Source of the DNA: Microbacterium testaceum
Lineage (GTDB): Bacteria > Actinomycetota > Actinomycetes > Actinomycetales > Microbacteriaceae
NCBI RefSeq assembly: GCF_029761935.1
Contig: NZ_CP121699.1
Coordinates: 2,790,001-2,854,000 of the forward strand
Direction of reading: 5' to 3'
DNA: 64,000 nt
Shown here: positions 1 to 64,000 of the stretch, piece after piece
Position numbering within the stretch: the first letter of the stretch is position 1
Layout: the number at the start of each line of letters is the position of its first letter
Notes under the pieces: model-generated
Told to the model about the DNA's origin: nothing
The model's input: the letters and a program-made list of their open reading frames with translations, nothing else
Databases searched by the model: none
Program-made: the position numbers and the translations under genes

Positions 1-2
1 GC

Positions 3-2414
3 GCCGGGAAGCTCGACTTCTTCGACGCACGCTTCGCGATCCCCGACGACGCGTACTCGGCGGTGTCGCACACCTGGGACACCACCTCCCGCGCTGACGG
101 CGACGTGGTCGTCTCGGCCACCGACGGCGACGAGACGGTCACGCGCACCGTGCGCGTCGACAACACCGCGCCCGTGGTGACCTCGCGCATCGTCGACGGC
201 ACCGCCTACCGCGGCCCGATCGACATCGACGCGCAGATCGTCGACGCCGGGTCGGGGGTCGCCTCGACCGTCGCTCGACTCGACGGCCGCGAGATCACCC
301 TTCCCCTGAAGACGTCGTCGCTCGACCTCGAGGCCGGCGACCACCGGCTCGAGATCGTCGCGACCGACGGAGTCGGCAACACCACCACCTGGTCGGCCGT
401 CTTCGAAACCTACGCGGAGCAGCCGGCCGCGGGGCTGCTCACTCCCGCCGACGGCGCCGAGGTCTCGGCCGGCGAGGTCACCCTGCAGGCGAAGGTCGAG
501 GACCCGCAGGGGGACGCGCTCGATGTCGCCTTCCTCGAAGGTCGCCGACTCGATCTGGCCGACGGCGATGTGGCGGTGCGATCGGGCACGGTGGCCGACG
601 CCGCCTCGGTGGACCGCTCGGAGCCGCAGACGCTGTCGCGCGCTCAGGTCGAGACCTTCGCCGCCGTCGACGGTCTGAGCGACGACGTCTCGAGCACCGA
701 GGCGTTCCCGTACCAGCTCTTCGAGGTGGGAGTGGATGCCGCGGACGCGGGCGCCGACGTGCGATCGACGTGGTCGGGACGAGCGAACGCCGGGGCGACG
801 GTCGTGCTGTCGGTGCAGCGTCGCGACGGGTCGGGCTGGGATGAAGTCGACCGACACGTCACCCGGAACGCCGACGAGGCCTTCGAGCTCGACGGAGTCG
901 TTCCGGTCGACGAGTACGCGGTCGACGGTGTCGTGCGCATGCTCGTCCAGCACTCCGAGGGTTTCGCGGCACCCGATCAGAGCACGCGCGACACCGCGGT
1001 CACCCCGCACAATGCCGCCGACGTGCCGCGTTCGGACTACGACTTCACCCTCGGGTGGGAGTCGGACACGCAGTACTACAACGAGAACGAGATGGCGGGG
1101 AACCCCTACAAGCACCAGGAGGCCATCCACTCCTACTTCCTCGACCGTCGAGAAGAACTGAACCTGCAGTACGTGTTCCACACCGGCGACATCGTGGACG
1201 ACTACGACGTCATCCCGCAGTGGGACCGGGCGGCGGTGCAGTACGACCGCCTCGACGCGGCGGGTCTGCCGTACGGGGTGCTCGCTGGCAATCACGACGT
1301 CGGCCATGACGTGGGCGACTACACGAACTACGGCCGCTACTTCGGAGAGGACCGTTTCGCCGCCAACCCCTGGTACGGCGGCAGCTACGAGAACAATCGC
1401 GGCCACTACGACCTCGTGTCGGCGGGCGGCATCGACTTCCTCATGCTGTACACCGGGTGGCTACCGGACGATGCGTCGATCGCGTGGATGAACGACGTCT
1501 TGAAGCGCTACCCCGATCGCGTCGCGATCGTGGCGCAGCACGAGTTCATCCTCACCACGGGAGGGCTCGGGGCCATCCCGCAGCGGGTGCTCGACGAGGT
1601 GGTGGCTCCCAATCCGAACGTGCGGATGGTGATGTCGGGGCACTATCACGACGCCTTCCTCCGGACGGATGCCTTCGACGACGATGGAGACGGCGTCGAC
1701 GACCGCACCGTGTATTCGATGCTGTTCGACTACCAGGGCCTGCCCGAGGGAGGGCTCGGGTTCTTGCGCCTGATGCACTTCGACAACGAGGGCGAGCGCA
1801 TGATGGTGCGCACCTATTCGCCGTCGCTCGACCAGTACAACTCCGACGAGCCGAGCCTGCTCGGTCCGGCCGACGACCCGTACGCGCAGCAGGACTTCGA
1901 GCTGACATACGACCAGCTCGGCATCGAGCCGCGTGAGCGCACGCTCGGCACGGACGCGTTCTCGGCCGAGGTGCTCGGCACGAACGAGATCGCCTCGTTC
2001 TCGGACGTCGACAGCGGAAGCGTGCTGTCGGCGACCTGGACGCTGACCGAGGAGGGGGAGCGGGGATGGTACGTGCGATCGACGGATCCGTTCGGCGCCG
2101 TGGACTCCTCGCGCGTCGCGCTCTTCACCGTGCGCGCGGTCTCCGTCGGGCCGGGGGATCCGAATGCGCCGGGTGCCCCGGGGTCGGGTTCGCCCGGACA
2201 GCCGGGTGCGGGTTCGCCGGACCGTCCGGGTGCGGGAACCGGTGACGGTTCGACCGCCGACGGGGCAGCGGGAGGGAATCGACCGGGGCGCGCGCCTCTC
2301 GCGGTGACGGGGGCGGATGCCGCCGTGCTGGTGCCGTGGGTGGTGGGAGCGGCGCTGCTGCTCGCGGTCGGCGCGACCCTGCTCGCTATCCGACGACGAC
2401 CGCGCCGGAGCTGA
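3..2414 (+). CDS. Sortase-anchored calcineurin-like metallophosphoesterase, 5' end outside window
   Basis: The frame is open from base 3, so the gene begins upstream and about 803 residues are visible. The first ~300 residues look like Ig-type beta domains (DNTAPVV, DGVGN turns). The phosphoesterase domain follows, with the ordered metal-ligand motifs GDIVDD, GNHD, QHEF and GHYHDA in the middle third of the visible protein. The C-terminus has a Pro/Gly/Ser-rich stalk, the sortase-type signal LAVTG, a hydrophobic stretch and the basic tail RRRPRRS. It is probably a wall-anchored enzyme that hydrolyses phosphodiesters or phosphomonoesters outside the cell; the substrate cannot be told. A strong hairpin (2536-2569) ends the transcript. 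The domain calls are firm, the precise role is inference. Confidence 0.9.
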   Translation, partial: AGKLDFFDARFAIPDDAYSAVSHTWDTTSRADGDVVVSATDGDETVTRTVRVDNTAPVVTSRIVDGTAYRGPIDIDAQIVDAGSGVASTVARLDGREITLPLKTSSLDLEAGDHRLEIVATDGVGNTTTWSAVFETYAEQPAAGLLTPADGAEVSAGEVTLQAKVEDPQGDALDVAFLEGRRLDLADGDVAVRSGTVADAASVDRSEPQTLSRAQVETFAAVDGLSDDVSSTEAFPYQLFEVGVDAADAGADVRSTWSGRANAGATVVLSVQRRDGSGWDEVDRHVTRNADEAFELDGVVPVDEYAVDGVVRMLVQHSEGFAAPDQSTRDTAVTPHNAADVPRSDYDFTLGWESDTQYYNENEMAGNPYKHQEAIHSYFLDRREELNLQYVFHTGDIVDDYDVIPQWDRAAVQYDRLDAAGLPYGVLAGNHDVGHDVGDYTNYGRYFGEDRFAANPWYGGSYENNRGHYDLVSAGGIDFLMLYTGWLPDDASIAWMNDVLKRYPDRVAIVAQHEFILTTGGLGAIPQRVLDEVVAPNPNVRMVMSGHYHDAFLRTDAFDDDGDGVDDRTVYSMLFDYQGLPEGGLGFLRLMHFDNEGERMMVRTYSPSLDQYNSDEPSLLGPADDPYAQQDFELTYDQLGIEPRERTLGTDAFSAEVLGTNEIASFSDVDSGSVLSATWTLTEEGERGWYVRSTDPFGAVDSSRVALFTVRAVSVGPGDPNAPGAPGSGSPGQPGAGSPDRPGAGTGDGSTADGAAGGNRPGRAPLAVTGADAAVLVPWVVGAALLLAVGATLLAIRRRPRRS

Positions 2415-2535
2415 TCACCACGACGGCGCCTGCCCCTCGGGGTGGGCGCCGTCGTCGATGGCGGCGGCGGATGCGCGCGGGCATCGGGTGTCGGCATCCG
2501 CTCGACAGAGAAGGGGCCTGATCGAGGGCGAGAGT

Positions 2536-2569
2536 AAGGGCCGGTCGGAGAGGCTTCCGACCGGCCCTT
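2536..2569. terminator. Intrinsic terminator hairpin, repeat copy 1
   Basis: A perfect 14-bp stem: arm 2536-2549 (AAGGGCCGGTCGGA) pairs with 2556-2569 around a 6-nt loop. It lies 121 nt past the stop of the metallophosphoesterase gene. There is no clear U tract, which is usual for high-G+C actinobacteria, so it could stop transcripts from either side. The same hairpin, slightly changed, starts the second repeat copy at 4211. Confidence 0.75.
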
Positions 2570-2672
2570 GTCCCTGCACCAAGAGTGTCCTGCAATCACA
2601 TGTCGGTAGCTGCCACAGCAAAACAACTACCGTGCCAGCACTCTATAACGGTGAGGTAACGGAGGGGAAGAG
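2536..2672. repeat. Intergenic repeat element, copy 1 (of two)
   Basis: About 137 bp that recur in the same orientation at 4211-4342. From 2572 to 2672 the two copies differ only by a one-base indel and a handful of substitutions. Parts in order: terminator hairpin, a conserved core (2585-2630) with a short inverted repeat CGGTAG/CTACCG, the palindrome GTGC-CA-GCAC (2632-2641), and a TATAAC box (2644-2649). It fills much of the gene-free stretch 2415-2860. The remainder (2673-2860) is partly AT-rich, unusual for this genome, and holds nothing else that I can name. It may act as promoter/operator for the regulator at 2870 or encode a small RNA on the minus strand. No transposase is near. Function unknown. 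Confidence 0.85.
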
Positions 2673-2869
2673 CTCGCCGTTATATTTTCGTGATCGATTT
2701 TCCGAGGGGTCTCCGCGTCACCGCAGCGAGATCTGGGGACTGCGCGGATCCCCCCTCCGGAGGGCCGTTCCCCGCACTCGGAGGCGCGGCATCGCCCTAC
2801 GATCGTCTGGTGGACACACCGCGGATGGCGACCTCGCCGCCTCGCCGGTGCGAATGAGGGGTGGGGCAG

Positions 2870-3499
2870 GTGAACCGACGTCAGCAGGGCATGGCCGAGG
2901 CGCGGCGCGCGATCATCGAGGCGGCCGGCGAGCAGTTCGCGATCCGCGGCTACGAGGGCGCGTCGTTCGCGCGCGTGGCCGAGGCGATGGGCCGCCCCAA
3001 GTCCGCCATCGGGTACCACCAGTTCGCCTCCAAGACGGCGCTGGCCGCCGCGGTGATCGAGTCGCAGCAGGCGCGGTGGCGCGAGATCGAGGGGGGATTG
3101 TCGCAGCCCCACGGGCTCGAGCGTCTCGCCGCGCTCCTGTTGGCGGCGTCGTTGGACGCTTGTTCGTGCCCGGTCGCGGCCGGCGCCACGCGGCTCCTCC
3201 ATGAACTGCGCAAACAGGGGGTCGAGGTGCCCGACGGATTCGATTGGTACGGCATCATCGCCGCCGAATTCGACGCCGCCGCCCGCGCGCACGGGGTCGC
3301 CGAGGTCCCCTCGTTCGCTCCCGAGCTCCTTCTGGGGGCGACGTTCGGCGTCTACGAGACCGGGGACGTCGACGATGCCGCGCTGGCGTCGCGCCTCACA
3401 TCGCTCTGGGTGCCCCTGCTGCGCTCGTTCGGATTCGTCGACGCCGAGGACGAGGTGCAGCGAGCCGCCGCGCAGGAGTTCGTGCCGCTTCCGCACTGA
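2870..3499 (+). CDS. TetR-family regulator resembling gamma-butyrolactone receptors
   Basis: 209 residues. The N-terminal helix-turn-helix (about residues 25-50) ends in the YHQFASK recognition-helix pattern of TetR proteins. The C-terminal part (ATRLLHE, a Trp in FDWYGII, then GATFGVY and a late LTSLWVPLL helix) recalls the ScbR/ArpA gamma-butyrolactone receptor branch, where a Trp in the same area contacts the ligand; that resemblance is by eye. The GTG at 2870 has GAGGGG/GGGG upstream; an in-frame GTG at 2861 is possible. The gene lies between the two copies of the intergenic repeat and converges with a histidine phosphatase. Autoregulation through the repeat palindrome is an inference. 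The TetR call is safe, the ligand class is tentative. Confidence 0.82.
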   Translation: MNRRQQGMAEARRAIIEAAGEQFAIRGYEGASFARVAEAMGRPKSAIGYHQFASKTALAAAVIESQQARWREIEGGLSQPHGLERLAALLLAASLDACSCPVAAGATRLLHELRKQGVEVPDGFDWYGIIAAEFDAAARAHGVAEVPSFAPELLLGATFGVYETGDVDDAALASRLTSLWVPLLRSFGFVDAEDEVQRAAAQEFVPLPH

Positions 3500-3542
3500 T
3501 TCCGCATCACGTCGTCGCGCGATGCGCGAGGGGTGGGGCGGC

Positions 3543-4163
3543 TCAGCGTCCGCGCACGTGATTCCACTGCGTGATGACCTCCGAGCCGTGCTCGAAGCCG
3601 AGCTCGCTGACGGCCGAAGTGCCGAGGACGAAGTACCGCCCGCCCGCCGCCGTGAGGCCGAGCCAGGTGCCCGCGAGAGCGCGAAGGAAGTGGGAGTGCG
3701 AGAAGAGCAGAACCTGCTGACCGGCACGCACGCGGGGCCGGAGATCGGTGAGCAGGGACTGTGCGCGCTCGGTGACCTGCTCCACGGTCTCTCCCGGGGT
3801 GGCCCCCGCGGGGGCCCCGGCCTGCCAGATCGTCCACGGGCGGCCGAGTTGCTCGATGATCTCGGGGGTCGTCAGGCCCTCGTAGGCGCCGTAGTCCCAC
3901 TCGACCAGGCGCGGCTCGTGCCGCGCGTCGCCGTAGCCCGCGCGCTCGGCGGTTTCGACCGCCCGCTGGAGGGGGCTGGTGAGCACGAGGTCGTATCGAC
4001 GCGTGGCGAGAAGAGTCCCGGCGAGCTCGGCCTTGTACGCACCGGTCTCGGTCAGGGGGATGTCGGTGAGCCCGGTGTGCTTGCCGGTCCGACTCCATTC
4101 GGTCTCGCCGTGCCTCACGAGCACGATGCGCCCGTCGGGCTCGGTCAACTCTTCGTCTTTCAC
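3543..4163 (-). CDS. Histidine phosphatase (phosphoglycerate mutase-like)
   Basis: 206 residues of the RHG phosphatase superfamily. The N-terminal VRHGETEW carries the catalytic His that is phosphorylated; SHSHFLRAL near the C-terminus supplies the second His, and SPLQRAVETA is the usual mid-region phosphate-pocket helix. Family members act on phosphosugars, phosphoserine or cofactor phosphates; the substrate here cannot be read from sequence. The GTG at 4163 is preferred because GGGAGG lies about 10 nt upstream and translation starts just before the RHG strand; longer versions would run into the repeat element. It converges with the TetR gene and diverges from the HNH gene, with repeat copy 2 between. 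Confidence 0.85.
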   Translation of the reverse strand: MKDEELTEPDGRIVLVRHGETEWSRTGKHTGLTDIPLTETGAYKAELAGTLLATRRYDLVLTSPLQRAVETAERAGYGDARHEPRLVEWDYGAYEGLTTPEIIEQLGRPWTIWQAGAPAGATPGETVEQVTERAQSLLTDLRPRVRAGQQVLLFSHSHFLRALAGTWLGLTAAGGRYFVLGTSAVSELGFEHGSEVITQWNHVRGR

Positions 4164-4210
4164 CGTCTCATCCTCCCGCGTCGCCGTGGTCGCGCATTCC
4201 GAAACGGACG

Positions 4211-4242
4211 AAGGGCCGGTCGGGAAATCCCGACCGGCCCTT
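4211..4242. terminator. Intrinsic terminator hairpin, repeat copy 2
   Basis: A 14-bp perfect stem, 4211-4224 with 4229-4242, around the loop AAAT, followed by TTCC on the plus strand. It is the second version of the hairpin at 2536, with a shortened loop. It stands between two divergent genes, so it does not end a known coding transcript. This suggests it belongs to the repeat element itself, perhaps ending a minus-strand RNA before the phosphatase gene. Confidence 0.65.
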
Positions 4243-4342
4243 TCCTGCACCAGAGTGTCCTGCAATCACATGTCGGTAGCTGCCACAGCAAAACAACTAC
4301 CGTGCGTGCACTCTATAACGGTGAGATAACGGAGTGGAAGAG
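4211..4342. repeat. Intergenic repeat element, copy 2
   Basis: The second copy of the element at 2536-2672, same orientation, 1.67 kb away. Core and order are the same: hairpin, conserved stretch, palindrome GTGC-GT-GCAC (4302-4311), TATAAC (4314-4319), then GGTGAGATAACGG. The two bases between the GTGC and GCAC arms differ from copy 1 (CA there, GT here) while the arms are kept. It occupies most of the gene-free stretch 4164-4480. The rest (4343-4480) has the -10-like TAGCAT 6 nt before the HNH start codon and nothing else recognised. Confidence 0.85.
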
Positions 4343-4480
4343 GGGTTGGGACGTTCTTTTCTCTTTCATAGGTTCCGGGTGGCGGAGGGGGCTTCTCCCC
4401 ATGCCCTGTGTTTCGCGATCTCTCCCCCGCGGCCCGCCCGACGACCCGTGAATGTCGGAGGTCGTCGCTAGCATGCACAC

Positions 4481-5869
4481 ATGTTCTCGTCGACGCCCTC
4501 TCCCGCTGACTCCGCGGGATCGAGCGTGCGCGAGGCGCTGGTGGCCGAGGCCCTCGCCGCCGATGCCGCGCTCGCCGCGGCCGAGGCCCGGCGCACGCGG
4601 GCCTACGCCGCTCTCGGCCAGTACGGCCTGACGCGCGCCCCGGAGCACAGGGCGTCCGTGCGCGCGTCCGACATGGCGATGCGAGAGATCGCGTCCGAGG
4701 TGGCCGCGGTGGCGCACCTCTCCGACCGCACCGTGCAGACGCACATCGGTCGGGCGCTGCAACTCGTCGACGACTACCCCGCTGTCGTCGACGCCTGGGA
4801 GGCGGGCGCTCTCACTCGAGCCCACGTGCGGATCGTGCTGGATGCCGGGGCCGCCCTGCCCGAGGATCGGCGTCCGGAGTTCGGCCCCCTCGCGGCCGGG
4901 TGGGCCGCCCAGCTCAGCCCGGGGCGGCTGCGTTCGCGGTTGGCCGCGCTCGCCGAGAAGCTGCACCCGACGACGCTGACCGAGAGGCGCCAGCGGGGCC
5001 GCGAGACGCGGTGCGTCCGGGTCGTGCCGGGCGTGGACGGCATGTCCGACCTCATCGCGACTCTTCCCACGGTGCTCGCGGTGGGCATCTACGACCGGCT
5101 GACGCTGCAGAGCCGCGCGGTGATCGATGCGCGGACCGTCGGCGGGCCGGACCCGCAGGTAGACCGCACGACCGCCGAACCTGTTCAGGGCCAGGGAGCG
5201 ACGGCATCCGCCGCCGACGAACGCACGACCGACCAGTTGCGCGCCGACATCCTGGCGGACCTTCTTCTGGCGGCGGCTCCCGTCGCCGATCCGACCCGCT
5301 CCGATGACGGTCCCGGCGTGCTCGGGGCGATCCGTGCTCGCGTGCAGGTCGTCGTGCCCGCCCTGGCCATGCTGCGGCCCGGCGACGAGAACCTCGACCC
5401 TGCGGAACTCGTCGGGCACGGTCCCATCGACGCCGAGACCGCTCGTGGCATCGCGGAATCCACGACCGTCCCCTGGGATCGCGTGGTCACCCACCCCGTG
5501 ACGGGGGCCGTGCTGTTCACCGACACGTATCAGCGGTCCTCCGCCATCGACCGGCATCTCCGCGCCCGCGACCGGCGTTGTCGGTGGCCCGGGTGTGCTG
5601 TCCCCGCCGTCCGGTGCGAGGTCGATCACACGGTCGACTGGGCCTTGGGTGGCGCGACTCGCGTCGACAATCTCGCCCACCTGTGCCAGCGGCACCACTC
5701 GCAGAAACAGTTCACCCGGTGGAAGGTGAGGCAGAGAGCCGGCGGCATCCTGGAATGGACGTCTCCGTCCGGTCGTGTCTACGCGGACGAGCCGCTGCCC
5801 TACGCTCCCGCCGTGCGCTTCCTGCCCGATGATCCGTCGCCGCCCGACGACGAGGCGGCCCCGTTCTGA
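4481..5869 (+). CDS. DUF222 / HNH endonuclease domain protein (13E12-repeat type)
   Basis: 462 residues, the usual size of this actinobacterial multi-copy family. The DUF222 helical domain fills roughly residues 10-330. A C-terminal HNH module follows: CRWPGC, then VDHTVDW with the first catalytic His, GGATRVDN, and the CQRHHSQK end. Members are believed to cut DNA, and many are linked to mobility, but their biological role is not settled. TAGCAT sits 6 nt before the ATG, so the mRNA is probably leaderless. It lies just downstream of repeat copy 2, which may be relevant to how the repeat arose. No intron, intein or transposase is visible. Confidence 0.9.
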   Translation: MFSSTPSPADSAGSSVREALVAEALAADAALAAAEARRTRAYAALGQYGLTRAPEHRASVRASDMAMREIASEVAAVAHLSDRTVQTHIGRALQLVDDYPAVVDAWEAGALTRAHVRIVLDAGAALPEDRRPEFGPLAAGWAAQLSPGRLRSRLAALAEKLHPTTLTERRQRGRETRCVRVVPGVDGMSDLIATLPTVLAVGIYDRLTLQSRAVIDARTVGGPDPQVDRTTAEPVQGQGATASAADERTTDQLRADILADLLLAAAPVADPTRSDDGPGVLGAIRARVQVVVPALAMLRPGDENLDPAELVGHGPIDAETARGIAESTTVPWDRVVTHPVTGAVLFTDTYQRSSAIDRHLRARDRRCRWPGCAVPAVRCEVDHTVDWALGGATRVDNLAHLCQRHHSQKQFTRWKVRQRAGGILEWTSPSGRVYADEPLPYAPAVRFLPDDPSPPDDEAAPF

Positions 5870-6042
5870 GGGCCTCGCGATCCCGGGCCTCCACCCGCGG
5901 CCGGGTCAGACGGGGCCTGCGCGCTCGTCCGCGTCGTCGCGGGCCAGCGCGCGCGTCCACGCGAACGTCTCACGCCGGATGGTGTGGGTCACCCGCTGGC
6001 CCACCGATTCGCGAGCCGCCGCCCGCCTGGGAGAATGGGGCG

Positions 6043-6852
6043 GTGCCTCACGACATCCGCCTCATCGCCGTCGACATGGACGGCACCCTTCTCGACGGCG
6101 AGGGCAACATCCCCGACCCGCTCTGGAGCCTTCTGCCCCGGCTGGCGGAGCGCGGGGTGGCCTTCGTCCCCGCCTCGGGTCGGCAGCTCGCCACGTTGCA
6201 GCGATCGTTCGGCGAGGCCGCGGGCGAGATGACCTTCATCGCCGAGAACGGCGCGTACGTCGTCAGCGCGGGCGTCGAGGTCTCGTCCGACGCGATCGAT
6301 CGCGAGGTCGTCGAGCGGGTCGTCCGTCACCTCCGCGATCTCGGTGAGCGGGGATACGACCTGGGGGTCGTGCTGTGCGGAAAGCGTTCGGCCTACATCG
6401 AGCGCACCGACGACGCCTTCCGCGCCGAAGCCGATACGTACTACGCGGCGCTCGAGGCGGTCGACGACATCCTCGAGGTCGACGACGACGTCCTGAAGAT
6501 CGCGATCTACGACTTCGCCGTCGCCGAGCACAGCGTCGGTCGCGCGCTCGACGAGATCGCCGACACCCACCGCGTCGTGGTGTCGGGGCGTCACTGGGTC
6601 GACATCATGAACCTCCACGTCGACAAGGGCGCGGCCCTCGCGCGGCTGCAAGAGGCGCTCGACGTCGCGCCCGCGCAGACGGCCGCCTTCGGCGACTACC
6701 TCAACGACCTCGAGATGCTGGATGCCGCCGACTGGTCGTACGCGATGCGCGAGGCCCACCCCGAGGTCGTCGCTCGCGCGCGCTACCGCGCTCCCTCGAA
6801 TCTCGATCACGGCGTCATCACGACGATCCGCGAACTGTTCCCCGAGTCGTAG
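6043..6852 (+). CDS. HAD-superfamily phosphatase, Cof type
   Basis: 269 residues. Motif I is VDMDGTLLDG with the nucleophilic Asp and the acid/base Asp two residues later. Motif IV is FGDYLNDLEML, matching the GDxxND pattern of the Cof/YbjI (HAD-IIB) branch, and a cap domain lies between. Such enzymes dephosphorylate sugar phosphates, FMN, pyridoxal phosphate or similar small metabolites. GTG start at 6043. The gene stands alone between the HNH gene and a convergent PLP-enzyme gene whose end is only 7 bp away. Confidence 0.88.
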   Translation: MPHDIRLIAVDMDGTLLDGEGNIPDPLWSLLPRLAERGVAFVPASGRQLATLQRSFGEAAGEMTFIAENGAYVVSAGVEVSSDAIDREVVERVVRHLRDLGERGYDLGVVLCGKRSAYIERTDDAFRAEADTYYAALEAVDDILEVDDDVLKIAIYDFAVAEHSVGRALDEIADTHRVVVSGRHWVDIMNLHVDKGAALARLQEALDVAPAQTAAFGDYLNDLEMLDAADWSYAMREAHPEVVARARYRAPSNLDHGVITTIRELFPES

Positions 6853-6859
6853 GGCGAGC

Positions 6860-8062
6860 TCAGACGCCCGACGCGTCCAGCGCCGCCGCGAGATCGGCGA
6901 TCAGGTCGTCGGGATCCTCCAGACCCACCGACAACCGCAGGTGCCCGTAGCGTCGGAACTCCTCCGGATACGTCACCGTCCGCGGTCCGTCCGCGGCGGT
7001 GTGCACGATGAGGCTGTCGTCGTGACCGAGAGAGAACCCCGAGGTGACGAGGCGGAGCTGACCGACCATGCGGTTCTGCGCGTCGGGTCCGCCGTCGACG
7101 GCGAACGCCATCATGCCGCCGTATCCCCGCCCGCCGAACTGGCGCCGCGCGGTCTCATGGCCCGGGTGCGAGGGCAGGCCCGGGTAGGCGACGAACGCCA
7201 CCCGGGGGTCGGCCTCGAGGAACGCGGCGATCCGCTCCGCCGATGACAGGTGCTGGCGCAGGCGCAGGGGGAGCGTCACGGATCCACGTTCGATCATCCA
7301 GGCGTTGAAGGGCGAGATGACGCCGCCGACGTCGACCATCGCGTCGGCCTTGATCGGCTCTATCAGCTCCGACCGCCCGATCACCGCCCCGCCCATCGCA
7401 TCGCCGTGACCGTTGATGTACTTCGTCAGCGAGTGCACGACCAGATCGGCACCGTCGGCGAGCGGTCGGTAGAACGGAGGCGGGGTGAAGGTGGAATCCA
7501 CCATCAGCAGCGCTCCGGCCGCGTGCGCGATGTCCGCGATCGCGGCGACGTCCGTGACCTTGGTGGTCGGGTTCGCGATCGCCTCGACGCACACGAGCTT
7601 GGTGTCGGGCCGCATCGCCGCGCGGACGGCATCCGGATCCGAGATGTCGACGAAGGTGGCATGGATGCCGTAGCGGCGGGGGAGCAGCTCGCTCCAGAGC
7701 CGCCAGGTGGCCTCGTAGACGACGTCGCTCACCACGACGTGGTCGCCCGCGCTCACGTGCGTGAAGAACACCGCGTGGAGGGCGGCGACCCCGGAGGCGA
7801 GGGCGACGGCCTCTTCTCCGCCCTCGAGGGCGGCGAGCTTCTGCTCGAGGGCGAGCTGGTTGACGCCGGTGTTGCGGGTGTAGAGCCCGGGCGCGGTGGC
7901 CGACCAGCTGATCTCGCTCGGGTCGTCGGGGAGCTCGTAGGAGTTCGACATGACCAGCGGCGTGCGCAGAGCGCGGGTGCTGTCGAGCTGCTTGCCGCCG
8001 TGGACGGCGAGGCTCGCCTCGGCGAGCGTGTCGCTGTCGGTGCGGTCGGGGCGCTCTGCCAT
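6860..8062 (-). CDS. Cys/Met-metabolism PLP-dependent enzyme (cystathionine/methionine lyase-like)
   Basis: 400 residues of the gamma-family of PLP enzymes. YTRNTGVN (around residue 61) is the cofactor-phosphate loop of the neighbouring subunit, and HSLTKYINGHGD holds the Schiff-base Lys at about residue 214. The NGHGD stretch recalls methionine gamma-lyases, but the Cys typical of that enzyme is not seen in the VVYEATW region, so cystathionine gamma-synthase or gamma-lyase activity is equally possible. Start chosen at the ATG at 8062, which has GGAGGAAGG about 12 nt upstream; a longer ATG at 8107 lacks a ribosome site. It diverges from the permease gene and converges with the HAD gene. Confidence 0.85.
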   Translation of the reverse strand: MAERPDRTDSDTLAEASLAVHGGKQLDSTRALRTPLVMSNSYELPDDPSEISWSATAPGLYTRNTGVNQLALEQKLAALEGGEEAVALASGVAALHAVFFTHVSAGDHVVVSDVVYEATWRLWSELLPRRYGIHATFVDISDPDAVRAAMRPDTKLVCVEAIANPTTKVTDVAAIADIAHAAGALLMVDSTFTPPPFYRPLADGADLVVHSLTKYINGHGDAMGGAVIGRSELIEPIKADAMVDVGGVISPFNAWMIERGSVTLPLRLRQHLSSAERIAAFLEADPRVAFVAYPGLPSHPGHETARRQFGGRGYGGMMAFAVDGGPDAQNRMVGQLRLVTSGFSLGHDDSLIVHTAADGPRTVTYPEEFRRYGHLRLSVGLEDPDDLIADLAAALDASGV

Positions 8063-8189
8063 CTCGCCGTCCTTCCTCCGGCACCGGCTGGACCCGGTGC
8101 GCTCCATTCAGCGTAGCCAGCGGTCATCAACTACTCTGACGTGCGGTCGCCCGAACGCGCGGCCCTCGAGGACGAATGCGAGAACCCTC

Positions 8190-9644
8190 ATGAACCGACC
8201 CTCGGGTCCCGCCGTCGACCGCGCCGAGTCGGGCGAGCCGAAGAGGCAGCTCCGCCGCGCGATGGACGCGCGCCACCTCGTCATGATCGCCCTCGGCGGC
8301 GTCATCGGGTCGGGTCTCTTCCTGAGCTCGGGTTACACGATCGCCCAGGCGGGTCCGCTCGGGGCCGTGCTCGCGTACCTGCTCGGCGCTTTCGTCGTGT
8401 GGCTCGTGATGGTGTGCCTCGGCGAGCTCGCGGTGACCTACCCCGTCTCGGGCTCGATCCATATTTACGCCGCGCGCACCATGGGGCCGGCGACGGGCTT
8501 CGCCACGGCGTGGCTGTACTGGCTGTGCTGGGTCGTCGCGCTGGGGTCGGAGTTCACGGCATCCGGGATCCTCATGCAGAGGTGGTTCCCGAACGTCGAC
8601 GTGTGGGTGTGGTGCGTGGTCTTCGCCGCGGTGCTGTTCACCCTCAACGCCATCTCGGCGCGCGTGTTCGGTGAGACCGAGTTCTGGTTCGCCCTCATCA
8701 AGGTGCTCGCGATCGTCGCCCTCATCGTGCTGGGCGGCATGGCGATCTTCGGCTTCACCCCGCTCTCGTCCGAGCCGCACGAGGCGGTGCTGCTGAGCAA
8801 CTTCGTCACGCCCGAGGGGCTTCTGCCCGCGGGTCTCGGCGGAGTGCTCATCACCTCGCTCGCCGTGTTCTACGCCTTCAGCGGTGCGGAGATCGTCGGT
8901 GTCGCCGCCGGTGAGACGAAGGACCCCGCCCGCAACATCCCCCGCGCGCTGCGCTCGACGGTGCTGCGTCTGCTCGTGCTCTTCGTCGGCTCGATCGTCG
9001 TGATCGCCGCGCTCCTGCCGTACGACGAGGCCGGCGTCAGCGAGAGCCCCTTCGTCGAGGTCTTCGACATCGTCGGGGTGCCCTACGCCGCCGACATCAT
9101 GAACTTCGTCGTCATCACGGCCCTGCTCTCGGTGGGCAACAGCGGGCTGTACTCCTGCGCGCGCATGCTCTTCTCTCTCGCCGAGGAGGGATACGCGCCC
9201 CGCGCCTTCACGAAGCTCACGCGCCGCGGTATCCCGATGGTGGCGTTGCTGGTGAGCCTCGCGATCGGCCTCGTCTCGCTGATCACCAGCGTCGTCGCCG
9301 CCGAGACGGTGTACATCGTGCTCGTGTCGATCGCCGGCTTCGCGGCGGTGGCGGTGTGGATGGCGATCGTCGCTGCGCAGTTCTTTCACCGGCGCCAGTT
9401 CTTGCGCGAGGGAGGAGACCTCTCGACCCTCGCCTACCGCACGCCGATGTACCCGCTCGTGCCGATCCTCGCCTTCGTGCTGTTGACCGCGTCGATCGTG
9501 GCGATCGCGTTCGACCCGAACCAGGTCGCCGCCCTGTACTTCGGCATCCCGTTCGTGGGGCTCTGCTACCTGTTTTTCTGGCTGCGCTACGGCCGTAGGG
9601 GTACGGTTCCCGAGCGCCGCGATGAAGAGGCGCCGGTCGCCTGA
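8190..9644 (+). CDS. Amino-acid permease (APC superfamily)
   Basis: 484 residues with about 12 hydrophobic segments. The first carries the substrate-binding signature ALGGVIGSGLF, followed by AQAGPLGAVLAY and GELAVTYPVSGSIH, as in amino-acid:proton symporters of the AAT/GABA-permease type. SGAEIVGVAAGETKDP, typical of transmembrane segment 6 and the following loop, is also present. The ATG at 8190 gives a short cytosolic tail before the first helix; an upstream extension would overlap the divergent PLP-enzyme gene. It is followed in the same direction by an amine oxidase, which suggests uptake and oxidation of an amine or amino acid, but the 117-bp gap leaves co-transcription open. Confidence 0.88.
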   Translation: MNRPSGPAVDRAESGEPKRQLRRAMDARHLVMIALGGVIGSGLFLSSGYTIAQAGPLGAVLAYLLGAFVVWLVMVCLGELAVTYPVSGSIHIYAARTMGPATGFATAWLYWLCWVVALGSEFTASGILMQRWFPNVDVWVWCVVFAAVLFTLNAISARVFGETEFWFALIKVLAIVALIVLGGMAIFGFTPLSSEPHEAVLLSNFVTPEGLLPAGLGGVLITSLAVFYAFSGAEIVGVAAGETKDPARNIPRALRSTVLRLLVLFVGSIVVIAALLPYDEAGVSESPFVEVFDIVGVPYAADIMNFVVITALLSVGNSGLYSCARMLFSLAEEGYAPRAFTKLTRRGIPMVALLVSLAIGLVSLITSVVAAETVYIVLVSIAGFAAVAVWMAIVAAQFFHRRQFLREGGDLSTLAYRTPMYPLVPILAFVLLTASIVAIAFDPNQVAALYFGIPFVGLCYLFFWLRYGRRGTVPERRDEEAPVA

Positions 9645-9761
9645 ACCGTGCGGTGTGTACACCGCGTCCAGCCCGCCGCCGCTCGCACGCCAGAGTGGCG
9701 GATGCCGAGAGCTCGTCGCCCGCAGTAGCGTCGCCGGAACATCGAGCACGCGGGAGGGCCC

Positions 9762-11084
9762 ATGGAAACCGTCGACACTCTGGTCGTCGGGGCGGGGATC
9801 TCGGGACTCGCCGCCGCTCGTCTCCTCGCGCGGGGCGGGCGCCGGGTCGTCGTGCTCGAGGCGCGGGACCGGGTGGGTGGGCGCGTGTTCACCGATCGCT
9901 CCGGCGGCCACGTCACCGATCGCGGCGCATCGTGGATCCACGGCATCACCGACAGCCCCGTCGCGGCCGCGGCGCGAGCCTTCGGCATGCCGATGGTGGA
10001 GTTCACCGTCGGCGGGTATCAGCCCGACTCCCGCCCGTTGGCGTACTTCGACCCCCGGGGTCGGCGCCTCGACGTCGACGCGGTGGCGGGATACGCCGCA
10101 GACATCCGCGCGCTCAACGCGACGCTCACGCGCGTCATCGGCGACGCCGAGCCGGACGCGACCTACGCGGACGTCGTCGAGCGTGCTCTCGCTCTGCAGG
10201 ACTGGGATGCCGAGCGTAAGGAGCGTGTGCGGGAGTACAACGACCGCCGCGCTCAGGAGCAGTACGGCATCGGCATGGCCGAGCTCGGTGCCCACGGTCT
10301 CGACGATGACACCGTCGACGGCGACGAGGTCGTCTTCCCCCGGGGCTATGACGAGCTCGCGACGAACCTCGCGGTGGGTCTCGACGTCCGTCTCGGTCAC
10401 GTCGTGTCGCGCGTCGAGCGTTCGGCCGCCGGCGTCGTGGTCGACACGGACCGCGGGACGTTCGTGGCGAGGGAGGCCGTGGTCACGGTCCCCGTCGGCG
10501 TCTTGCACGCCGGAGGCCTGGTGATCGAGCCCCCTCTCCCGCAGCCGCATCGCCGGGCGCTCGGGCTGCTTCGGATGAACGCCTTCGAGAAGGTGGTGCT
10601 GCGCTTCGCCGAGCGATTCTGGGATGCCGGGGTCTACGGCATCCGTCAGCTCGGCGACGAGGGGGAGTGGTGGCACTCCTGGTACGACCTCGGGCGGCTT
10701 CACGACGAGCCCGCCCTGCTCACGTTCGCCGCGGGACCCGCCGCGGTGGCGACGCGCGAGTGGAGCGACGAGCGGATCATCGCGTCGACGATGGTCCAGC
10801 TGCGCCGCCTCTATGGCGACGGTGTTCCCGATCCGACGAGCGCGATCGTCACGCGTTGGCAGGACGACCCGTTCTCACGAGGGTCCTACGCGTACATGCT
10901 TCCCGGTTCGGTCGGCGCCGACCACGACGATCTCGCCGCCCCGGTCGACGGGGTGCTGCATCTCGCCGGCGAGGCGACGTGGGGTGACGACCCCGCCACC
11001 GTCCCCGGTGCGCTGCTCTCGGGACACCGGGCGGCGCAGAACGTTCTCGCTCGCGAGATCCCCGTCAGCGACCTGTGGGCGTGA
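9762..11084 (+). CDS. FAD-dependent amine oxidase
   Basis: 440 residues. The N-terminal Rossmann motif VVGAGISGLAAARLLARGG, the second glycine-rich piece RDRVGGRV, and the C-terminal FAD-binding stretch LAGEATWGDD are all in place, as in monoamine and polyamine oxidases. It oxidises an amine to an aldehyde or imine with release of ammonia and H2O2; the substrate is not evident. The ATG at 9762 follows GGGAGG at a normal distance. It may work with the permease just upstream. Its stop lies 4 bp from the end of the convergent sulfurtransferase gene. Confidence 0.88.
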   Translation: METVDTLVVGAGISGLAAARLLARGGRRVVVLEARDRVGGRVFTDRSGGHVTDRGASWIHGITDSPVAAAARAFGMPMVEFTVGGYQPDSRPLAYFDPRGRRLDVDAVAGYAADIRALNATLTRVIGDAEPDATYADVVERALALQDWDAERKERVREYNDRRAQEQYGIGMAELGAHGLDDDTVDGDEVVFPRGYDELATNLAVGLDVRLGHVVSRVERSAAGVVVDTDRGTFVAREAVVTVPVGVLHAGGLVIEPPLPQPHRRALGLLRMNAFEKVVLRFAERFWDAGVYGIRQLGDEGEWWHSWYDLGRLHDEPALLTFAAGPAAVATREWSDERIIASTMVQLRRLYGDGVPDPTSAIVTRWQDDPFSRGSYAYMLPGSVGADHDDLAAPVDGVLHLAGEATWGDDPATVPGALLSGHRAAQNVLAREIPVSDLWA

Positions 11085-11088
11085 CTGC

Positions 11089-11952
11089 TCAGCGCGGCTC
11101 CGGCCCCGTCGCCACGGGCAGCTCGGGGTGGTTCGACCACTGGCTCCATGACCCGGCGAAGACCCGCGGCTCGAAGCCCGCGAGCGTCAGGGCGACCGCC
11201 TGGTGCGCCGCCGTCACGCCCGACCCGCAGTAGACGCCGACGCTCATGCCGTCTTCGGCCCCCAGCATCCGGAACCGCGAACGCAGGTCGTCGGGGGAGC
11301 GGAAGCGGCCGTCGCCGCCGACGTTCTCGGTGGTCGGGGCGCTCACCGCCCCGGGCACGTGTCCCGCGCGCGGGTCGATGGGTTCCACCTCGCCGCGATA
11401 GCGCTCGCCCGCCCGCGCGTCGAGCAGGAGGCCGTCCTCGGCGAAGGATGCCACCTCGTCGAGTGCGAGGGTGGGCAGGGCCCCGTAGGCCAGCGAGATC
11501 GAGCCGGGGACGGGAGTCGCGGCATCCCCCTTCTCGGTCTTATAGCCGGCGTCGGTCCACGCACGCAGAGCGCCGTCGAGCACACGCACATCGGTGAACC
11601 CCGCGTAGCGCAAAAGCCACCACGCCCGCGCGCTCGCCATGTTCTTGGCGTCGTCGTAGACCACGACGGTGTCACCGGCATCGATCCCCCAGCCGCGGGC
11701 TGTCGCCTGCAGGTGAATGAGCGGCGGGAGCGGATGCCGACCTTCGGTGACGGGAGCGTCATGGTCGGCAAGGTCGCGATCGAGAGCGACGTACTGCGCC
11801 CCCGGAACGTGGCCAGAGCGGTAGTCGGGCCGCCCGTCGGGGCGGTCCAGTCGCCAGCGCACGTCGAGCACCCGGACGGGGCCGCCGTCGGCGTAGCGGC
11901 CCGCGGACAGGGCGTCGTGCAGTTCTTCGGCGGTGGTGAGGATCGAGGCCAT
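11089..11952 (-). CDS. Two-domain sulfurtransferase (thiosulfate/3-mercaptopyruvate type)
   Basis: 287 residues made of two rhodanese domains. The N-terminal domain (about 1-145) is structural and has no active Cys. The C-terminal domain has the active loop CGSGVTA with the persulfide-carrying Cys around residue 235; the CGSGVT form is closer to mercaptopyruvate sulfurtransferases than to the CRxGxT of thiosulfate enzymes. It moves sulfur from a donor to thiophilic acceptors such as cyanide or thioredoxin. Start at 11952 (GAGGG upstream). It lies 4 bp after the DUF4188 gene, so the two form an operon that faces the MerR gene. Confidence 0.88.
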   Translation of the reverse strand: MASILTTAEELHDALSAGRYADGGPVRVLDVRWRLDRPDGRPDYRSGHVPGAQYVALDRDLADHDAPVTEGRHPLPPLIHLQATARGWGIDAGDTVVVYDDAKNMASARAWWLLRYAGFTDVRVLDGALRAWTDAGYKTEKGDAATPVPGSISLAYGALPTLALDEVASFAEDGLLLDARAGERYRGEVEPIDPRAGHVPGAVSAPTTENVGGDGRFRSPDDLRSRFRMLGAEDGMSVGVYCGSGVTAAHQAVALTLAGFEPRVFAGSWSQWSNHPELPVATGPEPR

Positions 11953-11956
11953 GCCC

Positions 11957-12469
11957 TCAGTCTGTCGCTCCGGCGGGTGCGGCGGCACCACCCGTGCGAC
12001 CGTCGGCCACGCGTGCCCGGGCCCGGTCGTGTCGCGAGGCGACGGGCACGATCTCGGTCGCCCGCGGCAGACCCATCGGCGGGGTTGCGACGTAGATGGT
12101 CTCAGCGCGCTCGACCACGTGCGTCTCGTGCCAGATGCCGACCGCGCCGGGGTTCTTCCGCCCCCGCTGATTGAAACGCGTCCAGGCGGGCCGGTGCTCC
12201 TGGGCCGGCGCCGAGGCGTAGGCATAGAGCTTGTCGAGCGACGACCAGTACTGCACGAGGTAGGGACCCCGGGAGCCGAGCAGCATCGTGAAACCGAGGA
12301 GCCCGGAGTCGGGGTCGGTGCTCAGCTCGCGCAGCATCCTGGGCATGTCGGCCATCAGCGGCATCCACTGGTCGGGTCGCCACCACTTGTTGACCGTCAT
12401 GCCGATGTGGAACACGACGAGTTCGCCGTCGTAGCGGTGGGTCGTTCGTCCCGGATTGATGGATGCCAT
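11957..12469 (-). CDS. DUF4188 domain protein
   Basis: 170 residues that match the DUF4188 family as I remember it: VFHIGMTVNKWWRPDQW near the N-terminus, GFTMLLGSRGP, VQYWSSLDKLYAYA, then a HRPAWTRFN core and GIWHETHVV. The fold is expected to be a dimeric alpha-beta barrel like small monooxygenases and chlorite-dismutase relatives; no function is established. The last ~30 residues are low-complexity. First gene of a two-gene operon with the sulfurtransferase; its promoter region holds the two palindromes at 12485-12522 and is shared with the divergent MerR gene, so it is the likely regulatory target. Confidence 0.75.
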   Translation of the reverse strand: MASINPGRTTHRYDGELVVFHIGMTVNKWWRPDQWMPLMADMPRMLRELSTDPDSGLLGFTMLLGSRGPYLVQYWSSLDKLYAYASAPAQEHRPAWTRFNQRGRKNPGAVGIWHETHVVERAETIYVATPPMGLPRATEIVPVASRHDRARARVADGRTGGAAAPAGATD

Positions 12470-12480
12470 GGCTCGTCCTC

Positions 12481-12526
12481 ACTCGATAGTGTCGCTATCC
12501 AGTGTTAGATAGTCTTGCTATCGAGT
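12481..12526. promoter_or_regulatory. Tandem palindromic operator between DUF4188 and merR genes
   Basis: Two 15-bp palindromes with arms GATAG/CTATC: 12485-12499 (GATAGTGTCGCTATC) and 12508-12522 (GATAGTCTTGCTATC), 23 bp centre to centre. A longer inverted repeat, ACTCGATAG (12481-12489) with CTATCGAGT (12518-12526), spans both. They fill the 70-bp divergent promoter region, which fits binding by the MerR-family product encoded 14 bp downstream. Who binds is inference; the symmetry is direct. Confidence 0.85.
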
Positions 12527-12539
12527 CAAGGGGCGAGCG

Positions 12540-13151
12540 GTGCGGATTTCGGAACTATCGGCGACCAGCGGAGTACCCGTCGCCACCATCAAGTACTACC
12601 TGCGCGAGCGGCTGTTGCCCGAGGGTGAGCGCACCTCGCCGACGCAGGCGAGCTACGGAGCCTCGCACGTGCAGCGCCTCGGCGTCATCCGCGCGCTCGT
12701 CGACGCGGGCGTCGGGATCGCGGGGGTGCGCAAGGTGATCGGCGTGCTCGAAGAGCCGCCGGAGAATCCCTACGACCTGCTCGGCGCCGCCAATGCCGCC
12801 GTGACCCCGGTGGTCGACGGCGACCTCGACCTGACCGCGGCGACCGCGCTGCTCGAGCGCATGGGCGGATCACCCGTCGACTGTTTTCCCGACCAGCTCC
12901 GTGCCGTCGCCCAGGCTCTCGCGACGCTCGATCGCGCCGGGTTCACCGTGCCGCCGTCGGTGATGGACAGCTACGTCACGTATCTCGCCGCGATCGGCGA
13001 GGCGGAGCTCGCCGCGACACCCGAGACGTCGATGGACGACGCTGTGCGCTACGTCGTGCTCGGCACCGCACTCGTCGAGCCGCTCATTCTGGCCCTGCGG
13101 CGGGTCGGCGAGCAGATCGCGGCGTCGAGACGCTTCTCGGCGGAAGGCTAG
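12540..13151 (+). CDS. MerR-family transcriptional regulator
   Basis: 203 residues. The N-terminal winged helix-turn-helix reads RISELSATSGVPVATIKYYLRERLLP, the classic MerR start, followed by YGASHVQRLGVIRALVDAGVGIAGVR. The C-terminal ~110 residues form a helical effector domain with few cysteines (one Cys near residue 118), so it is not an evident metal sensor. The GTG at 12540 begins directly at the DNA-binding domain. It is divergent from the DUF4188-sulfurtransferase operon over the palindromic operator. Its last 4 bp overlap the end of the convergent DUF4287 gene. Confidence 0.88.
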   Translation: MRISELSATSGVPVATIKYYLRERLLPEGERTSPTQASYGASHVQRLGVIRALVDAGVGIAGVRKVIGVLEEPPENPYDLLGAANAAVTPVVDGDLDLTAATALLERMGGSPVDCFPDQLRAVAQALATLDRAGFTVPPSVMDSYVTYLAAIGEAELAATPETSMDDAVRYVVLGTALVEPLILALRRVGEQIAASRRFSAEG

Positions 13152-13438
13152 GGGTTCGGATTCGACGTCGCGCCGTCGAGCCAGAGAGTGACGCTCTGGT
13201 CGCCGTGCGGCCCGCTGCGACCGGCGTGCTTATCGCGGATCTGCGGGCCTTTCGTGATCACGTGCACGAGGGCCATGCCGTGGCCGCGCCCGAGGTCGTA
13301 GTCGTCTTTCACCCACTCGAGGATCGGGGTCGCCTTCGTGCCCGGACCGAAACCGCGCTCTTCGGCGAGGGCGATGAACTGCCGCGGGGTGAGGCCCGTC
13401 TTGGTCTCGATGTTGTCGAGATACGCCTGGAAAGACAT
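13148..13438 (-). CDS. DUF4287 domain protein
   Basis: 96 residues. MSFQAYLDNIETKTGLTPR followed by ILEWVKDDYDLGRGHGMALVH is the pattern of DUF4287, a short helical domain widespread in actinobacteria and proteobacteria with no known activity. In some relatives it is followed by a DUF5655 domain; here only a short charged tail remains. The gene ends inside the convergent merR gene (4-bp overlap). Confidence 0.8.
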   Translation of the reverse strand: MSFQAYLDNIETKTGLTPRQFIALAEERGFGPGTKATPILEWVKDDYDLGRGHGMALVHVITKGPQIRDKHAGRSGPHGDQSVTLWLDGATSNPNP

Positions 13439-13519
13439 GGCCGCAGGCTAGCGCGCACCTCCGACGGGGGTCCAGGCGAGAGCGTGGATCGGCCTCGCCG
13501 GCCGTTGTACGGTCGAGGG

Positions 13520-13981
13520 ATGGTCGTCACCGTGCATCGTTCCGCTGTCGCCGACATCGCCCCGCTCACGCTGTACCGCATCCTCTGGATGCGAGTGGCC
13601 GTGTTCGTGGTCGAGCAGGAGGCCGCTTACCCCGAGATCGACGGCCGCGACATCGAGCCCGGCGCCGAGCTGTTCTGGGCCGCCGACGGCGACGAGATCC
13701 TCGCGACGCTCCGCGTTCTCCGGGAGGCGGGGAACACGCGCATCGGCCGGGTCGCCACCGCTCCCGCGGCTCGAGGGCGCGGCATCGCCGCCGACCTCAT
13801 GCGAGCGGCGATCGATCTCCTGGATGCCGAGGCTCCCGGCATCCCGATCCTGCTCGACGCTCAGGCGCACCTCGCGCCCTGGTACGGGCGGTTCGGCTTC
13901 GTCGTGTCAGGGGCCCCCTTCGCCGAGGACGGGATTCCCCACGTGCCGATGCGGCGCACCCTCCTCGCCGGCGAGCGCTGA
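13520..13981 (+). CDS. ElaA-like GNAT acetyltransferase
   Basis: 153 residues. LYRILWMRVAVFVVEQE and DGRDIEPGAELFW match the start of the ElaA family. The acetyl-CoA pyrophosphate loop is APAARGRGIAADLM, and LDAQAHLAPWYGRFGF is the ElaA-type C-terminal strand-helix with the Tyr that usually acts as general acid. The acceptor substrate is unknown. TACGGT lies exactly 6 nt before the ATG at 13520, so the mRNA is probably leaderless. It converges with a small membrane-protein gene 1 bp beyond its stop. Confidence 0.87.
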   Translation: MVVTVHRSAVADIAPLTLYRILWMRVAVFVVEQEAAYPEIDGRDIEPGAELFWAADGDEILATLRVLREAGNTRIGRVATAPAARGRGIAADLMRAAIDLLDAEAPGIPILLDAQAHLAPWYGRFGFVVSGAPFAEDGIPHVPMRRTLLAGER

Positions 13982-13982
13982 C

Positions 13983-14204
13983 CTAGAGCTGGATGCCGTT
14001 GTCCTCGTCGTTCACGCCGACGTTGCGTCCGCGGCTCGACTCGTAAGCGAGGAGCCACCCGACCGACACCGCGGCGGCGATGACGATTCCGAGCCAGATG
14101 TTCTGCCACACCAAGCCGAACAGCACCCCCAGGCCGAGCAGGAGCACGCTCCCGAGAACCCAGTACGTCCGTCCGCGAGGCCAGCCCGTTCCCGTCTGCG
14201 TCAT
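13983..14204 (-). CDS. Small two-helix membrane protein, unknown function
   Basis: 73 residues that I cannot assign to a family. Two hydrophobic stretches (about residues 15-32 and 35-53) are separated by a very short turn containing QNIW, giving a helical hairpin. The tail SSRGRNVGVNDEDNGIQL is polar. It lies between the ElaA-like gene, which converges on it, and the glycosylase gene upstream on the same strand (16 bp), with which it may be co-transcribed. Confidence 0.7.
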   Translation of the reverse strand: MTQTGTGWPRGRTYWVLGSVLLLGLGVLFGLVWQNIWLGIVIAAAVSVGWLLAYESSRGRNVGVNDEDNGIQL

Positions 14205-14220
14205 GGGCTCAGCCTAGGGC

Positions 14221-15210
14221 TCACCGATCGCGGTGATCCTCGGGGTGCAGGCGCGGGCCGCGGCGCGGTTCGAGCGCTGAGCCGGCGTAGATCAGACGGA
14301 TGACGCGCTGACGGTGCCCGGCGAACGGCTCGAGCAGCTCGAGCATGCCGTCGTCGTCGGTGCGATGCCCCGTGAGGGCGAAACCCACCTGATGGGAGAG
14401 ATGGTAGTCGCCGACGCTCACGGCATCCGGATCGCCGAAGGCACGGATCCGCGTCTCGGCGCTCGTCCAGATGCCGACCCCGCGGAGGCTGATGAAGACG
14501 CGATCGCGGGCCTCGCCGTCGACGGCCGCCTCGGCGGCACGGACGATGGAGGCACCCCGGCGCGACGTCTCGACGATGGTGCGCGACTGCGGCGGCTCGA
14601 GACCCGCGCGATGCCAGGCCCACGAGGGGACGAGGCGCCACCCGTCGACGTCGGGAGGAGCGAACATCGGCCGAGGGGTCGGACCGGGAGCGCGCTCGCC
14701 GTACCAGGTGACGATGCTCCGCCAGGCGGAGAAGGCCTGCATGCTCGTGACCTTCTGCTCCATGATGGCGCTGACCAGCGCATCGAAGACGAGGTCGGTG
14801 CGGCCGATGCGGAGGTCGGGGTGCCGGCGATGCCACTCGGCGACGGACGGATGCCGCGACGCGTCGAAACCGTCGGGATCGTCGTCGCGACCGCACAGCG
14901 CGGGCAACTGGTCGAGAGCCCACTCGGCTCCCGGCCCCCACGCCGCGGCCTTGACCGCGCCGCCGACGCGCATGCGCAAGGCGAGGGTGGCGACCCCGAG
15001 GGGGGTGCGACTCACCCGCCAGACGACGCCGCCGGCCGAGAGCGGCTGCGAGGCGAAATACGTGGGGTCGTTCGCACCGTGACGCTGTGCCGCGACGGTA
15101 CGGCCGATGTCGACCGGACGGGCGGGGCGATACTCCGATTCGATCGGATCGCCCGCGGGGGCGACCAATTCACGCGGCGCGTGATGCCCGCGAACCCCGA
15201 TCGACCTCAT
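14221..15210 (-). CDS. HhH-GPD DNA glycosylase, AlkA-like (3-methyladenine type)
   Basis: 329 residues. The C-terminal half carries the helix-hairpin-helix LRGVGIWTSAETR followed by SVGDYHLSH, in which the Asp after Gly is the catalytic acid of HhH-GPD glycosylases. DALVSAIMEQKVT is the first core helix. There is no trailing four-Cys iron-sulfur loop, which points to AlkA rather than Nth/MutY. It would excise alkylated bases in base-excision repair. The N-terminal ~120 residues form a beta-rich region as in AlkA. Alone in its unit apart from the small membrane-protein gene behind it. Confidence 0.85.
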   Translation of the reverse strand: MRSIGVRGHHAPRELVAPAGDPIESEYRPARPVDIGRTVAAQRHGANDPTYFASQPLSAGGVVWRVSRTPLGVATLALRMRVGGAVKAAAWGPGAEWALDQLPALCGRDDDPDGFDASRHPSVAEWHRRHPDLRIGRTDLVFDALVSAIMEQKVTSMQAFSAWRSIVTWYGERAPGPTPRPMFAPPDVDGWRLVPSWAWHRAGLEPPQSRTIVETSRRGASIVRAAEAAVDGEARDRVFISLRGVGIWTSAETRIRAFGDPDAVSVGDYHLSHQVGFALTGHRTDDDGMLELLEPFAGHRQRVIRLIYAGSALEPRRGPRLHPEDHRDR

Positions 15211-15288
15211 GCCGACACCCTACGTCCGAGCGCCGACATCGCGGCATCCGGTCCCGCAGAATCCGCTCCCGCGGAGGGGGAAGAGGCG

Positions 15289-16011
15289 TCAGAACCGGTC
15301 GGGCGAGGGCGTGCCGTGTCCGTAGCGGATCGACACGTCGGCGTGGCGGTCGAAGCGGTACCCGACGCCGCGCACGGTGCGCACGATGTCCTCGTACACG
15401 CCGAGCTTCGCGCGCAGGCGCCGCACGTGCACGTCGATGGTGCGCTCGCCCGGGGCGTCATCGTCGGTCGAGCCCTCCCAGAGGGATGCCACCAGCTCGG
15501 TGCGCTCGATCGTGCGGCCTTCGCGCAGAACGAGGTACTGCAGCAGCTCGAACTCCTTGAACGTGAACGCAGCGGACTCGCCGTCGATGAGCACGCGCTT
15601 GCGCGAGATGTCGACCACGACGCCTCCCGGCGCGCGGTCCTCTTCGGCGGGCTCGTCCTTGGTGCGTGCGATCGCCGACGGCTCGTGCAGGGCGAGACGC
15701 ACCACGTCCACGTCGCGGCCACCGGACCCGACCGGGGCGAGGGCGACCGTCGCGTAGGTCTCGGCGGCGGGGGCCAGCTCGCCGAGCGTGCGGCGGAGGG
15801 CTTCGACGAGAGTACCGAGGCTGACGCCGGCGGCGGCGGCCTTCGCCTCGTCGATGCCGACATAGAGGGCGAAGCCCCGCGGGGCGGTGGTGGCGGGGGC
15901 GACGGGGCGAGCCGCAGGGGCCGACGCTGCGGTCGCGTGGGGAGCGGCGTCGCGGGCGGCGGGACGGGCGGCGGCGGTGGAGGGGCGGTCGAGAACGGCG
16001 GAGATCGACAT
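15289..16011 (-). CDS. Stand-alone OmpR/PhoB-type winged-helix regulator
   Basis: 240 residues. The C-terminal ~95 residues are a clear PhoB-type effector domain: FTFKEFELLQYLVLREG, RTIDVHVRRLRAKLG and VRTVRGVGYRF. In front there is no phosphoreceiver domain; instead there is an Ala/Pro-rich linker and a ~70-residue segment (GFALYVGIDEAKAAAAG to LAL) of unknown fold. DNA binding is therefore probably not controlled by phosphorylation. An AAGGA lies about 12 nt before the ATG. About 180 nt upstream is the cysteine-rich leader peptide at 16189-16290 with its own promoter, which suggests control by cysteine supply. Confidence 0.85.
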   Translation of the reverse strand: MSISAVLDRPSTAAARPAARDAAPHATAASAPAARPVAPATTAPRGFALYVGIDEAKAAAAGVSLGTLVEALRRTLGELAPAAETYATVALAPVGSGGRDVDVVRLALHEPSAIARTKDEPAEEDRAPGGVVVDISRKRVLIDGESAAFTFKEFELLQYLVLREGRTIERTELVASLWEGSTDDDAPGERTIDVHVRRLRAKLGVYEDIVRTVRGVGYRFDRHADVSIRYGHGTPSPDRF

Positions 16012-16188
16012 GAGGAGAGAATCCTTGGGTGTGTGAACCCGGGCGTCAACGAGAGCGGGGTTCGACGGGAGGGAGAGGCCGGAGGGCCGGAGTGCGGTGC
16101 CGGGATACGCGTGATCGACGCGGACGTCAGGCGGCCGGGGGACGACGTCGGTGTTCAGAAACCGAGGTGGTCCGAGCGAGGGTCGCTG

Positions 16189-16290
16189 TTAGCGGCACAT
16201 TCGACAACACATCGCAACGCGGCCGGGCATCATCATGCCGGCAGTCCTGTTCGCCTCCCGGGCGGACAGAGAACGCGCATTGAGAGTCAT
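16189..16290 (-). CDS. Cysteine-rich leader peptide, probably leaderless
   Basis: A 33-residue frame ending in RVAMCCRMCR and TAA: three Cys in the last six residues, two from adjacent TGT codons, which are rare here. The ATG (16290) comes 6 nt after a -10 box CATAAT with TTGACG 18 nt further up, so the transcript should begin at the start codon. Cys-rich leaderless mini-ORFs are known cysteine-sensing attenuators in mycobacteria, and similar RVxxAxCCR-like peptides precede sulfur genes in Streptomyces. A shorter version could start at one of the ATGs at codons 19-21. The next gene on the strand is the winged-helix regulator at 16011. Confidence 0.65.
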   Translation of the reverse strand: MTLNARSLSAREANRTAGMMMPGRVAMCCRMCR

Positions 16291-16296
16291 GGGGGG

Positions 16297-16326
16297 ATTA
16301 TGACGCAGCGTGTCCGACCTCGTCAA
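16297..16326 (-). promoter_or_regulatory. Sigma70-type promoter for the leader peptide
   Basis: On the minus strand: TTGACG (16326-16321), an 18-nt spacer, CATAAT (16302-16297), then CCCCCC and ATG at 16290. It is the closest match to the vegetative -35/-10 consensus noticed in this window. It lies in the 435-bp divergent region 16012-16446, which otherwise holds the leader peptide, a ~177-nt untranslated stretch before the regulator gene, and the -10-like TAGCCT 7 nt before the acetyltransferase at 16447. Confidence 0.75.
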
Positions 16327-16446
16327 ATCGGCATGGATGCCGTCAGAGGTGCGCATCATGCTCAGTTTCGCGGCCACGCGGGCCGTCGCACCGTGCACTC
16401 TGCCGCGACGGAGCCCGTCCATCGAGGGCGGCGTAGCCTCTCCGTC

Positions 16447-16746
16447 ATGGCCGACCTGCTTTTCGCCGACGACAAGACCGCGTCCCGCTACACGCTGCAC
16501 GATGGAGACGACCTCGTCTCGGTCCTCGATTATCGCGACGACGGGCGCACGGTCGCCCTGACCCGCGCCTTCACCATCCCCACCTTCCGCGGACACGGGT
16601 ACGCCGCCGTGATCACCGAGCGCGCGGTGGACGCGATCGAGGCGGCGGGCGACCGCGAGATCCTGCCCGTGTGCTGGTACGTGGGGGAGTGGTTCGAAGC
16701 CCACCCCGAGCGGGCGGCCATCCTGCACCAGCGACCCGCCTCCTGA
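16447..16746 (+). CDS. Small GCN5-related acetyltransferase-like protein (YjdJ/NATD1 type)
   Basis: 99 residues. The order DDKTASRYTL, a beta hairpin, LTRAFTIPTFRGHGYAAVI (degenerate acetyl-CoA loop with RGHG) and ILPVCWYVGEWFEAHPE matches the compact single-domain GNAT group typified by YjdJ and human NATD1. The substrate of this group is unknown. TAGCCT lies 7 nt before the ATG. It diverges from the cysteine-leader transcript. Confidence 0.8.
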   Translation: MADLLFADDKTASRYTLHDGDDLVSVLDYRDDGRTVALTRAFTIPTFRGHGYAAVITERAVDAIEAAGDREILPVCWYVGEWFEAHPERAAILHQRPAS

Positions 16747-16837
16747 ACCGAGCGCCTACGCAGACCGCGTCCGGCCGTCAACCCCTGCCGGGTCCTCCGC
16801 CCGCACGACGAAGCTGGTCGGGTCGAAAGGGGAAGTC

Positions 16838-17047
16838 ATGACAGACGACCGCGACCTGCCCGAGGGTGTCATCAACGCCGACCCTCCCGGTGGGTGGGAG
16901 AGCGGCGCCGTCGCCGACGGTGAGACCGCAGAGCAGAACGAGCACGCGAAGGGCTCGCCGCGCCTCAACGAAGCGGAGCCCTCGGACCCCATCGAGGGGG
17001 ATGCCGCCAGCCAGGGCATCGACCCCGACCTGAGCACGGAGGACTGA
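16838..17047 (+). CDS. Small acidic hydrophilic protein, unknown
   Basis: 69 residues, strongly acidic and probably disordered (DPPGGWESG, EAEPSDPIEGD, DPDLSTED), with no Cys or hydrophobic core. It cannot be assigned. A good ribosome site (AAAGGGGAAGTC) precedes the ATG. The next gene starts 2 bp after its stop and also begins MTDD, so the two are translated together. Confidence 0.65.
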   Translation: MTDDRDLPEGVINADPPGGWESGAVADGETAEQNEHAKGSPRLNEAEPSDPIEGDAASQGIDPDLSTED

Positions 17048-17048
17048 C

Positions 17049-17366
17049 ATGACGGATGACACTCGGGCGCCCCAGCCCACCAGCGGCCCCGACGGGGGAG
17101 CAGACGCCGCGGACTCGGTCGGCGGCGCTGTGCACCGCGATCGCAAGATCTCGCGGCCCGACGAGCAGTCCGAACCGGCCATGGACACCCACCCGACCGA
17201 CGACGAGGCCCGCATCGCCGGCGTCGTCGTCCAGACGCGCGCCGACGTCGGCGACAAGAGCGAGGAGCGCATCGCCGACGTGCTGCGTCAGCGTTTCCGC
17301 GACATCGGCCTCGACCTGGGCGACGACCGCATCCGCGCCCTGGCTGCGGAGGTCTCGGGCTCCTGA
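17049..17366 (+). CDS. Small hydrophilic protein with C-terminal helical segment, unknown
   Basis: 105 residues. The first ~50 are low-complexity and acidic. The last ~50 (RIAGVVVQTRADVGDK, then SEERIADVLRQRFRDIGLDL) look like a folded helical domain. No family recognised. It is the second gene of a two-gene unit that ends at a hairpin (17376-17412) before sbcD. Confidence 0.68.
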   Translation: MTDDTRAPQPTSGPDGGADAADSVGGAVHRDRKISRPDEQSEPAMDTHPTDDEARIAGVVVQTRADVGDKSEERIADVLRQRFRDIGLDLGDDRIRALAAEVSGS

Positions 17367-17375
17367 TCCCTCGAG

Positions 17376-17412
17376 AACGCCCCGCCCCGGAAAGACCCGG
17401 CGGCGGGGCGTT
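17376..17412 (+). terminator. Intrinsic terminator
   Basis: An 11-bp stem: AACGCCCCGCC (17376-17386) with GGCGGGGCGTT (17402-17412), loop of 15 nt, then TCC. It separates the small-protein pair from sbcDC. Confidence 0.75.
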
Positions 17413-17484
17413 TCCGTGGGACGAACCCGTCGGGTCGGGCGTTTGCTGCGAGCCGATGTCGGAGGTGCGACGTACCGTGTCTGC

Positions 17485-18639
17485 ATGCGGATCCTGCACA
17501 CCTCCGACTGGCACATCGGGCGCTCCTTCCACGGGCACTCGACCCTCGATGCGCTGAGCGGCGTCCTCGACGCCCTCGTCGCGCAGGTGCGCGAGAACTC
17601 CGTCGACGTGCTGGTCGTCGCGGGCGACGTCTTCGATTCCGCGGCCCCCTCGGCGGCCTGTTATCCGGTCTTGACGTCGACCCTGGCATCGCTGGCAGCA
17701 GCCGGAGCGCGTGTCATCGTCACGAGCGGCAACCACGACTCGGCTGCCCGTCTCGGCTTCCAGTCCGCTCTGTTGCGCGACGAGATCACGGTCGTCACCG
17801 ACCCTCACGCCGTGGGTACCCCGGTGACCATCGACGACGAGCACGGCCCCGTGCACTTCTACGGCATCCCGTACCTCGAGCCCGCCATCGTGCGCCACCT
17901 CTGGGAGGGCGTCGAACTGCGCAGTCAGGCACAGACCATGCAGCACGCCCTCGACCTCGTCCGCGCCGACCTCGCCGAGCGCGGTGGGCGTTCGGTGGTG
18001 GCGGCTCATTGCTTCGCCGCAGGCGTCGACGCGACGCCGGGGGTGGAGCGCGAGATCCGCCAGGGGGGTCTCGACGTGGTTCCGCTCTCCGCCTTCGACG
18101 GGCCCGATTATGTCGCCCTCGGACACATCCACGGTCGCCAGCAGATCTCCACCCGCGTCCGGTACGCCGGAGCGCCGGTGCACTACAGCTTCGGTGAGGC
18201 GGGCAAACCGCGCGGATCCTGGTTGGTGGATCTCGACGCCGACGGGCTCGCGAACGTGACCTGGCTCGACCTGCCCGTTCCCCGCCCGCTCGTCACCCTC
18301 CGTGCCCCCCTCGACGAACTCCTGACCGACGATCGCTTCGCCGACTTCCACGCGCACTGGGTGCGCGCCGAGTACACCGACTCCACTCCGCAGCCCGATC
18401 CCATGCGCCGGCTGCAGGCGCGCTTCCCCTGGTGCGCCACGGTCGTCCACCTCCCCGCTCAGACCCTGCCCGACGACGGGTCGGGGTACGCCCGACGGGT
18501 GCGGTCGGCGCGCGACGACGGCGAGGTCATCGACACCTTCCTCGCCCACGTCCGCGAGGGAGAAGGGGCCTCTGAGGCGGAGCGCGCCCTCATCCGCGAG
18601 GTGCTCGACGCCCGGTCCGTCGCGGAGGCCAAGGCGTGA
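17485..18639 (+). CDS. sbcD: Exonuclease subunit SbcD
   Basis: 384 residues. All Mre11/SbcD phosphoesterase motifs are present in order: DWHIG (residues 8-12), GDVFD, GNHD, AAHCF and GHIH, which bind two Mn ions. With SbcC it cleaves hairpins and protein-blocked DNA ends during repair and replication. TACCGT lies 6 nt before the ATG at 17485, indicating a leaderless operon mRNA. Its stop overlaps the sbcC start (GTGA), so the two subunits are translationally coupled. Confidence 0.96.
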   Translation: MRILHTSDWHIGRSFHGHSTLDALSGVLDALVAQVRENSVDVLVVAGDVFDSAAPSAACYPVLTSTLASLAAAGARVIVTSGNHDSAARLGFQSALLRDEITVVTDPHAVGTPVTIDDEHGPVHFYGIPYLEPAIVRHLWEGVELRSQAQTMQHALDLVRADLAERGGRSVVAAHCFAAGVDATPGVEREIRQGGLDVVPLSAFDGPDYVALGHIHGRQQISTRVRYAGAPVHYSFGEAGKPRGSWLVDLDADGLANVTWLDLPVPRPLVTLRAPLDELLTDDRFADFHAHWVRAEYTDSTPQPDPMRRLQARFPWCATVVHLPAQTLPDDGSGYARRVRSARDDGEVIDTFLAHVREGEGASEAERALIREVLDARSVAEAKA

Positions 18640-21600
18640 AGCTCCACAGCCTCGTCCTCGAGGGGTTCGGGCCGTTCCTCGAGGCGCAGACCGTCGACTT
18701 CGACGTGTTCACCGCTGACGGCATCTTCCTGATCACGGGACGCACCGGAGCCGGCAAGTCGAGCGTGCTCGACGGGGTCTGCTACGCCCTGTACGGGGGC
18801 GTTCCGCGGTACGACGGTGCGGAGCGCCGCTTGCGCAGCGACCATTGCGAGCCCGACGACCCGACCCGCGTGACACTGGAGTTCAGCGCCGAGGGCGAGC
18901 GCTGGCGCATCACTCGGTCTCCGGAGTTCGAGCGGCCGAAGCGACGCGGGGGCGGGACGACGAAAGAGCCTCATCGGGCGCTGCTCGAGATCCTCGCTCC
19001 CGAAGGGTGGACGGGCGTGGCCGCGCGTCCGGTCGATGTCGCCGCTCGTCTCGACGAGATCCTCGGTCTGACCCAGCAGCAGTTCCTCCAGGTCATCCTG
19101 TTGGCGCAGAACCGCTTCGCGCGCTTCCTCCTCGCCAAGAACGACGAACGACTGAGCCTGCTTCGAACGTTGTTCGGTACCCGGTCCTTCGAGCAGTACG
19201 CGACCGATCTCGACGAACGCCGCAAGCGCGCGTCCGAGCGTCTCGCCACCGAGGGCGTCGAGGTCGCGACCCTCCTCGACGAAGCCGAGCGTCTCGCCCT
19301 CGAGCTCGACACCGAGGCCTCGACGGTCGACGCGGTCGAAGGTGGATCGGACGCGGGTGCAGCGCTCGGAGTCGGCGATCGTGTCGCTCGGGTCGTGCGA
19401 GCGGTGGAACGTGCCGACTACCGCGTCGAGTCGGCTGCGCGCGAACGCGACGGCAGCAACGCGCGTCTCGATCGGGCGTTGATCGCCGAGCGCGAAGCGA
19501 CCGCCCTCACCGAGCGGCAACACGATCGCGCACGTCTTCGCGCTCGCCTGACGGCCCTCGAGGCGGACGACGCCCGGATCTCCGACGCGCGCGACCAATC
19601 TTCCGCCGCGGCCGAGGCCGAGACTCTCCGCGGCGCGATCGAGGCGGCCGAGTCGGCGCGCAGGGGGCTCGCTTCCGCCCGGGACCGCTCCCGCGCCGCG
19701 AGCGAGAAGGCCCGTCGGCTCGGCGAGCCGGTCGGCTCCGTGTCGTCCCTCGAGGTCGGCGTCGACCGGGCAGAGCTCGTCGCCCGCGACGACGAGATCA
19801 CGGCCCTGCTCGCCCGCGGCGAGTCGGCACTCGCCGCCGAGGTCGAGCTCGACGAGCTCGTCGCCGAAGCCGACCGGTTCACCGCGCTCCTCGCCCGCAC
19901 CACCGCGGATCGGGACGCGTTGATCGACGGGCGACTCGAGGTTCCGGAGCTTCTGCGTGGCCTCGATGAGCGACTCATGCGACTTGCCGGAGCGGAGACC
20001 AGGAAGTCGACCGCGGCGACCGCGCGAGACGACGTGATTCGCCGGCTCGAGGCCGCGCGCCGCGCCGCGGCCCTGCTCGAGGAACGCGAACGGGCGGATC
20101 TGGCGGCTCTCGTCCGTGCCGACGAGGTGCAGCGTGCCGTCGATGCCTGGACCGCCCTTCTCCGCCGTCGTCTCGCGGGTGCCGCCGTCGAGCTGGCCCA
20201 CGATCTGGTCGACGGCGAACCGTGCGCCGTGTGCGGAGCGCGCGAGCATCCGCACCCCGCGCGTGGTGACGATGCTCCCGTGTCCGACGACGAGATCAAC
20301 GCCGCCGAAGATCGCAAGAACGTCGCCGTCGAGCAGGACCGACTCGCCTCCGACGCCGCGCGCGTCGCGCGTGACGCGCACACGCTGGCCGCAGCTCTCG
20401 CGGGCGGAGAGAGCGTCGAGGTCCTCGAGGAGCGTCTGGCCCAGACGGAAGAGGCCCTCACCTCGGCTGAGGTCGAGGTCGACGAGCACGAGCGCGTGCA
20501 GGAGGAACGGGCGCGGGTGGCAGAACTCGATGCGTCGATCGCCGAGCGTATCGACGGCCTGTCGGAGAAGCTCGCGAACACCCGCCAGTCCCTCGCGCTC
20601 ACCGAACAGCGGATCGAGATCCTGCGCGTCGAGGTCACCGCGGCGCGCGGAGATTCCGACAGTGTGGCCGAGCGGCAGCGCGACCTTCGTTCCCGACGAG
20701 AAGCGGTGCGCGAGCTCGTCGCCGCGCAGGATCTGCTCGAGACCGCGATGGCGCATGAGAACGAGACCGCAGCGATCGTCGCGGGCCTCGTGGCCGACAG
20801 CCCGTTCGCAGACGTCGAGGCCGTGACCCGGGCTCTCCGTCCGGCGTCGGAGCGGCACCGCCTCAACACCGCGATCGCGGAGCATGACGCGGCGGTCGCC
20901 TCCGTCCGCCAGCGTTTGCTGGATCTCGAGTTGCTCCTCGTCGACGCCCCCGACGAGCCCGTCGACCTGGCTCCGTTCGCGCTCGCCGTCGCCGAGGCGC
21001 GTGAGGCCGTCCAGCGTTCGTCCGCGGCGCACGCCTCGGCTCGCGCGCTGGCCGACCGTCTGCGGGGCCTCGCGCAGCGCGCCGACGCGGGGCACACGGC
21101 GGTGGCGTCGCTCTCCGACGAGCACGCCGTGATCGCCCGCCTCGCCGACACCGTGGCCGGGCGCGCCCCGAACACGCGGCGGATGACGCTCGAGACCTTC
21201 GTGCTCGCGGCCGAGCTCGAAGAGATCGTGGCCGCGGCCAATCTGCGGCTCGACCACATGTCGTCCGGCCGGTACCGCTTGCAGCACAGCGACGCCCTGG
21301 CCGCCCGAGGTGCCGCGAGCGGGTTGGGACTCGAGGTGGTCGACGCCTTCACCGGGCAGAGTCGACCCCCGCAGTCGCTGTCGGGCGGCGAGGCGTTTCT
21401 CACGTCGCTCGCGCTGGCTCTCGGCTTGGCCGAGGTGGTCACGGCGCGAGCGGGCGGCATCCGGCTCGACACGCTCTTCATCGACGAGGGATTCGGATCG
21501 CTCGACGACGACACCCTCGACCTCGCCATGAGAACGCTCGACGAACTGCGGCAGGGAGGCCGAACTGTCGGAGTCATCAGCCATGTCGCGGCTATGAAGG

Positions 21601-21686
21601 ACCAGCTGCCCGCTCAGCTGCACGTCACGGCGACGACCCGAGGCCCGAGTGTGATCCGACAGGGGGTGGGGGCGACTCTCGGCTGA
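18636..21686 (+). CDS. sbcC: Exonuclease subunit SbcC (Rad50-like ATPase)
   Basis: 1016 residues of SMC-like build. Walker A is GRTGAGKSS (around residue 35) at the N-terminus. Two long charged coiled-coil arms follow, meeting at the zinc hook CAVC (Cys530 and Cys533). The C-terminal lobe has the signature SLSGGEAFLTS and Walker B LFIDEGFGSLD. It hydrolyses ATP to move DNA ends to the SbcD nuclease. It starts at a GTG overlapping the sbcD stop. The length is normal and all key residues are kept. Confidence 0.96.
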   Translation: MKLHSLVLEGFGPFLEAQTVDFDVFTADGIFLITGRTGAGKSSVLDGVCYALYGGVPRYDGAERRLRSDHCEPDDPTRVTLEFSAEGERWRITRSPEFERPKRRGGGTTKEPHRALLEILAPEGWTGVAARPVDVAARLDEILGLTQQQFLQVILLAQNRFARFLLAKNDERLSLLRTLFGTRSFEQYATDLDERRKRASERLATEGVEVATLLDEAERLALELDTEASTVDAVEGGSDAGAALGVGDRVARVVRAVERADYRVESAARERDGSNARLDRALIAEREATALTERQHDRARLRARLTALEADDARISDARDQSSAAAEAETLRGAIEAAESARRGLASARDRSRAASEKARRLGEPVGSVSSLEVGVDRAELVARDDEITALLARGESALAAEVELDELVAEADRFTALLARTTADRDALIDGRLEVPELLRGLDERLMRLAGAETRKSTAATARDDVIRRLEAARRAAALLEERERADLAALVRADEVQRAVDAWTALLRRRLAGAAVELAHDLVDGEPCAVCGAREHPHPARGDDAPVSDDEINAAEDRKNVAVEQDRLASDAARVARDAHTLAAALAGGESVEVLEERLAQTEEALTSAEVEVDEHERVQEERARVAELDASIAERIDGLSEKLANTRQSLALTEQRIEILRVEVTAARGDSDSVAERQRDLRSRREAVRELVAAQDLLETAMAHENETAAIVAGLVADSPFADVEAVTRALRPASERHRLNTAIAEHDAAVASVRQRLLDLELLLVDAPDEPVDLAPFALAVAEAREAVQRSSAAHASARALADRLRGLAQRADAGHTAVASLSDEHAVIARLADTVAGRAPNTRRMTLETFVLAAELEEIVAAANLRLDHMSSGRYRLQHSDALAARGAASGLGLEVVDAFTGQSRPPQSLSGGEAFLTSLALALGLAEVVTARAGGIRLDTLFIDEGFGSLDDDTLDLAMRTLDELRQGGRTVGVISHVAAMKDQLPAQLHVTATTRGPSVIRQGVGATLG

Positions 21687-21729
21687 GAGCACGGCTGGCA
21701 GCCCCGGTCACCGGCTCTAGGCTGGACGC

Positions 21730-21912
21730 ATGCGCAAAAGCACCCTCTGGACCATCCTCGGCGTCGTCGTCGCCGTGATCATCGCGTGGGTGCTCGTGAA
21801 CATCCTGTTCTCGCTCATCGCCTTCGCCTTCCGCCTCCTCGCCGTCGCGGTCGTCGCCGTGATCGTGTTCTTCGTGTTGCGCGCGGTCTTCGCCCGCCGC
21901 GACGTCGATTGA
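21730..21912 (+). CDS. Small hydrophobic membrane protein, unknown
   Basis: 60 residues with one long hydrophobic region (residues 7-52) that could form two close transmembrane helices, followed by a basic-acidic tail RRDVD. No family recognised. TAGGCT lies exactly 6 nt before the ATG, as in many leaderless genes here, which supports its being a real gene. Confidence 0.65.
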   Translation: MRKSTLWTILGVVVAVIIAWVLVNILFSLIAFAFRLLAVAVVAVIVFFVLRAVFARRDVD

Positions 21913-21993
21913 CCCCCGCGTCCGCAGAGGACGAGATGCCCCCGCGCGCAAGCCCGGGTCCGATGCCCGACCCCCGGAGTACCGTCGGCGTCG

Positions 21994-23493
21994 ATGACTC
22001 CTCCCTCTGCGCCCACGGATTCCGCCCATCCCCCCACGCGTGACATCGTGCTGTCGCCGCGGCATCGGTGGCGTGCCTACTGGGTCGCGGTCGCGGTCGC
22101 AGCGCTGACGATCCTCGACCTCACGAAGGTCAACGTCGCACTCCCCTCGATCGAGGCGGCACTGAACGCCGGCCCGACCGAGTTGCAGCTCGTGGTCTCG
22201 GGCTACATCCTGACCTTCGGCCTCGTCCTCGTGCCGGCCGGACGCCTGGGCGACCTCCGCTCTCGGCGGATGCTCTTCCTCGTCGGCCTGTCATTGTTCC
22301 TCGTGACGAGCCTGGCCTGCGCGCTCGCGCCGAACACCACCGTGCTCCTGGTCGCTCGCCTTCTGCAGGGCGTCGCGGCCGGCATCCAGATGCCCCAGGT
22401 GCTCGGGCTCGTCCAGCAGTTGTTCCAGGGCAAAGAGCGAGGCCGCGCGTTCGGGCTCTTCGGTGCCACGATCGGCATCGCGACCGCCTTCGGCCCGACC
22501 CTGGGCGGTCTGCTCATCGCCATCGGCGGCGACACCGACGGCTGGCGGCTCATCTTCTGGATCAACGTCCCGCTCGTCGCGATCGTCATCGCCCTGGCGG
22601 CGTGGCTGCTTCCCGACACGCGCACCACATCGCACCGCAAGCTTGATCTCGACCCGGTCGGCGTCGTGCTGTTCGCATTGACGATCCTGTCGTTGATGTG
22701 GCCGTTCCTGTTCACGACGGGTAGCCCCGATGACAACCCGCACCGCTGGTGGTTCCTCGTGGCGTCGGTCGTGTTCGCCGCGGGTTTCGTCTTCTGGGAA
22801 CGGCGATATGCGGAGCGCGGCCGGATGCCGCTCATGCCGTTCTCGATCTTCTCCCTCGCGTCCTACCGCAACGGCGTGCTCATCTCGACCGCGTACTTCT
22901 CCGCCGTTCCCGCGATGTTCCTTCTCGGCACCCTGTTTCTCCAGGGCGGACTCGGCCTCGAACCCGTGTTCGCGGGAATGGTCACGATCGGCTTCGCCGT
23001 GGCATCCGCGGGCAGCTCGTGGATCGGCGGCAACCTCGTCACTCGACTGGGGCGCCCCCTCGTCGTCTGGGGGATCCTGGGGATGGTCGCCACCGCCGGT
23101 GGGCTCGTCCTGGTCGCCCTCTTCACCGACCCCGGGTGGACCCCCTGGGCGATGGCGGCGGTCATGACGTTCGGGGGTTTCGCCGGCGGACTCGTCATCT
23201 CGCCGAACCAGACGCTCACCCTCGCCGACATCCCGGTCAAGAGCGGCGGCGTCGCCGGATCCGTCGGCCAGCTGGGGCAGCGCATCGGCACGGCCGTAGG
23301 CACGGCCATCGCCCTGGCCCTGTTCTACGCGACGGTCTACCGCGAGCAGGGCAGCGTCGACGACATGGCCGTGCTGTACCACGACGCCTACGCGTCGGGC
23401 ATGATCACGGTCGGCGTCTTCCTGGCGCTCGCGCTCGTCGTGGGGGTCACCGACCTCGCGGGTCGAGCGCGTTCGGGCTCGCAGACGCCCTGA
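21994..23493 (+). CDS. MFS multidrug exporter, DHA2 (14-TM) family
   Basis: 499 residues with about 14 hydrophobic segments. Helix 1 carries LDLTKVNVALPSIE, the DHA2-type start (an Asp and an Asn in the first helix). The loop-2 motif A is GRLGDLRSRR. ARLLQGVAAGIQMPQ and GPTLGGLLI correspond to helices 4 and 5 (motif C). These proteins export drugs, dyes or antibiotics by proton antiport; the substrate is not inferable. No local repressor gene is adjacent. It converges with the nucleosidase gene 24 bp beyond. Confidence 0.88.
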   Translation: MTPPSAPTDSAHPPTRDIVLSPRHRWRAYWVAVAVAALTILDLTKVNVALPSIEAALNAGPTELQLVVSGYILTFGLVLVPAGRLGDLRSRRMLFLVGLSLFLVTSLACALAPNTTVLLVARLLQGVAAGIQMPQVLGLVQQLFQGKERGRAFGLFGATIGIATAFGPTLGGLLIAIGGDTDGWRLIFWINVPLVAIVIALAAWLLPDTRTTSHRKLDLDPVGVVLFALTILSLMWPFLFTTGSPDDNPHRWWFLVASVVFAAGFVFWERRYAERGRMPLMPFSIFSLASYRNGVLISTAYFSAVPAMFLLGTLFLQGGLGLEPVFAGMVTIGFAVASAGSSWIGGNLVTRLGRPLVVWGILGMVATAGGLVLVALFTDPGWTPWAMAAVMTFGGFAGGLVISPNQTLTLADIPVKSGGVAGSVGQLGQRIGTAVGTAIALALFYATVYREQGSVDDMAVLYHDAYASGMITVGVFLALALVVGVTDLAGRARSGSQTP

Positions 23494-23517
23494 GTGCAGG
23501 CGGCGTCGCGGACGCGC

Positions 23518-24075
23518 TCAGACGCCGTAGCGGGTGCGGATCTCAGCGCGGAGCTCGTGACTGCACCGTTCCACAACATCGTCCCAGAGTTCGGTCGCGC
23601 CGTCCTGTGCGCGGTCCGACACGGCACGGAGGATGCGAATGGGCACACCGAACTGCTGCGCCACCCAGATGAGCGCGTAGGACTCCATGTCGACGAGACT
23701 CCCGCCGAGGCCACGGATGAGTCTCACGGTCTCGGCATCGTCGACGAAATGGTCTCCCGTGGCGATGACCATGCCCTCGTGACCGGTCTCGACGCGAGCG
23801 GGGAGCGAAACGTGCTCGCCGAAGGCGCCGTCGAGGCCCTTCACGTCGTGCTGGATCGCCGCGGCGATGTCGTAGATGCCGCCCTGGACGTCGTCGTCGA
23901 TCGCTCCGGCGGTTCCGACGACCACGATCTCGTCGTAATCGCCCGCGCACAGGGCCCGCGTCAACGCGTAGGCGGCCGGGATCTTGCCCACTCCGGTGAG
24001 CAGGCGCTCGAACCCGGGGATCTCCGCCTCGAAGGCGTTGAGTTCGGACGCATGGGCGGCGACGAGGAGCTTCAC
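23518..24075 (-). CDS. MTA/SAH nucleosidase-like enzyme
   Basis: 185 residues of the PNP/UDP phosphorylase superfamily, shorter than the ~230 of E. coli MtnN. GVGKIPAAYALTRAL is the glycine-rich nucleotide strand-helix. VDMESYA gives the ribose-binding Met-Glu pair, and VSDRAQDGA holds the catalytic Asp that protonates the purine. It likely cleaves methylthioadenosine and/or S-adenosylhomocysteine to adenine. The GTG at 24075 is chosen because the protein then starts at the first strand (KLLVAAH); upstream sequence is a low-complexity GACGCC run. Confidence 0.8.
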   Translation of the reverse strand: MKLLVAAHASELNAFEAEIPGFERLLTGVGKIPAAYALTRALCAGDYDEIVVVGTAGAIDDDVQGGIYDIAAAIQHDVKGLDGAFGEHVSLPARVETGHEGMVIATGDHFVDDAETVRLIRGLGGSLVDMESYALIWVAQQFGVPIRILRAVSDRAQDGATELWDDVVERCSHELRAEIRTRYGV

Positions 24076-24146
24076 CCCACCATTGTCGCCGACGCCGACG
24101 CCGACGCCGCCGCGCGTTCGCGCCGCGTGCCCCCCCCCGCGACGAG

Positions 24147-24200
24147 ACGCCCGCCGCGCCGGAACACGCACCGTGGGCGCGCTCCGCGTGCGGCGGGCGT
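24147..24200 (-). terminator. Possible terminator after the aldo/keto reductase gene
   Basis: An 11-bp perfect stem, ACGCCCGCCGC (24147-24157) with GCGGCGGGCGT (24190-24200), closing a 32-nt GC-rich loop. No U tract. Position fits the end of the minus-strand reductase transcript. Confidence 0.4.
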
Positions 24201-24224
24201 TCACGCGAAGGGGAGAGTCGTCGC

Positions 24225-25169
24225 TCAGCCCTGTGCGGGCTCGGATGCGGCCGACAGGTGCGCGAGCTCGTCGCTCGTCAACTCGAGCGACGCGCTGGCG
24301 AGCAGGTCGGCGACTTGTTCCACCTTCGAGGCGCTCGCGATGGGGGCGGCCACGGTGGGCTGCAGGCGCAACCAGGCCAGTGCCGTCGCCGCGACGGAGG
24401 CACCGTGCGCGTCACCGACCTCCTCGAGGGCGTCGATCAGCTTCAGCCCTGCGGGAGTGGCGAGTTTCGCCGCACCCTCCGCGCGAGGCGAATCGCCCGT
24501 GGCATCCGCCGAGCGGTACTTGCCGGTGAGGAACCCGCTGGCGAGGGCGTAGTACGGCACGAGCGACATGCCGTACTGCTCAGCCACGGGCACGATGTCG
24601 TTCTCGACCTCGGTGCGGTGCACGAGGTTGTAGTGCGGCTGGATCGCGACCGGCAGATCGGCGCCGGCGGCCTCGGCGAGCGAGATCCACTCGCGGATGC
24701 GGGCCGCGGTGTAGTTCGACACCGCGACGTAGCGCACGAGCCCGTCCGTCACGAGATCGGCGAAGCCGGCCACGGTCTCTTCGAGCGGGGTGTCGGTGTC
24801 GTCGAAGTGCGCGTAGTACAGGTCGATCGTGTCGACGCCGAGACGCGTCAGCGACGCCTCCGCGGCGGCACGGATGTTCTTCGCGCTCAGCCCGCGGAAC
24901 TGAGGGTGCTGGCTGACCTTCGTCGCCACGACGACATTCTCGGGCTTGCGCGAGGCGAGCCACTCGCCGATGAGGGTCTCGCTCTCACCGCCCGAGTTGC
25001 CGGGCACCCAGGCGCTGTAGGCGTCGGCGGTGTCGATGAAGTCGCCCCCACCGGAGTGGAACGCGTCGAGAACGGCGAACGAGGTGTCGCGGTCCGCGGT
25101 CCAGCCGAAGACGTTGCCGCCCAGCGAGAGGGGGAGGATGTCGAGGTCGCTGCGTCCGATACGCGTCAT
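24225..25169 (-). CDS. Aldo/keto reductase
   Basis: 314 residues of the AKR barrel. The tetrad is visible: Asp and Tyr in DTADAYSAW, Lys in VVATKVS, His in YYAHFDD. The later NADPH-binding part includes SNYTAARI and PYYALASGFLTGKY. It resembles the YajO/Tas-like bacterial branch, which reduces small aldehydes and ketones. The ATG at 25169 is preferred over 25214 because AGGAAGG precedes it. Alone in its transcript. Confidence 0.9.
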   Translation of the reverse strand: MTRIGRSDLDILPLSLGGNVFGWTADRDTSFAVLDAFHSGGGDFIDTADAYSAWVPGNSGGESETLIGEWLASRKPENVVVATKVSQHPQFRGLSAKNIRAAAEASLTRLGVDTIDLYYAHFDDTDTPLEETVAGFADLVTDGLVRYVAVSNYTAARIREWISLAEAAGADLPVAIQPHYNLVHRTEVENDIVPVAEQYGMSLVPYYALASGFLTGKYRSADATGDSPRAEGAAKLATPAGLKLIDALEEVGDAHGASVAATALAWLRLQPTVAAPIASASKVEQVADLLASASLELTSDELAHLSAASEPAQG

Positions 25170-25244
25170 GATGCCCTTCCTGTCGAAATCGGTGACGTGG
25201 AGGTCAACGATCACCGTCGGAGGGCATTCCCGCGACGCGCCGGT

Positions 25245-25388
25245 TCAGCTGCCTCCGGACAGGATGCCGATCAGGCCGCTGATGAGCAGCCACAGGCCGA
25301 TGCCCGCACCGGCGATCCAGATGACGACGGTGCCCGCCGGGTACTTCTTCTTCCCGTCGGAGCCGCCGGGGGTCTCGGGGGCGCTCAC
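25245..25388 (-). CDS. Very small membrane protein, translationally coupled
   Basis: 47 residues. A polar N-terminus (SAPETPGGSDGKKKYPAG) is followed by one hydrophobic helix (TVVIWIAGAGIGLWLLISGL). Its GTG start overlaps the TGA of the gene upstream (GTGA at 25385-25388), which argues that both are real and co-translated. No known family. Confidence 0.6.
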   Translation of the reverse strand: MSAPETPGGSDGKKKYPAGTVVIWIAGAGIGLWLLISGLIGILSGGS

Positions 25389-25582
25389 GAGCGCACCATC
25401 ATGACGATCGAGACGATGAGCACGGCGAGTCCTCCGATGACGGCGATGGCGGCGATGATGGGTCCTCCGCCGGCCAGATAGGCGGCGACACCCAGAGCGA
25501 GAAAGAGCACGGCCAGCACGATGCCGACGATCTGGTAGACGCGATACCGCCGGCCGTCGTGCGTGGTCTTCTGTTCGCTCAC
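25385..25582 (-). CDS. Small two-helix membrane protein, unknown
   Basis: 65 residues. A basic N-terminus (THDGRRYRVYQ) is followed by hydrophobic helices at about 18-36 and 40-62, ending MMVRS. GTG start with CACCGTGAGC context and weak ribosome site. It forms a two-gene unit with the 47-residue protein. Function unknown. Confidence 0.65.
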   Translation of the reverse strand: MSEQKTTHDGRRYRVYQIVGIVLAVLFLALGVAAYLAGGGPIIAAIAVIGGLAVLIVSIVMMVRS

Positions 25583-25682
25583 GGTGCCCCCTCGGTCACC
25601 AGGCTACCGAAAAGCTGTGCGCCTCCTGAGCCGGTACGCGGGGAATCGCCCGAGTATGCGGATCGCGGCGTACCGTGGGCGC

Positions 25683-26180
25683 ATGGCGCGTCCCGTACCC
25701 GACCCCGTTCGTCCCGGCCAGGAATCCGTGTGGGACTACCCCCGCCCACCGCGCGTGGAGCGCGTCCGCAAGCGCGTGCAGATCGACTTCGGCGGCGTGC
25801 GGATCGCCGATACCGCTGACGTCGTCCGTGTGCTCGAGACCAGCCATCCGCCGGTGTACTACGTGCCCATCGCGGCGTTCGGCGATGCGCTGACCCTCGG
25901 CGAGGGCGCGTCGTTCTGCGAGTTCAAGGGGGGAGCCCGGTACTTCGATGTCCACGGGGGTGGGGGAGCGGTCGCCGCTCGCGCCGCCTGGAACTATCCG
26001 CACCCCATGCCCGGGTACGAGATCCTCGAAGACCGGGTCGCCGTGTACGCGGGCCCGATGGATCGCGTCGTGCTGGGCGGCGAGACGGTCGAACCGCAGC
26101 CGGGCGGCTTCTACGGTGGGTGGGTGACGAGCGACCTCGCGGGCCCGTTCAAGGGCGTTCCGGGGTCGATGGGCTGGTAA
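25683..26180 (+). CDS. DUF427 domain protein
   Basis: 165 residues. VWDYPRPPRVERV, GGVRIADTADVVRVLETSHPP, YYVPIAAFGDALT, SFCEFKGGARYFDV and AAWNYPHPMPGYEIL are the regular blocks of DUF427, a small beta-rich fold of unknown function common in actinobacteria. TACCGT lies 6 nt before the ATG at 25683 (leaderless). It converges with nadE. Confidence 0.88.
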   Translation: MARPVPDPVRPGQESVWDYPRPPRVERVRKRVQIDFGGVRIADTADVVRVLETSHPPVYYVPIAAFGDALTLGEGASFCEFKGGARYFDVHGGGGAVAARAAWNYPHPMPGYEILEDRVAVYAGPMDRVVLGGETVEPQPGGFYGGWVTSDLAGPFKGVPGSMGW

Positions 26181-26219
26181 GGGCCCGCCAGCGTGTGGGG
26201 TCGCACGCGGACCGCGGAC

Positions 26220-28280
26220 TCACTCGCTCGGGAACGCCTCCGGCACGGCCGCGTACAGGTCGGCCAGCCACACGCGGGCGTTGCCGTCCGAGGGTGCACG
26301 CCAGTCGCCGCGCGGCGACAGCGAGCCCGCGGGCGACACCTTGGGGCCGTTCGGGATCGCGGTGCGCTTGAACTGCGCGAAGCCGAAGAACCGTTTCAGG
26401 AACACCTCGAGCCACTTCGCCACGGTGACGAGGTCGTACGCCGGCCGCCCTGCCTCGGGGTAGCCGGGGGGCCAGGCGCCGGCATCCCGATCGCTCCAGG
26501 CGTGAGCCGCGAGGAAGGCGATCTTCGACGGTCGGAAGCCGAAGCGCAGCACGTGGTAGAGCGTGAAATCGTGCAGGTTGTACGGGCCGATACGGTCCTC
26601 GGTGGACTGCATGCGGCCGTCCTGGCCGGCGGGCACTAGCTCGGGACTGATCTCGGTGTCGAGCACGGACTGGAGCACGTCGACGGTCTCATCGCTGAGC
26701 TCCCCTGAGGAGATCACCCACCGGATGAGGTGCTGGATGAGCGTCTTGGGAACGCCGGGGTTCACGGAGTAGTGGCTCATCTGGTCGCCCACGCCGTAGG
26801 TGGACCACCCGAGCGCGATCTCGGACAGGTCTCCGGTGCCGACGACGATCCCGTTGTTCTGGTTCGCCAGACGGAACAGGTAGTCGGTGCGGAGCCCCGC
26901 CTGGACGTTCTCGAACGTGACGTCATGGACGGGCTGCCCTGCCGCGAAGGGGTGTCCCATGCGCGAGAGCATCTCGGTCGCCGCCGGGCGGATGTCGATC
27001 TCTTCGATCGAGGCGCCGACGGTTTCGGCGAGGGCGATCGCGTTGCGCTTGGTCTTCTCGCTCGTGGCGAACCCGGGCAGCGTGTAGGTGAGGATGTCGC
27101 TGCGCGGACGCCCCATCCGGTCCATGGCGCGTGCGATCACGAGCAGCGCGTGCGTGGAATCGAGTCCGCCGCTCACACCGAGGACCGGACGCGGGTCGCC
27201 GATGGCCTGGAGCCGCTGCACGAGGCCCGACACCTGGATGTTGAACGCCTCGTAGCAGTCCTGCGCGAGGCGAGCCGGATCGTCGGGGACGAAGGGGAAG
27301 CGATCGACCGCGCGGCGCAGACCGAGGTCGGTCGCGGGCGGGGCGAGCTCGAACGACACCGTCCGGAACGCGGGGCCGGTCGTGCGGCGGTTGTCGTCGA
27401 ATGTGCCCTGCCGCAGGCGATCCTGTCGCAGACGGTCCAGGTCGACGTCGGCGACGCTGCGCCGTGGTCCGTCGGGGAAGCGCTCGGTCGTGGCGAGCAG
27501 GTGCCCGCCCTCGTAGATCATGGTCTGGCCGTCCCATGAGACGTCGTTGGTCGATTCGCCCTGACCTGCGGCCGCGTAGACGTAGGCCGCGAGGCACCGC
27601 ATGGACTGCGACTGCGACAGCAGGTTCCGATCGTCGGCACGCCCGATCGTGATGGGACTGCCCGACAGGTTGGCGAGCACCGTCGCCCCGGCGAGCGCCG
27701 CCCCCGAGGACGGCGGGATCGGCACCCAGACGTCCTCGCACACCTCGGCGTGCAGGGTGAGACCGGGTACGTCGGCCGCCTCGAACAGCAGGTCGGGTCC
27801 GAACGGCACCGTCTCGCCGGCGAGGCGGATGTGCTGACCGGCCTGGTCGTCTCCGCGCGCGTACCAGCGGTGCTCGTAGAACTCGCGATAGGTGGGCAGG
27901 TACGCCTTGGGGGCCACGCCGAGCACCCGACCGCGGTGGATCACGACCGCGCAATTGAACAGGCGGTTGCCGTGGCGCAGCGGCGCGCCGACGAGGAGCA
28001 CCGGAAGAAGATCGGCGGATGCCAGCACCAGGCGCTCGACAGCGGTTTCGACGGCATCGAGGAGGGGATCCTGCATGACGAGGTCGTCGATCGCGTAGCC
28101 GGTGAGGCACAGCTCGGGGAAGACGGCGACGGCGACGCCCTCGGCGTCGCACGCGCGCGCGGAGTCGAGCACGGCGTCGGCATTGGCGGCGGGGTCGGCG
28201 ACCGCGACGGGAATCGTGCACGCCGCGACGCGCGCGAACCCGTGCCGGTACACGTTCTCGAACGGCAGGTCGGTGATCAC
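26220..28280 (-). CDS. nadE: NAD+ synthase, glutamine-hydrolysing
   Basis: 686 residues, the normal size of the two-domain enzyme. The N-terminal nitrilase-type glutaminase has its Glu-Lys-Cys triad, with Glu in FPELCLTGY, Lys in PKAYLPTYREFYE and the nucleophile in HAEVCEDVWVP. The C-terminal synthetase has the PP-loop GVSGGLDSTHALL and GTGDLSEIALGW. It turns deamido-NAD, ATP and glutamine into NAD in the cytoplasm. GTG start at 28280 with GAGGGGG just upstream. It diverges from the nuclease-helicase gene. Confidence 0.96.
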   Translation of the reverse strand: MITDLPFENVYRHGFARVAACTIPVAVADPAANADAVLDSARACDAEGVAVAVFPELCLTGYAIDDLVMQDPLLDAVETAVERLVLASADLLPVLLVGAPLRHGNRLFNCAVVIHRGRVLGVAPKAYLPTYREFYEHRWYARGDDQAGQHIRLAGETVPFGPDLLFEAADVPGLTLHAEVCEDVWVPIPPSSGAALAGATVLANLSGSPITIGRADDRNLLSQSQSMRCLAAYVYAAAGQGESTNDVSWDGQTMIYEGGHLLATTERFPDGPRRSVADVDLDRLRQDRLRQGTFDDNRRTTGPAFRTVSFELAPPATDLGLRRAVDRFPFVPDDPARLAQDCYEAFNIQVSGLVQRLQAIGDPRPVLGVSGGLDSTHALLVIARAMDRMGRPRSDILTYTLPGFATSEKTKRNAIALAETVGASIEEIDIRPAATEMLSRMGHPFAAGQPVHDVTFENVQAGLRTDYLFRLANQNNGIVVGTGDLSEIALGWSTYGVGDQMSHYSVNPGVPKTLIQHLIRWVISSGELSDETVDVLQSVLDTEISPELVPAGQDGRMQSTEDRIGPYNLHDFTLYHVLRFGFRPSKIAFLAAHAWSDRDAGAWPPGYPEAGRPAYDLVTVAKWLEVFLKRFFGFAQFKRTAIPNGPKVSPAGSLSPRGDWRAPSDGNARVWLADLYAAVPEAFPSE

Positions 28281-28389
28281 CCCCTCAGTCTGTCAGCACG
28301 GTCCGACACCGGGCGGTCGGATTGCGAGAGGAGGCCGGCCTGTGGATGGCGGAACCCGATGTCGGTGGCCCCGATTAGCGTTGAGGACC

Positions 28390-31300
28390 ATGCGGTACAT
28401 CGAGCAGGAGGCGCGGATCGTCTGGAGCGCCAGCGACCTCAAGGCGGCGGCGGAGTGCGAGTTCGCGTGGCTGCGCGCCATCGACGCGAAGATCGGTCGC
28501 GTCGCGCCCGTCGACGACCCCGAGGACGCCACCCTCGAACGCGCGGCCCGCCTGGGAACGGCGCACGAGCTGCGGGTGCTCGACGATGACCGCGCCCGCT
28601 TCGGCGCGGCGGTGCGCGAGATCCCGGCGGCCCGATCGTCCGACGCCCAGGCCCTCGCCGAAGCCGTGCGCCTCACCGACGAGGCTCTGGCCGACCCGTC
28701 CGTCGAGGTGGTGTACCAGGCCGCTTTCGCCACCGATGAGTTCGTGGGGTTCGCCGACTTCCTCGTCCGCGAGTCCGACGCGTCGCCCGAGGGAACGCGT
28801 CGGTGGATCGTGCAGGACACGAAGCTCGCGCGTCGGGCCCGGGTGACCGCGCTCATGCAGCTCGCCGCCTACGTGGATCAGCTCGATCGTCTCGGCGTCC
28901 CGCGCGCAGACGAGGTGCAGTTGCTGCTCGGCGACGGCTCGACGAGCACGCACCGCGTCGACGACCTCCTCCCGGTCTTCGGTCTGCGCCGGGAGCGCCT
29001 GCGTGCGCTGATCGCCGACCGGAGGGCCGATCTCGGCGTCGCCGGGGCGGCGATCGCCTGGGGCGATGCGCGCGGCGATCTCGGGGTCATCGCGTGCGGT
29101 CGGTGCGCCACGTGCGAGCTCGAGGTCGTCGCGCACCGCGACCTGCTCCTGGTCGCCGGCATGCGCCCCGTCCAGCGCGACCGGCTCCGTGCCGGCGGCA
29201 TCGAGACGATCGACCAGCTGGCGGCCGCTCCGGCCGCTCCCGCCGCGATGAGCGCCGACACCTTCGCGTCCCTCCGCACGCAGGCGCGTCTGCAGCTCGA
29301 AAGCCCGGCGGGGGTCCCGGGCGGCGATGCCCCCGCTTCCGCCGTGCCGACCTTCGAGGTCGTCGCGCCGAAGTCGCTCGGGGTGCTTCCCCGGCCCGAC
29401 CACGGCGATCTGTTCTTCGACTTCGAGGGCGACCCGCTCTACACCGAGGGGGTCGGTGAGCACTGGGGCATCGACTACCTCTTCGGCTGGGTCGACTCTC
29501 GCGAAACCTACGGGGCCCTGTGGGCGCACACCTTCGACGAGGAGCGAGCGGCCCTCGAGCGCTTCCTCGACATGGTGGCGCTGCGCCGTCAGCAGTACCC
29601 GGGCATGCACATCTACCACTACGCCCCCTACGAACCGACCCATCTGCTCACGATGGCGGCGCGCTACGGCGTTCGAGAAGCGGACGTCGATCGGCTCCTG
29701 CGCGACGGCGTCTTCGTCGACCTGTACCCGGTCGTCCGGCGAGCCCTGCGGGTCGGCTCGCGCTCGTATTCGATCAAGAAGCTCGAGCCCCTCTACATGG
29801 GCGACGAGGTGCGCACGAGCGACGTTCAGCGCGGAGACGACTCCATCGTGAGGTACGTCGAGGCCCGCGCGCTCGCCGCCGACGGCGACACGACCGCCGC
29901 GCAACGCGTGCTCGACGATCTCGCCGACTACAACCGCTACGACTGCGTGTCGACCCGGCGACTGCGCGATTGGCTGGTCGAGCGCGCCCGCGAGTCGGGC
30001 GCCGTCCCGGCGCGAGGGGCCGAGCCCGACGAGCAGGCGTACGAGCCCTCGCCGCGCGCCACGGCCCTGCAGAGGTGGGCGGCCGACGCCGCCGAGCCCG
30101 ATGCGACGGCGCTTCGTCTCGCCGCTGCCGCCATCGACTACTACCCGCGCGAAGAGAAGACCTATTGGGCCACGCACTTCCTGCGCCTGCGTGAGCCGCT
30201 GTCGGTGTGGGAGGACACGCGTGACGTCGTGGTGGTCGATGCCGCACGTTCGCGGGTGGTCGCCGACTGGCATGTCCCCGAGTCGGGCCGGGGCTCGCAG
30301 CGCCGACTCGTCGAGCTGCGCGGTGAGGTCGCCCCCGGGACGCGCCTGAGCGCGGACGCCGAACCTTTCGCCGTCTACGATCTGCCCGCCCCGTTCCCGC
30401 TCGAGACACGGCCGCGGTGGATTCACGGTGCGCGCCGCACGACCGTTCGCGAGGTCCTCGACGACGGGGCGATCGTCGAAGAGATCGCCGCCGACGGAGT
30501 GACCTGGGACGACCTGCCGCTCGCCCTCACCCCGCCCGCCCCGCCCCGCGCCGGCAACCAGCAGAAGGCGATCGACGCGTGGGCCGACGCCGTCCTCGCG
30601 GCGGCCCCGGCGATCCCGCAGGGAGCCGCGGCCGACATCCTCCGCCGGGTCCCACCGCGGACGCTCTCGGGCGCTCTCGCCCCGGTCACCAGCATCGACG
30701 GCCGCGGTGGCGACGACGACGTGGCGGCGATCGCTCGGAGCGTGGCCGACCTGGACCACAGCTACCTGGCCGTGCAGGGCCCTCCCGGCACGGGCAAGAC
30801 CTACGTCGGCTCCCACGTCATCGCCCGCCTCGTCGCCGATCGCGGGTACCGCGTCGGGGTCGTGGCGCAGTCGCACGCGACCGTCGAGCACATGCTCGAT
30901 CAGGTCATCGCGGCGGGGGTGCCGGCATCCCGAGTCGGGAAAGCGCCGAAGGACCCGGGCGTCTCGCACTCCTTCACCGTTCTGCCGAAGAACGGGATCG
31001 CGGCGTTCACCGGCGAGAACGCCGCGACCGGTTTCGTCGTCGGCGGGACCGCGTGGGACTTCAGCCACGAGACCCGGATCCCCCGCGGAAGTCTCGACCT
31101 GCTGGTGATCGACGAAGCGGGTCAGTTCTCGCTCGCGTCCACGATCGCGGTGTCGCTCGCGGCGCGGCGCCTCCTTCTGCTGGGCGACCCCCAGCAGCTG
31201 CCGCAGGTCAGTCAGGGCACGCACCCCGAGCCCGTCGACACCTCGGCGCTCGGGTGGATCATCGACGGAGCCGAGGTGGTGCCCGAGGAGTTCGGCTACT

Positions 31301-31938
31301 TCCTCGCCCGCACGCGCCGCATGCACCCCGCCGTCGCCGAGCCGGTGTCGCGGCTGTCGTACGAGGGTCGCCTCGCCGCGCACCCCTCCACCGCTCTGCG
31401 CCGCCTCGACGGCGTCGAACCGGGGGTGCACGTGGTTCCGGTGCGCCACAGCGGAAATGCGACGTTCTCGAACGAAGAGGCGGCCGAGGTCGCCCGATTG
31501 GTCGCCGAGCTGGTCGGACGCGAGTGGACGGGAGCCGAGGGAGGGGCGGGCGATGCCGCCACCGTGCACGAACCGCGCGCGCTCCGGGCCGACGAGATCA
31601 TCGTCATCACCCCGTATAACGCTCAGCAGGTCGCCGTCGAGGAGGCGCTGGCCGCGGCCGGCTTCGCCGACGTCCCGGTCGGGACGGTCGATCGGTTCCA
31701 GGGGAAGGAGGCGGTCGTGGCGATCCTGACGCTCGCCGCCTCGTCGGGGCGGGAGGCCCCCCGCGGGCTCGAGTTCCTCCTGCTGCGCAACCGCATCAAC
31801 GTCGCGATCTCGCGGGCGATGCAGGCCGCCTACGTGGTGTACTCACCCGCTCTGCTCGACGACCTTCCGCGGACCCCCGAGGGGGTCGCGCGGCTCAGCG
31901 GCTTCGCGCGGTTGGTGGGCGCTCAGGCCGTGCCGTAA
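28390..31938 (+). CDS. TM0106-type RecB-like nuclease fused to SF1 helicase
   Basis: 1182 residues in three modules. Module 1 (about 1-270) is a PD-(D/E)xK nuclease: [16 protein letters not shown] and the QLAAYVDQL motif, then CGRCATCE, a possible partial metal or Fe-S site. Module 2 (about 340-520) is a DEDD exonuclease-like domain ([24 protein letters not shown]). Module 3 (about 730-1180) is a Dna2/Upf1-like helicase with Walker [10 protein letters not shown], Walker [20 protein letters not shown], and the late [10 protein letters not shown] and RINVAISRA. It probably processes DNA or RNA ends. Its 3' end overlaps the convergent upp gene by 16 bp. Confidence 0.9.
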
Positions 31939-32555
31939 AGGCGGTCGCCCGCGTCTCCGAGGCCGGGCACGATGTAGCCCTTCTCGTTGAGGCGCTCGTC
32001 GACGGCGCCGAGCACGAGGGTCACGTCGTGTCCCTCGACCTGCTTCTCGATCGCCGCGACACCCTCGGGGGCGCCGAGCAGGCAGATCGCGGTGACGTCC
32101 TGCGCGCCGCGCGCGAAGAGGAAGTTGATGGCCGCGCCGAGCGAGCCGCCGGTGGCGAGCATCGGGTCGAGCACGAAGCACTGGCGGTCGCTGAGGTCGT
32201 CGGGAAGGCGCTCGGCGTAGGTCGTCGGCTCGAAGGTCTCTTCGTCGCGCACCATGCCGAGGAAGCCGACCTCGGCGGTGGGGAGGAGCTTCACCATGCC
32301 CTCGAGCATGCCGAGCCCGGCGCGCAGGATCGGGACGACGATCGGACGGGGCTCGCTGATCTTGACGCCCATGGTCGTGGTGACCGGAGTCTGGATCTCG
32401 ATCGGATCGACGCGCACGTTGCGGGTCGCCTCGTAGGCGAGGAGCGTCACGAGTTCCTCGGTGAGCTGGCGGAACACCGGCGACGACGTCTGCACGTCAC
32501 GCAGCACCGTGAGCTTGTGGGTGATGAGCGGGTGGTCGGCGACGTGGACACGCAT
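31923..32555 (-). CDS. upp: Uracil phosphoribosyltransferase
   Basis: 210 residues. The PRPP-binding signature is [30 protein letters not shown] and the uracil-binding end [17 protein letters not shown] are also kept. It makes UMP from uracil and PRPP (pyrimidine salvage). The ATG at 32555 is 7 nt behind TAGCCT, so the mRNA is probably leaderless. It diverges from tadA and overlaps the helicase gene end. Confidence 0.96.
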
Positions 32556-32613
32556 AGGCTCAAGGCTAACCGCTCCACCCGCAGACCACCGCCCGTCTTT
32601 CACCGGAGATCCC

Positions 32614-33075
32614 GTGACGCCCACCGCCCGCGACCTCACCGCGATGCGGCGCGCCCTCGCCCTCGCCGATGCCGCGGCGGCCGACGGCGACGTCCCGGTG
32701 GGCGCAGTGGTCGTGGATGCCGCGGGCGAGGTCATCGGCGAAGGCCGCAACTTGCGCGAGGTCACGGGGGACCCGACGGCTCACGCCGAGGTCGTCGCCC
32801 TGCGCGAAGCCGCCCGTCGCCTGGGCACGTGGCACTTGGCCGAGTGCACCCTGGTCGTCACCCTCGAGCCGTGCGTCATGTGCGCCGGTGCGATCCTCCA
32901 GGCGCGCATCGAGCGGGTCGTCTTCGGATCGTGGGATGCCAAGGCCGGAGCCGCCGGCTCCCTGTACGACGTCCTGCGCGACCGGCGGCTTCCGCATCGC
33001 GTCGAGGTCGTCGGCGGGGTCGAGGAGGAAGGGGCCTCGAACCGGCTGCGCGCGTTCTTCGAGGGCCGCCGCTGA
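32614..33075 (+). CDS. tadA: tRNA-specific adenosine deaminase
   Basis: 153 residues. The zinc site HAEVVAL (His and catalytic Glu) and PCVMCAGAI (two Cys) is intact, with VPVGAVVVD before it and [10 protein letters not shown] after. It deaminates the wobble adenosine 34 of tRNA-Arg(ACG) to inosine. The GTG at 32614 follows CGGAGAT. The upp/tadA divergent arrangement is common in actinobacteria. Confidence 0.93.
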
Positions 33076-33079
33076 CGAC

Positions 33080-34009
33080 TCAGCGGGGGAGGAGCGGAAG
33101 CACCTCCGCGCCGATCTGGTCGGCGTGATCGACGTCGCGGAGGTCCATCAGCTGGAAGTAGACCCGTTCGGCTCCGAGTGCGCGAAGCCGCTCGACCTTC
33201 TCGGCGACCTGTGCGGGAGTGCCGACGATGTTCGCCCCGTCGTCGAACTGGTCGCGGGTGCGCCCGATCGCGTCGAGGCGGCGGTCGATCTCGGCGTCGT
33301 CCGCCCCGACGACGGTCGGAAGCGCCACCGAGAGCTTCAGCGTGCCCGGGTCGCGGCCGATCGCCTCGCACGCGGCGCGCACGACGGCGAACTTCTCGGC
33401 CACGACGTCCTCCGAGACGAACCCGATGTTGAACTCGGTGGCGTACCTCGCGGCCAGTGCGGGGGTGCGCTTCGGGCCGCCCCCGCCCACGATCACCGGA
33501 ACCGGGGATTGCACCGGTTTCGGGAGCGCCGGCGCCTCGTCGAGGTCGTAGTGCTCGCCGTGGAACGTGAAGGTGTCGGCATCCGGGGTCGACCAGAGAC
33601 CCGTCACGACCTGGAGCTGCTCTTCGAGCAGATCGAAGCGCTGGGGCGGGAACGGGATGCCGTAGGCGCGGTGCTCGCGCTCGAACCACCCCGTTCCGAG
33701 CCCCAGCTCGACGCGGCCGCCCGACATCGCGTCGACCTGGGCGACCTGGATCGCGAGGATCGCCGGGACCCGGTAGGTCACGGACGACACGAGGGTGCCT
33801 AGGCGGATCCGCGAGGTCTCGCGGGCGAGGCCGGCGAGCGTCGTCCACGCGTCGGTGGGGCCGGGGCGCGCATCTCCCTCGCCCATGCGCAGGTAGTGGT
33901 CGGACCGGAAGAACCCGTCGAGACCGTGCTCTTCGGCGGAGCGCGCGAAAGCGAGCTGGTCGTCGTAGGAGAAGCCCTGCTGGGGCTCGGTGAACAGGCA
34001 GTACTCCAC
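33080..34009 (-). CDS. LLM-class F420-dependent oxidoreductase
   Basis: 309 residues of the luciferase-like monooxygenase fold. EHGLDGFFRSDHY, LGTLVSSVTYR, SGGRVELGLGTGWFEREH and PVIVGGGGPKRTPALAARYA are the typical blocks; the GxGTGW loop binds the F420 or flavin phosphate. F420 use is inferred from the actinobacterial family. The GTG at 34009 has GGAGGT upstream. A second LLM gene lies at 60366. Confidence 0.87.
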   Translation of the reverse strand: MEYCLFTEPQQGFSYDDQLAFARSAEEHGLDGFFRSDHYLRMGEGDARPGPTDAWTTLAGLARETSRIRLGTLVSSVTYRVPAILAIQVAQVDAMSGGRVELGLGTGWFEREHRAYGIPFPPQRFDLLEEQLQVVTGLWSTPDADTFTFHGEHYDLDEAPALPKPVQSPVPVIVGGGGPKRTPALAARYATEFNIGFVSEDVVAEKFAVVRAACEAIGRDPGTLKLSVALPTVVGADDAEIDRRLDAIGRTRDQFDDGANIVGTPAQVAEKVERLRALGAERVYFQLMDLRDVDHADQIGAEVLPLLPR

Positions 34010-34039
34010 GGGGACCTCCGGGGGCGGGTCGGGGATGGG

Positions 34040-35152
34040 TCAGTCGGCCGAGCGCAGGATGATCGCCTCGGTCGGGGGTGCCGGGTCGGCGGGGCGACCG
34101 ACGTAGCCGATGTGGGTCAGCAGAGCCTGACGGAACACCGCGGGGCGTTCGAGGTGCACGGAGTGTCCGGCGCCCTCGACGGGCACCTCGGCGACCTCGC
34201 CGCCCTTCTCCGCATAGGACGAGAGCACATCGCGCGTCTGCGAGACCATCGGCTGCGCGGGCGCGACATCGACGCCGGGCCAGTCGGGGACCACGCCGAG
34301 CGCGCCGAGGTGGTTGACGTCCGAGAACGAGGTGTCCGAGACGATCGCATCGGCGGTGCCGTAGATCCACAGGATCGGCGGCTTCGCGGCGAGGTCCACG
34401 ATGCCCGAGACGTCGAGGTACTTCGGCGCGAGGGCGTTCAGCACTCCCGTCGTCCCGGGGGCGAAGCCCGGCCAGGTCGAGGTGGTGACCGAGTCGCCCG
34501 GGTAGTTGCCGGTGGCCGTGGACGTCGACAGCATCGCTTCGACCCACACGTCCTCGTGCTCGCTCCGATAGCCGTCGGCGACGTAGCTGCTGCGGAACAC
34601 GGAGCGGGGAGAGGTGGGGGCCCCGTCGGTGGTGTCGTGGTCGATGAGACGCTGGATGAAGTCGGGGTTCGCCGCGCCCGCGCCCGCGCCCGCGTCTTCG
34701 TCGCTCAGACGGGAGCCGTCGCGACGCGTGCCGCCGAACCCGTACGGCGAGATCGGCGACTGCAGGGTCAGTGACAGGACGGGGTGATCGAGCGCGTACT
34801 GCAGCACGACGGCTCCGCCCATCGACCAGCCGACGAGGTGGGCGGTGGAGATGCCGAGGGCCTCGAGCGTCGCGTGCAGGTCGTCGCTGAAATCGCGGAC
34901 GCCGCGCGTGGCATCGATCGGGCTGTGCTCGGTACGACCGAAGCCGCGCAGGTCGACCGCGATCACCCGCAGCTCGCTCGGCAGGTCCTGCATGATCTCC
35001 TGCCAGAACAGCGAGGAGGCGACGTTGCCGTGCACGAAGACCACCGTGTGCTCGGGGGAGGTGGAGGGGTCGTCACCGACGCGCTCGAGCACGTTCACAC
35101 CCAGCCGGTCGGTCTCGACCAGGCGCGCGGTGATGCCGTCGAAGAGAGTCAT
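34040..35152 (-). CDS. Alpha/beta-hydrolase
   Basis: 370 residues. The oxyanion strand is VFVHGNVASSLFW, the nucleophile elbow GWSMGG (Ser), followed by the late Asp region (LWIYGTADAIVSD) and catalytic His in GAGHSVHLERP. VIAVDLRGFGRTEHS is the usual lid-side strand. An enlarged cap (about residues 150-260) distinguishes it from small esterases. Substrate unknown. The ATG at 35152 has GGAGGAC upstream. It follows 30 bp behind the LLM oxidoreductase gene on the same strand order (hydrolase first), so both may form one operon. Confidence 0.87.
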   Translation of the reverse strand: MTLFDGITARLVETDRLGVNVLERVGDDPSTSPEHTVVFVHGNVASSLFWQEIMQDLPSELRVIAVDLRGFGRTEHSPIDATRGVRDFSDDLHATLEALGISTAHLVGWSMGGAVVLQYALDHPVLSLTLQSPISPYGFGGTRRDGSRLSDEDAGAGAGAANPDFIQRLIDHDTTDGAPTSPRSVFRSSYVADGYRSEHEDVWVEAMLSTSTATGNYPGDSVTTSTWPGFAPGTTGVLNALAPKYLDVSGIVDLAAKPPILWIYGTADAIVSDTSFSDVNHLGALGVVPDWPGVDVAPAQPMVSQTRDVLSSYAEKGGEVAEVPVEGAGHSVHLERPAVFRQALLTHIGYVGRPADPAPPTEAIILRSAD

Positions 35153-35275
35153 CGCTAGTCCTCCGTGTCGCTCGCCGGTGCTCCGGCACACCGTTTTCCG
35201 ACTCTAACGCGCGCCCCTATCGGTCGCACTCAGGCTTGCCCCCGCCATCGGCGACGGGTTCGTAAACTGTGGCCT

Positions 35276-36121
35276 ATGACAGATGCCACGACCTCGCTGC
35301 CCCCGATCGCGATCCTCGGAGCCGGTTCCATGGGAGGAGCGATCCTCCGCGGCCTCGTCGCCGCGGGCCTGACCGAGGGCGGGGTGACGGCCACCAACCG
35401 CTCCGTCGCCAAAGCGGCCGAGCTCGCCGAGCTCGACGGGGTGACCAGTGTCGCGCTCGAGGTCAATCCCGCGGGCAACACCGACGCCGCGTCCGCCGCC
35501 GACATCGTGCTGGTGGGCGTGAAGCCCGCGATGGTGCCCGACCTGCTCGACGAGATCGCCCCGCACCTGCGACCCGGCGCGATCGTGGTGAGCCTGGCGG
35601 CGGGAGTCACCCTCGACACGTTCGCTGCTCACCTCGGCGAGGGCGTCTCCACCCTGCGCTCGATGCCGAACACCCCCTCGCTCGTCGGCCGGGGCGTGAC
35701 GGGTCTCGCCGCCGGGTCCGCGGCGTCCGCCGACGACGTCGCGGTGGTCCGAGCCCTCTTCGAGACCGTGGGTTCGGTGCTCGAAGTCCCCGAATCGCAG
35801 ATCGACGCCCTCTCGACCATCTCGGGCTCCGGTCCCGCCTACGTCTTCCTGCTCGTCGAGGAGTTCACCAAGGCCGCCGTGCGGATGGGGTTCGACGACG
35901 ATCAGGCGCGTCTGCTCGCGGAGCAGACCTTCATCGGGGCGACCGCGCTCATGGCATCCGCAGAGGTGGATCCCGCCGAGCTCCGCCGCCGTGTGACCAG
36001 CCCGAAGGGCACCACCGAGCGCGCCGTCGCCGTCCTGCAGGGCGCTCGTCTCGACGATACCTTCACCACCGCCGCCGAAGCAGCCCTCGCCCGGGCGAAA
36101 GAACTGGCCGCGGGCAACTGA
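35276..36121 (+). CDS. proC: Pyrroline-5-carboxylate reductase
   Basis: 281 residues. The N-terminal Rossmann motif ILGAGSMGGAIL binds NAD(P)H. VGVKPAMVPDLLDEI, LRSMPNTPSLVGRGVTGL and the C-terminal SGSGPAYVFLLVEEF with the P5C loop VTSPKGTTERAV are all as in ProC. It performs the last step of proline synthesis. TAAACT lies 7 nt before the ATG. The DUF1905 gene starts 2 bp after its stop. Confidence 0.96.
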   Translation: MTDATTSLPPIAILGAGSMGGAILRGLVAAGLTEGGVTATNRSVAKAAELAELDGVTSVALEVNPAGNTDAASAADIVLVGVKPAMVPDLLDEIAPHLRPGAIVVSLAAGVTLDTFAAHLGEGVSTLRSMPNTPSLVGRGVTGLAAGSAASADDVAVVRALFETVGSVLEVPESQIDALSTISGSGPAYVFLLVEEFTKAAVRMGFDDDQARLLAEQTFIGATALMASAEVDPAELRRRVTSPKGTTERAVAVLQGARLDDTFTTAAEAALARAKELAAGN

Positions 36122-36123
36122 CC

Positions 36124-36411
36124 ATGCGCCTGCGGTTCACCGGGACGATCTGGTACTGGCGCGGCCCCGCGCCGTTCCATTTCGTCTCGGTGCCCGCGGC
36201 GGAGGCGGCGATGATCGCCGAGGTCGCCACGGTCGTCACCTACGGGTGGGGGATGATCCCCGCATCCGTCACGATCGGCCGCACCACCGTGACCACCTCG
36301 CTCTGGCCGAAGGACGGCGGGTACGTGGTGCCGGTGAAGAAAGCACTGCAGGATGCCGAGGGCCTCGGTGTCGACGACGAGGTCGAGCTGACCCTGGACA
36401 TCGACGTCTGA
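36124..36411 (+). CDS. DUF1905 domain protein
   Basis: 95 residues. FTGTIWYWRGPAPFHFVSVP, then TVTTSLWPKDGGYVVPVKKALQ and VDDEVELTLDI, is the complete DUF1905 pattern, a small beta-barrel of unknown function. Sometimes this domain is joined to a bacteriocin-protection (OmdA) domain; here it stands alone. Tightly behind proC, so probably co-transcribed. Confidence 0.85.
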   Translation: MRLRFTGTIWYWRGPAPFHFVSVPAAEAAMIAEVATVVTYGWGMIPASVTIGRTTVTTSLWPKDGGYVVPVKKALQDAEGLGVDDEVELTLDIDV

Positions 36412-36420
36412 ACGCGTCGG

Positions 36421-37092
36421 CTAGCGGTCGAGCGACGCGAAGCGTTCGATGTCGGAGTTCGTGCCCGAAACGATGATGAGGTCGTGGTTGGTGACGACCG
36501 TGTTCGCCTCCGCGTAACGGAACGGACGGCCCGGGCTCTTCACCCCGACCACCGTGACGTTGTACTTCGAGCGGACGCCCGACTCGTTCAGGCCCACCCC
36601 GCGAACGAGCTTGGGCGGGTACATCTTGGCCAGGACGAAGTCGTCGTCGAAGCGGATGAAGTCGAGCATGCGGCCGCTCACGAGGTGGGCGACGCGTTCT
36701 CCGGCTTCGGCTTCGGGGTAGATCACGTGGTTCGCACCGACGCGGGCGAGGATCTTGCCGTGCGACTGCGACACGGCCTTCGCCCAGATCTGCGGCACCT
36801 TGAGGTCGACGAGGTTGGCCGTGATGAGAACCGACGCCTCGATGAGCGAGCCGACCGCGACGACGGCGACCTGGAAATCCTGGGCGCCGATCTGGCGGAG
36901 GGCGTCGATGTTACGGGCGTCGGCCTGCACGGCGTGCGTGACGCGCTCCGACCACTTCTGGACGAGCTCGAGGTTGCCGTCGACGGCGAGCACCTCGCGG
37001 TCGAGGCGGTCCAGTTCACCCGCGCACGCGGCGCCGAAGCGCCCCAGGCCGATCACCAGGACGGGGGCGTCACTGCGGATGCGTTCAACCAA
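36421..37092 (-). CDS. trkA: Potassium uptake regulatory subunit TrkA/KtrA
   Basis: 223 residues. An RCK-N Rossmann domain (VLVIGLGRFGAACAGELDRL, ending near residue 140) binds NAD(H) or ADP/ATP, and an RCK-C domain follows (about 150-223, with RGVGLNESGVRSKYNVTVVGVK). It gates the TrkH pore. It begins inside the end of trkH (8-bp overlap), so both are made together. It converges with the DUF1905 gene. Confidence 0.92.
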   Translation of the reverse strand: MVERIRSDAPVLVIGLGRFGAACAGELDRLDREVLAVDGNLELVQKWSERVTHAVQADARNIDALRQIGAQDFQVAVVAVGSLIEASVLITANLVDLKVPQIWAKAVSQSHGKILARVGANHVIYPEAEAGERVAHLVSGRMLDFIRFDDDFVLAKMYPPKLVRGVGLNESGVRSKYNVTVVGVKSPGRPFRYAEANTVVTNHDLIIVSGTNSDIERFASLDR

Positions 37093-38527
37093 CGATGGGC
37101 CTTTCCACGGGGAGCGCGTACAGCTGCGACCGGGAGGACGCAGCCACTGCTGCAGCGAGTGTCACTGTACCAATGCGCCCCATGAACATCGTGGCGGCCA
37201 TGACGTACTTGGCGGCTTCGGGAAGCTCGGCGGTGAGCCCCGTCGACAGGCCCACCGTGGCGAAGGCCGAGACGACGTCGAAGAGCACGTGTTCGATCGG
37301 AGCATCGGTGATCCGGCTGATGGTCACGGTCGAGATCGCGACGATCGTGGCCCCCCACGCGACGACGGAGAGCGCGACGCGCTGCACGTCGCTCGGGATG
37401 CGGCGGCCGAACGCCTGCACCGACGGGCGCCCCTTCGCCTCCGAGAACACGGCGAGGGCGAGCACCGCCAGCGTCGTGACCTTGATGCCGCCCGCGGTGG
37501 AGGCCGAACCGCCGCCGACGAACATGAGCATCGAACCGACGATGAGGGTGGCGCCGTTGAGATCGCCGATGTTGATGACGCTGAATCCGCCCGACCGTGT
37601 CATCGCCGAGAGGAAGAAGGCCTGGAACGTGGTGTCCCACGCATCCATGCTGCCGAATGTGAGGGGGTTGTCGTATTCCAACAGCAGAATGACGCCGGCA
37701 CCGGCGAAGAACAGCACGACCGTGGTGATGATCGTGAGCTTCGCGTGCAGCGACCACAGGCGGAACCGCCAATAGTGGCGCCACAGCGTGAAGATGACCG
37801 GGAATCCGATCGAGCCGAGGAAGACCCCGGCCATCAGCACGGTGAGCAGGTAGTAGTCCTGCGCGAACGGCGTGAGGCCGTCGGCGTTGGGGACGAAGCC
37901 GGTATTCGTGAACGCCATCGCCGCGTAGTACGGCGCCTCCCACAGGGCCACGAGCGGATTGATCCCGCCGATGATGAGCGAGGGGTAGATGAGGACGGTC
38001 AAGCCCGCCTCGATGACCAGGGTGGACAGGGCCACCGTCCGCAGCAGCTGGCCGACCTCGCCGAGCCGGACGGTCTGGCCCTCGTTCACCGGCCCGCCGT
38101 GGACCCGCAGGGGGTTGCTGTCGCCCGCGGCGATCAGCTTCGCGCGCAGCCCGAGGCGTTTCGAGATGACCAGGCCGAGGATCGAGGCGAGGGTCAAAAC
38201 ACCCAGGGCGCCGACGTTGACGCCGATGTAGGTGATGACGCGCCCCAGGGGCGAGAAGTCGGAGTACATGTTCAGCGTCGACAGGCCCGTCACGCAGATC
38301 GTGGACACCGCGGTGAACAGAGCGTCGGCGAAGGCGATGCGTTCGCCCGTCGCAGACGCCGCGGGCAGCGAAAACAGCGCGGTGAACAGCGCGATGAGCG
38401 TGACGAACACGAGCACCGCGAATCGCGCGGGTGAGGCGGTCGTCAGGTTGCGCAGACGATCCCATGCCTCGTAGGCGATGCGACGCAGTCGCACGGCCAG
38501 TCGAGCCTCGTTCGGCGTCGCCGCCAT
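37085..38527 (-). CDS. trkH: Potassium uptake pore subunit TrkH/KtrB
   Basis: 480 residues with about 10-12 hydrophobic segments. Four pore loops are recognisable: AVSTICVTGLST, AFTNTGFVPN, MTRSGGFSV and AFATVGLSTG, each with the selectivity Gly, as in Trk/Ktr transporters. It carries K+ (possibly with Na+) across the membrane under control of the TrkA subunit encoded next. The promoter region (38528-38595) is shared with the divergent arsR gene. Confidence 0.93.
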   Translation of the reverse strand: MAATPNEARLAVRLRRIAYEAWDRLRNLTTASPARFAVLVFVTLIALFTALFSLPAASATGERIAFADALFTAVSTICVTGLSTLNMYSDFSPLGRVITYIGVNVGALGVLTLASILGLVISKRLGLRAKLIAAGDSNPLRVHGGPVNEGQTVRLGEVGQLLRTVALSTLVIEAGLTVLIYPSLIIGGINPLVALWEAPYYAAMAFTNTGFVPNADGLTPFAQDYYLLTVLMAGVFLGSIGFPVIFTLWRHYWRFRLWSLHAKLTIITTVVLFFAGAGVILLLEYDNPLTFGSMDAWDTTFQAFFLSAMTRSGGFSVINIGDLNGATLIVGSMLMFVGGGSASTAGGIKVTTLAVLALAVFSEAKGRPSVQAFGRRIPSDVQRVALSVVAWGATIVAISTVTISRITDAPIEHVLFDVVSAFATVGLSTGLTAELPEAAKYVMAATMFMGRIGTVTLAAAVAASSRSQLYALPVERPIVG

Positions 38528-38595
38528 GCGCCGCTCCCTTCGGTGCCCGAACCCGAATCATGGTACTCGGGCCGGGGCGCCGCTAATCTGATGCC

Positions 38596-38991
38596 ATGGC
38601 GGACATCTTCGACGTGATCGCTGACGGAACGCGTCGCGACATCCTTCAGCTGCTCCTCGACCGGGCGACCGGTGGCGAACGCGGAACGAGCGTGTCGCAG
38701 ATCGTCGCGGCACTCGGGGTGAGTCAACCCACCGTCTCCAAGCACCTCAAGGTGCTGCGCGAGGCGGAGCTCGTCTCGGTCCGTGAAGAGGGCCAGCACC
38801 GCTACTACAGCCTCGCGGTCGCGCCCCTCGACGAGGTCGACGACTGGCTCGTGCCGTTCTTCTCGATCGACGACGACACCGAGCCCGCGCTCCCCGAATC
38901 CGCGATGCACGCCGCCGAGGTGGTGGGGCGCGCCGCCGCATCGGTGAAGCACTCCTTCTCGACCGCGTTCCGCAAGCTCCCGGGGCGATGA
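38596..38991 (+). CDS. ArsR-family winged-helix regulator
   Basis: 131 residues. IFDVIADGTRRDILQLLLD, SVSQIVAALGVSQPTVSKHLKVLREAELVSV and GQHRYYSL form a standard ArsR DNA-binding domain. No Cys or obvious metal site is present, so it is not an evident metal sensor. The last ~40 residues are helical. TAATCT lies exactly 6 nt before the ATG (leaderless). It diverges from trkH, but control of potassium uptake is only a guess. Confidence 0.87.
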   Translation: MADIFDVIADGTRRDILQLLLDRATGGERGTSVSQIVAALGVSQPTVSKHLKVLREAELVSVREEGQHRYYSLAVAPLDEVDDWLVPFFSIDDDTEPALPESAMHAAEVVGRAAASVKHSFSTAFRKLPGR

Positions 38992-39054
38992 CGACGACGG
39001 ATGCCGCGCATTTCCGGCATCCATGAATCACATTCGTCACAGTGGGCACATAGG

Positions 39055-39084
39055 TTTACAGCCGTCCCGGCCAGACCCTAGAGT
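39055..39084 (+). promoter_or_regulatory. Candidate promoter of the BldC-like gene
   Basis: TTTACA (39055-39060), an 18-nt spacer, TAGAGT (39079-39084), about 48 nt before the start codon. The leader contains AGGAGGG and GAGGGG stretches. Confidence 0.45.
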
Positions 39085-39131
39085 GTGCACAGCATCAGGA
39101 GGGTGAGTTCACCCGGAACGAGGGGTGAGCG

Positions 39132-39323
39132 ATGGCCGAGCTGCCGGACGTGCGGTTCTTGACGGTCGCTGAGGTCGCAGAGTTCATGCGCGTGTCGAAA
39201 ATGACGGTCTACCGTCTCGTGCACGCGGGAGAATTGCCGGCGGTGCGCTTCGGACGCAGTTACCGGGTGCCGGAATCGGCGGTCGCCGAAGCCGTGCAAC
39301 GACCGGTGTCCGACGTCGGCTAG
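39132..39323 (+). CDS. BldC/excisionase-type small DNA-binding protein
   Basis: 63 residues made only of a MerR-like winged helix: FLTVAEVAEFMRVSKMTVYRLVHAGELPAVRFGRSYRVPES. This is the pattern of the actinobacterial BldC regulator rather than of phage excisionases, since no integrase is near. Proteins of this type bind DNA cooperatively and control development or general gene sets. GAGGGGTGAGC precedes the ATG. The -10-like TAGACT of the next gene overlaps its stop codon. Confidence 0.85.
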   Translation: MAELPDVRFLTVAEVAEFMRVSKMTVYRLVHAGELPAVRFGRSYRVPESAVAEAVQRPVSDVG

Positions 39324-39405
39324 ACTGATCCGAGGCTTTTTTCCAACGCCTGCTGTTCCCGGGGGCCGAAATCGGCACCCAGACCCCGACTTAGTGAGGT
39401 TTTCC

Positions 39406-39504
39406 GTGGGTTCTGTCATCAAGAAGCGCCGTAAGCGCATGGCGAAGAAGAAGCACCGCAAGCTGCTTCGCAAGACTCGTCACCAGCGCCGCAACAAGAA
39501 GTAA
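39406..39504 (+). CDS. bS22-like / AURKAIP1-COX24 domain ribosomal mini-protein
   Basis: 32 residues, almost all Lys, Arg, His and hydrophobics (MGSVIKKRRKRMAKKKHRK at the start). It matches the tiny AURKAIP1/COX24-domain protein of actinobacteria, shown in mycobacteria to be the small-subunit ribosomal protein bS22 that binds 16S rRNA. GTG start with GTGAGG about 6 nt upstream. TAGACT at 39321-39326 is its likely -10. A hairpin ends the transcript at 39521-39546. Confidence 0.9.
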   Translation: MGSVIKKRRKRMAKKKHRKLLRKTRHQRRNKK

Positions 39505-39520
39505 GCGGCCACCACACCGA

Positions 39521-39546
39521 GCGCCTGTCCGAATCGTGACGGGCGC
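39521..39546 (+). terminator. Terminator after the bS22-like gene
   Basis: A 9-bp stem, GCGCCTGTC (39521-39529) with GACGGGCGC (39538-39546), one G-U wobble, loop of 8 nt, followed by TTCGTGT. It lies 17 nt past the stop codon. Confidence 0.6.
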
Positions 39547-39612
39547 TTCGTGTATCCGGCGCGACGATCTCGCGCCGCCGAACCGTATCGTCCGCCTTCC
39601 TCGGAGGAAAGC

Positions 39613-39906
39613 ATGCAGTCCATCTCGGTCCACGATCTGCACGCGGGGCGCGAGCGCCCCCTGATCGACGTGCGCGAGGAGCACGAGTTCGCCGCAGGGC
39701 ACGTTCCCGGCGCGGTGAACCTGCCGATGTCGACGATCGGCGAGCACCTCGACGAGCTCCCGGGTGAGCCCTTCGACGTCATCTGCCAGGCCGGCGGGCG
39801 CTCGGCGCGGGTCGTCGAGGCGCTCTCGGCGCGCGGCCACGACGCCACGAACGTCGAGGGCGGCACGGGCGATTGGATCGCCGCGGGATACGACGTCGAG
39901 TCCTGA
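39613..39906 (+). CDS. Single-domain rhodanese-like protein
   Basis: 97 residues. LIDVREEHEFAAGHVPGAVNLP and the active loop CQAGGRSA with the persulfide Cys are characteristic; NVEGGTGDWIAAGYDV closes the domain. It is a small sulfur carrier or transferase of the GlpE/PspE type. The ATG at 39613 has a strong GGAGGAAA site. No sulfur-pathway partner is directly adjacent, though a glutaredoxin gene follows. Confidence 0.9.
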   Translation: MQSISVHDLHAGRERPLIDVREEHEFAAGHVPGAVNLPMSTIGEHLDELPGEPFDVICQAGGRSARVVEALSARGHDATNVEGGTGDWIAAGYDVES

Positions 39907-39971
39907 TCGGTCCGCGGACACACGCGGCGCACGCCGCGACCGTCGTTGCCCCGCCTCCTAGGATGAGGAGT

Positions 39972-40250
39972 GTGACGACCCTCACGCTGATCGGTAAGCC
40001 CGACTGCCACCTCTGCGACGTGGCGGAGCAGATCGTCGAGACCGTCGTCGCCGAGCTCCCCGAGGGCGCCGCTGACCGGGTCACCATCGAACAGGCCTCG
40101 ATCGCCGACGACGCCGCCCTCTACGAGAAGTGGTGGGAGAAGATCCCGGTCGTCCTCATCGACGGCGAACTGCACGCCCATTGGCGCGTTTCCGCCGACC
40201 GACTTCGCGCCGCTCTCCTCGCGGCAGACACCCAAGGAGCCTCCGCATGA
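39972..40250 (+). CDS. Glutaredoxin-family thiol protein
   Basis: 92 residues. TLIGKPDCHLCDVAEQIVE holds the redox pair CHLC; KIPVVLIDGELHAHWRVSADRLRAAL includes the cis-Pro loop. This is the short thioredoxin-like DUF836/glutaredoxin group common in actinobacteria. The GTG at 39972 is preferred over the ATG at 39963 because TAGGAT lies 7 nt before it. Its stop overlaps the next start (ATGA). Confidence 0.85.
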   Translation: MTTLTLIGKPDCHLCDVAEQIVETVVAELPEGAADRVTIEQASIADDAALYEKWWEKIPVVLIDGELHAHWRVSADRLRAALLAADTQGASA

Positions 40251-40549
40251 GCATCCGTCACATCGTTCTGTGGAAGCTGTCGGCTGACGACGCCGACACG
40301 CGTGCCCTGCATGCCGAGCAGATCGCCGAGCGCCTGCTCGCCCTCGCTCCCGTGATCGACGACATCCAGCACATCGAGGTGGGGCGCAACATCGTCAACC
40401 CGCAGTCGAACTGGGACGTCGCTCTGGTCAGCGAGTTCGCCGACGTCGATGCGCTCGAGCGTTACCAGGTGCACCCCGCTCACCAGGAGGTCGCGGCGTT
40501 CGTCCGCTCCGTCGTGGCGGAGCGCTCTTCGGTCGACTACCCGTTCTGA
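40247..40549 (+). CDS. Dabb (stress-responsive alpha-beta barrel) domain protein
   Basis: 100 residues. IRHIVLWKLS at the start, the central VGRNIVNPQSNWDVALVSEF and ALERYQVHPAHQEVAAFV are diagnostic of the Dabb family, dimeric ferredoxin-like barrels found in stress proteins and polyketide cyclases. The function here is unknown. Translationally coupled to the glutaredoxin gene. Confidence 0.88.
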   Translation: MSIRHIVLWKLSADDADTRALHAEQIAERLLALAPVIDDIQHIEVGRNIVNPQSNWDVALVSEFADVDALERYQVHPAHQEVAAFVRSVVAERSSVDYPF

Positions 40550-40589
40550 GTCGCATGGGCTCCCGAGCCGCTTTTTGTCACCCGTTTGT

Positions 40590-40608
40590 GATAACGGTTC
40601 TCATTATC
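40590..40608. promoter_or_regulatory. Fur/Zur-type operator
   Basis: GATAACGGTTCTCATTATC matches the classical 19-bp Fur-family consensus at 15 of 19 positions, with perfect GATAA/TTATC ends. It lies 49 nt before the sedolisin start and overlaps a possible TTGTGA...GATAAG promoter, which fits repression. The AACGGTTxTCATT form recalls actinobacterial Zur sites, so zinc is the first guess, iron the second. Confidence 0.7.
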
Positions 40609-40657
40609 GATAAGCTCTCGATCGGTTCACCTGAGCCCCCGACCGAGAAAGCTGTCC

Positions 40658-42430
40658 ATGCCCGCACGCCTCCGTCGTCGACAGACGACTTCCCTGGCCG
40701 CCCTGTTGATCGCAGCGGCAACCCTCTCCACCGCCTGCAGCGCCCCGCCCGCAGCGCCGGCCGGCCCCACCGACGGGCGACGAACCCTCGCCGCCACTGC
40801 TCCCGGATGGGCATCAGCCGCCCCCGAGGTCGCCCTCGATGCACGACTGTCGGCCACCGTCCTCCTCGCCGACTCGGCAACCCCCGCGGAGGCGAGCGCG
40901 GCGCGCTCGTGGCTCCAGGCCGTCGGGATCGATGTCGTCAGCGACCGCGAGAGCATCCGCGCGCTCTCGGTGACCGGGTCGGCATCGGCGTTCGCGTCGG
41001 CGTTCGACACCGCGTTCGGTCAGACGACCGTGGACGGGCGCGCGGCCGTCGCTCCCACCCGCGATCTGTCCGTCCCCCGCGAGGGAAGCGCCATCGAGTC
41101 CGTCGCCGGCCTCGTCGACACCGATGCCATGAACCCCAGCGTGGACCCCGCGCCCGTGCGAAGCGACGACTGCGCCGCGTACTGGGGGCAGACGCTCTCG
41201 TCGTCATGGCCCTCGTCGGTTCAGGTCGAGCATCGCTCCAACGCGCTGTGCGGGTACGGGCCCACGCAGCTCCGGGCCGTTCACCGACTCCCCGCCGACG
41301 CACGCGGCGCAGGCGCGACGGTGGCGATCGTCGGAGTCTTCGACGACGATACGGTCGCCGCCAACACCGACACGTATTTCGCCCGGGAAGGCCTGTCGAC
41401 GCTGCGCGACGGCCAGTACACCCACCATGCGCCCGCGAATCCGAACGTCACCCGGTGCGGGGGCCCATCGGCATGGACCGTCGAGCAGCACCTCGACGTG
41501 CAGGCGGTGCGCGCGATGGCGCCGGACGCCGACATCGTCTACTGGGGTGCCGATGACTGCCTCGCAGCGACGCTCTATCTGCGCGTCCTCGACGCGGTCG
41601 AAGCCCCCACCACCCCGAGTGTGGTGTCACTGTCGTTCGGCGGCCCGGAGGAGCTCGACACCGACGCCGACCGCACTCTCCTGAATCGCGTCCTCGTCGA
41701 AGCCGCGTCCCGGGGCGTGTCGGTATTCGCCTCGAGCGGCAACGACGGCGATTACTCCCTCGCCGGCGACCACCACGACGAGACCGACGTGGCGACCCCG
41801 GCCTCAAGCCCGTACGCCACCGCGGTGGGCGGAGCCAGCATCGGCCTCGACGCCGACAACGGCATCGCCGTCGAGTCCGGATGGGAGGTGCAGACCCGCT
41901 TCGCGCAGAACGGGGGCATCATCCCGCCGGGCTTCCTCTACGGGGCCGGGGGCGGAGAGTCGGCCTTCTACCCGCGCCCCAGCTGGCAGAGCGACCGCAT
42001 CGCCCACTCCGGATCGGGGCGTCTCGTCCCCGACGTCGCGTCGCTGGCCGACCCCAACACGGGCTTCACCGTGGCCGTTCCGCGCGACGGGGCGGTGTCG
42101 TACGAAGCTCACGGGGGGACGAGCCTGGCCACGCCGATGGTCGCGAGCATGGTGGCCATCGCGAAGGCGCGCACGGGGGTGAGAGTCGGCCTCGCCGCGC
42201 CCTTCTTCTACCGGCTGTCCGGCTCGAGCGCGATCCGTGACATCGTGCCCGCGTCCGCCGGTACCTGGTACCGCCGCGACAAGGGCACCGGTCAGCTCTG
42301 GCTCGAGACCCTCTACCTGTGGGATACGCGTCCGCAGTCCCTCCAATCGGCCACCGGGTGGGACCCGGTGACCGGCGTCGGCATCCCGAACGGCGCAGAC
42401 TTCCTCGACCGATTCGGAGCAGACCAGTGA
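40658..42430 (+). CDS. Secreted S53-family peptidase (sedolisin/kumamolisin type)
   Basis: 590 residues. The N-terminus is a signal peptide with LSTAC, a possible lipobox, so it may be lipid-anchored. A pro-domain (about 50-180) is followed by the catalytic domain: Glu276 and Asp280 in WTVEQHLDVQAV, SSGNDGD as oxyanion region, and the nucleophile Ser489 in GGTSLATP. TGWDPVTGVGIPNG near the end is the calcium-binding and C-terminal pattern of S53 enzymes. It is a serine-carboxyl endopeptidase acting outside the cell, usually at low pH. Under the Fur/Zur-type box at 40590; its stop overlaps the next start (GTGA). Confidence 0.92.
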   Translation: MPARLRRRQTTSLAALLIAAATLSTACSAPPAAPAGPTDGRRTLAATAPGWASAAPEVALDARLSATVLLADSATPAEASAARSWLQAVGIDVVSDRESIRALSVTGSASAFASAFDTAFGQTTVDGRAAVAPTRDLSVPREGSAIESVAGLVDTDAMNPSVDPAPVRSDDCAAYWGQTLSSSWPSSVQVEHRSNALCGYGPTQLRAVHRLPADARGAGATVAIVGVFDDDTVAANTDTYFAREGLSTLRDGQYTHHAPANPNVTRCGGPSAWTVEQHLDVQAVRAMAPDADIVYWGADDCLAATLYLRVLDAVEAPTTPSVVSLSFGGPEELDTDADRTLLNRVLVEAASRGVSVFASSGNDGDYSLAGDHHDETDVATPASSPYATAVGGASIGLDADNGIAVESGWEVQTRFAQNGGIIPPGFLYGAGGGESAFYPRPSWQSDRIAHSGSGRLVPDVASLADPNTGFTVAVPRDGAVSYEAHGGTSLATPMVASMVAIAKARTGVRVGLAAPFFYRLSGSSAIRDIVPASAGTWYRRDKGTGQLWLETLYLWDTRPQSLQSATGWDPVTGVGIPNGADFLDRFGADQ

Positions 42431-44421
42431 TCTCGCGTCCTCTTACCCGATTCGTCGCCCTCGTCGCCGGCGCGGTCGTGACGGCCGCCGTCGTCGCCGG
42501 GGCCGTCCCCGCGAACGCGGCAGCGACGATCCCCTCGACCTCGGCCTCCGGCATCCAGATGCTCGATGCCGACGGCGGCGAGCTCCAGCAGCCCGCCCCC
42601 CTGAGCGAATGGACAAGGGGAGCCACGGTCGAGGACTCTCTCGCTCAGACCGGCGATGTGCTCAAGCTCAACACCACCCGTTCAACGGGTCTGACCGCCC
42701 GAGCAGCTTCCGACGGCGCGCAGGCGACGATCGAGAGCGGACTGTTTCAGCTGCGTGATCGCGTCCCGATCGCCTTCACCGGGCTCCGCGCCAGCTGCGG
42801 GACGGATGGAAGCACGTCGGTGACGTTCGACACCCTGACCGTCGACGGCAAGAACGTCCTGAACGCGGCGAAGCTCTCGGCAGGGTACACCGTCGCTTTA
42901 CCCACCTCAGACACGTGGGGCTCGACGCGACTCATCGTGGGGGAGCGCGCCGTCGACCGCGGTCGCGCCCAGGTGACGGCCCTGCGGATCGAGGCGGAAG
43001 CGGGCTGGTCCGAGATCTGGCGTGTACGTCTCGGCGTCGTCGCCTGTGCTCCGACGGTTCCGGCGTCGCCCGCCCTGGTCTCGGGAGTCACCGTCACGTC
43101 GCCGAGCGGTGCTGCCCTCATCCCGGGAGCCCCGCACCTGGAGGCCGAGGGGTCGGTCTCCGCGCAGACGGTGAGCGGAACCGCTCCCGCGTCGACGGGC
43201 TCGGATGTGTCCGCCGCGCATTCGGCGGACGGATCGAGCGCGGTCTCGGTGGGATCGTTCCGTCAGGTGCCGGACACCTCGTCGGTGGGCGAGTACATGT
43301 GGTCGGCCCTGCGTGTCTACGGCCTGCGTCTCACCGTGGACGCCGACGGCTCATCACGCGTGACCTTCGCCGACACCGGATCCGCGGTCTTCGTCAACGG
43401 CATCTGGATCAACACGGGAACCGACCTCTACACGGGCGTGGATGCCGCGGGCGCACCGCGCGTGCGCGTGCACCTGAACGAGCGCGTCGCGCAGAGCGAC
43501 GGCAGCGTGGTGATCACCGCGCTGCGCTACGAAGACCTCACCGGGGCATACCCCGCGGTCAGCCTCGGGGTCGTGCGGTGGTCTGCCTCGGCGGGTGGAT
43601 CCACCCCTACGCCCGAGCCGACGAAGACCACCGCGCCGCCGCTGCCCGCGCGATACGCCTTCGCGGTCGACGCCACCGGTCCCTCGGCGATCGCCCCGGC
43701 TTTCGTCGCGGCGCCCGGGGAGACGAAGATCGCGCACGTCGCATCCGGCGGCGCCGACGCGCAGACGGTGACCGACGGGTACGCCGGGCAGATCTCCGTC
43801 CGCGGCGTCGCGACCGCCAGCTCCGATGCGGCGGCCTCGGTCGGAGTGGACGACCTCGTCCTCTATCCCGGAACGGCGATGGAGGTGTCGCTGCGAAGCG
43901 TGCGCCTCGAGGTCACGTCGGTCGGGACGACGCTGACCACCGGGGGTGGAACAGTGGCCGGGCAGGCGGTTCCGGCGGGGGCGGTGGCGGCCGGAACCCG
44001 CTTCGCCGTCGCGGGGCGCACGGCGGTGATCACGCTGAACACGCAATCGGTCGACGGGCAGGCGGAGACCGCCGTCGCCCTCGAGGTTGATGACCGTCGC
44101 GGCCTCGGCGCGTTCGTGCGGGTCGGCGTCGTCACGGCCGACGCTCCGCAGCAGTCGCCGGATCCGGGAGGCGGCACGTCGCCCGCCCCGCAGCCGCAGC
44201 CGTCGGGGGGCTCGTCTTCGGAACAGCTCTCCCCCGGTCCGATCGGCAGGGACGACGTGCGCGTCGCCGGCGGGGGCGCAGCATCGACGTCTGGTCCTCT
44301 GGCGAGAACCGGCGCGGATGTGTCGGCGCTCCCCGGGCTGATCGGCGCGGGTCTGTTCGCGGCGGTCGGCGGTGCCGTCCTGATCGTCTTCACCCGACGC
44401 CGTCGCACACGGCGCGAGTGA
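42427..44421 (+). CDS. Cell-wall-anchored surface protein with three related beta domains
   Basis: 664 residues. There is a signal peptide (ALVAGAVVTAAVVAG, cut near NAA), then about three divergent beta-rich repeats, each ending in an ALRxE/VxLGVV-like strand (RVRLGVVACAP, AVSLGVVRWSA, FVRVGVVTADAP). A Thr/Pro linker follows the second repeat and a Pro/Gly/Ser stretch follows the third. The C-terminus has the sortase-type motif LARTG, a hydrophobic helix and RRRRTRRE. I do not recognise the domain; it recalls choice-of-anchor modules. It is co-translated with the sedolisin (4-bp overlap) and ends at a strong terminator. Presumably wall-bound substrate or partner of the protease, which is inference. 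Confidence 0.85.
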   Translation: MISRPLTRFVALVAGAVVTAAVVAGAVPANAAATIPSTSASGIQMLDADGGELQQPAPLSEWTRGATVEDSLAQTGDVLKLNTTRSTGLTARAASDGAQATIESGLFQLRDRVPIAFTGLRASCGTDGSTSVTFDTLTVDGKNVLNAAKLSAGYTVALPTSDTWGSTRLIVGERAVDRGRAQVTALRIEAEAGWSEIWRVRLGVVACAPTVPASPALVSGVTVTSPSGAALIPGAPHLEAEGSVSAQTVSGTAPASTGSDVSAAHSADGSSAVSVGSFRQVPDTSSVGEYMWSALRVYGLRLTVDADGSSRVTFADTGSAVFVNGIWINTGTDLYTGVDAAGAPRVRVHLNERVAQSDGSVVITALRYEDLTGAYPAVSLGVVRWSASAGGSTPTPEPTKTTAPPLPARYAFAVDATGPSAIAPAFVAAPGETKIAHVASGGADAQTVTDGYAGQISVRGVATASSDAAASVGVDDLVLYPGTAMEVSLRSVRLEVTSVGTTLTTGGGTVAGQAVPAGAVAAGTRFAVAGRTAVITLNTQSVDGQAETAVALEVDDRRGLGAFVRVGVVTADAPQQSPDPGGGTSPAPQPQPSGGSSSEQLSPGPIGRDDVRVAGGGAASTSGPLARTGADVSALPGLIGAGLFAAVGGAVLIVFTRRRRTRRE

Positions 44422-44426
44422 AGGGA

Positions 44427-44453
44427 GGGGCTCCGGGTGCGTCCCGGAGCCCC
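44427..44453. terminator. Bidirectional terminator
   Basis: An 11-bp perfect stem: GGGGCTCCGGG (44427-44437) with CCCGGAGCCCC (44443-44453), loop of 5 nt. It lies between two convergent genes. Confidence 0.8.
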
Positions 44454-44460
44454 TGCCCAC

Positions 44461-45525
44461 TCAGTGAATCGGGCGAACCGCGGCCGGCACGATCGCGAGA
44501 GCGAGACGCACGGGGTCACGGTCGCCGAGACGCTGCCCGGGCGCATGCTCGACGACGACGCGACTGCCGTCGCTCGTGAGCACCGTCGAGCGGCGGACGC
44601 TGCCGAGGAAGGTCGACTCCTCGACCACTCCGTCGACGCCGGGGGAGTCGGGTCCGACGAGGAGGACGTTCTCGGGGCGCACGACGACCTCGCAGTGACC
44701 GTCGTGCGCGGACTCCGCGAGCGGGAGCTCCTGACCCCACACCTCGACGGTGAGGCCCTCGACGATTCCGGGTACGGCGCTCACCGGTCCGAGGACCTCG
44801 GCGACGGCGGTGTCCGCAATCCGGGAGTACACCTCGTCCGGGCGGCCCGCGGCGACGATGCGACCCTGATCCATGACGACGAGGTGATCGGCGACCGCCG
44901 CGGCCTCGGCGGTGTCGCGCGTCGCCCAGAGCGTCGTGACGCCGCGCTCGCGGAGCTTCCGGACGAGTCGGTCTCGCGTCTCGGCGCGGGCCGTCGTGTG
45001 AAGGGCCGCGAGGGCGTCGTCGAGCACGAGGGCCCGCGGGTGAGAGGCGAGCGCGCGAGCGAGAGCCCACCGTTGCCGGTCGCCGTGCGACAGCCGGTGC
45101 ACGCTCTTGTCCGCGGTGCCGAGTCCCACGAGGTCCAGCAGTCGATCGGCCTCGCCGTCGGGGTCGACGTCGCCGGCGTGCCGCGAGGCCGCGACGATCG
45201 CCGCCCGGACGCGTCCGAACCGCGCCACAGGGGTGCGGTCGCGGACCTCCGGAATGCGGGGTGCCGCGGCGCCCGAGCGTCCTTCGACGAGGACGGTGCC
45301 GGCATCCGGTCGTTCCGAACCGCTCACCACGCGCAGCAGGGTCGACGCTCCGCAGCCCGACGGACCGACGAGGGCGACGAGGGTGCCCGGAGCCACCTCG
45401 AGATCGATGTCGCGGAGGATCGGCACCCCGGCGCGCTCGCGCGTGACGTCGTGGAGGGCGATGGACCAGCCCGCGCGCGGTCGCTCCCCGGCGGGTGGGG
45501 GATCCACGGGGATGACGGCGACCAT
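44461..45525 (-). CDS. ABC-transporter ATPase homologue with eroded catalytic motifs
   Basis: 354 residues built like a CUT1/PotA-type ATPase with a C-terminal TOBE-like domain (EVVVRPENVLLV onwards). Nearly every catalytic element is altered: Walker A is GPSGCGAST (the invariant Lys is Ala), no Q-loop Gln is visible, the signature is LSHGDRQRWALA rather than LSGGQ, Walker B is LVLDDALAALH (catalytic Glu replaced by Asp, D-loop lost), and the switch His is Arg in WATRDTAEA. It is probably unable to hydrolyse ATP. No permease or binding-protein gene is adjacent. The frame is intact, so it looks kept for another role. Start 45525; an ATG at 45549 is possible. Confidence 0.85.
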   Translation of the reverse strand: MVAVIPVDPPPAGERPRAGWSIALHDVTRERAGVPILRDIDLEVAPGTLVALVGPSGCGASTLLRVVSGSERPDAGTVLVEGRSGAAAPRIPEVRDRTPVARFGRVRAAIVAASRHAGDVDPDGEADRLLDLVGLGTADKSVHRLSHGDRQRWALARALASHPRALVLDDALAALHTTARAETRDRLVRKLRERGVTTLWATRDTAEAAAVADHLVVMDQGRIVAAGRPDEVYSRIADTAVAEVLGPVSAVPGIVEGLTVEVWGQELPLAESAHDGHCEVVVRPENVLLVGPDSPGVDGVVEESTFLGSVRRSTVLTSDGSRVVVEHAPGQRLGDRDPVRLALAIVPAAVRPIH

Positions 45526-45558
45526 TCGCCCACGGTAGGAAGGACGCATGACGCACGA

Positions 45559-45584
45559 ACGCCCGGGGGGTGAACCCCGGGCGT
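45559..45584 (-). terminator. Terminator after aspS
   Basis: A 10-bp perfect stem, ACGCCCGGGG (45559-45568) with CCCCGGGCGT (45575-45584), loop of 6 nt. It lies 17 nt past the aspS stop and before the next minus-strand gene. Confidence 0.7.
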
Positions 45585-45600
45585 CGCTCACTCGAACCTT

Positions 45601-46938
45601 TTACGGGGCGAGACGGGTGGGACCGCGGAAGAGGAACGTGACCTCGCGGATCGACGACTCGCCGAGCATCAGCATCAGGATGCGCGCGAGCCCCATGCCG
45701 AACCCGCCGTGCGGCGGAGCGCCGAAGCGGAAGAAGTCGAGGTAGAAGTCGAGGTGCTCGGGGTCGAGACCCTTCTCTTTGGCCTGTTCGATCAGCACGT
45801 CCACGCGGTGCTCGCGCTGTGCGCCCGTGGTGATCTCGACGCCGTTGAAGAGCAGGTCGTACGACTTGGTGAGCCCGGTCTCTTCGTCGCGCATGTGGTA
45901 GAAAGCGCGGATCTCGGGGTGGTAGTCCGTGATGAAGACGAAGGGGTGGCCGAAGGTCTCGCGCACGTGCGCGGCGATCTGACGCTCGCCCTCGGGGTCG
46001 AGGTCGCCGTCGGTACGGGGGATGTCATACCCGCGGGCGGCGACGATCTCGCGGGCCTCGGCGAGCGGAATGCGCGGGAAGGGAATCGCGGGCACCTCGA
46101 CCTCGACGCCGAAGAGCTCGCGGATCTCGTCGCCGTGCTTGTCGGCGACCGCCTGGAACGCGGTGTGCAGCAGCTCCTCCTGCATGCGCGCCACGTCTTC
46201 GTGCGAATCGATCCAGCTGATCTCGGCGTCGATCGAAGTGAACTCGGTGGCGTGACGGCTGGTGAAGGAGGGGTCGGCGCGGAAGGCCGGGGCGATCTCG
46301 AAGATCTTGCCGAAGCCGGCGACCTGGGCCATCTGCTTGAAGAACTGCGGGCTCTGCGCGAGGTAGGCCGTCTTGTCCTCGAAGTAGGGCACCTCGAACA
46401 GCTCCGCGTTGGACTCCGAGGGGGATGCCATGAGCTTCGGGGAGTGCACCTCGATGTAGTCGCGCTCGACCCAGTAGGTGCGCATGGCGTGCTCGAGCGT
46501 GGTCTGCACGCGGAAGATGAGATTGTTACGACGCTGGCGAAGGTCGATGAAGCGCCAGTCCATGCGCTTGTCGGGGCTGCTGTCGGCGGCGATGGGGGTC
46601 TCGGGGTTGGCCGCGGCCGCGATCTCGAGCTCGCCGACCTTGATCTCGACCCCGCCGAGCTTCACACGCTCGTCGTGCTTGAGCTCGCCGCGCACGGTGA
46701 GGAACGTGCCCGTCGCGAGGGCGCCGATCGTCTCGGTGAGGGCGAGGGCGGCGGCATCCTGCTCCGTCTCTTCGGAGGGGCGGGTCGCCGGGTTCACGAG
46801 CTGAACGGCGCCGGTCTCGTCGCGGAGGACGACGAACTGCACCTTCTTCTGGTCGCGCACGGTTTCGACCCATCCCGACACCTCAACGGGGCCGGCGGGC
46901 AGGGACTTCAGCTGGTTGACCAGGACGCGTTCGCTCAC
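45601..46938 (-). CDS. aspS: Aspartyl-tRNA synthetase, archaeal (probably nondiscriminating) type
   Basis: 445 residues, shorter than the ~590 of the bacterial enzyme because the GAD insertion domain is missing. An N-terminal OB-fold binds the anticodon (VSGWVETVRDQKKVQFVVLRD); class II motif 2 is FEIAPAFRADPSFTSRHATEF, and motif 3 is GFGMGLARILMLML. This form usually charges both tRNA-Asp and tRNA-Asn and works with GatCAB. Whether it discriminates cannot be decided here. The GTG at 46938 (TAGACT 8 nt upstream) gives the expected N-terminus; longer frames add unrelated sequence. Confidence 0.92.
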   Translation of the reverse strand: MSERVLVNQLKSLPAGPVEVSGWVETVRDQKKVQFVVLRDETGAVQLVNPATRPSEETEQDAAALALTETIGALATGTFLTVRGELKHDERVKLGGVEIKVGELEIAAAANPETPIAADSSPDKRMDWRFIDLRQRRNNLIFRVQTTLEHAMRTYWVERDYIEVHSPKLMASPSESNAELFEVPYFEDKTAYLAQSPQFFKQMAQVAGFGKIFEIAPAFRADPSFTSRHATEFTSIDAEISWIDSHEDVARMQEELLHTAFQAVADKHGDEIRELFGVEVEVPAIPFPRIPLAEAREIVAARGYDIPRTDGDLDPEGERQIAAHVRETFGHPFVFITDYHPEIRAFYHMRDEETGLTKSYDLLFNGVEITTGAQREHRVDVLIEQAKEKGLDPEHLDFYLDFFRFGAPPHGGFGMGLARILMLMLGESSIREVTFLFRGPTRLAP

Positions 46939-46997
46939 GATCGACCAGTCTACGTGCGTGGTCCGCACCGAACCGGGCGCGAACCTACGATGGGGGC

Positions 46998-47387
46998 GTG
47001 ACCTTCTCGATGCCGCCCGAGTCGTTCCGGACACTGCGGCCGGAACCGACGGCGCGCAGGACCCGCGGATGGGATGTCGCCCTCACGATCGTGCTGCTCG
47101 TCCTGCTCCCCCTGCTGGCGCTCGCCGCGTCCTACGCCGGAGTGCTCCTCGTCTACGCCGCGGACGCGTGCGGGTCGGTCACCTGCGACACGGGACTGAT
47201 GAACATCGGCTTCTGGACCGCGGTCGTCTCACCCTGGGTCGTGCTGATCATCGGTGTCGTCATCTCCATCATGCGACTCGTTCGTCACCGCCTCGCCTTC
47301 TGGGTTCCGCTCGTGACCGTCGTGACGATCGCCGCCGTGTGGTTCGTCGCGGCCGCGCTCGTCGGCGCGGGGGTCTCGGCATCCTGA
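46998..47387 (+). CDS. Three-helix membrane protein, unknown
   Basis: 129 residues. Three hydrophobic segments (about 27-52, 69-90, 99-121) separated by short loops; the first loop holds two Cys (ADACGSVTCDTG) that could form a disulfide outside the membrane. TACGAT lies exactly 6 nt before the GTG start, supporting a leaderless gene. It diverges from aspS. No family recognised with confidence. Confidence 0.75.
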   Translation: MTFSMPPESFRTLRPEPTARRTRGWDVALTIVLLVLLPLLALAASYAGVLLVYAADACGSVTCDTGLMNIGFWTAVVSPWVVLIIGVVISIMRLVRHRLAFWVPLVTVVTIAAVWFVAAALVGAGVSAS

Positions 47388-47487
47388 TCCGCTCGGGGGC
47401 AACCCCCAGCTAGGGCGAGGGTTCGCAACCTACCCTGAGAGCGGGCGTCCGCACCGGGCGGCCGATCACCGAGCGCGAAGGCACCCG

Positions 47488-48213
47488 ATGACCGACACCA
47501 CCCTCTCTCTCGCCCCGTTGCGGTCGACCTCCGGCTCCGGGGAGGGGCAGTCCTGGCTGACGTCGCTCGCGGACTGGACCGTCTCGCTCATGGAGATCAT
47601 CGGGCCCATCGGGGCCGGTGTCGCGATCGCCCTCGAGAACCTCTTCCCCCCGCTTCCCAGCGAGGTCGTTCTGCCGATGGCCGGGCTCACCGCCAGTCGC
47701 GGCTCCTTCACGCTGTTCGAGGCGCTGCTGTGGACGACGATCGGCTCGGTCGTCGGCGCTTTCATGCTCTACGGTCTCGGCCGCTGGCTCGGAGCGGCGC
47801 GGCTGCGCTCGTTCGCCGCGAAGATGCCGCTGCTGCACCCCGAAGACGTCGACCGGACGGTGGCGTGGTTCGAGCGCCACGGCGGCAAGGCCGTGTTCTT
47901 CGGGCGGATGATCCCCATCTTCCGCAGTCTCATCTCGATCCCCGCGGGGGTGTCGAAGATGCCGATGTGGCGCTTCGGTCTGCTCACCGGAGCGGGAAGC
48001 CTCATCTGGAACACGATCTTCGTGCTCTCGGGTTTCCTGCTGGGCGAGAACTGGCACATCGTCGAGGAGTACGCGTCGATCCTGCAGTACGTGGTCATCG
48101 CCGCGGTCGCGATCGGGCTCGCATGGTTCCTGTACTCGCGTGTCCGCTCGCTGCTCGCCTCCAAGCGCGCCGGCGATCGCGACGACGCTCCCGCCGCTCA
48201 GCACGACGCCTGA
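47488..48213 (+). CDS. DedA-family membrane protein
   Basis: 241 residues. ENLFPPLPSEVVLPMAGLTASRG, VGAFMLYGLGRWLG and FGRMIPIFRSLISIPAGVSKMPMWRF are the DedA/SNARE-associated signatures, including the conserved Glu and the GRxxPxxRSLIS re-entrant loop. Members flip lipid carriers (undecaprenyl phosphate, phosphatidylethanolamine) and affect envelope stability. GAAGG lies upstream of the ATG. It is 85 bp before the phosphatase-res/ccs unit, which has its own -10. Confidence 0.92.
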   Translation: MTDTTLSLAPLRSTSGSGEGQSWLTSLADWTVSLMEIIGPIGAGVAIALENLFPPLPSEVVLPMAGLTASRGSFTLFEALLWTTIGSVVGAFMLYGLGRWLGAARLRSFAAKMPLLHPEDVDRTVAWFERHGGKAVFFGRMIPIFRSLISIPAGVSKMPMWRFGLLTGAGSLIWNTIFVLSGFLLGENWHIVEEYASILQYVVIAAVAIGLAWFLYSRVRSLLASKRAGDRDDAPAAQHDA

Positions 48214-48298
48214 GCGTCGCTCGGTCGGTTATCTCCACGTCGAGGCAACCGGCATCCGGACTCAGTCAGACCACAGAACCCGCCCGTAGACTGGCGTC

Positions 48299-48943
48299 GT
48301 GCCCGCCGACCGCCTTCATCTCGTGCGCCACGGAGAGGTCCACAACCCCCGTCGCGTGCTCTACGGTCGGCTCCCCGGATTCGGCCTGAGCGTCGACGGT
48401 CGCCGCATGGCGCGTCAGGCGGCCGAGCACGTGAAGGGTCTCGACCGTCCGGTCTCGGCCCTCGTGGTCTCGCCCCTGCAGCGCACGCGCGAATCGGCGG
48501 AGCCGTTCGTGGAGATGTTCGGCGCCGATCCGTTCATCGACGACCGCGTCATCGAGCCGACCAACGTCTTCGAGGGGCGGCGCATGAAGCATGCCCTGGC
48601 GAACCCGCTCAACTGGCGCCACCTGAGTCGGCCGGCCGTTCCGAGCTGGGGCGAGCCCTACGAGCGGATCGTCGCCCGCATGACGGCCGCGATGACCGAT
48701 GCCTGGGACCGCGTCCCCTCGGGCGACGTGGTCGTCGTCTCGCACCAACTCCCCATCTGGGTGACTCACCTCGCCCTGTCCCAGCAACCCACCCGCCACG
48801 ACCCCCGCAAGCGCCGTTGCGCGCTGTCGAGCGTGACGAGCTTCGAACGGCGAGACGGCGCCGACGGCTCGACGCGCTGGGTCGAGGTGGCGTACGCCGA
48901 GCCGGCGAGCACCGCCGGAGCCGTCGATGTAGGAGCCGTCTGA
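48299..48943 (+). CDS. Histidine phosphatase heading the cytochrome c biogenesis operon
   Basis: 214 residues. LHLVRHGEVHNP has the catalytic RHG; SPLQRTRESAEPF and VSHQLPIWVTHL (second His) complete the phosphoglycerate-mutase-like fold. In many actinobacteria, for instance M. tuberculosis Rv0525, a gene of this kind precedes resA; its metabolic role is not known. TAGACT lies 6 nt before the GTG at 48299, so the operon mRNA should be leaderless. The resA start overlaps its stop (TGATG). Confidence 0.88.
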   Translation: MPADRLHLVRHGEVHNPRRVLYGRLPGFGLSVDGRRMARQAAEHVKGLDRPVSALVVSPLQRTRESAEPFVEMFGADPFIDDRVIEPTNVFEGRRMKHALANPLNWRHLSRPAVPSWGEPYERIVARMTAAMTDAWDRVPSGDVVVVSHQLPIWVTHLALSQQPTRHDPRKRRCALSSVTSFERRDGADGSTRWVEVAYAEPASTAGAVDVGAV

Positions 48944-49548
48944 TGCGCAGAATCCTCACCGCCGCGGGCTCGATCCTCGCCGCGGCGACCTTGGTCGCCG
49001 GGCTGTCGGCCTGCACCGCCGACCCCCTCGCCGACCAGTACCGGGCCGGCGACAACAAGGGCTACATCGCCGCCAACGGGTTCCAGACCGACGAGATCGC
49101 CCCCGAGAACCGCAAGGAGCCCGTCGACTTCGCGGGCACCCTCGACAACGGCTCCCCGGTGTCGAGCGCCGACTTCGCGGGCAAGGTCCTCGTCGTGAAC
49201 TTCTGGTACGCCACGTGCGGCCCGTGCATCATCGAGGCCCCGCGCCTCGAGCAGGCCTACCAGAGCTTCCAGGGTCAGGACGTGGCCTTCCTGGGCATCA
49301 ACACGTACGACCAGCCGGCCACGGCCCTGTCGTTCGCGCGCGACCACGGGGTGTCGTACTCCAGCGCCATGGCGGTCGGGGACGCCCAGCTCAAGCTCGC
49401 CTTCACCGGTGCGACGCCGTTGAACGCGACCCCCACGACCCTCGTGCTCGACAAGCAGGGGCGCGTCGCCGCTCGCATCGTCGGTGAGCTGCCCGAGTCG
49501 TCGATCCTCGAGTCGATCGTGCGCACGCTGGTCGCGGAGAACGCGTGA
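48943..49548 (+). CDS. resA: ResA/TlpA-like thiol-disulfide lipoprotein
   Basis: 201 residues. A lipoprotein signal ends in the lipobox GLSAC. The thioredoxin-like domain has NFWYATCGPCIIEAP with the active CGPC and the cis-Pro loop NATPTTLVLD. It keeps the haem-binding cysteines of apocytochrome c reduced outside the membrane, fed by CcdA. Its stop overlaps the ccdA start (GTGA). Confidence 0.92.
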   Translation: MRRILTAAGSILAAATLVAGLSACTADPLADQYRAGDNKGYIAANGFQTDEIAPENRKEPVDFAGTLDNGSPVSSADFAGKVLVVNFWYATCGPCIIEAPRLEQAYQSFQGQDVAFLGINTYDQPATALSFARDHGVSYSSAMAVGDAQLKLAFTGATPLNATPTTLVLDKQGRVAARIVGELPESSILESIVRTLVAENA

Positions 49549-50294
49549 ACCCGGGCGCCCTCGTCTTCGACGGGGCGCTGTGGATCGCCGTTCCCATCGC
49601 CCTGGCCGCCGGCCTCATCTCGTTCCTGTCGCCGTGCGTGCTTCCGCTCGTGCCGGGGTACCTCGGCTACATCAGCGGTGCCGTGGCGCCGCGCGGGGGT
49701 TCGGCATCCGCCTCCGGCAAGGGCCGCCTGCTCGGCGGGACCCTGTTGTTCATCGCCGGGTTCACCCTCGTGTTCATGGCGATCAACGTCCTCGGAGGAG
49801 CGCTCGGCCGTTTCTTCATCGAGTACGCCGACCTCATCACCCGCGTCATGGGCGTCGTCATCATCATCATGGGACTGGTCTTCATCGGTCTCTTCGGTCT
49901 CGCTCAGCGTTCGGTGCGGATGCAGTCGCGGGGCAACCTCGGCCTCATCGGGGCCCCGCTGCTGGGTATCGCCCTCGGCATCGGGTGGACGCCGTGCATC
50001 GGCCCCACACTGACCGCGATCATCTCGGTGTCCTACAACCTGGGCGACCCGGGCCGCGCCGCGCTCCTCGGCCTGGCGTACTCGCTGGGTCTCGGCATCC
50101 CGTTCCTGCTCCTCGCCCTCGGCTTCGGGTGGGCGACCAAGTCCGTCGCGTTCGTGCGCACGCACATCCGCGTCGTGAACCTCATCGGCGGAGCGCTTCT
50201 GATCGTGCTCGGCCTGCTGATGGTGACCGGATTCTGGGGCCAGTGGATGTCGACCCTGCAGGGGGTGATCGGCAATGTCCAGCTCCCGCTCTGA
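49545..50294 (+). CDS. ccdA: Cytochrome c biogenesis membrane protein CcdA
   Basis: 249 residues with six hydrophobic segments. LISFLSPCVLPLVPGYLGY (first redox Cys, CxxP-type helix) and GIGWTPCIGPTL (second Cys) are the electron-carrying pair of CcdA/DsbD-beta. It transfers reducing power from cytoplasmic thioredoxin to ResA. GTG start overlapping the resA stop; its end overlaps the annotated resB start by 20 bp. Confidence 0.95.
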   Translation: MNPGALVFDGALWIAVPIALAAGLISFLSPCVLPLVPGYLGYISGAVAPRGGSASASGKGRLLGGTLLFIAGFTLVFMAINVLGGALGRFFIEYADLITRVMGVVIIIMGLVFIGLFGLAQRSVRMQSRGNLGLIGAPLLGIALGIGWTPCIGPTLTAIISVSYNLGDPGRAALLGLAYSLGLGIPFLLLALGFGWATKSVAFVRTHIRVVNLIGGALLIVLGLLMVTGFWGQWMSTLQGVIGNVQLPL

Positions 50295-51990
50295 TCGTTC
50301 CGACCGAGGTAACACCGTGACCGACCCGCTGCGCCCCTCCGACCACGCCGACTCCACGGCGGACGACATCACGCAGCCGCGCCTCGGGGTGGTCGGCTGG
50401 TTGCGATGGGGCTGGCGGCAGCTGACCAGCATGCGCACCGCGCTGGTGCTCCTGCTGCTCCTCGCGATCGCCGCCGTCCCCGGCTCGCTCGTGCCCCAGC
50501 GCACCGCCGACCCCAACGGCGTCACGCAGTACTTCACCGACAACCCCGACCTCGCGCCGGTCCTCGACAAGCTCAGCCTGTTCGACGTCTACAGCTCGCC
50601 GTGGTTCTCGGCCATCTACCTCCTGCTGTTCATCTCGCTCATCGGGTGCGTCCTCCCGCGGACCAAGCACCACTGGAAGGCCCTGCGCTCGCAGCCCCCG
50701 CGCACGCCCGCCCGGCTGTCGCGGCTGGACGACCACCGCACCCGCACCATCGAGGTGGACGGCGATGCGGATGCCGTGGCCGCCGCGGCCGTCGAGAGCG
50801 CTGCCGCCCACCTGCGTAAGAGCGGTTACCGCGTCGCGCGCTACGACTCGCGGGGCGCCTTCTCGGTCTCGGCGGAGCGCGGCTACCTCCGCGAGACCGG
50901 CAACCTGCTCTTCCACGGGGCGCTCGTCGGCGTGCTGATCGCCGTCGGCGTCGGTGGCGGCTTCACCTACACCGGCCAGCGGGTCCTCGTCGAAGGACAG
51001 GCCTTCAGCAACAGCCTGCTCGACTACTCGTCGTTCAACCCCGGCCGCTTCGTGGGCGGCGACACCCTCACGCCGTACTCGATGACCCTCGACACCTTCG
51101 ACGTCACGTACGTGCCGCCGGGACAACCCGGCTCGGGGCAGGCCGGCAACTTCGTCGCGCACGTGACCACCCAGGCCCCGGGCGCCGACCCGCAGGACGG
51201 CGAGGTGCGGGTGAACCACCCCCTCGACGTCCAGGGCGACCGCGTCTACCTTCTCGGCAACGGATACGCCCCGACCGTGACGATCCGCGATGCCCAGGGC
51301 AACGAGGTGTTCCACGACTCGGTCGCCTTCCTGCCGCAGGATGCCAACATGACCTCGCTCGGCGTCATCAAGGTCGCCGACGGGCTGCCGCAACAGCTCG
51401 GGCTCCTCGGCTTCTTCTACCCGACGATGGACGTGCTCGACTCGGGCGCCCTCACCTCCACCTACGGCGCTCTCGAGTACCCCACGCTCACCCTTCGCGT
51501 GTACGAGGGCGACCTCGGCATCGATGACGGAACCCCGCGCTCGGTGTACACGCTCGATCCCTCGGGCATGACCCAGATCGCCGGCGGAGACAGCGGCACC
51601 CCGGCTCTGCAGTTGATGCCCGGTCAGACCGAGAACCTGCCGAACGGTCTCGGCACGATCACCTTCGAGAACGAGGCTCCGGCCGGTGCCGTCGGGTACG
51701 AGCAATCCGTCAAGCGTTTCGCCTCGCTGTCGATCCACCGCGACCTCGCCGGCCCCTGGGTGCTGGGCTTCGCCCTGCTCGCCCTGTTCGGTCTGCTCGC
51801 CGCGCTCTTCGTCCCCCGTCGCCGCATGTGGGTCAAGGCGACGCCGCGGACCGGCGCCGTCGAGATCGAGTACGCCGGCCTCGCCCGAGGCGAGGATCCG
51901 ACCCTCGCGGCGGCCGTCGACCAGCTCGTCGTCAAGCACAGCGCGACCCTTCCCACCCAGAGCCACCCCGACACCGGAAAAGTAGACTGA
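50275..51990 (+). CDS. resB: Cytochrome c biogenesis protein ResB
   Basis: 571 residues. Transmembrane helices near residues 55-75, 115-130 and 215-235 and one at the end (WVLGFALLALFGLLAALFV) enclose a large extracytoplasmic domain, the ResB plan. The N-terminal block TSMRTALVLLLLLAIAA and LVPQRTADP and the RETGNLLFHGALVGVLIAV helix are characteristic. With CcsB it forms the system II haem-delivery and ligation complex. The ATG at 50275 lies inside the ccdA end; a GTG at 50317 with CGAGGTAACACC before it would remove 14 residues and is also credible. Confidence 0.94.
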   Translation: MSSSRSDRSDRGNTVTDPLRPSDHADSTADDITQPRLGVVGWLRWGWRQLTSMRTALVLLLLLAIAAVPGSLVPQRTADPNGVTQYFTDNPDLAPVLDKLSLFDVYSSPWFSAIYLLLFISLIGCVLPRTKHHWKALRSQPPRTPARLSRLDDHRTRTIEVDGDADAVAAAAVESAAAHLRKSGYRVARYDSRGAFSVSAERGYLRETGNLLFHGALVGVLIAVGVGGGFTYTGQRVLVEGQAFSNSLLDYSSFNPGRFVGGDTLTPYSMTLDTFDVTYVPPGQPGSGQAGNFVAHVTTQAPGADPQDGEVRVNHPLDVQGDRVYLLGNGYAPTVTIRDAQGNEVFHDSVAFLPQDANMTSLGVIKVADGLPQQLGLLGFFYPTMDVLDSGALTSTYGALEYPTLTLRVYEGDLGIDDGTPRSVYTLDPSGMTQIAGGDSGTPALQLMPGQTENLPNGLGTITFENEAPAGAVGYEQSVKRFASLSIHRDLAGPWVLGFALLALFGLLAALFVPRRRMWVKATPRTGAVEIEYAGLARGEDPTLAAAVDQLVVKHSATLPTQSHPDTGKVD

Positions 51991-51994
51991 CACC

Positions 51995-53005
51995 ATGCCC
52001 GGAACCGACCCGCTTCTCCTCGACGAGATCTCCCTCCTCCTGGTGTGGACGGCGGTCGCCATCTACGTGCTGGCGTTCTTCGCCTACGCCATCGACCTCG
52101 CGCGACGCTCCGACCTCGCCCTGAAGGCGAAAGACGAGGTCGTCGCGCGCGAGCTCGTCACCGCGGGCGGCGGGGGAGTGATCGGCGGATCCGCGGGGTC
52201 GTCGGCATCCGGAACCGCTTCCGCCAAGCCGCGTTACCTCTGGGCCCGCCTCGGAACGGTGCTCACCGCGCTGGGCTTCGTGTTCCACCTGGTCGCCACG
52301 GTCCTGCGCGGTGTCGCCGCGGGGCGCGTGCCCTGGTCGAACATGTACGAGTTCGCGCTGACCGGTCTGCTGCTGATCATCGCGGTCTACCTCGTCGTGC
52401 TGACGCGTTTCGACCTGCGCTTCCTCGGCTCGCTGATGACCGGTCTGGCCGTGCTGCTGCTCGGCGGGGCCACGTTGGCCTTCCACGTCGAGGTCGTGCC
52501 GCTCGCCGACCCGCTGAAGTCGGTGTGGCTGGTCGTGCACGTGTTCGTCGCGAGCCTGGCGACGGCCTTGTTCGCTCTGGCCTTCGGGTTGTCGGTCGTT
52601 CAACTCATCCAGACGCGCCGCGAGCGCAAGCTCGCCGAGGCTCCCGCGGACGCCGCGACCACGCGGAGCTTCCTCCGCACGGTTCCGAACGCCGACGCGC
52701 TCGAGTCGCTCGCCTACCGCTTCGCGATCGTCGGGTTCATCTTCTGGACCTTCACCCTCATCGCCGGTTCCATCTGGGCGAACGACGCGTGGGGCCGCTT
52801 CTGGGGCTTCGACACCAAGGAAGTCTGGACCTTCGTCATCTGGGTGCTCTACGCCGGGTACATCCACGCCCGCGCGACCCGCGGCTGGCGCGGCACCCGC
52901 TCGGCGTGGCTGTCGATCATCGGCTTCACCGCGGTGCTGTTCAACTTCACGATCGTCAACGTCTTCTTCAAGGGTCTGCACGCCTACAGCGGCTTGACCA
53001 CCTGA
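51995..53005 (+). CDS. ccsB: Cytochrome c biogenesis protein CcsB/ResC
   Basis: 336 residues with about eight hydrophobic segments. The haem-handling WWD-type loop WANDAWGRFWGFDTKEVW is present, with conserved flanking His residues in LVVHVFVASL and GYIHARAT. It brings haem across the membrane and with ResB attaches it to apocytochrome c. It starts 5 bp after resB, yet TAGACT lies 6 nt before its ATG, so an extra internal leaderless promoter is likely. Last gene of the operon. Confidence 0.94.
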   Translation: MPGTDPLLLDEISLLLVWTAVAIYVLAFFAYAIDLARRSDLALKAKDEVVARELVTAGGGGVIGGSAGSSASGTASAKPRYLWARLGTVLTALGFVFHLVATVLRGVAAGRVPWSNMYEFALTGLLLIIAVYLVVLTRFDLRFLGSLMTGLAVLLLGGATLAFHVEVVPLADPLKSVWLVVHVFVASLATALFALAFGLSVVQLIQTRRERKLAEAPADAATTRSFLRTVPNADALESLAYRFAIVGFIFWTFTLIAGSIWANDAWGRFWGFDTKEVWTFVIWVLYAGYIHARATRGWRGTRSAWLSIIGFTAVLFNFTIVNVFFKGLHAYSGLTT

Positions 53006-53416
53006 CAGAGGCCGCAGAGGAGGGGCCGTTCGGCGTGAGCCGGGCGGGCCCTTTCCTGTTGGAGGGGAATGCCGGGGCGCGGGCGGCGGGGGACCGGCGT
53101 CGTGGGGGTCGCCGCGGGGCGTGGGCTTCGGTGCTCGATGTCGAGGAGGCGCCGTCGGGCGCGGGCGGATACGTCGTGCGCGCGGAGTGGTTGCGGGGTG
53201 GGACGTGCGCTACGGCGGGGCGTATCTCGACGCACCGGCCCGCGGGACGGTTCTCTCAGCGTGTCGGCCGATCGACCCGCCGTTGTGCCCGGGGCGTCAC
53301 GGACCGGCGTGCTGCTGTTCCCCGACACAGGACGTGGACGTGCGCGACCGGGCTCGGGCGGGCGGGAGCGGACGGGCGCGAAGGCCGCCGCGCGGCCCCG
53401 CGCCCGCGCGCGGGAC
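53006..53416. other. Gene-free, extremely G+C-rich stretch
   Basis: 411 bp between two convergent genes. The first ~45 bp hold an imperfect hairpin (GGGGCCGTTCGGC with GCCGGGCGGGCCC) followed by TTT, probably the ccsB terminator. The rest is almost free of A and T, with open frames in several phases but no ribosome site, start context or recognisable protein. It may be a decayed gene or only a spacer; I see no repeats or RNA motif. Confidence 0.5.
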
Positions 53417-55459
53417 TCAGGCCGCGATCGCCGCGGCGCGGGCCGAGACGGTCCGGCGACGCACCACGACCAGGGTCGTCACGAGGATCGACAGCACCGC
53501 CCAGACCACGAGTCCCGCGGCGCCCGCACCCACTCCGCCGGCCGCAGACAGGGCGCCGAGCATCGCCGTATAGGCGGGCGAGGTCGGAAGCAGCGATGCG
53601 AAGGCCGCGAGGACCGGCGGCACCGTCGAGACGATGCTCGTCGCCAGCGCGAAGGCCCCGATGATCGCGGAGACCCATCGTCCGGCGCCCCCGAGGAGCG
53701 CGACGAGCGCCTGGTTCACGGCGGCGAAGGCGACCCCGGCGAGAAGGCAGATCATCGCGAACACGGCCCAGTCGCCCCAGGCGTAGTCGGATGCCACCTG
53801 CACCACGCTCGCGACCAGCAGTCCCTGCACCGCGCCGACGATCGCCGCCGGGGCGAAGCCGCGCAGGGCGACGAGGCCCGAGGAGCGGCGGCTGGTCAGG
53901 GAGCGGGCCGACACGGCCTGGAACACGACGAACGAGGCGAGGGCCCCGAACCACAGCACCGCCATGGCCAGCAGCGGGACCGCGGCGCCGCCGAACAGCG
54001 ACTCGCTGCCGCCCGTCGCAGAGACGGGGTCTGCGACGACGTCGGCGAGGTTCGTGGCCTGGGCATCGGTGTAGGTGGGGAGCTTCGACACCGCGGTGTC
54101 CAGGCCATCCGCGAGAGATGTCGTGCCGGTCGCGACCTGGCTGACGCCGTCCGCGAGCTTGCCGGCTCCGGTCTTGGCGTCGGAGGCTCCGGATGCCACC
54201 TGCTCAGCGCCCGAGGCGAGAGCCGAGGCGCCCGTGCCGAACTGCCGCGCGCCGTCGGCGAGCTTCGTGGCTCCGCCGGCGATGCCGTCCATGCCGCCGG
54301 CGATGGTGGCGATGCCCTTCGCCGCGGCGTACCCCCCGTCGGCGAGCTTCTGGTTCGCCTCGGCGATGGCGCTGACCCCCGCCGGCAGCTTGGTGGCCTC
54401 GGCCGAGAGGCCGCCGATCTGCGTCACGGTCTCTTTCGCCTTCGGCAGGGCCGCGTTGGCGTTGTCGGATGCCGTGCGCAGAGCGGCGCACTGCTCGGGC
54501 GTGCCCGTGCACTCGTCAGCCGCTTTCTGCAGGGCGGCTGCAGCGTCGGTCAGTGCGGTGTTGATCTGCGGTGCCGCGTCCGACAGCTGTTGCGCGTCCT
54601 GGGCGAAGTTCGGCGGGATCTGCGCGGCGAGCGCGTTGATCTGCTTCGCCAATCGGGCGTTGCCGTCGGCGAGCTCCGTGACGCCGGCCGCCGCCGAGCG
54701 GGTTCCGCCGGCGAGCGCTCCCGCGCCGCTCGAGAGTTGGTCGGCACCGCTGGCGAGCGGGCCGGCACCGGCGGCGAGCTTCGACGCGCCGTCGGCCAGG
54801 GCCGAGGCTCCGGACGAGAGCTGCCCGAGGCCGTCGCGCAGCCCGGCCGCTCCGGTGGACGCCTGCGATGCCCCGTCGGCGAGCTGGTGAGCCCCGCTCG
54901 CGGCGCTGCCGAGCTGGTCGCTCAGGGTGGTGAAACCGAGGAAGACGTTCTTGAGGTACTGCGAGGACAGGGTGCTGCCGTAGACCTGAGAGGCGGTGGA
55001 TGCCAGTGCCCCGGTGATCGCGCCGTCGACGACGCGGGCGTTGGGTGCCGTCTGCACACCGATCGTCGCCTTCTCGGGAGTCTCGCCCGGTCGGGTCGAG
55101 AGCGAGGCTGCGGTGAAGTTCTCGGGGATCGTCACGACCGCGGTGTAGGTGCCGTCCTCGAGGCCGGCGGCAGCGTCCTCGTCGTTGGAGATGACCCAGT
55201 CGATGTTGCTCGGCTGGTCGTCGGCGCCTTTCACGAGACCGCCGGTGAGCTGTCGCCCGAGGGGGACGAGCTGGCCGTTGAGCTCTACGGCCTTGTCGTC
55301 GTTCACGATCGCGGCGGTGATGTTCTCGAGTCGATCGGTGGGCTTGTAGAGCGCACCGACCAGGATGCCGCCGATCACCGCCGGGAGCAGGAGGACGCCG
55401 ATGAGCGTGAGCCAGGTGACGGGGCGGCGCGAGCGGGAGCGCTCGACGGGGAGAGTCAT
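53417..55459 (-). CDS. YhgE/Pip-family membrane protein
   Basis: 680 residues. One N-terminal helix (LTLIGVLLLPAVIGGILV) and about five C-terminal helices surround a long extracytoplasmic region, as in YhgE/Pip (phage infection protein) and related ABC2-like exporters. The middle (about 185-455) is a coiled region of heptad-like repeats such as LADGASKL, LASGADQL and LADGVSQV. Homologues take part in phage adsorption or secretion of type VII and lipid cargo; the role here is unknown. Its ATG overlaps the MMPL stop (ATGA), so the two are coupled and should work together. Confidence 0.9.
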   Translation of the reverse strand: MTLPVERSRSRRPVTWLTLIGVLLLPAVIGGILVGALYKPTDRLENITAAIVNDDKAVELNGQLVPLGRQLTGGLVKGADDQPSNIDWVISNDEDAAAGLEDGTYTAVVTIPENFTAASLSTRPGETPEKATIGVQTAPNARVVDGAITGALASTASQVYGSTLSSQYLKNVFLGFTTLSDQLGSAASGAHQLADGASQASTGAAGLRDGLGQLSSGASALADGASKLAAGAGPLASGADQLSSGAGALAGGTRSAAAGVTELADGNARLAKQINALAAQIPPNFAQDAQQLSDAAPQINTALTDAAAALQKAADECTGTPEQCAALRTASDNANAALPKAKETVTQIGGLSAEATKLPAGVSAIAEANQKLADGGYAAAKGIATIAGGMDGIAGGATKLADGARQFGTGASALASGAEQVASGASDAKTGAGKLADGVSQVATGTTSLADGLDTAVSKLPTYTDAQATNLADVVADPVSATGGSESLFGGAAVPLLAMAVLWFGALASFVVFQAVSARSLTSRRSSGLVALRGFAPAAIVGAVQGLLVASVVQVASDYAWGDWAVFAMICLLAGVAFAAVNQALVALLGGAGRWVSAIIGAFALATSIVSTVPPVLAAFASLLPTSPAYTAMLGALSAAGGVGAGAAGLVVWAVLSILVTTLVVVRRRTVSARAAAIAA

Positions 55460-58356
55460 GCGAACACCTCGGAAAGATCGGCGAAGGTTTCGGGTTCGGG
55501 GCGATGCCGGCGCGGGGTCGGCAGCGAGAGGGATGCCACGTCCGGACGCTGAGCGTCGGCCAGCAGGGCCAGCGCGCGGCGTTCGTCGCGGGCGGACACG
55601 ATCAGCGTGAACGGCGACGAGTCGTCATCGCTGTGCTCGCGCGCCTCGGTGGCGGCCCGGCGGAGGACCTGGGCCACGTCGTCGCTGGTGTCGTCGTCGA
55701 GGCGTTCGATGTCCGACACGAACACGATCCGGGTGCCGCGCGATGCGGCGCGGGCGACGTCGGCCGCGGCCTCGGCAGGATCGTCGAGGAGGGCGACGCC
55801 GACACGGGCGCGCACCGCTCCGGCGCGCTCGGGGACGAGCAGCCCGTCCACGCGCAGGCGCCCCTCGATCTGCGACAGGCGGCCCGACAGGGCCAGCAGC
55901 AGGGTGCGCGTCGTGCGGGTCTCGCCGGTCACGAGCAGCGTCCGCCCGTACCCGAGGCGCAGTGACACCCCAGAGAACACGGGCTCCTCGGCATCCGAGG
56001 CTCCCACCGTGCGCAGATCGTCGGCGGCGATCGCGATCCCGGACTCGGTCGGCCAGTCGGCGAGGCGCACCTCGCGTTCGACGGCCTCGCCCTCGACGTC
56101 GAGCTTGGGCAGGATCCGGTCGAGCCAGCGCGGCATCCACCAGGCCTTCGCTCCCAGCAGCGCGAGGATCGCGGGCACCAGGGTCATGCGCACGAGGAAC
56201 GCGTCGACCGCGACGCCGACGGCCAGGCCCAGCGCGATGGGTTTGAGGCTCGAGTCGCCCTCGGGAACGAACGCGACGAAGACCGCGAACATGATGACGG
56301 CGGCGGCGACGACCACGCGGGCGGATGCCGAGAAGCCGCTGCGGACGGCGCCGAGCGCCACCTCGCGGGGCGTGCGGCCCTCGCGTTCGGCGTGCACGAA
56401 GTCTTCGCGCATGCGCGAGACGAGGAACACCTGGTAGTCCATGGCGAGGCCGAAGAGCACGCCCATCACGACGATGGGCATGAAGCTGATGATGGGGCCG
56501 ACCTTGGCCACGTGCAGGGCGTCGGCGAACCAGCCCCACTCGAACACCGCGGCGACGACGCCGAACGAGGCCGCGACCGACAGCAGGTACCCGCCGGCGG
56601 CGGTCAGCGGCACCCAGATCGAGCGGAACACGATCATCAGCAACACGAGCGAGAGGCCCACGACGAACAGGCCGAACGGCAGCAGGGCGGCGCCGAGCTG
56701 GTCGGAGATGTCGATCGTGACGGCGGTGTAGCCGGTGACGAGCAGGTGCACGCCGAACTGGTCGTAGAGGCGCGGCTCGGCCGCGCGGAGCTCGCGCACG
56801 AGGTCAGCGGTGCGCGGGTCGTCGGGCGCGGTCTCGGGCACGATCTGCACGATGCCGGTGTCGGCGGTGGCGTTCGGCGTCGCGAGGGCGACCTTCGCGA
56901 CCCCCGGGATCTTCGCGATCTCGTCGCCGATGCCCGTCATGAGGTTCAGCGGGTCGTTCGAGGTGACGATCGTGCCCGTCATGATGAGGGGACCGTTGGC
57001 GCCGGGGCCGAAGTACTCGTCGGTCAGCTCGTAGGCGACGCGCGCCTCGTCGCCCGGGGGGAGTTGCCCGGCGTTCGGAAGGGTGAGCGCGAGGGACGCG
57101 GCCGGAATCGCGGTTACCCCCAGCAGGCCGATCACGGCGACGGAGGTGACCACTGGATGCCGGGTGACCAGGCCGACCCAGCGCTTGGCGGGCCCGTTGC
57201 GCTGGGCGCGGACGGCCGCGGTGGAGGCTCGGCGCACGCTTTCGGCGGCGGCCTCTTCGGCGGCCGCGGCGTCGTCTTCGGCGGTGGCCGTGCGGGAGCG
57301 CTTCTTCTGCTTCTTGTATCCCCAGCCGACGACGCGGTGCCCCGCGAATCCCAGGAACGCCGGGGTGAGCGTGAGCCCCACGCAGACCGCGATCGCCACG
57401 GCGACGGAAGCGGCGATGCCCATGGTCGTCAGGAACGGGATGCCGGCGAAGCTCAGGCCGATGAGGGCGATGAGCACCGTGATGCCGGCGAACACGACCG
57501 CGGATCCGGCGGTACCGACAGCGCGGGCGGTCGATTCTTCGGGGTCCATTCCCGCGCGCGTCTGGTCTTGATGTCGCGACACGATGAAGAGGGCGTAGTC
57601 GATGCCGACCGCCAGCCCCAGCATCACCGCCAGCAGGGGAGTGGTCGACGACACGGTCGCGAAGCCCGTCGCGATGAAGATGAGCCCGATCGAGAGGGCG
57701 ACGCCGAGGATCGCGGTGGCCAGCGGCATCCCGGCCACGAGGAACGAACGGAACGTCACCATGAGCACGAGCGCGGCGATGAGGACGCCGAGCGCCTCGG
57801 TGAGCGAGGCGCCGGGGATCTCGGTGGCGAAGAGCTGTCCGCCCAGGATCGCCTGGGATCCGGAGGGCAGGGCGGTGCTGAGCGCCGTGGTGGCGTCGCG
57901 GAGGGCGTCCTTGGTGTCGGCGGGCACCGCCGTCGACTCTCCGGCGAACTGGATGCGCACGATCGCCGCGCGCCCGTCGTCGGAGATGCCGCCGGACACG
58001 CGGGTGTCGTAGGGGTCGGTGACGGCCTCGACGAAGTCGAGCGTGCCGATGTCGCCGGTCGTCTTCTGGATGGCGTCCTGGTAGCTCTGGTCCCGAACGC
58101 TCGACCCGTCCGCGGAGACGACGATGATCTCGGCGCTCGCTCCACTCACCTGGGGGAAGGTACGCCCGAGCATCTCGAGGCCGGCCTGCGACTCGGTGCC
58201 CGGGATCGAGAAGGTGTTGTCCGTCCCCTTCGCGAACACCGCGACTCCGCCGCCGGCGATCACGAGGATGAGGAGCCAGCCGGTCAGAACGCGCCAGGGG
58301 TGGCGGAACGACCAGCGACCCAGGGTGTAGAGGAATGTCGACACGGCTGCTCCCAC
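55456..58356 (-). CDS. MMPL/RND transporter fused to a degenerate ABC-type ATPase domain
   Basis: 966 residues. Residues 1 to ~745 are an MMPL transporter: two sets of helices, large extracytoplasmic loops, and proton-relay pairs in AVGIDYALFIVSRH and GLAMDYQVFLVSRM. From about 773 there is a domain laid out like an ABC ATPase: VFSGVSLRLGYGRTLLVTGETRTT (where GxxGxGKS/T should be), then RLRVDGLLVP, RIVFVSDIERL in the Walker B place and LIVSARDERRAL where the switch His should be. The catalytic residues are gone. MMPL proteins export lipids and siderophores. Divergent from the TetR gene and upstream of the YhgE gene. Confidence 0.88.
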   Translation of the reverse strand: MGAAVSTFLYTLGRWSFRHPWRVLTGWLLILVIAGGGVAVFAKGTDNTFSIPGTESQAGLEMLGRTFPQVSGASAEIIVVSADGSSVRDQSYQDAIQKTTGDIGTLDFVEAVTDPYDTRVSGGISDDGRAAIVRIQFAGESTAVPADTKDALRDATTALSTALPSGSQAILGGQLFATEIPGASLTEALGVLIAALVLMVTFRSFLVAGMPLATAILGVALSIGLIFIATGFATVSSTTPLLAVMLGLAVGIDYALFIVSRHQDQTRAGMDPEESTARAVGTAGSAVVFAGITVLIALIGLSFAGIPFLTTMGIAASVAVAIAVCVGLTLTPAFLGFAGHRVVGWGYKKQKKRSRTATAEDDAAAAEEAAAESVRRASTAAVRAQRNGPAKRWVGLVTRHPVVTSVAVIGLLGVTAIPAASLALTLPNAGQLPPGDEARVAYELTDEYFGPGANGPLIMTGTIVTSNDPLNLMTGIGDEIAKIPGVAKVALATPNATADTGIVQIVPETAPDDPRTADLVRELRAAEPRLYDQFGVHLLVTGYTAVTIDISDQLGAALLPFGLFVVGLSLVLLMIVFRSIWVPLTAAGGYLLSVAASFGVVAAVFEWGWFADALHVAKVGPIISFMPIVVMGVLFGLAMDYQVFLVSRMREDFVHAEREGRTPREVALGAVRSGFSASARVVVAAAVIMFAVFVAFVPEGDSSLKPIALGLAVGVAVDAFLVRMTLVPAILALLGAKAWWMPRWLDRILPKLDVEGEAVEREVRLADWPTESGIAIAADDLRTVGASDAEEPVFSGVSLRLGYGRTLLVTGETRTTRTLLLALSGRLSQIEGRLRVDGLLVPERAGAVRARVGVALLDDPAEAAADVARAASRGTRIVFVSDIERLDDDTSDDVAQVLRRAATEAREHSDDDSSPFTLIVSARDERRALALLADAQRPDVASLSLPTPRRHRPEPETFADLSEVFA

Positions 58357-58371
58357 GATCGGTGAACGAGT

Positions 58372-58405
58372 CGATACATCACCGTATCGGATACATCAAT
58401 GTATC
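58372..58405. promoter_or_regulatory. Tandem palindromic TetR operator
   Basis: Two adjoining palindromes: CGATACATCACCGTATCG (58372-58389, 6-bp arms) and GATACATCAATGTATC (58390-58405, 7-bp arms around CA). They share the GATACATCA half. They lie in the 104-bp divergent region between the MMPL and TetR genes, as expected for an autoregulating TetR repressor. Confidence 0.85.
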
Positions 58406-58460
58406 GTAGACCTCGAGGGTGCGACCGAAGCTGGACGTCCACCCAGAACAGGAGACGCGG

Positions 58461-59087
58461 ATGACCGACACCGCACCCGCCCCCTCACGACGGCGCGAGA
58501 ACACCCGGACGCGCCTCATGGACGCCGCCGCGGAGATGTTCGCCGAGGTCGGCATCGACGCGGCCTCGGTCGAGGCGATCTGCGACCGCGCCGGGTTCAC
58601 GCGCGGCGCGTTCTACTCGAACTTCGGCTCGAAGGAAGAACTCTTCCTCGCCCTCTGCGGCCGCTCCGCCGAGACCACGATCGCCGCTGTCCGCGACCGG
58701 GTCACCTCGATCGAGGACCGCGGACTGGATGCCACGGGCGAAGTCCTCCATCTCGTCCAAGAAGTACTCGAGGTCGCGGGCGAGGATCGCCTCGACGTCC
58801 TCCTCGGCGCCGAGACGCGCGTGCAGGCCCTGCGCAACCCCGAGTTCGCGGCGGCCTACCTCTCATCGAACGGCGCCCTGTGCGACAGCGTCACGCAACT
58901 CGTGCGCGACATCGCCGACGCGCGGGGGCTGACTCTGCGACTGCCCGCGGACGCCGCCACGGAGCTTTTGCTGTCCGCCTGGATCTCGGCATCCGAGACC
59001 GCCGTCATGACGGGGACGTCACCCTCCGACGCGCGCGCTCAGCTGGGGGAGCGGCTCGCTCAGATCGTGCGACTCATCCTCGAGTGA
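58461..59087 (+). CDS. TetR-family repressor, probable regulator of the MMPL-YhgE operon
   Basis: 208 residues. The helix-turn-helix reads ASVEAICDRAGFTRGAFYSNFGSKEELFLALC, a model TetR domain. The C-terminal helices (about 75-205) form the ligand-binding and dimer part. The ATG at 58461 has GGAGACGCGG upstream; an earlier in-frame ATG (58419) lacks a site. Divergent from the MMPL gene over the paired palindromes at 58372-58405. Its end overlaps menC by 14 bp (convergent). Confidence 0.9.
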   Translation: MTDTAPAPSRRRENTRTRLMDAAAEMFAEVGIDAASVEAICDRAGFTRGAFYSNFGSKEELFLALCGRSAETTIAAVRDRVTSIEDRGLDATGEVLHLVQEVLEVAGEDRLDVLLGAETRVQALRNPEFAAAYLSSNGALCDSVTQLVRDIADARGLTLRLPADAATELLLSAWISASETAVMTGTSPSDARAQLGERLAQIVRLILE

Positions 59088-60075
59088 TCTCGAGAGCGGC
59101 GTAGCACCGCCGCAGCCGGTCCAGCCACCACTCCCGCCGATCGTCCGTCGCCGCCACCCGATCGAGGTCGGACGACGAGGGGCGGGGTCGCTCGAGCGGC
59201 AGCATTCCGCCGCGGGCCACGAGGGGGGATCCCACGACATCGACCGTGAACAGCGAGGCGGTACCGAGTCCGCAGTCGTAGTCGAGGTCGGGCAGCGCCG
59301 CGGCCAGCGCCACCCCCATCGACAGGCCGATCGAGGTGTCGAGGGCGCTGGACACCACGGCGGGCAGTCCCGCCTGCGCGACGATCTCTCGCGCCGCGTG
59401 GACGCCGCCGAGGGGCTGAGCCTTGATGACGAGAAGATCGGCGGCACCCGCACGCGCCACACGCAGGGGGTCGGCGGCCTTGCGGACGCTCTCGTCGGCC
59501 GCGATCGGAATGTCGAGATAGTCGATCCGCTCGCGCAGCTCGGCGAGCTCGTCGATCTCGGCGCAGGGCTGCTCGACGTACTCGAGGTCGAACTCGGCGA
59601 GGGCGTGGACCGCTCGCTCGGCCTCGTCGACGTTCCACGCACCGTTCGCGTCGACGCGCACCCGTCCCTCGGGCCCCATCGCCTCGCGGACCGCTCGGAC
59701 GCGCGCCACGTCCGCGGCGAGCGTCTGGCCCGCCTCGGCGGCCTTGACCTTGACCGTGCGGCATCCGTCATACCGGGCGAGGATCCTCGGCACTTCGGAT
59801 GCCGCGACCGCGGGCATCGTGGCATTGACGGCGACGCGGTCGCGCACGGCCGGCGGTGACGGACGCCACCCGAAGTCGATGGCCCCGGCGAGCCAGGTCG
59901 CGGCTTCCGCATCGGCGTACTCGACGAACGGCGAGAACTCCGTCCACCCCTCGGGGCCCTCGAACACGAGCGCCTCTCGTGTCTCGATCCCCCGGAAGCG
60001 GGCGGCGAGCGGGAGGGAGACGACGCGCGCCGAGTCGAGGATCTCGGCGAGCGAGGGGAGGGCGACGGTGCTCAT
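59074..60075 (-). CDS. menC: o-Succinylbenzoate synthase
   Basis: 333 residues of the enolase superfamily. The order of catalytic residues is complete: Lys pair in TVKVKAAE, Asp in VDANGAW, Glu in VEQPCAE, Asp in IAADES, Lys in LLVIKAQPLGG. It dehydrates SHCHC to o-succinylbenzoate in menaquinone synthesis. The product would be used by MenE (63690) and MenB (62771). Opposite strand from those two and separated from them by four genes. Confidence 0.92.
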   Translation of the reverse strand: MSTVALPSLAEILDSARVVSLPLAARFRGIETREALVFEGPEGWTEFSPFVEYADAEAATWLAGAIDFGWRPSPPAVRDRVAVNATMPAVAASEVPRILARYDGCRTVKVKAAEAGQTLAADVARVRAVREAMGPEGRVRVDANGAWNVDEAERAVHALAEFDLEYVEQPCAEIDELAELRERIDYLDIPIAADESVRKAADPLRVARAGAADLLVIKAQPLGGVHAAREIVAQAGLPAVVSSALDTSIGLSMGVALAAALPDLDYDCGLGTASLFTVDVVGSPLVARGGMLPLERPRPSSSDLDRVAATDDRREWWLDRLRRCYAALEITRG

Positions 60076-60091
60076 GCCCTCATCCTGCCGC

Positions 60092-60271
60092 TCAGCGCGG
60101 CCCGCCGCCGCCGAACCCGCCGAGCCAGAACGTCTGACGTTCGACGGTGTAGGAGGAGAGGTCGGGGGTGGACTCGAGCGACTCCTTCGCCGCCTCGGAC
60201 TGCTCGTGGGTGCGTCGCGGGCCGAACAGGTAATCGCGCAGTCGCGCGAGCTTCGACATCTTCTTCGTCAT
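60092..60271 (-). CDS. Small basic 59-residue protein, paralogue A
   Basis: 59 residues beginning MTKKMSKLARLRDYLFG and containing THEQSEAAKES, with a Gly-rich end. No family recognised. It has the same length, N-terminal pattern and 31 identical bases across the start region as the gene at 61204-61383. CGGAGTCAGC gives a good ribosome site, and TAGCGT (60304-60299) is a plausible -10 about 28 nt upstream. Confidence 0.7.
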   Translation of the reverse strand: MTKKMSKLARLRDYLFGPRRTHEQSEAAKESLESTPDLSSYTVERQTFWLGGFGGGGPR

Positions 60272-60365
60272 GCTGACTCCGATCGTCGGGGCCTTCCCAC
60301 GCTACGCGGCACCGAGCGGAGAATCCACCCGCCCGGGTGTCGGAGGGCGGGCATAGGCTGACGCC

Positions 60366-61163
60366 ATGCTCTTCGATACCCCCGTCCGGCTCGGCGTGCA
60401 GATCCAGCCGCAGCACGTGCAGTACTCCGACATCCGCGACGCCGTCCTCCGTCTCGAAGAGATGGGCGTCGACGTCCTGTTCAACTGGGACCACTTCTAT
60501 CCCCTCTACGGTGACCCCGAGGGTGAGCACTTCGAGTCGTGGACCATGCTCTCCGCCTGGGCCGAGCAGACCGAGCGCGTCGAGTTCGGCGCCCTCGTCA
60601 ACTGCAACAGCTACCGCAATCCCGACCTGCAGGCGGACATGGCCCGCACCGTCGACCACATCAGCAAGAAGGGTGGCGACACGGGTCGCTTCATCTTCGG
60701 CACGGGATCGGGATGGTTCCAGCGCGATTACGACGAGTACGGCTACGACTTCGGCACCGCCGGGTCGCGGCTCAACGCTCTGGCGACCGATCTCGACCGG
60801 GTCGTCGCGCGCTGGGGCAAGCTCAACCCGGCGCCCACCCGCAAGATCCCCGTCATGATCGGCGGCAAGGGCGAGCAGAAGACGCTGCGCATCGTCGCTC
60901 GTCACGCTGACATCTGGCACAGCTTCGTCACCCCCGACGAACTGCCGCACAAGTTCGGTGTGATCGAGAAGTGGGCCGAGGCAGAGCAGCGCGACCTGTC
61001 GGGCCTCGTCGTCTCGAACGAGCTCAAGGACCGAGACGAAGACGTGGCCGACGCCCTGTTCGACGCCGGAACCCGCCTTTTCACGCTCGGATTCTCAGGC
61101 CCCGAGTGGGACTACTCGCTCGTCGAGCGCTGGCTGCGGTGGCGCGACAGCAAGAACGCGTGA
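60366..61163 (+). CDS. LLM-class F420-dependent oxidoreductase
   Basis: 265 residues, luciferase-like barrel. RLGVQIQPQHVQYSDIRDAV, VDVLFNWDHFYPLYG (flavin-type His-Phe), FGALVNCNSYRNPDL and FGTGSGWFQRDYDEYGYDF are the family blocks; the TGSGW loop holds the cofactor phosphate. F420 is inferred. TAGGCT lies 6 nt before the ATG. It sits exactly between the two paralogous 59-residue genes and ends at a strong terminator. Confidence 0.88.
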   Translation: MLFDTPVRLGVQIQPQHVQYSDIRDAVLRLEEMGVDVLFNWDHFYPLYGDPEGEHFESWTMLSAWAEQTERVEFGALVNCNSYRNPDLQADMARTVDHISKKGGDTGRFIFGTGSGWFQRDYDEYGYDFGTAGSRLNALATDLDRVVARWGKLNPAPTRKIPVMIGGKGEQKTLRIVARHADIWHSFVTPDELPHKFGVIEKWAEAEQRDLSGLVVSNELKDRDEDVADALFDAGTRLFTLGFSGPEWDYSLVERWLRWRDSKNA

Positions 61164-61166
61164 ACG

Positions 61167-61199
61167 GGGCGGCGCCCCGAGAATGTCGGGGCGCCGCCC
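61167..61199. terminator. Bidirectional terminator
   Basis: A 14-bp perfect stem, GGGCGGCGCCCCGA (61167-61180) with TCGGGGCGCCGCCC (61186-61199), loop GAATG. It separates the convergent LLM gene and the small paralogue B. Confidence 0.85.
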
Positions 61200-61203
61200 G
61201 CTG

Positions 61204-61383
61204 TCACGGCTTGAACTGCGCGCCGCCGGACGTGCCCGTCCAGGTCTTCGCGGCCTCGCCGTTGTAGAACGCGGTCTCGCTCTGGTGGTTCATCGACCGC
61301 CGCGCGTCCTCGGACTGGTCGTGTGCGGGCGCCCCGAGGAAGTACTCGCGGATGCGGCCCAGGATCGACACTTTCTTCGTCAT
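61204..61383 (-). CDS. Small 59-residue protein, paralogue B
   Basis: 59 residues beginning MTKKVSILGRIREYFLG and containing AHDQSEDARRSM; the C-terminal half (QSETAFYNGEAAKTWTG) differs from paralogue A. The start region 61373-61403 is identical to 60261-60291, and TAGCCT (61415-61410) stands where paralogue A has TAGCGT. This conservation of promoter, leader and N-terminus supports both as real genes. Function unknown. Confidence 0.7.
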   Translation of the reverse strand: MTKKVSILGRIREYFLGAPAHDQSEDARRSMNHQSETAFYNGEAAKTWTGTSGGAQFKP

Positions 61384-61451
61384 GCTGACTCCGATCGTCG
61401 GGGTCGTCCAGGCTACGGGGCATGGGGACGGTCGTCCACCGTTGGGAGGTC

Positions 61452-62591
61452 TTAGTCAGCCGAGAGCATGCGCGGCAAATAGCCGAGAGCGTCGAGTCGA
61501 CGGACGAGACGGGGTGCAAGCGGACCCCTCGCCAACGAGATCCGGTAGAACCGCGGGCCCTCCTCCGCTTGCTGGAGGAGAGATCGTTCGCGCAGATTGC
61601 GGATGAAGCGAGAGCGATGAGACGCCGTGCCCGGAACGATCTCCTCCAGATCGCCCGCCTTGATCACTCCGCTTCCCAGGACCGCGCTCAGAGCCGCATG
61701 CTCTTCACGGGAAATGAGTCCGTCCCGTCGTAATGATTGGAGGGCCGGGCCCACCAGCTCGTCGATGACGAACGCGTGGCGCTGCAGTTCGAGCAGGCGA
61801 GCGATATCGTCACGGATGCCACGCACGAAAAATTCGGCCCACGCGATGGTGCCGGAGTCGGTGAGGTCATCGGCGATCTCAAGGGCGGAGATGTAGGCGT
61901 CCCGGTCGTTGCCGAAGACGGCGGTGGGGTTCAGAGCGCTGAATCCTCGCGTTGCGAAGATGGTCTTGCGCAGCATGGCGTAGGTGAAGAGACGCGAAAC
62001 TCGTCCGTTCCCGTTGCGGAACGGGTGGATCCACACGAAGCGATGGTGTGCGACCGCGATTTGCAGCATCTGCTCGTGGAGAGGTTTCGACTCGTTGGCG
62101 AAGTCCAGGAGGGAGGTCATCTCGGGGTGCACCGTGACCCAGGTCGGCGGCACGTGGGCTGAGTTGGTTATCGCGACTTCGTGTTCCCGGTAAGCGCCAG
62201 GGGTGGGGTCGCCCTCCCTGCTCAGGCCGTCCACGACGCGACGGTGGATCTCGCGGATCAGATTGTGTGTGAGGGGGGCTTCCGGTGGGAGGCTGTCGAT
62301 GAAGCGAGCGGTGGCGGCGATGTTCGTTATCTCGCGGAGTTGATCTGCGCTCGATCCGACGGAAGCGTCGATCTGGTCAAGCGCGTCGTACACAGTGGTG
62401 TGGTTTCCCTCGATCCGAGCGGAGACCACGCTCATGACGAGGTCGAACAACTGGTGAAGCTCTAGGAAGGTGTCTCTCGGGGTGTCGCCCGTACCGATGT
62501 CTGCTCGCAGACGTTCGATCTCGAACAGGGTCGCCACAAGAGGAGACTCGAAGTCGAGTCTCGGCATCGTGTACTTGTCGACCACTGTCAT
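61452..62591 (-). CDS. Fic-family AMP-transferase-like protein (class II)
   Basis: 379 residues. The Fic loop is HPFRNGNGRVSR (His189 to Arg200). The inhibitory helix SARIEGN (Ser57, Glu61, Gly62) lies N-terminal, which makes it class II. The usual acidic residue after HPFx (Asp/Glu, binds Mg) is Asn193 here. A winged-helix-like C-terminus (about 285-360) is present. Such proteins transfer AMP or other groups to target hydroxyls; many bacterial ones are self-inhibited or belong to toxin systems. G+C and codon use are lower than in the neighbours, and the upstream region 62592-62700 is AT-rich, which suggests recent acquisition. No antitoxin gene is adjacent. Confidence 0.92.
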   Translation of the reverse strand: MTVVDKYTMPRLDFESPLVATLFEIERLRADIGTGDTPRDTFLELHQLFDLVMSVVSARIEGNHTTVYDALDQIDASVGSSADQLREITNIAATARFIDSLPPEAPLTHNLIREIHRRVVDGLSREGDPTPGAYREHEVAITNSAHVPPTWVTVHPEMTSLLDFANESKPLHEQMLQIAVAHHRFVWIHPFRNGNGRVSRLFTYAMLRKTIFATRGFSALNPTAVFGNDRDAYISALEIADDLTDSGTIAWAEFFVRGIRDDIARLLELQRHAFVIDELVGPALQSLRRDGLISREEHAALSAVLGSGVIKAGDLEEIVPGTASHRSRFIRNLRERSLLQQAEEGPRFYRISLARGPLAPRLVRRLDALGYLPRMLSAD

Positions 62592-62770
62592 CCCTTCTTG
62601 CGGTAGTTAGCATGATTACTTGCACGACAGAACGTGAGGAACTATATCCGTAAAGGAAATTTGACGAGCTGGACGAAAGATTATTTGATCGATTCGGTCA
62701 CGAGAACTTGCGTTCTCTCGTCTTGCGAGCTTGCAGTCTTCGGCCCGACCCCCGCGCGTAGGCTGAACGG

Positions 62771-63673
62771 GTGACCGTCTCCGAGTTCTTCGATCCCGCG
62801 GAATGGACCCTGGCGCCCGGCGCCGAGGACTACACCGACATCACCGCCCACGTCACGCACGACGGTCGGGTCGCGCGTATCGCCTTCGATCGTCCGGAGG
62901 TGCGGAACGCGTTCCGCCCGCACACGGTCGATGAGCTGTACCGCGCCCTCGACATCGCGCGGCAGGATCATCGCATCGGCGTCGTCCTTCTCACCGGCAA
63001 CGGCCCGAGCCCCAAGGACGGCGGCTGGGCGTTCTGCTCCGGTGGTGACCAGCGCATCCGCGGCCGCGACGGCTACAAGTACTCCGAAGACGAGACGACC
63101 GTTCACGACCCCGGTCGCGCGGGTCGCCTGCACATCCTCGAGGTGCAGCGGCTCATCCGGTTCATGCCGAAGGTCGTCATCGCGGTCGTCCCCGGGTGGG
63201 CGGCGGGCGGCGGACACTCCCTCAACGTCGTGTGCGACCTGTCCATCGCGAGCGCCGAACACGGTCGTTTCAAGCAGACGGATGCCGACGTCGGCTCGTT
63301 CGACGCCGGGTACGGTTCCGCGTACTTCGCGCGCCAGATCGGCCAGAAGTTCGCGCGCGAGATCTTCTTCCTCGCCGAGGAGTACTCCGCCGAGCGCGCG
63401 TACGAGATGGGCGCGGTCAACCGCGTCGTGCCGCACGCCGAGCTCGAGCGCGAGGCCCTCGCGATGGCGCGCACGATCCTGACGAAGTCGCCGACCGCGA
63501 TCCGCATGCTCAAGTACGCCTTCAACGCCGTCGATGACGGTCTCGTCGGCCAGCAGTTGTTCGCCGGCGAGGCGACGCGCCTCGCCTACGGCACCGACGA
63601 AGCGGCCGAGGGGCGCGACTCGTTCCTCGAGAAGCGCGACCCCGACTGGTCCGACGTCCCGTGGCACTACTGA
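62771..63673 (+). CDS. menB: 1,4-Dihydroxy-2-naphthoyl-CoA synthase
   Basis: 300 residues of the crotonase family. RIAFDRPEVRNAFRPHTVDELY, FCSGGDQRIRGRDGY and the active-site region QTDADVGSFDAGYGSAYFAR (with the Asp and Tyr typical of MenB) are present, along with the C-terminal EGRDSFLEKRDPDW. It cyclises o-succinylbenzoyl-CoA to DHNA-CoA. TAGGCT lies 6 nt before the GTG at 62771 (leaderless). menE follows 17 bp after its stop. Confidence 0.95.
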   Translation: MTVSEFFDPAEWTLAPGAEDYTDITAHVTHDGRVARIAFDRPEVRNAFRPHTVDELYRALDIARQDHRIGVVLLTGNGPSPKDGGWAFCSGGDQRIRGRDGYKYSEDETTVHDPGRAGRLHILEVQRLIRFMPKVVIAVVPGWAAGGGHSLNVVCDLSIASAEHGRFKQTDADVGSFDAGYGSAYFARQIGQKFAREIFFLAEEYSAERAYEMGAVNRVVPHAELEREALAMARTILTKSPTAIRMLKYAFNAVDDGLVGQQLFAGEATRLAYGTDEAAEGRDSFLEKRDPDWSDVPWHY

Positions 63674-63689
63674 CCGCCGGAGTCCCCTC

Positions 63690-64000
63690 GTGAGGCTCGA
63701 GCCGGCGGCATCCGACGATCCGCGCGACGTGCTGCGCGCTCTGCGGGCGGCCGTCCTCGGCGCCGGTCCCGCCGTGGCGCTCGGCGGCTCGGACCTCGCC
63801 GGTGAGGTCCCCCCGGGGACGGCGGCGGTGGTCACGACCTCGGGGTCGACGGGTGTGCCCAAGTCGGTCGTGATCAGCCGCAACGCCCTCATCGCGAGTG
63901 CGTACGCCACGGCGGCGCGCATCGGCGAGGGCGCGTGGCTGCTCGCGGTCCCCGCCACCTACGTCGCCGGGGTGCAGGTGATCGTGCGGGCACTCCTGGC
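63690..64000 (+). CDS. menE: o-Succinylbenzoate-CoA ligase, 5' part only
   Basis: 103 codons are visible before the window ends. The protein begins MRLEPAASDDPRDVLRALRA, and the ATP-binding P-loop TSGSTGVPKSV of adenylate-forming enzymes comes early (about residue 51), so the N-terminal region is short, as is common for actinobacterial MenE. It activates o-succinylbenzoate with ATP and CoA to give the MenB substrate. GTG at 63690, 16 nt past the menB stop, so co-transcribed. Confidence 0.85.
   Translation, partial: MRLEPAASDDPRDVLRALRAAVLGAGPAVALGGSDLAGEVPPGTAAVVTTSGSTGVPKSVVISRNALIASAYATAARIGEGAWLLAVPATYVAGVQVIVRALL

Follow-up and report, generated by a model that had tools for sequence, protein, structure and literature searches.

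A duplicated noncoding block in Microbacterium testaceum probably holds the gene of a small RNA conserved across Microbacteriaceae

Results

The 64,000-nucleotide stretch of the Microbacterium testaceum genome analysed here (the window) carries two direct-orientation copies of one noncoding block, at 2536-2672 and 4211-4342. Sequence comparison lends good support to reading each block as the promoter, gene and terminator of a small RNA of about 100 letters on the minus strand. The explanation that we prefer overall, with a probability of roughly 78%, is a stand-alone minus-strand gene for an RNA of ~100 nt that would act in trans and is probably controlled by MtrA. An earlier note on this DNA had described a duplicated noncoding element with its own hairpin, and this description is confirmed, as the repeat pair 2582-2672 / 4252-4342 is 96% identical across 91 nt and each copy holds one perfect hairpin (2536-2569 and 4211-4242). 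The predicted parts of the RNA are:

2534..2633, minus strand: small RNA of copy A (type A), with a predicted length of 100 nt and a predicted start set by the -10 box
2604..2632, minus strand: SL1, the 5' hairpin of copy A, with loop UUUUGCUGUGG and compensatory changes
2575..2602, minus strand: near-invariant core of copy A, CAUGUGAUUGCAGGACACUCUUGGUGCA, containing a predicted small hairpin, SL2, at 2575-2594
2536..2569, minus strand: intrinsic-terminator-like hairpin of copy A, GCCUC in its loop, with covariation
4209..4303, minus strand: small RNA copy B (type B), predicted length 95 nt

A covariance model matches copy A at 2534-2635 (124 bits) and copy B at 4209-4305 (106 bits), both of which belong to the model's seed, and their fold z-scores are -5.15 and -5.95, respectively. 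These are the two strong ones among four model matches in the organism's own genome; within the window, the two extra matches, at 31.6 and 28 bits, are antisense readings of the hairpins. BLAST against the same genome returned the two block copies and a backwards self-match of the hairpin. Type B, represented by 30 unique copies in the genus, differs from type A in a core that is one U shorter, a short linker and a terminator loop that lacks GCCUC. The duplication behind the pair of copies in the window is evidently common to several M. testaceum and related genomes.

Conservation within the family

The 103-nt core has a BLAST match in 69 of the 71 same-genus (Microbacterium) genomes, the organism's own included, at E 1.5e-13 or better, and in 0 of 47 genomes from other genera. 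The covariance model, although built solely from Microbacterium sequences, matches 247 of 299 family genomes at E<=0.1 and thereby 75 of the 85 sampled genera of Microbacteriaceae, with no match at this threshold in the other 10; one complete same-genus genome (G562) gave no match by either model or BLAST. The genus sequence sets overlap between collections (197 copies with repeats in one set, 173 unique copies in another). With conservation this wide in the family, the core is not confined to a recent duplication and unconserved elsewhere, the outcome that the earlier note had named as telling against a functional unit. Outside the family, weak model matches occurred in 11 distinct genomes (E 1.8e-4 to 0.01), seven of them from one search and five from another, with one genome common to the two. 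Six of these 11 were read and the core was found in none, the best agreement being 11-16 of 32 core letters in these six versus 31-32 of 32 in four family copies, and they were rejected as members. The RNA appears to be confined to Microbacteriaceae, with no convincing match beyond it.

A mobile unit that left its footprint, which the earlier note had also considered, could likewise give two copies here and the one or two copies, seldom three, seen in every other matching genome. However, such a fixed repeat of the MITE or REP type is extremely improbable: copy number is low and a MarR-type neighbour recurs (see below), there are no flanking inverted repeats, base pairs covary and the promoter is conserved. 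No match to the element was found among 50,697 phage records or 72,556 plasmid records, and no many-copy genomes with target-site duplications were seen.

Structure and coding potential

Compensatory change affects 5 of the 8 SL1 pairs in the genus and 7 of 10 in the family, where 12 of the 13 pairs of the terminator hairpin also show it; the SL1 loop is near-invariant. Changes on both sides of a pair numbered 69 cells in the genus versus 10.8 in shuffles and 140 cells in the family versus 36.9, with 0 of 500 shuffles as high in either set, an excess that kinship among the sequences may inflate. Pair counts were made on MAFFT alignments A2 and A6, SL1 being misaligned in the model-fitted A3 and A4; the family alignment A6 omits three of the 49 copies (L214, L229 and L231), and an alignment drawn from 73 representatives omits a single one, the terminator-less copy of L040. 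Both the 5' and the terminator hairpins covary.

Across the 49 family copies, 27 of the 32 core positions are constant and only 5 ever change, an invariance that is slightly flattering because core-anchored counts miss any copy whose core is less than nearly intact. GCCTC is present in the terminator loop of 47 of the 49 family copies and of 86 of the 94 type-A genus copies. The SL2 pairs are invariant in both genus and family and so yield no covariation signal, which leaves SL2 a predicted hairpin; it is absent from the single-sequence folds of three other-genus copies, and SL1 from the best fold of one of the three, L234. RNAalifold favours a different pairing of the invariant letters and drops SL1. 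Because the U tract is nearly missing 3' of the terminator hairpin (CUUAC, CUUCG), we treat termination there as predicted. Minimum-free-energy folding of a longer stretch produced a closing stem, AGAGTG/CACTCT, whose AGAGT belongs to the -10 box; we rejected it as an RNA stem because the middle letters of the -10 box vary while CACTCT scarcely does.

Of the three reading frames across the RNA, two are often open, and neither of them is kept throughout. A small peptide is ruled out by 1-nt length differences between copies (UUU or UUUU in the SL1 loop; type B one U short) together with almost no third-position change, and with the covarying stems these same features mark the predicted RNA as noncoding.

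Promoter and direct repeat

Upstream of each predicted RNA the block carries the following:

2640..2645, minus strand: -10 box of copy A, TAGAGT (TANNNT), assigned by conservation of TANNNT
2646..2661, minus strand: operator-like box of copy A in the -35/-10 spacer, CGTTACCTCACCGTTA
2678..2693, plus strand: upstream operator-like box of copy A, CGTTATATTTTCGTGA, half-sites 11 bp apart
4310..4315, minus strand: -10 box of copy B, TAGAGT, assigned by conservation of TANNNT
4316..4331, minus strand: operator-like box of copy B, CGTTATCTCACCGTTA, assigned by its invariant CGTTA halves and PWM

The RNA is predicted to start near 2633 in copy A and near 4303 in copy B. All 113 unique genus copies and all 49 family loci carry TANNNT with varying middle letters, and both CGTTA halves of the spacer box are invariant in the same 113; the promoter pattern required CGTTATA...T or TGTTATA...T, and no copy failed it. 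Just 5' of the -10 box lies a GTTA-N7-GTTA direct repeat of 11-bp spacing, whose GTTA pair occurs in all 49 family loci; the first GTTA is followed by two Cs, both conserved at 94%. The box at 2678..2693 matches CGTTA-N6-CGTTA with one mismatch (PWM score 17.9, the third best in the window) and corresponds to a TAACG/TAAC pair present in 37 of the 49 family loci. The RNA evidently has its own predicted promoter with a -10 box of the housekeeping type. The idea of a promoter/operator cassette holds for the upstream half of the block, and the suggestion of a minus-strand small RNA that ends at the hairpin gains support from promoter conservation, two covarying helices and family-wide conservation.

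In the portions of PMC13189361 and PMC5650626 available, the Streptomyces MtrA site is given as GtnAcC-n5-GTnAcn, with which the repeat agrees except at the weakly conserved second c, where it has T (GTTAT, not GTTAC). An MtrA protein was found in the organism's own genome at 383.8 bits (cut-off 300); the mtrA locus was examined for the box and no strong one was found. The exact CGTTA pair occurs at three sites genome-wide versus none for the reversed control, the third site lying 29 nt 5' of an SLT-like gene, and up to one mismatch yields 21 sites versus 10 for the control, one of which precedes an M23 peptidase gene. Among 36 box loci other than the small RNA, 14 have an SLT-like gene and 8 a GDPD gene, rates that are biased in that the loci were partly picked for recurring spacer letters, and the SLT label is weak (18.5 bits for L168 and 13.7 for L156 vs a cut-off of 21.3; no match for L125 and L137). 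We infer that a response regulator of the OmpR type is likely to bind the repeat, with MtrA the most probable candidate.

Genes of the GDPD (glycerophosphodiesterase) type are phosphate-regulated elsewhere. Their presence behind the repeat in those eight loci, five of them Pfam-checked, and the phosphatase genes that adjoin the RNA here make another OmpR-type regulator, PhoP/PhoB-like or GlnR-like, a possible occupant of the site, if a somewhat unlikely one. Against it, the repeat is closer to the published MtrA form than to the PhoR site of C. glutamicum (PMC3353115), and two of the best sites in the organism's own genome precede cell-wall hydrolase genes.

Gene neighbourhood

Two genes beside the copies bear on what the RNA might serve:

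2861..3499, plus strand: TetR-type regulator between the copies (Pfam), a local addition outside the unit
3543..4163, minus strand: histidine phosphatase (His_Phos_1) downstream of copy B (Pfam on the translation from 4196; putative start codon)

The earlier note had placed the block just ahead of the TetR gene and an HNH endonuclease gene. Both are indeed plus-strand neighbours, but they are divergent and would not be the genes served, since the strand of the RNA is minus; in the neighbour survey, a TetR gene lay near the element only at the own-genome loci and in L070 (M. testaceum StLB037). The usual neighbour is a MarR-type gene, which in 39 of the 49 family loci lies no more than 1 kb downstream with the same orientation. 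It was identified by Pfam in one locus (L207) and in the remaining loci by tblastn with two MarR pieces; a slice of L052 compared with Pfam matched no family, probably because of a wrong frame. In the window this neighbour was not found. For 29 of 148 genus copies, the histidine phosphatase is the first of the six query proteins encountered downstream in the orientation of the RNA.

This arrangement raises the alternative that the RNA is a leader acting in cis, with the terminator of an attenuator or riboswitch controlling the downstream gene (MarR ancestrally, the phosphatase for copy B). The frequency of MarR, the position of copy B ~50 nt 5' of the phosphatase gene and a riboswitch-like anatomy of near-invariant core plus terminator are consistent with it, as are the 25 of 39 MarR genes that, in the family outside Microbacterium, have a Shine-Dalgarno sequence without a near -10 box. 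However, the gene after copy A in the window is convergent, the distance from RNA to MarR ranges from 91 nt to >2 kb where MarR is found at all, the identity of the downstream gene varies, and no alternative antiterminator pairing is backed by covariation. Within Microbacterium, moreover, 53 of 55 copy-MarR pairs have TANNNT 5-8 nt before the MarR start and no Shine-Dalgarno sequence, an apparent leaderless promoter. Because the MarR distance varies and, in Microbacterium, an apparent promoter of its own precedes MarR, we read the RNA as a gene independent of the one downstream, the own-promoter evidence being less clear in other genera, and consider a leader improbable.

Discussion

Rfam 15 held no family above its gathering cut-off for window positions 2400-4500 or for four relatives; the best match at the RNA was PtaRNA1 (24.8 bits vs a cut-off of 47), with none at the RNA in the relatives. 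A literature search found no small RNA of Microbacteriaceae, and to our knowledge little is known of actinobacterial small RNAs outside Mycobacterium and Streptomyces. Like 6S RNA, the predicted RNA is small, noncoding and widely conserved, yet it lacks the long bulged hairpin. Ms1, which binds core RNA polymerase, is longer than the RNA here and also differs from it in shape, being, like 6S, a long bulged rod. Mcr7 of M. tuberculosis, an sRNA under the response regulator PhoP, is comparable by description as an actinobacterial sRNA gene under an OmpR-type regulator, with a different host and regulator, and the 6C RNA of actinobacteria is also short, with loops on its hairpins that could be turned towards ribosome-binding sites, its loops being runs of C while those here are UUUGCUGUGG and GCCUC. 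Going by the parts of PMC9130861 available, Ms1 (Mycobacterium, Streptomyces) resembles it as an actinobacterial intergenic noncoding RNA at a syntenic place. The rpfB attenuator of M. tuberculosis, described in the available part of PMC6009663 as the 5' leader of rpfB, shares a structured RNA, a terminator-hairpin end and a link to a cell-wall hydrolase, whereas the RNA here would be an independent gene.

Binding of MtrA at the promoter repeat would bring the RNA, as seems likely, into a cell-envelope/osmotic regulon, to which the M23 peptidase and the transglycosylase-like protein would also belong. The RNA may act in trans, offering its conserved loops UUUGCUGUGG and GGACACUCUUGG and the GCCUC of the terminator loop to several mRNAs or to a protein; GCCUC could pair with the GAGG of ribosome-binding sites. 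A search of 59 genomes for the 12-mer exactly complementary to the SL2 loop gave 57 matches, all 57 inside RNA genes (positions judged by eye), and the reversed 12-mer control occurred 19 times, so that the lack of an outside target may reflect composition.

That lack could also suggest that the RNA binds a protein (RNA polymerase, the ribosome or an RNA chaperone) in the manner of Ms1 or 6S, or as a sponge, instead of pairing with mRNA. The 27 fixed core positions go beyond the need of one antisense seed, RF00013 has no match in the organism's own genome, and the main text of the Ms1 survey, in the form available (PMC9130861), holds no word starting 'Microbacteri'. On the other hand, two short hairpins and a terminator in ~100 nt are unlike the 6S/Ms1 rod, and the 6S search is insensitive, as 9 of 14 control genomes, including Corynebacterium glutamicum, are also silent; protein binding in place of mRNA pairing is unlikely. 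A bolder version, in which an MtrA-controlled envelope-stress RNA takes the 6S/Ms1 role as a lineage-specific global regulator, acting on RNA polymerase, the ribosome or many mRNAs, seems to us rather doubtful.

Returning to the trans-acting, MtrA-controlled small RNA that we prefer, strong constraint must act on it, given its presence in 75 of the 85 genera sampled and the 32 nt of it that scarcely change. With the covariance model, the RNA could be annotated at once in Microbacteriaceae genomes and, if control by MtrA is true, the cell-envelope two-component system would acquire an RNA arm.

Two copies of a predicted small RNA gene

A duplicated noncoding block with its own hairpin, as the earlier note had claimed, is borne out: the blocks at 2536-2672 (copy A) and 4211-4342 (copy B) have in common a 91-nt core that is 96% identical, and a perfect hairpin is found in both. 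Exactly two copies were found by BLAST in the 3.38-Mb genome, both in the window; two further covariance-model matches in this genome are weak, and those within the window are hairpins read antisense. Copy A faces a metallophosphatase gene, copy B precedes a histidine phosphatase gene, and the two copies are separated by a TetR gene. No MarR gene was met in the window. On the minus strand, the elements follow one another in this order: upstream box, another box in the spacer from -35 to -10, -10 of the form TANNNT, 6 nt, predicted start, 5' hairpin (SL1), core and terminator-like hairpin.

Features of the predicted RNA gene
2633, minus strand: predicted RNA start of copy A, from the -10 position
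4303, minus strand: predicted RNA start of copy B, from the -10 position
UUU(U)GCUGUGG: loop of SL1, the 5' hairpin of the RNA
AUGUGAUUGCAGGACACUCUUGGUGCAAGGGA: near-invariant core between SL1 and the terminator-like hairpin

A putative -35 in this promoter is weak. Among 113 unique copies from Microbacterium, the -10 is TAGAGT in 88, TACAGT in 16 and one of five other TANNNT forms in 9, and the 49 loci from the wider family Microbacteriaceae have TATATT (21) or other TANNNT sequences (28); TANNNT is given as the canonical mycobacterial -10 (PMC6009663). An AGAGTG/CACTCT stem, obtained by folding a longer stretch, was rejected because its AGAGT is part of this -10, which varies among TANNNT forms.

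The RNA occurs in two sequence forms, type B having one U fewer in the core and a short linker relative to type A. Among 27 partly redundant two-copy loci, 17 are B-A pairs on the same strand, with B first in every case, 8 are A-A (one on opposite strands) and 2 are B-B. We infer that the pair in the window is an older duplication common to relatives, because the B-A pair recurs in several M. testaceum records, in M. proteolyticum and in further Microbacterium. Close tandem A-A duplications, ~200-260 nt apart, were also seen in other Microbacterium genomes (loci L017, L053 and L112).

Predicted structure of the RNA

The earlier note had proposed building covariance models and looked to covarying stems in many copies as support for an RNA or regulatory element. 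Covarying stems were found in both genus and family. Changes on both sides affect 14 of 25 pairs among genus copies (69 cells vs 10.8 +/- 2.7 in shuffles) and 19 of 28 among family copies (140 cells vs 36.9 +/- 4.4), the latter including 7 of 10 pairs in SL1 and 12 of 13 in the terminator hairpin; 97% of cells in the family alignment are paired, falling to 35-51% once the pairing is slid. The small predicted hairpin SL2 (UUGCA/UGCAA) within the core is neither backed nor refuted by covariation, because its pairs never vary in the copies compared, and RNAalifold, given the genus alignment, replaces SL1 and SL2 with a competing pairing between letters that do not vary. The predicted transcripts of the window have fold z-scores of -5.15 and -5.95 against shuffles; three copies from other genera gave -3.8, -6.3 and -3.5, with SL2 missing in all three and SL1 missing from the best fold of one. 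The terminator loop contains GCCUC in 47/49 family copies, 86/94 type-A genus copies and 1/30 type-B copies, a conservation that would be unusual for a mere terminator.

Neighbouring genes

Of 49 family loci, 39 have a MarR-type gene (Pfam-confirmed in locus L207) downstream in the same orientation at a distance of up to 1 kb, and 42 have one within 2.5 kb. The spacing ranges from 91 nt to >2 kb; the exception is L040, at 20 nt, with a copy that lacks the terminator. In this MAG locus (6470-6659) the terminator-less copy A runs directly into the MarR coding sequence, reflecting a deletion or an assembly error. Among 55 copy-MarR pairs from Microbacterium, 53 lack a Shine-Dalgarno sequence and instead show a TANNNT box 5-8 nt ahead of the start codon of MarR, which is thus apparently a leaderless gene with its own promoter. 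The 39 pairs from other genera have this same arrangement (12), a Shine-Dalgarno sequence (25) or neither (2); some MarR genes were counted twice. This difference raises the possibility of a switch in translation-start mode within the family. Searching with six query proteins around 148 genus copies, repeats included, the first of them downstream within 1 kb was MarR for 49, histidine phosphatase for 29 and HNH for 7; a metallophosphatase gene was faced by 10, and 53 had none of the six. The RNA is, judging from its genomic surroundings, a gene of its own, because its spacing to MarR is variable, its neighbours are varied and MarR in Microbacterium has an apparent promoter of its own.

Distribution

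The earlier note had allowed that the core might occur only in a recent duplication and had suggested searching the host and other Microbacteriaceae; the search instead revealed broad conservation. BLAST with a 103-nt core matched 69/71 same-genus genomes and 0/47 other-genus genomes, the two same-genus genomes without a match being 83% and 44% complete. An exact 32-nt pattern retrieved 43 stretches in named records, by title 40 Microbacterium, 2 Microbacteriaceae and 1 Actinomycetota MAG. With 72 genus copies as the basis of a covariance model, matches at E<=0.1 were obtained in 247 of 299 family genomes, representing 75 of 85 genera; at E<=1e-3 the result table reads as 240 genomes from 70 genera. 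Among 20 family genomes listed without a match, 12 are 1.7 Mb or smaller and 8 are 2.1-4.1 Mb. Another model, trained on 46 copies from the other genera, was run on sets from the order (297 genomes) and class (246 genomes), where it matched 22 and 12 family genomes, respectively, at E<=4.4e-6. Only 11 distinct genomes outside the family were matched (E 1.8e-4 to 0.01), and the core was absent from all six of these that were inspected. The RNA is thus spread throughout the family and, as far as sampled, restricted to it. In G562, a complete 2.8-Mb Microbacterium genome, it was found by neither covariance model nor BLAST, an apparent loss.

A conserved box and its candidate regulator

The promoter box between -35 and -10 is a direct repeat whose CGTTA halves, 11 bp apart, are both invariant in 113/113 genus copies. 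GTTA occurs twice at the same spacing in all 49 family loci, with a second, oppositely oriented pair upstream in 37. Site forms of the regulator MtrA are given as GtnAcC-n5-GTnAcn in Streptomyces (PMC13189361, PMC5650626) and (A/G)TAACAATttn(A/G)TAACAAT in C. glutamicum, where MtrA is described as a repressor with its site near -10 and an activator with its site upstream of -35 (PMC3353115). Having a box close to the -10 and another further upstream, the RNA promoter would suit either role. An MtrA above cut-off is encoded in the genome.

The genome has three exact CGTTA-N6-CGTTA pairs, against none for the reversed control: those of the two RNA copies and one 29 nt ahead of an SLT-like (transglycosylase-like) gene, a label weakly recognised and only in relatives. 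Allowing up to one mismatch gave 21 sites vs 10 in the control, one of them upstream of an M23 peptidase gene, and some of the rest inside genes or ahead of unrelated genes.

The box outside the RNA (L, loci cut from the genome or relatives; G000, the source genome)
L125 1501-1516 (G000 C1:804324): third exact box; SLT-like gene at L125 497-1471 (-); box also found ahead of related genes in other Microbacterium genomes
L286 1501-1516 (G000 C1:3219826): one-mismatch box CGTGACATGTTCGTTA, upstream of M23 peptidase gene 1576-2604
L135, L143, L151, L174, L176, L177, L184, L185: box ahead of a glycerophosphodiesterase (GDPD) gene, GDPD by Pfam in 5/8

The M23 peptidase gene adjoins an iron-dependent repressor gene. 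The box pair is present in 98 of 99 genus genomes, and among 36 loci examined outside the RNA it precedes an SLT-like gene in 14 and a GDPD gene in 8, rates that are biased because loci were partly chosen for a recurring spacer. The cell-wall hydrolase genes behind the box favour MtrA as the putative regulator. Given the recurrence of GDPD genes, a phosphate regulator may act on it instead. The mtrA locus itself yielded no strong box. Of the 8 GDPD loci, 7 also have a CoaBC-like gene as a neighbour (DFP/Flavoprotein by Pfam in L174). Two weaker box-matrix matches occur in the window at 16432 and 40576 (scores 11.5 and 9.9).

Novelty and possible function

No Rfam 15 family scored above cut-off for the RNA, 6S RNA had no match in the genome (a weak test), and the main text of an Ms1 survey (PMC9130861) contains no word beginning 'Microbacteri'. 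In titles and abstract openings, the RNA was not found described in the literature on Microbacterium small or noncoding RNA or sRNA start sites, nor among the matches listed for Clavibacter and Leifsonia/Clavibacter sRNAs or for Microbacteriaceae RNA motifs and MtrA with sRNA. Against this literature, mostly non-subscription papers, we conclude that the RNA is a new family of bacterial sRNA. All 57 exact matches to the complement of the SL2 loop in 59 genomes lie inside RNA genes (reversed control, 19). The conserved loops are likely the working surface of the RNA, which may act through short seeds, by pairing its GCCUC with ribosome-binding sites of the GAGG type, or through a protein partner.
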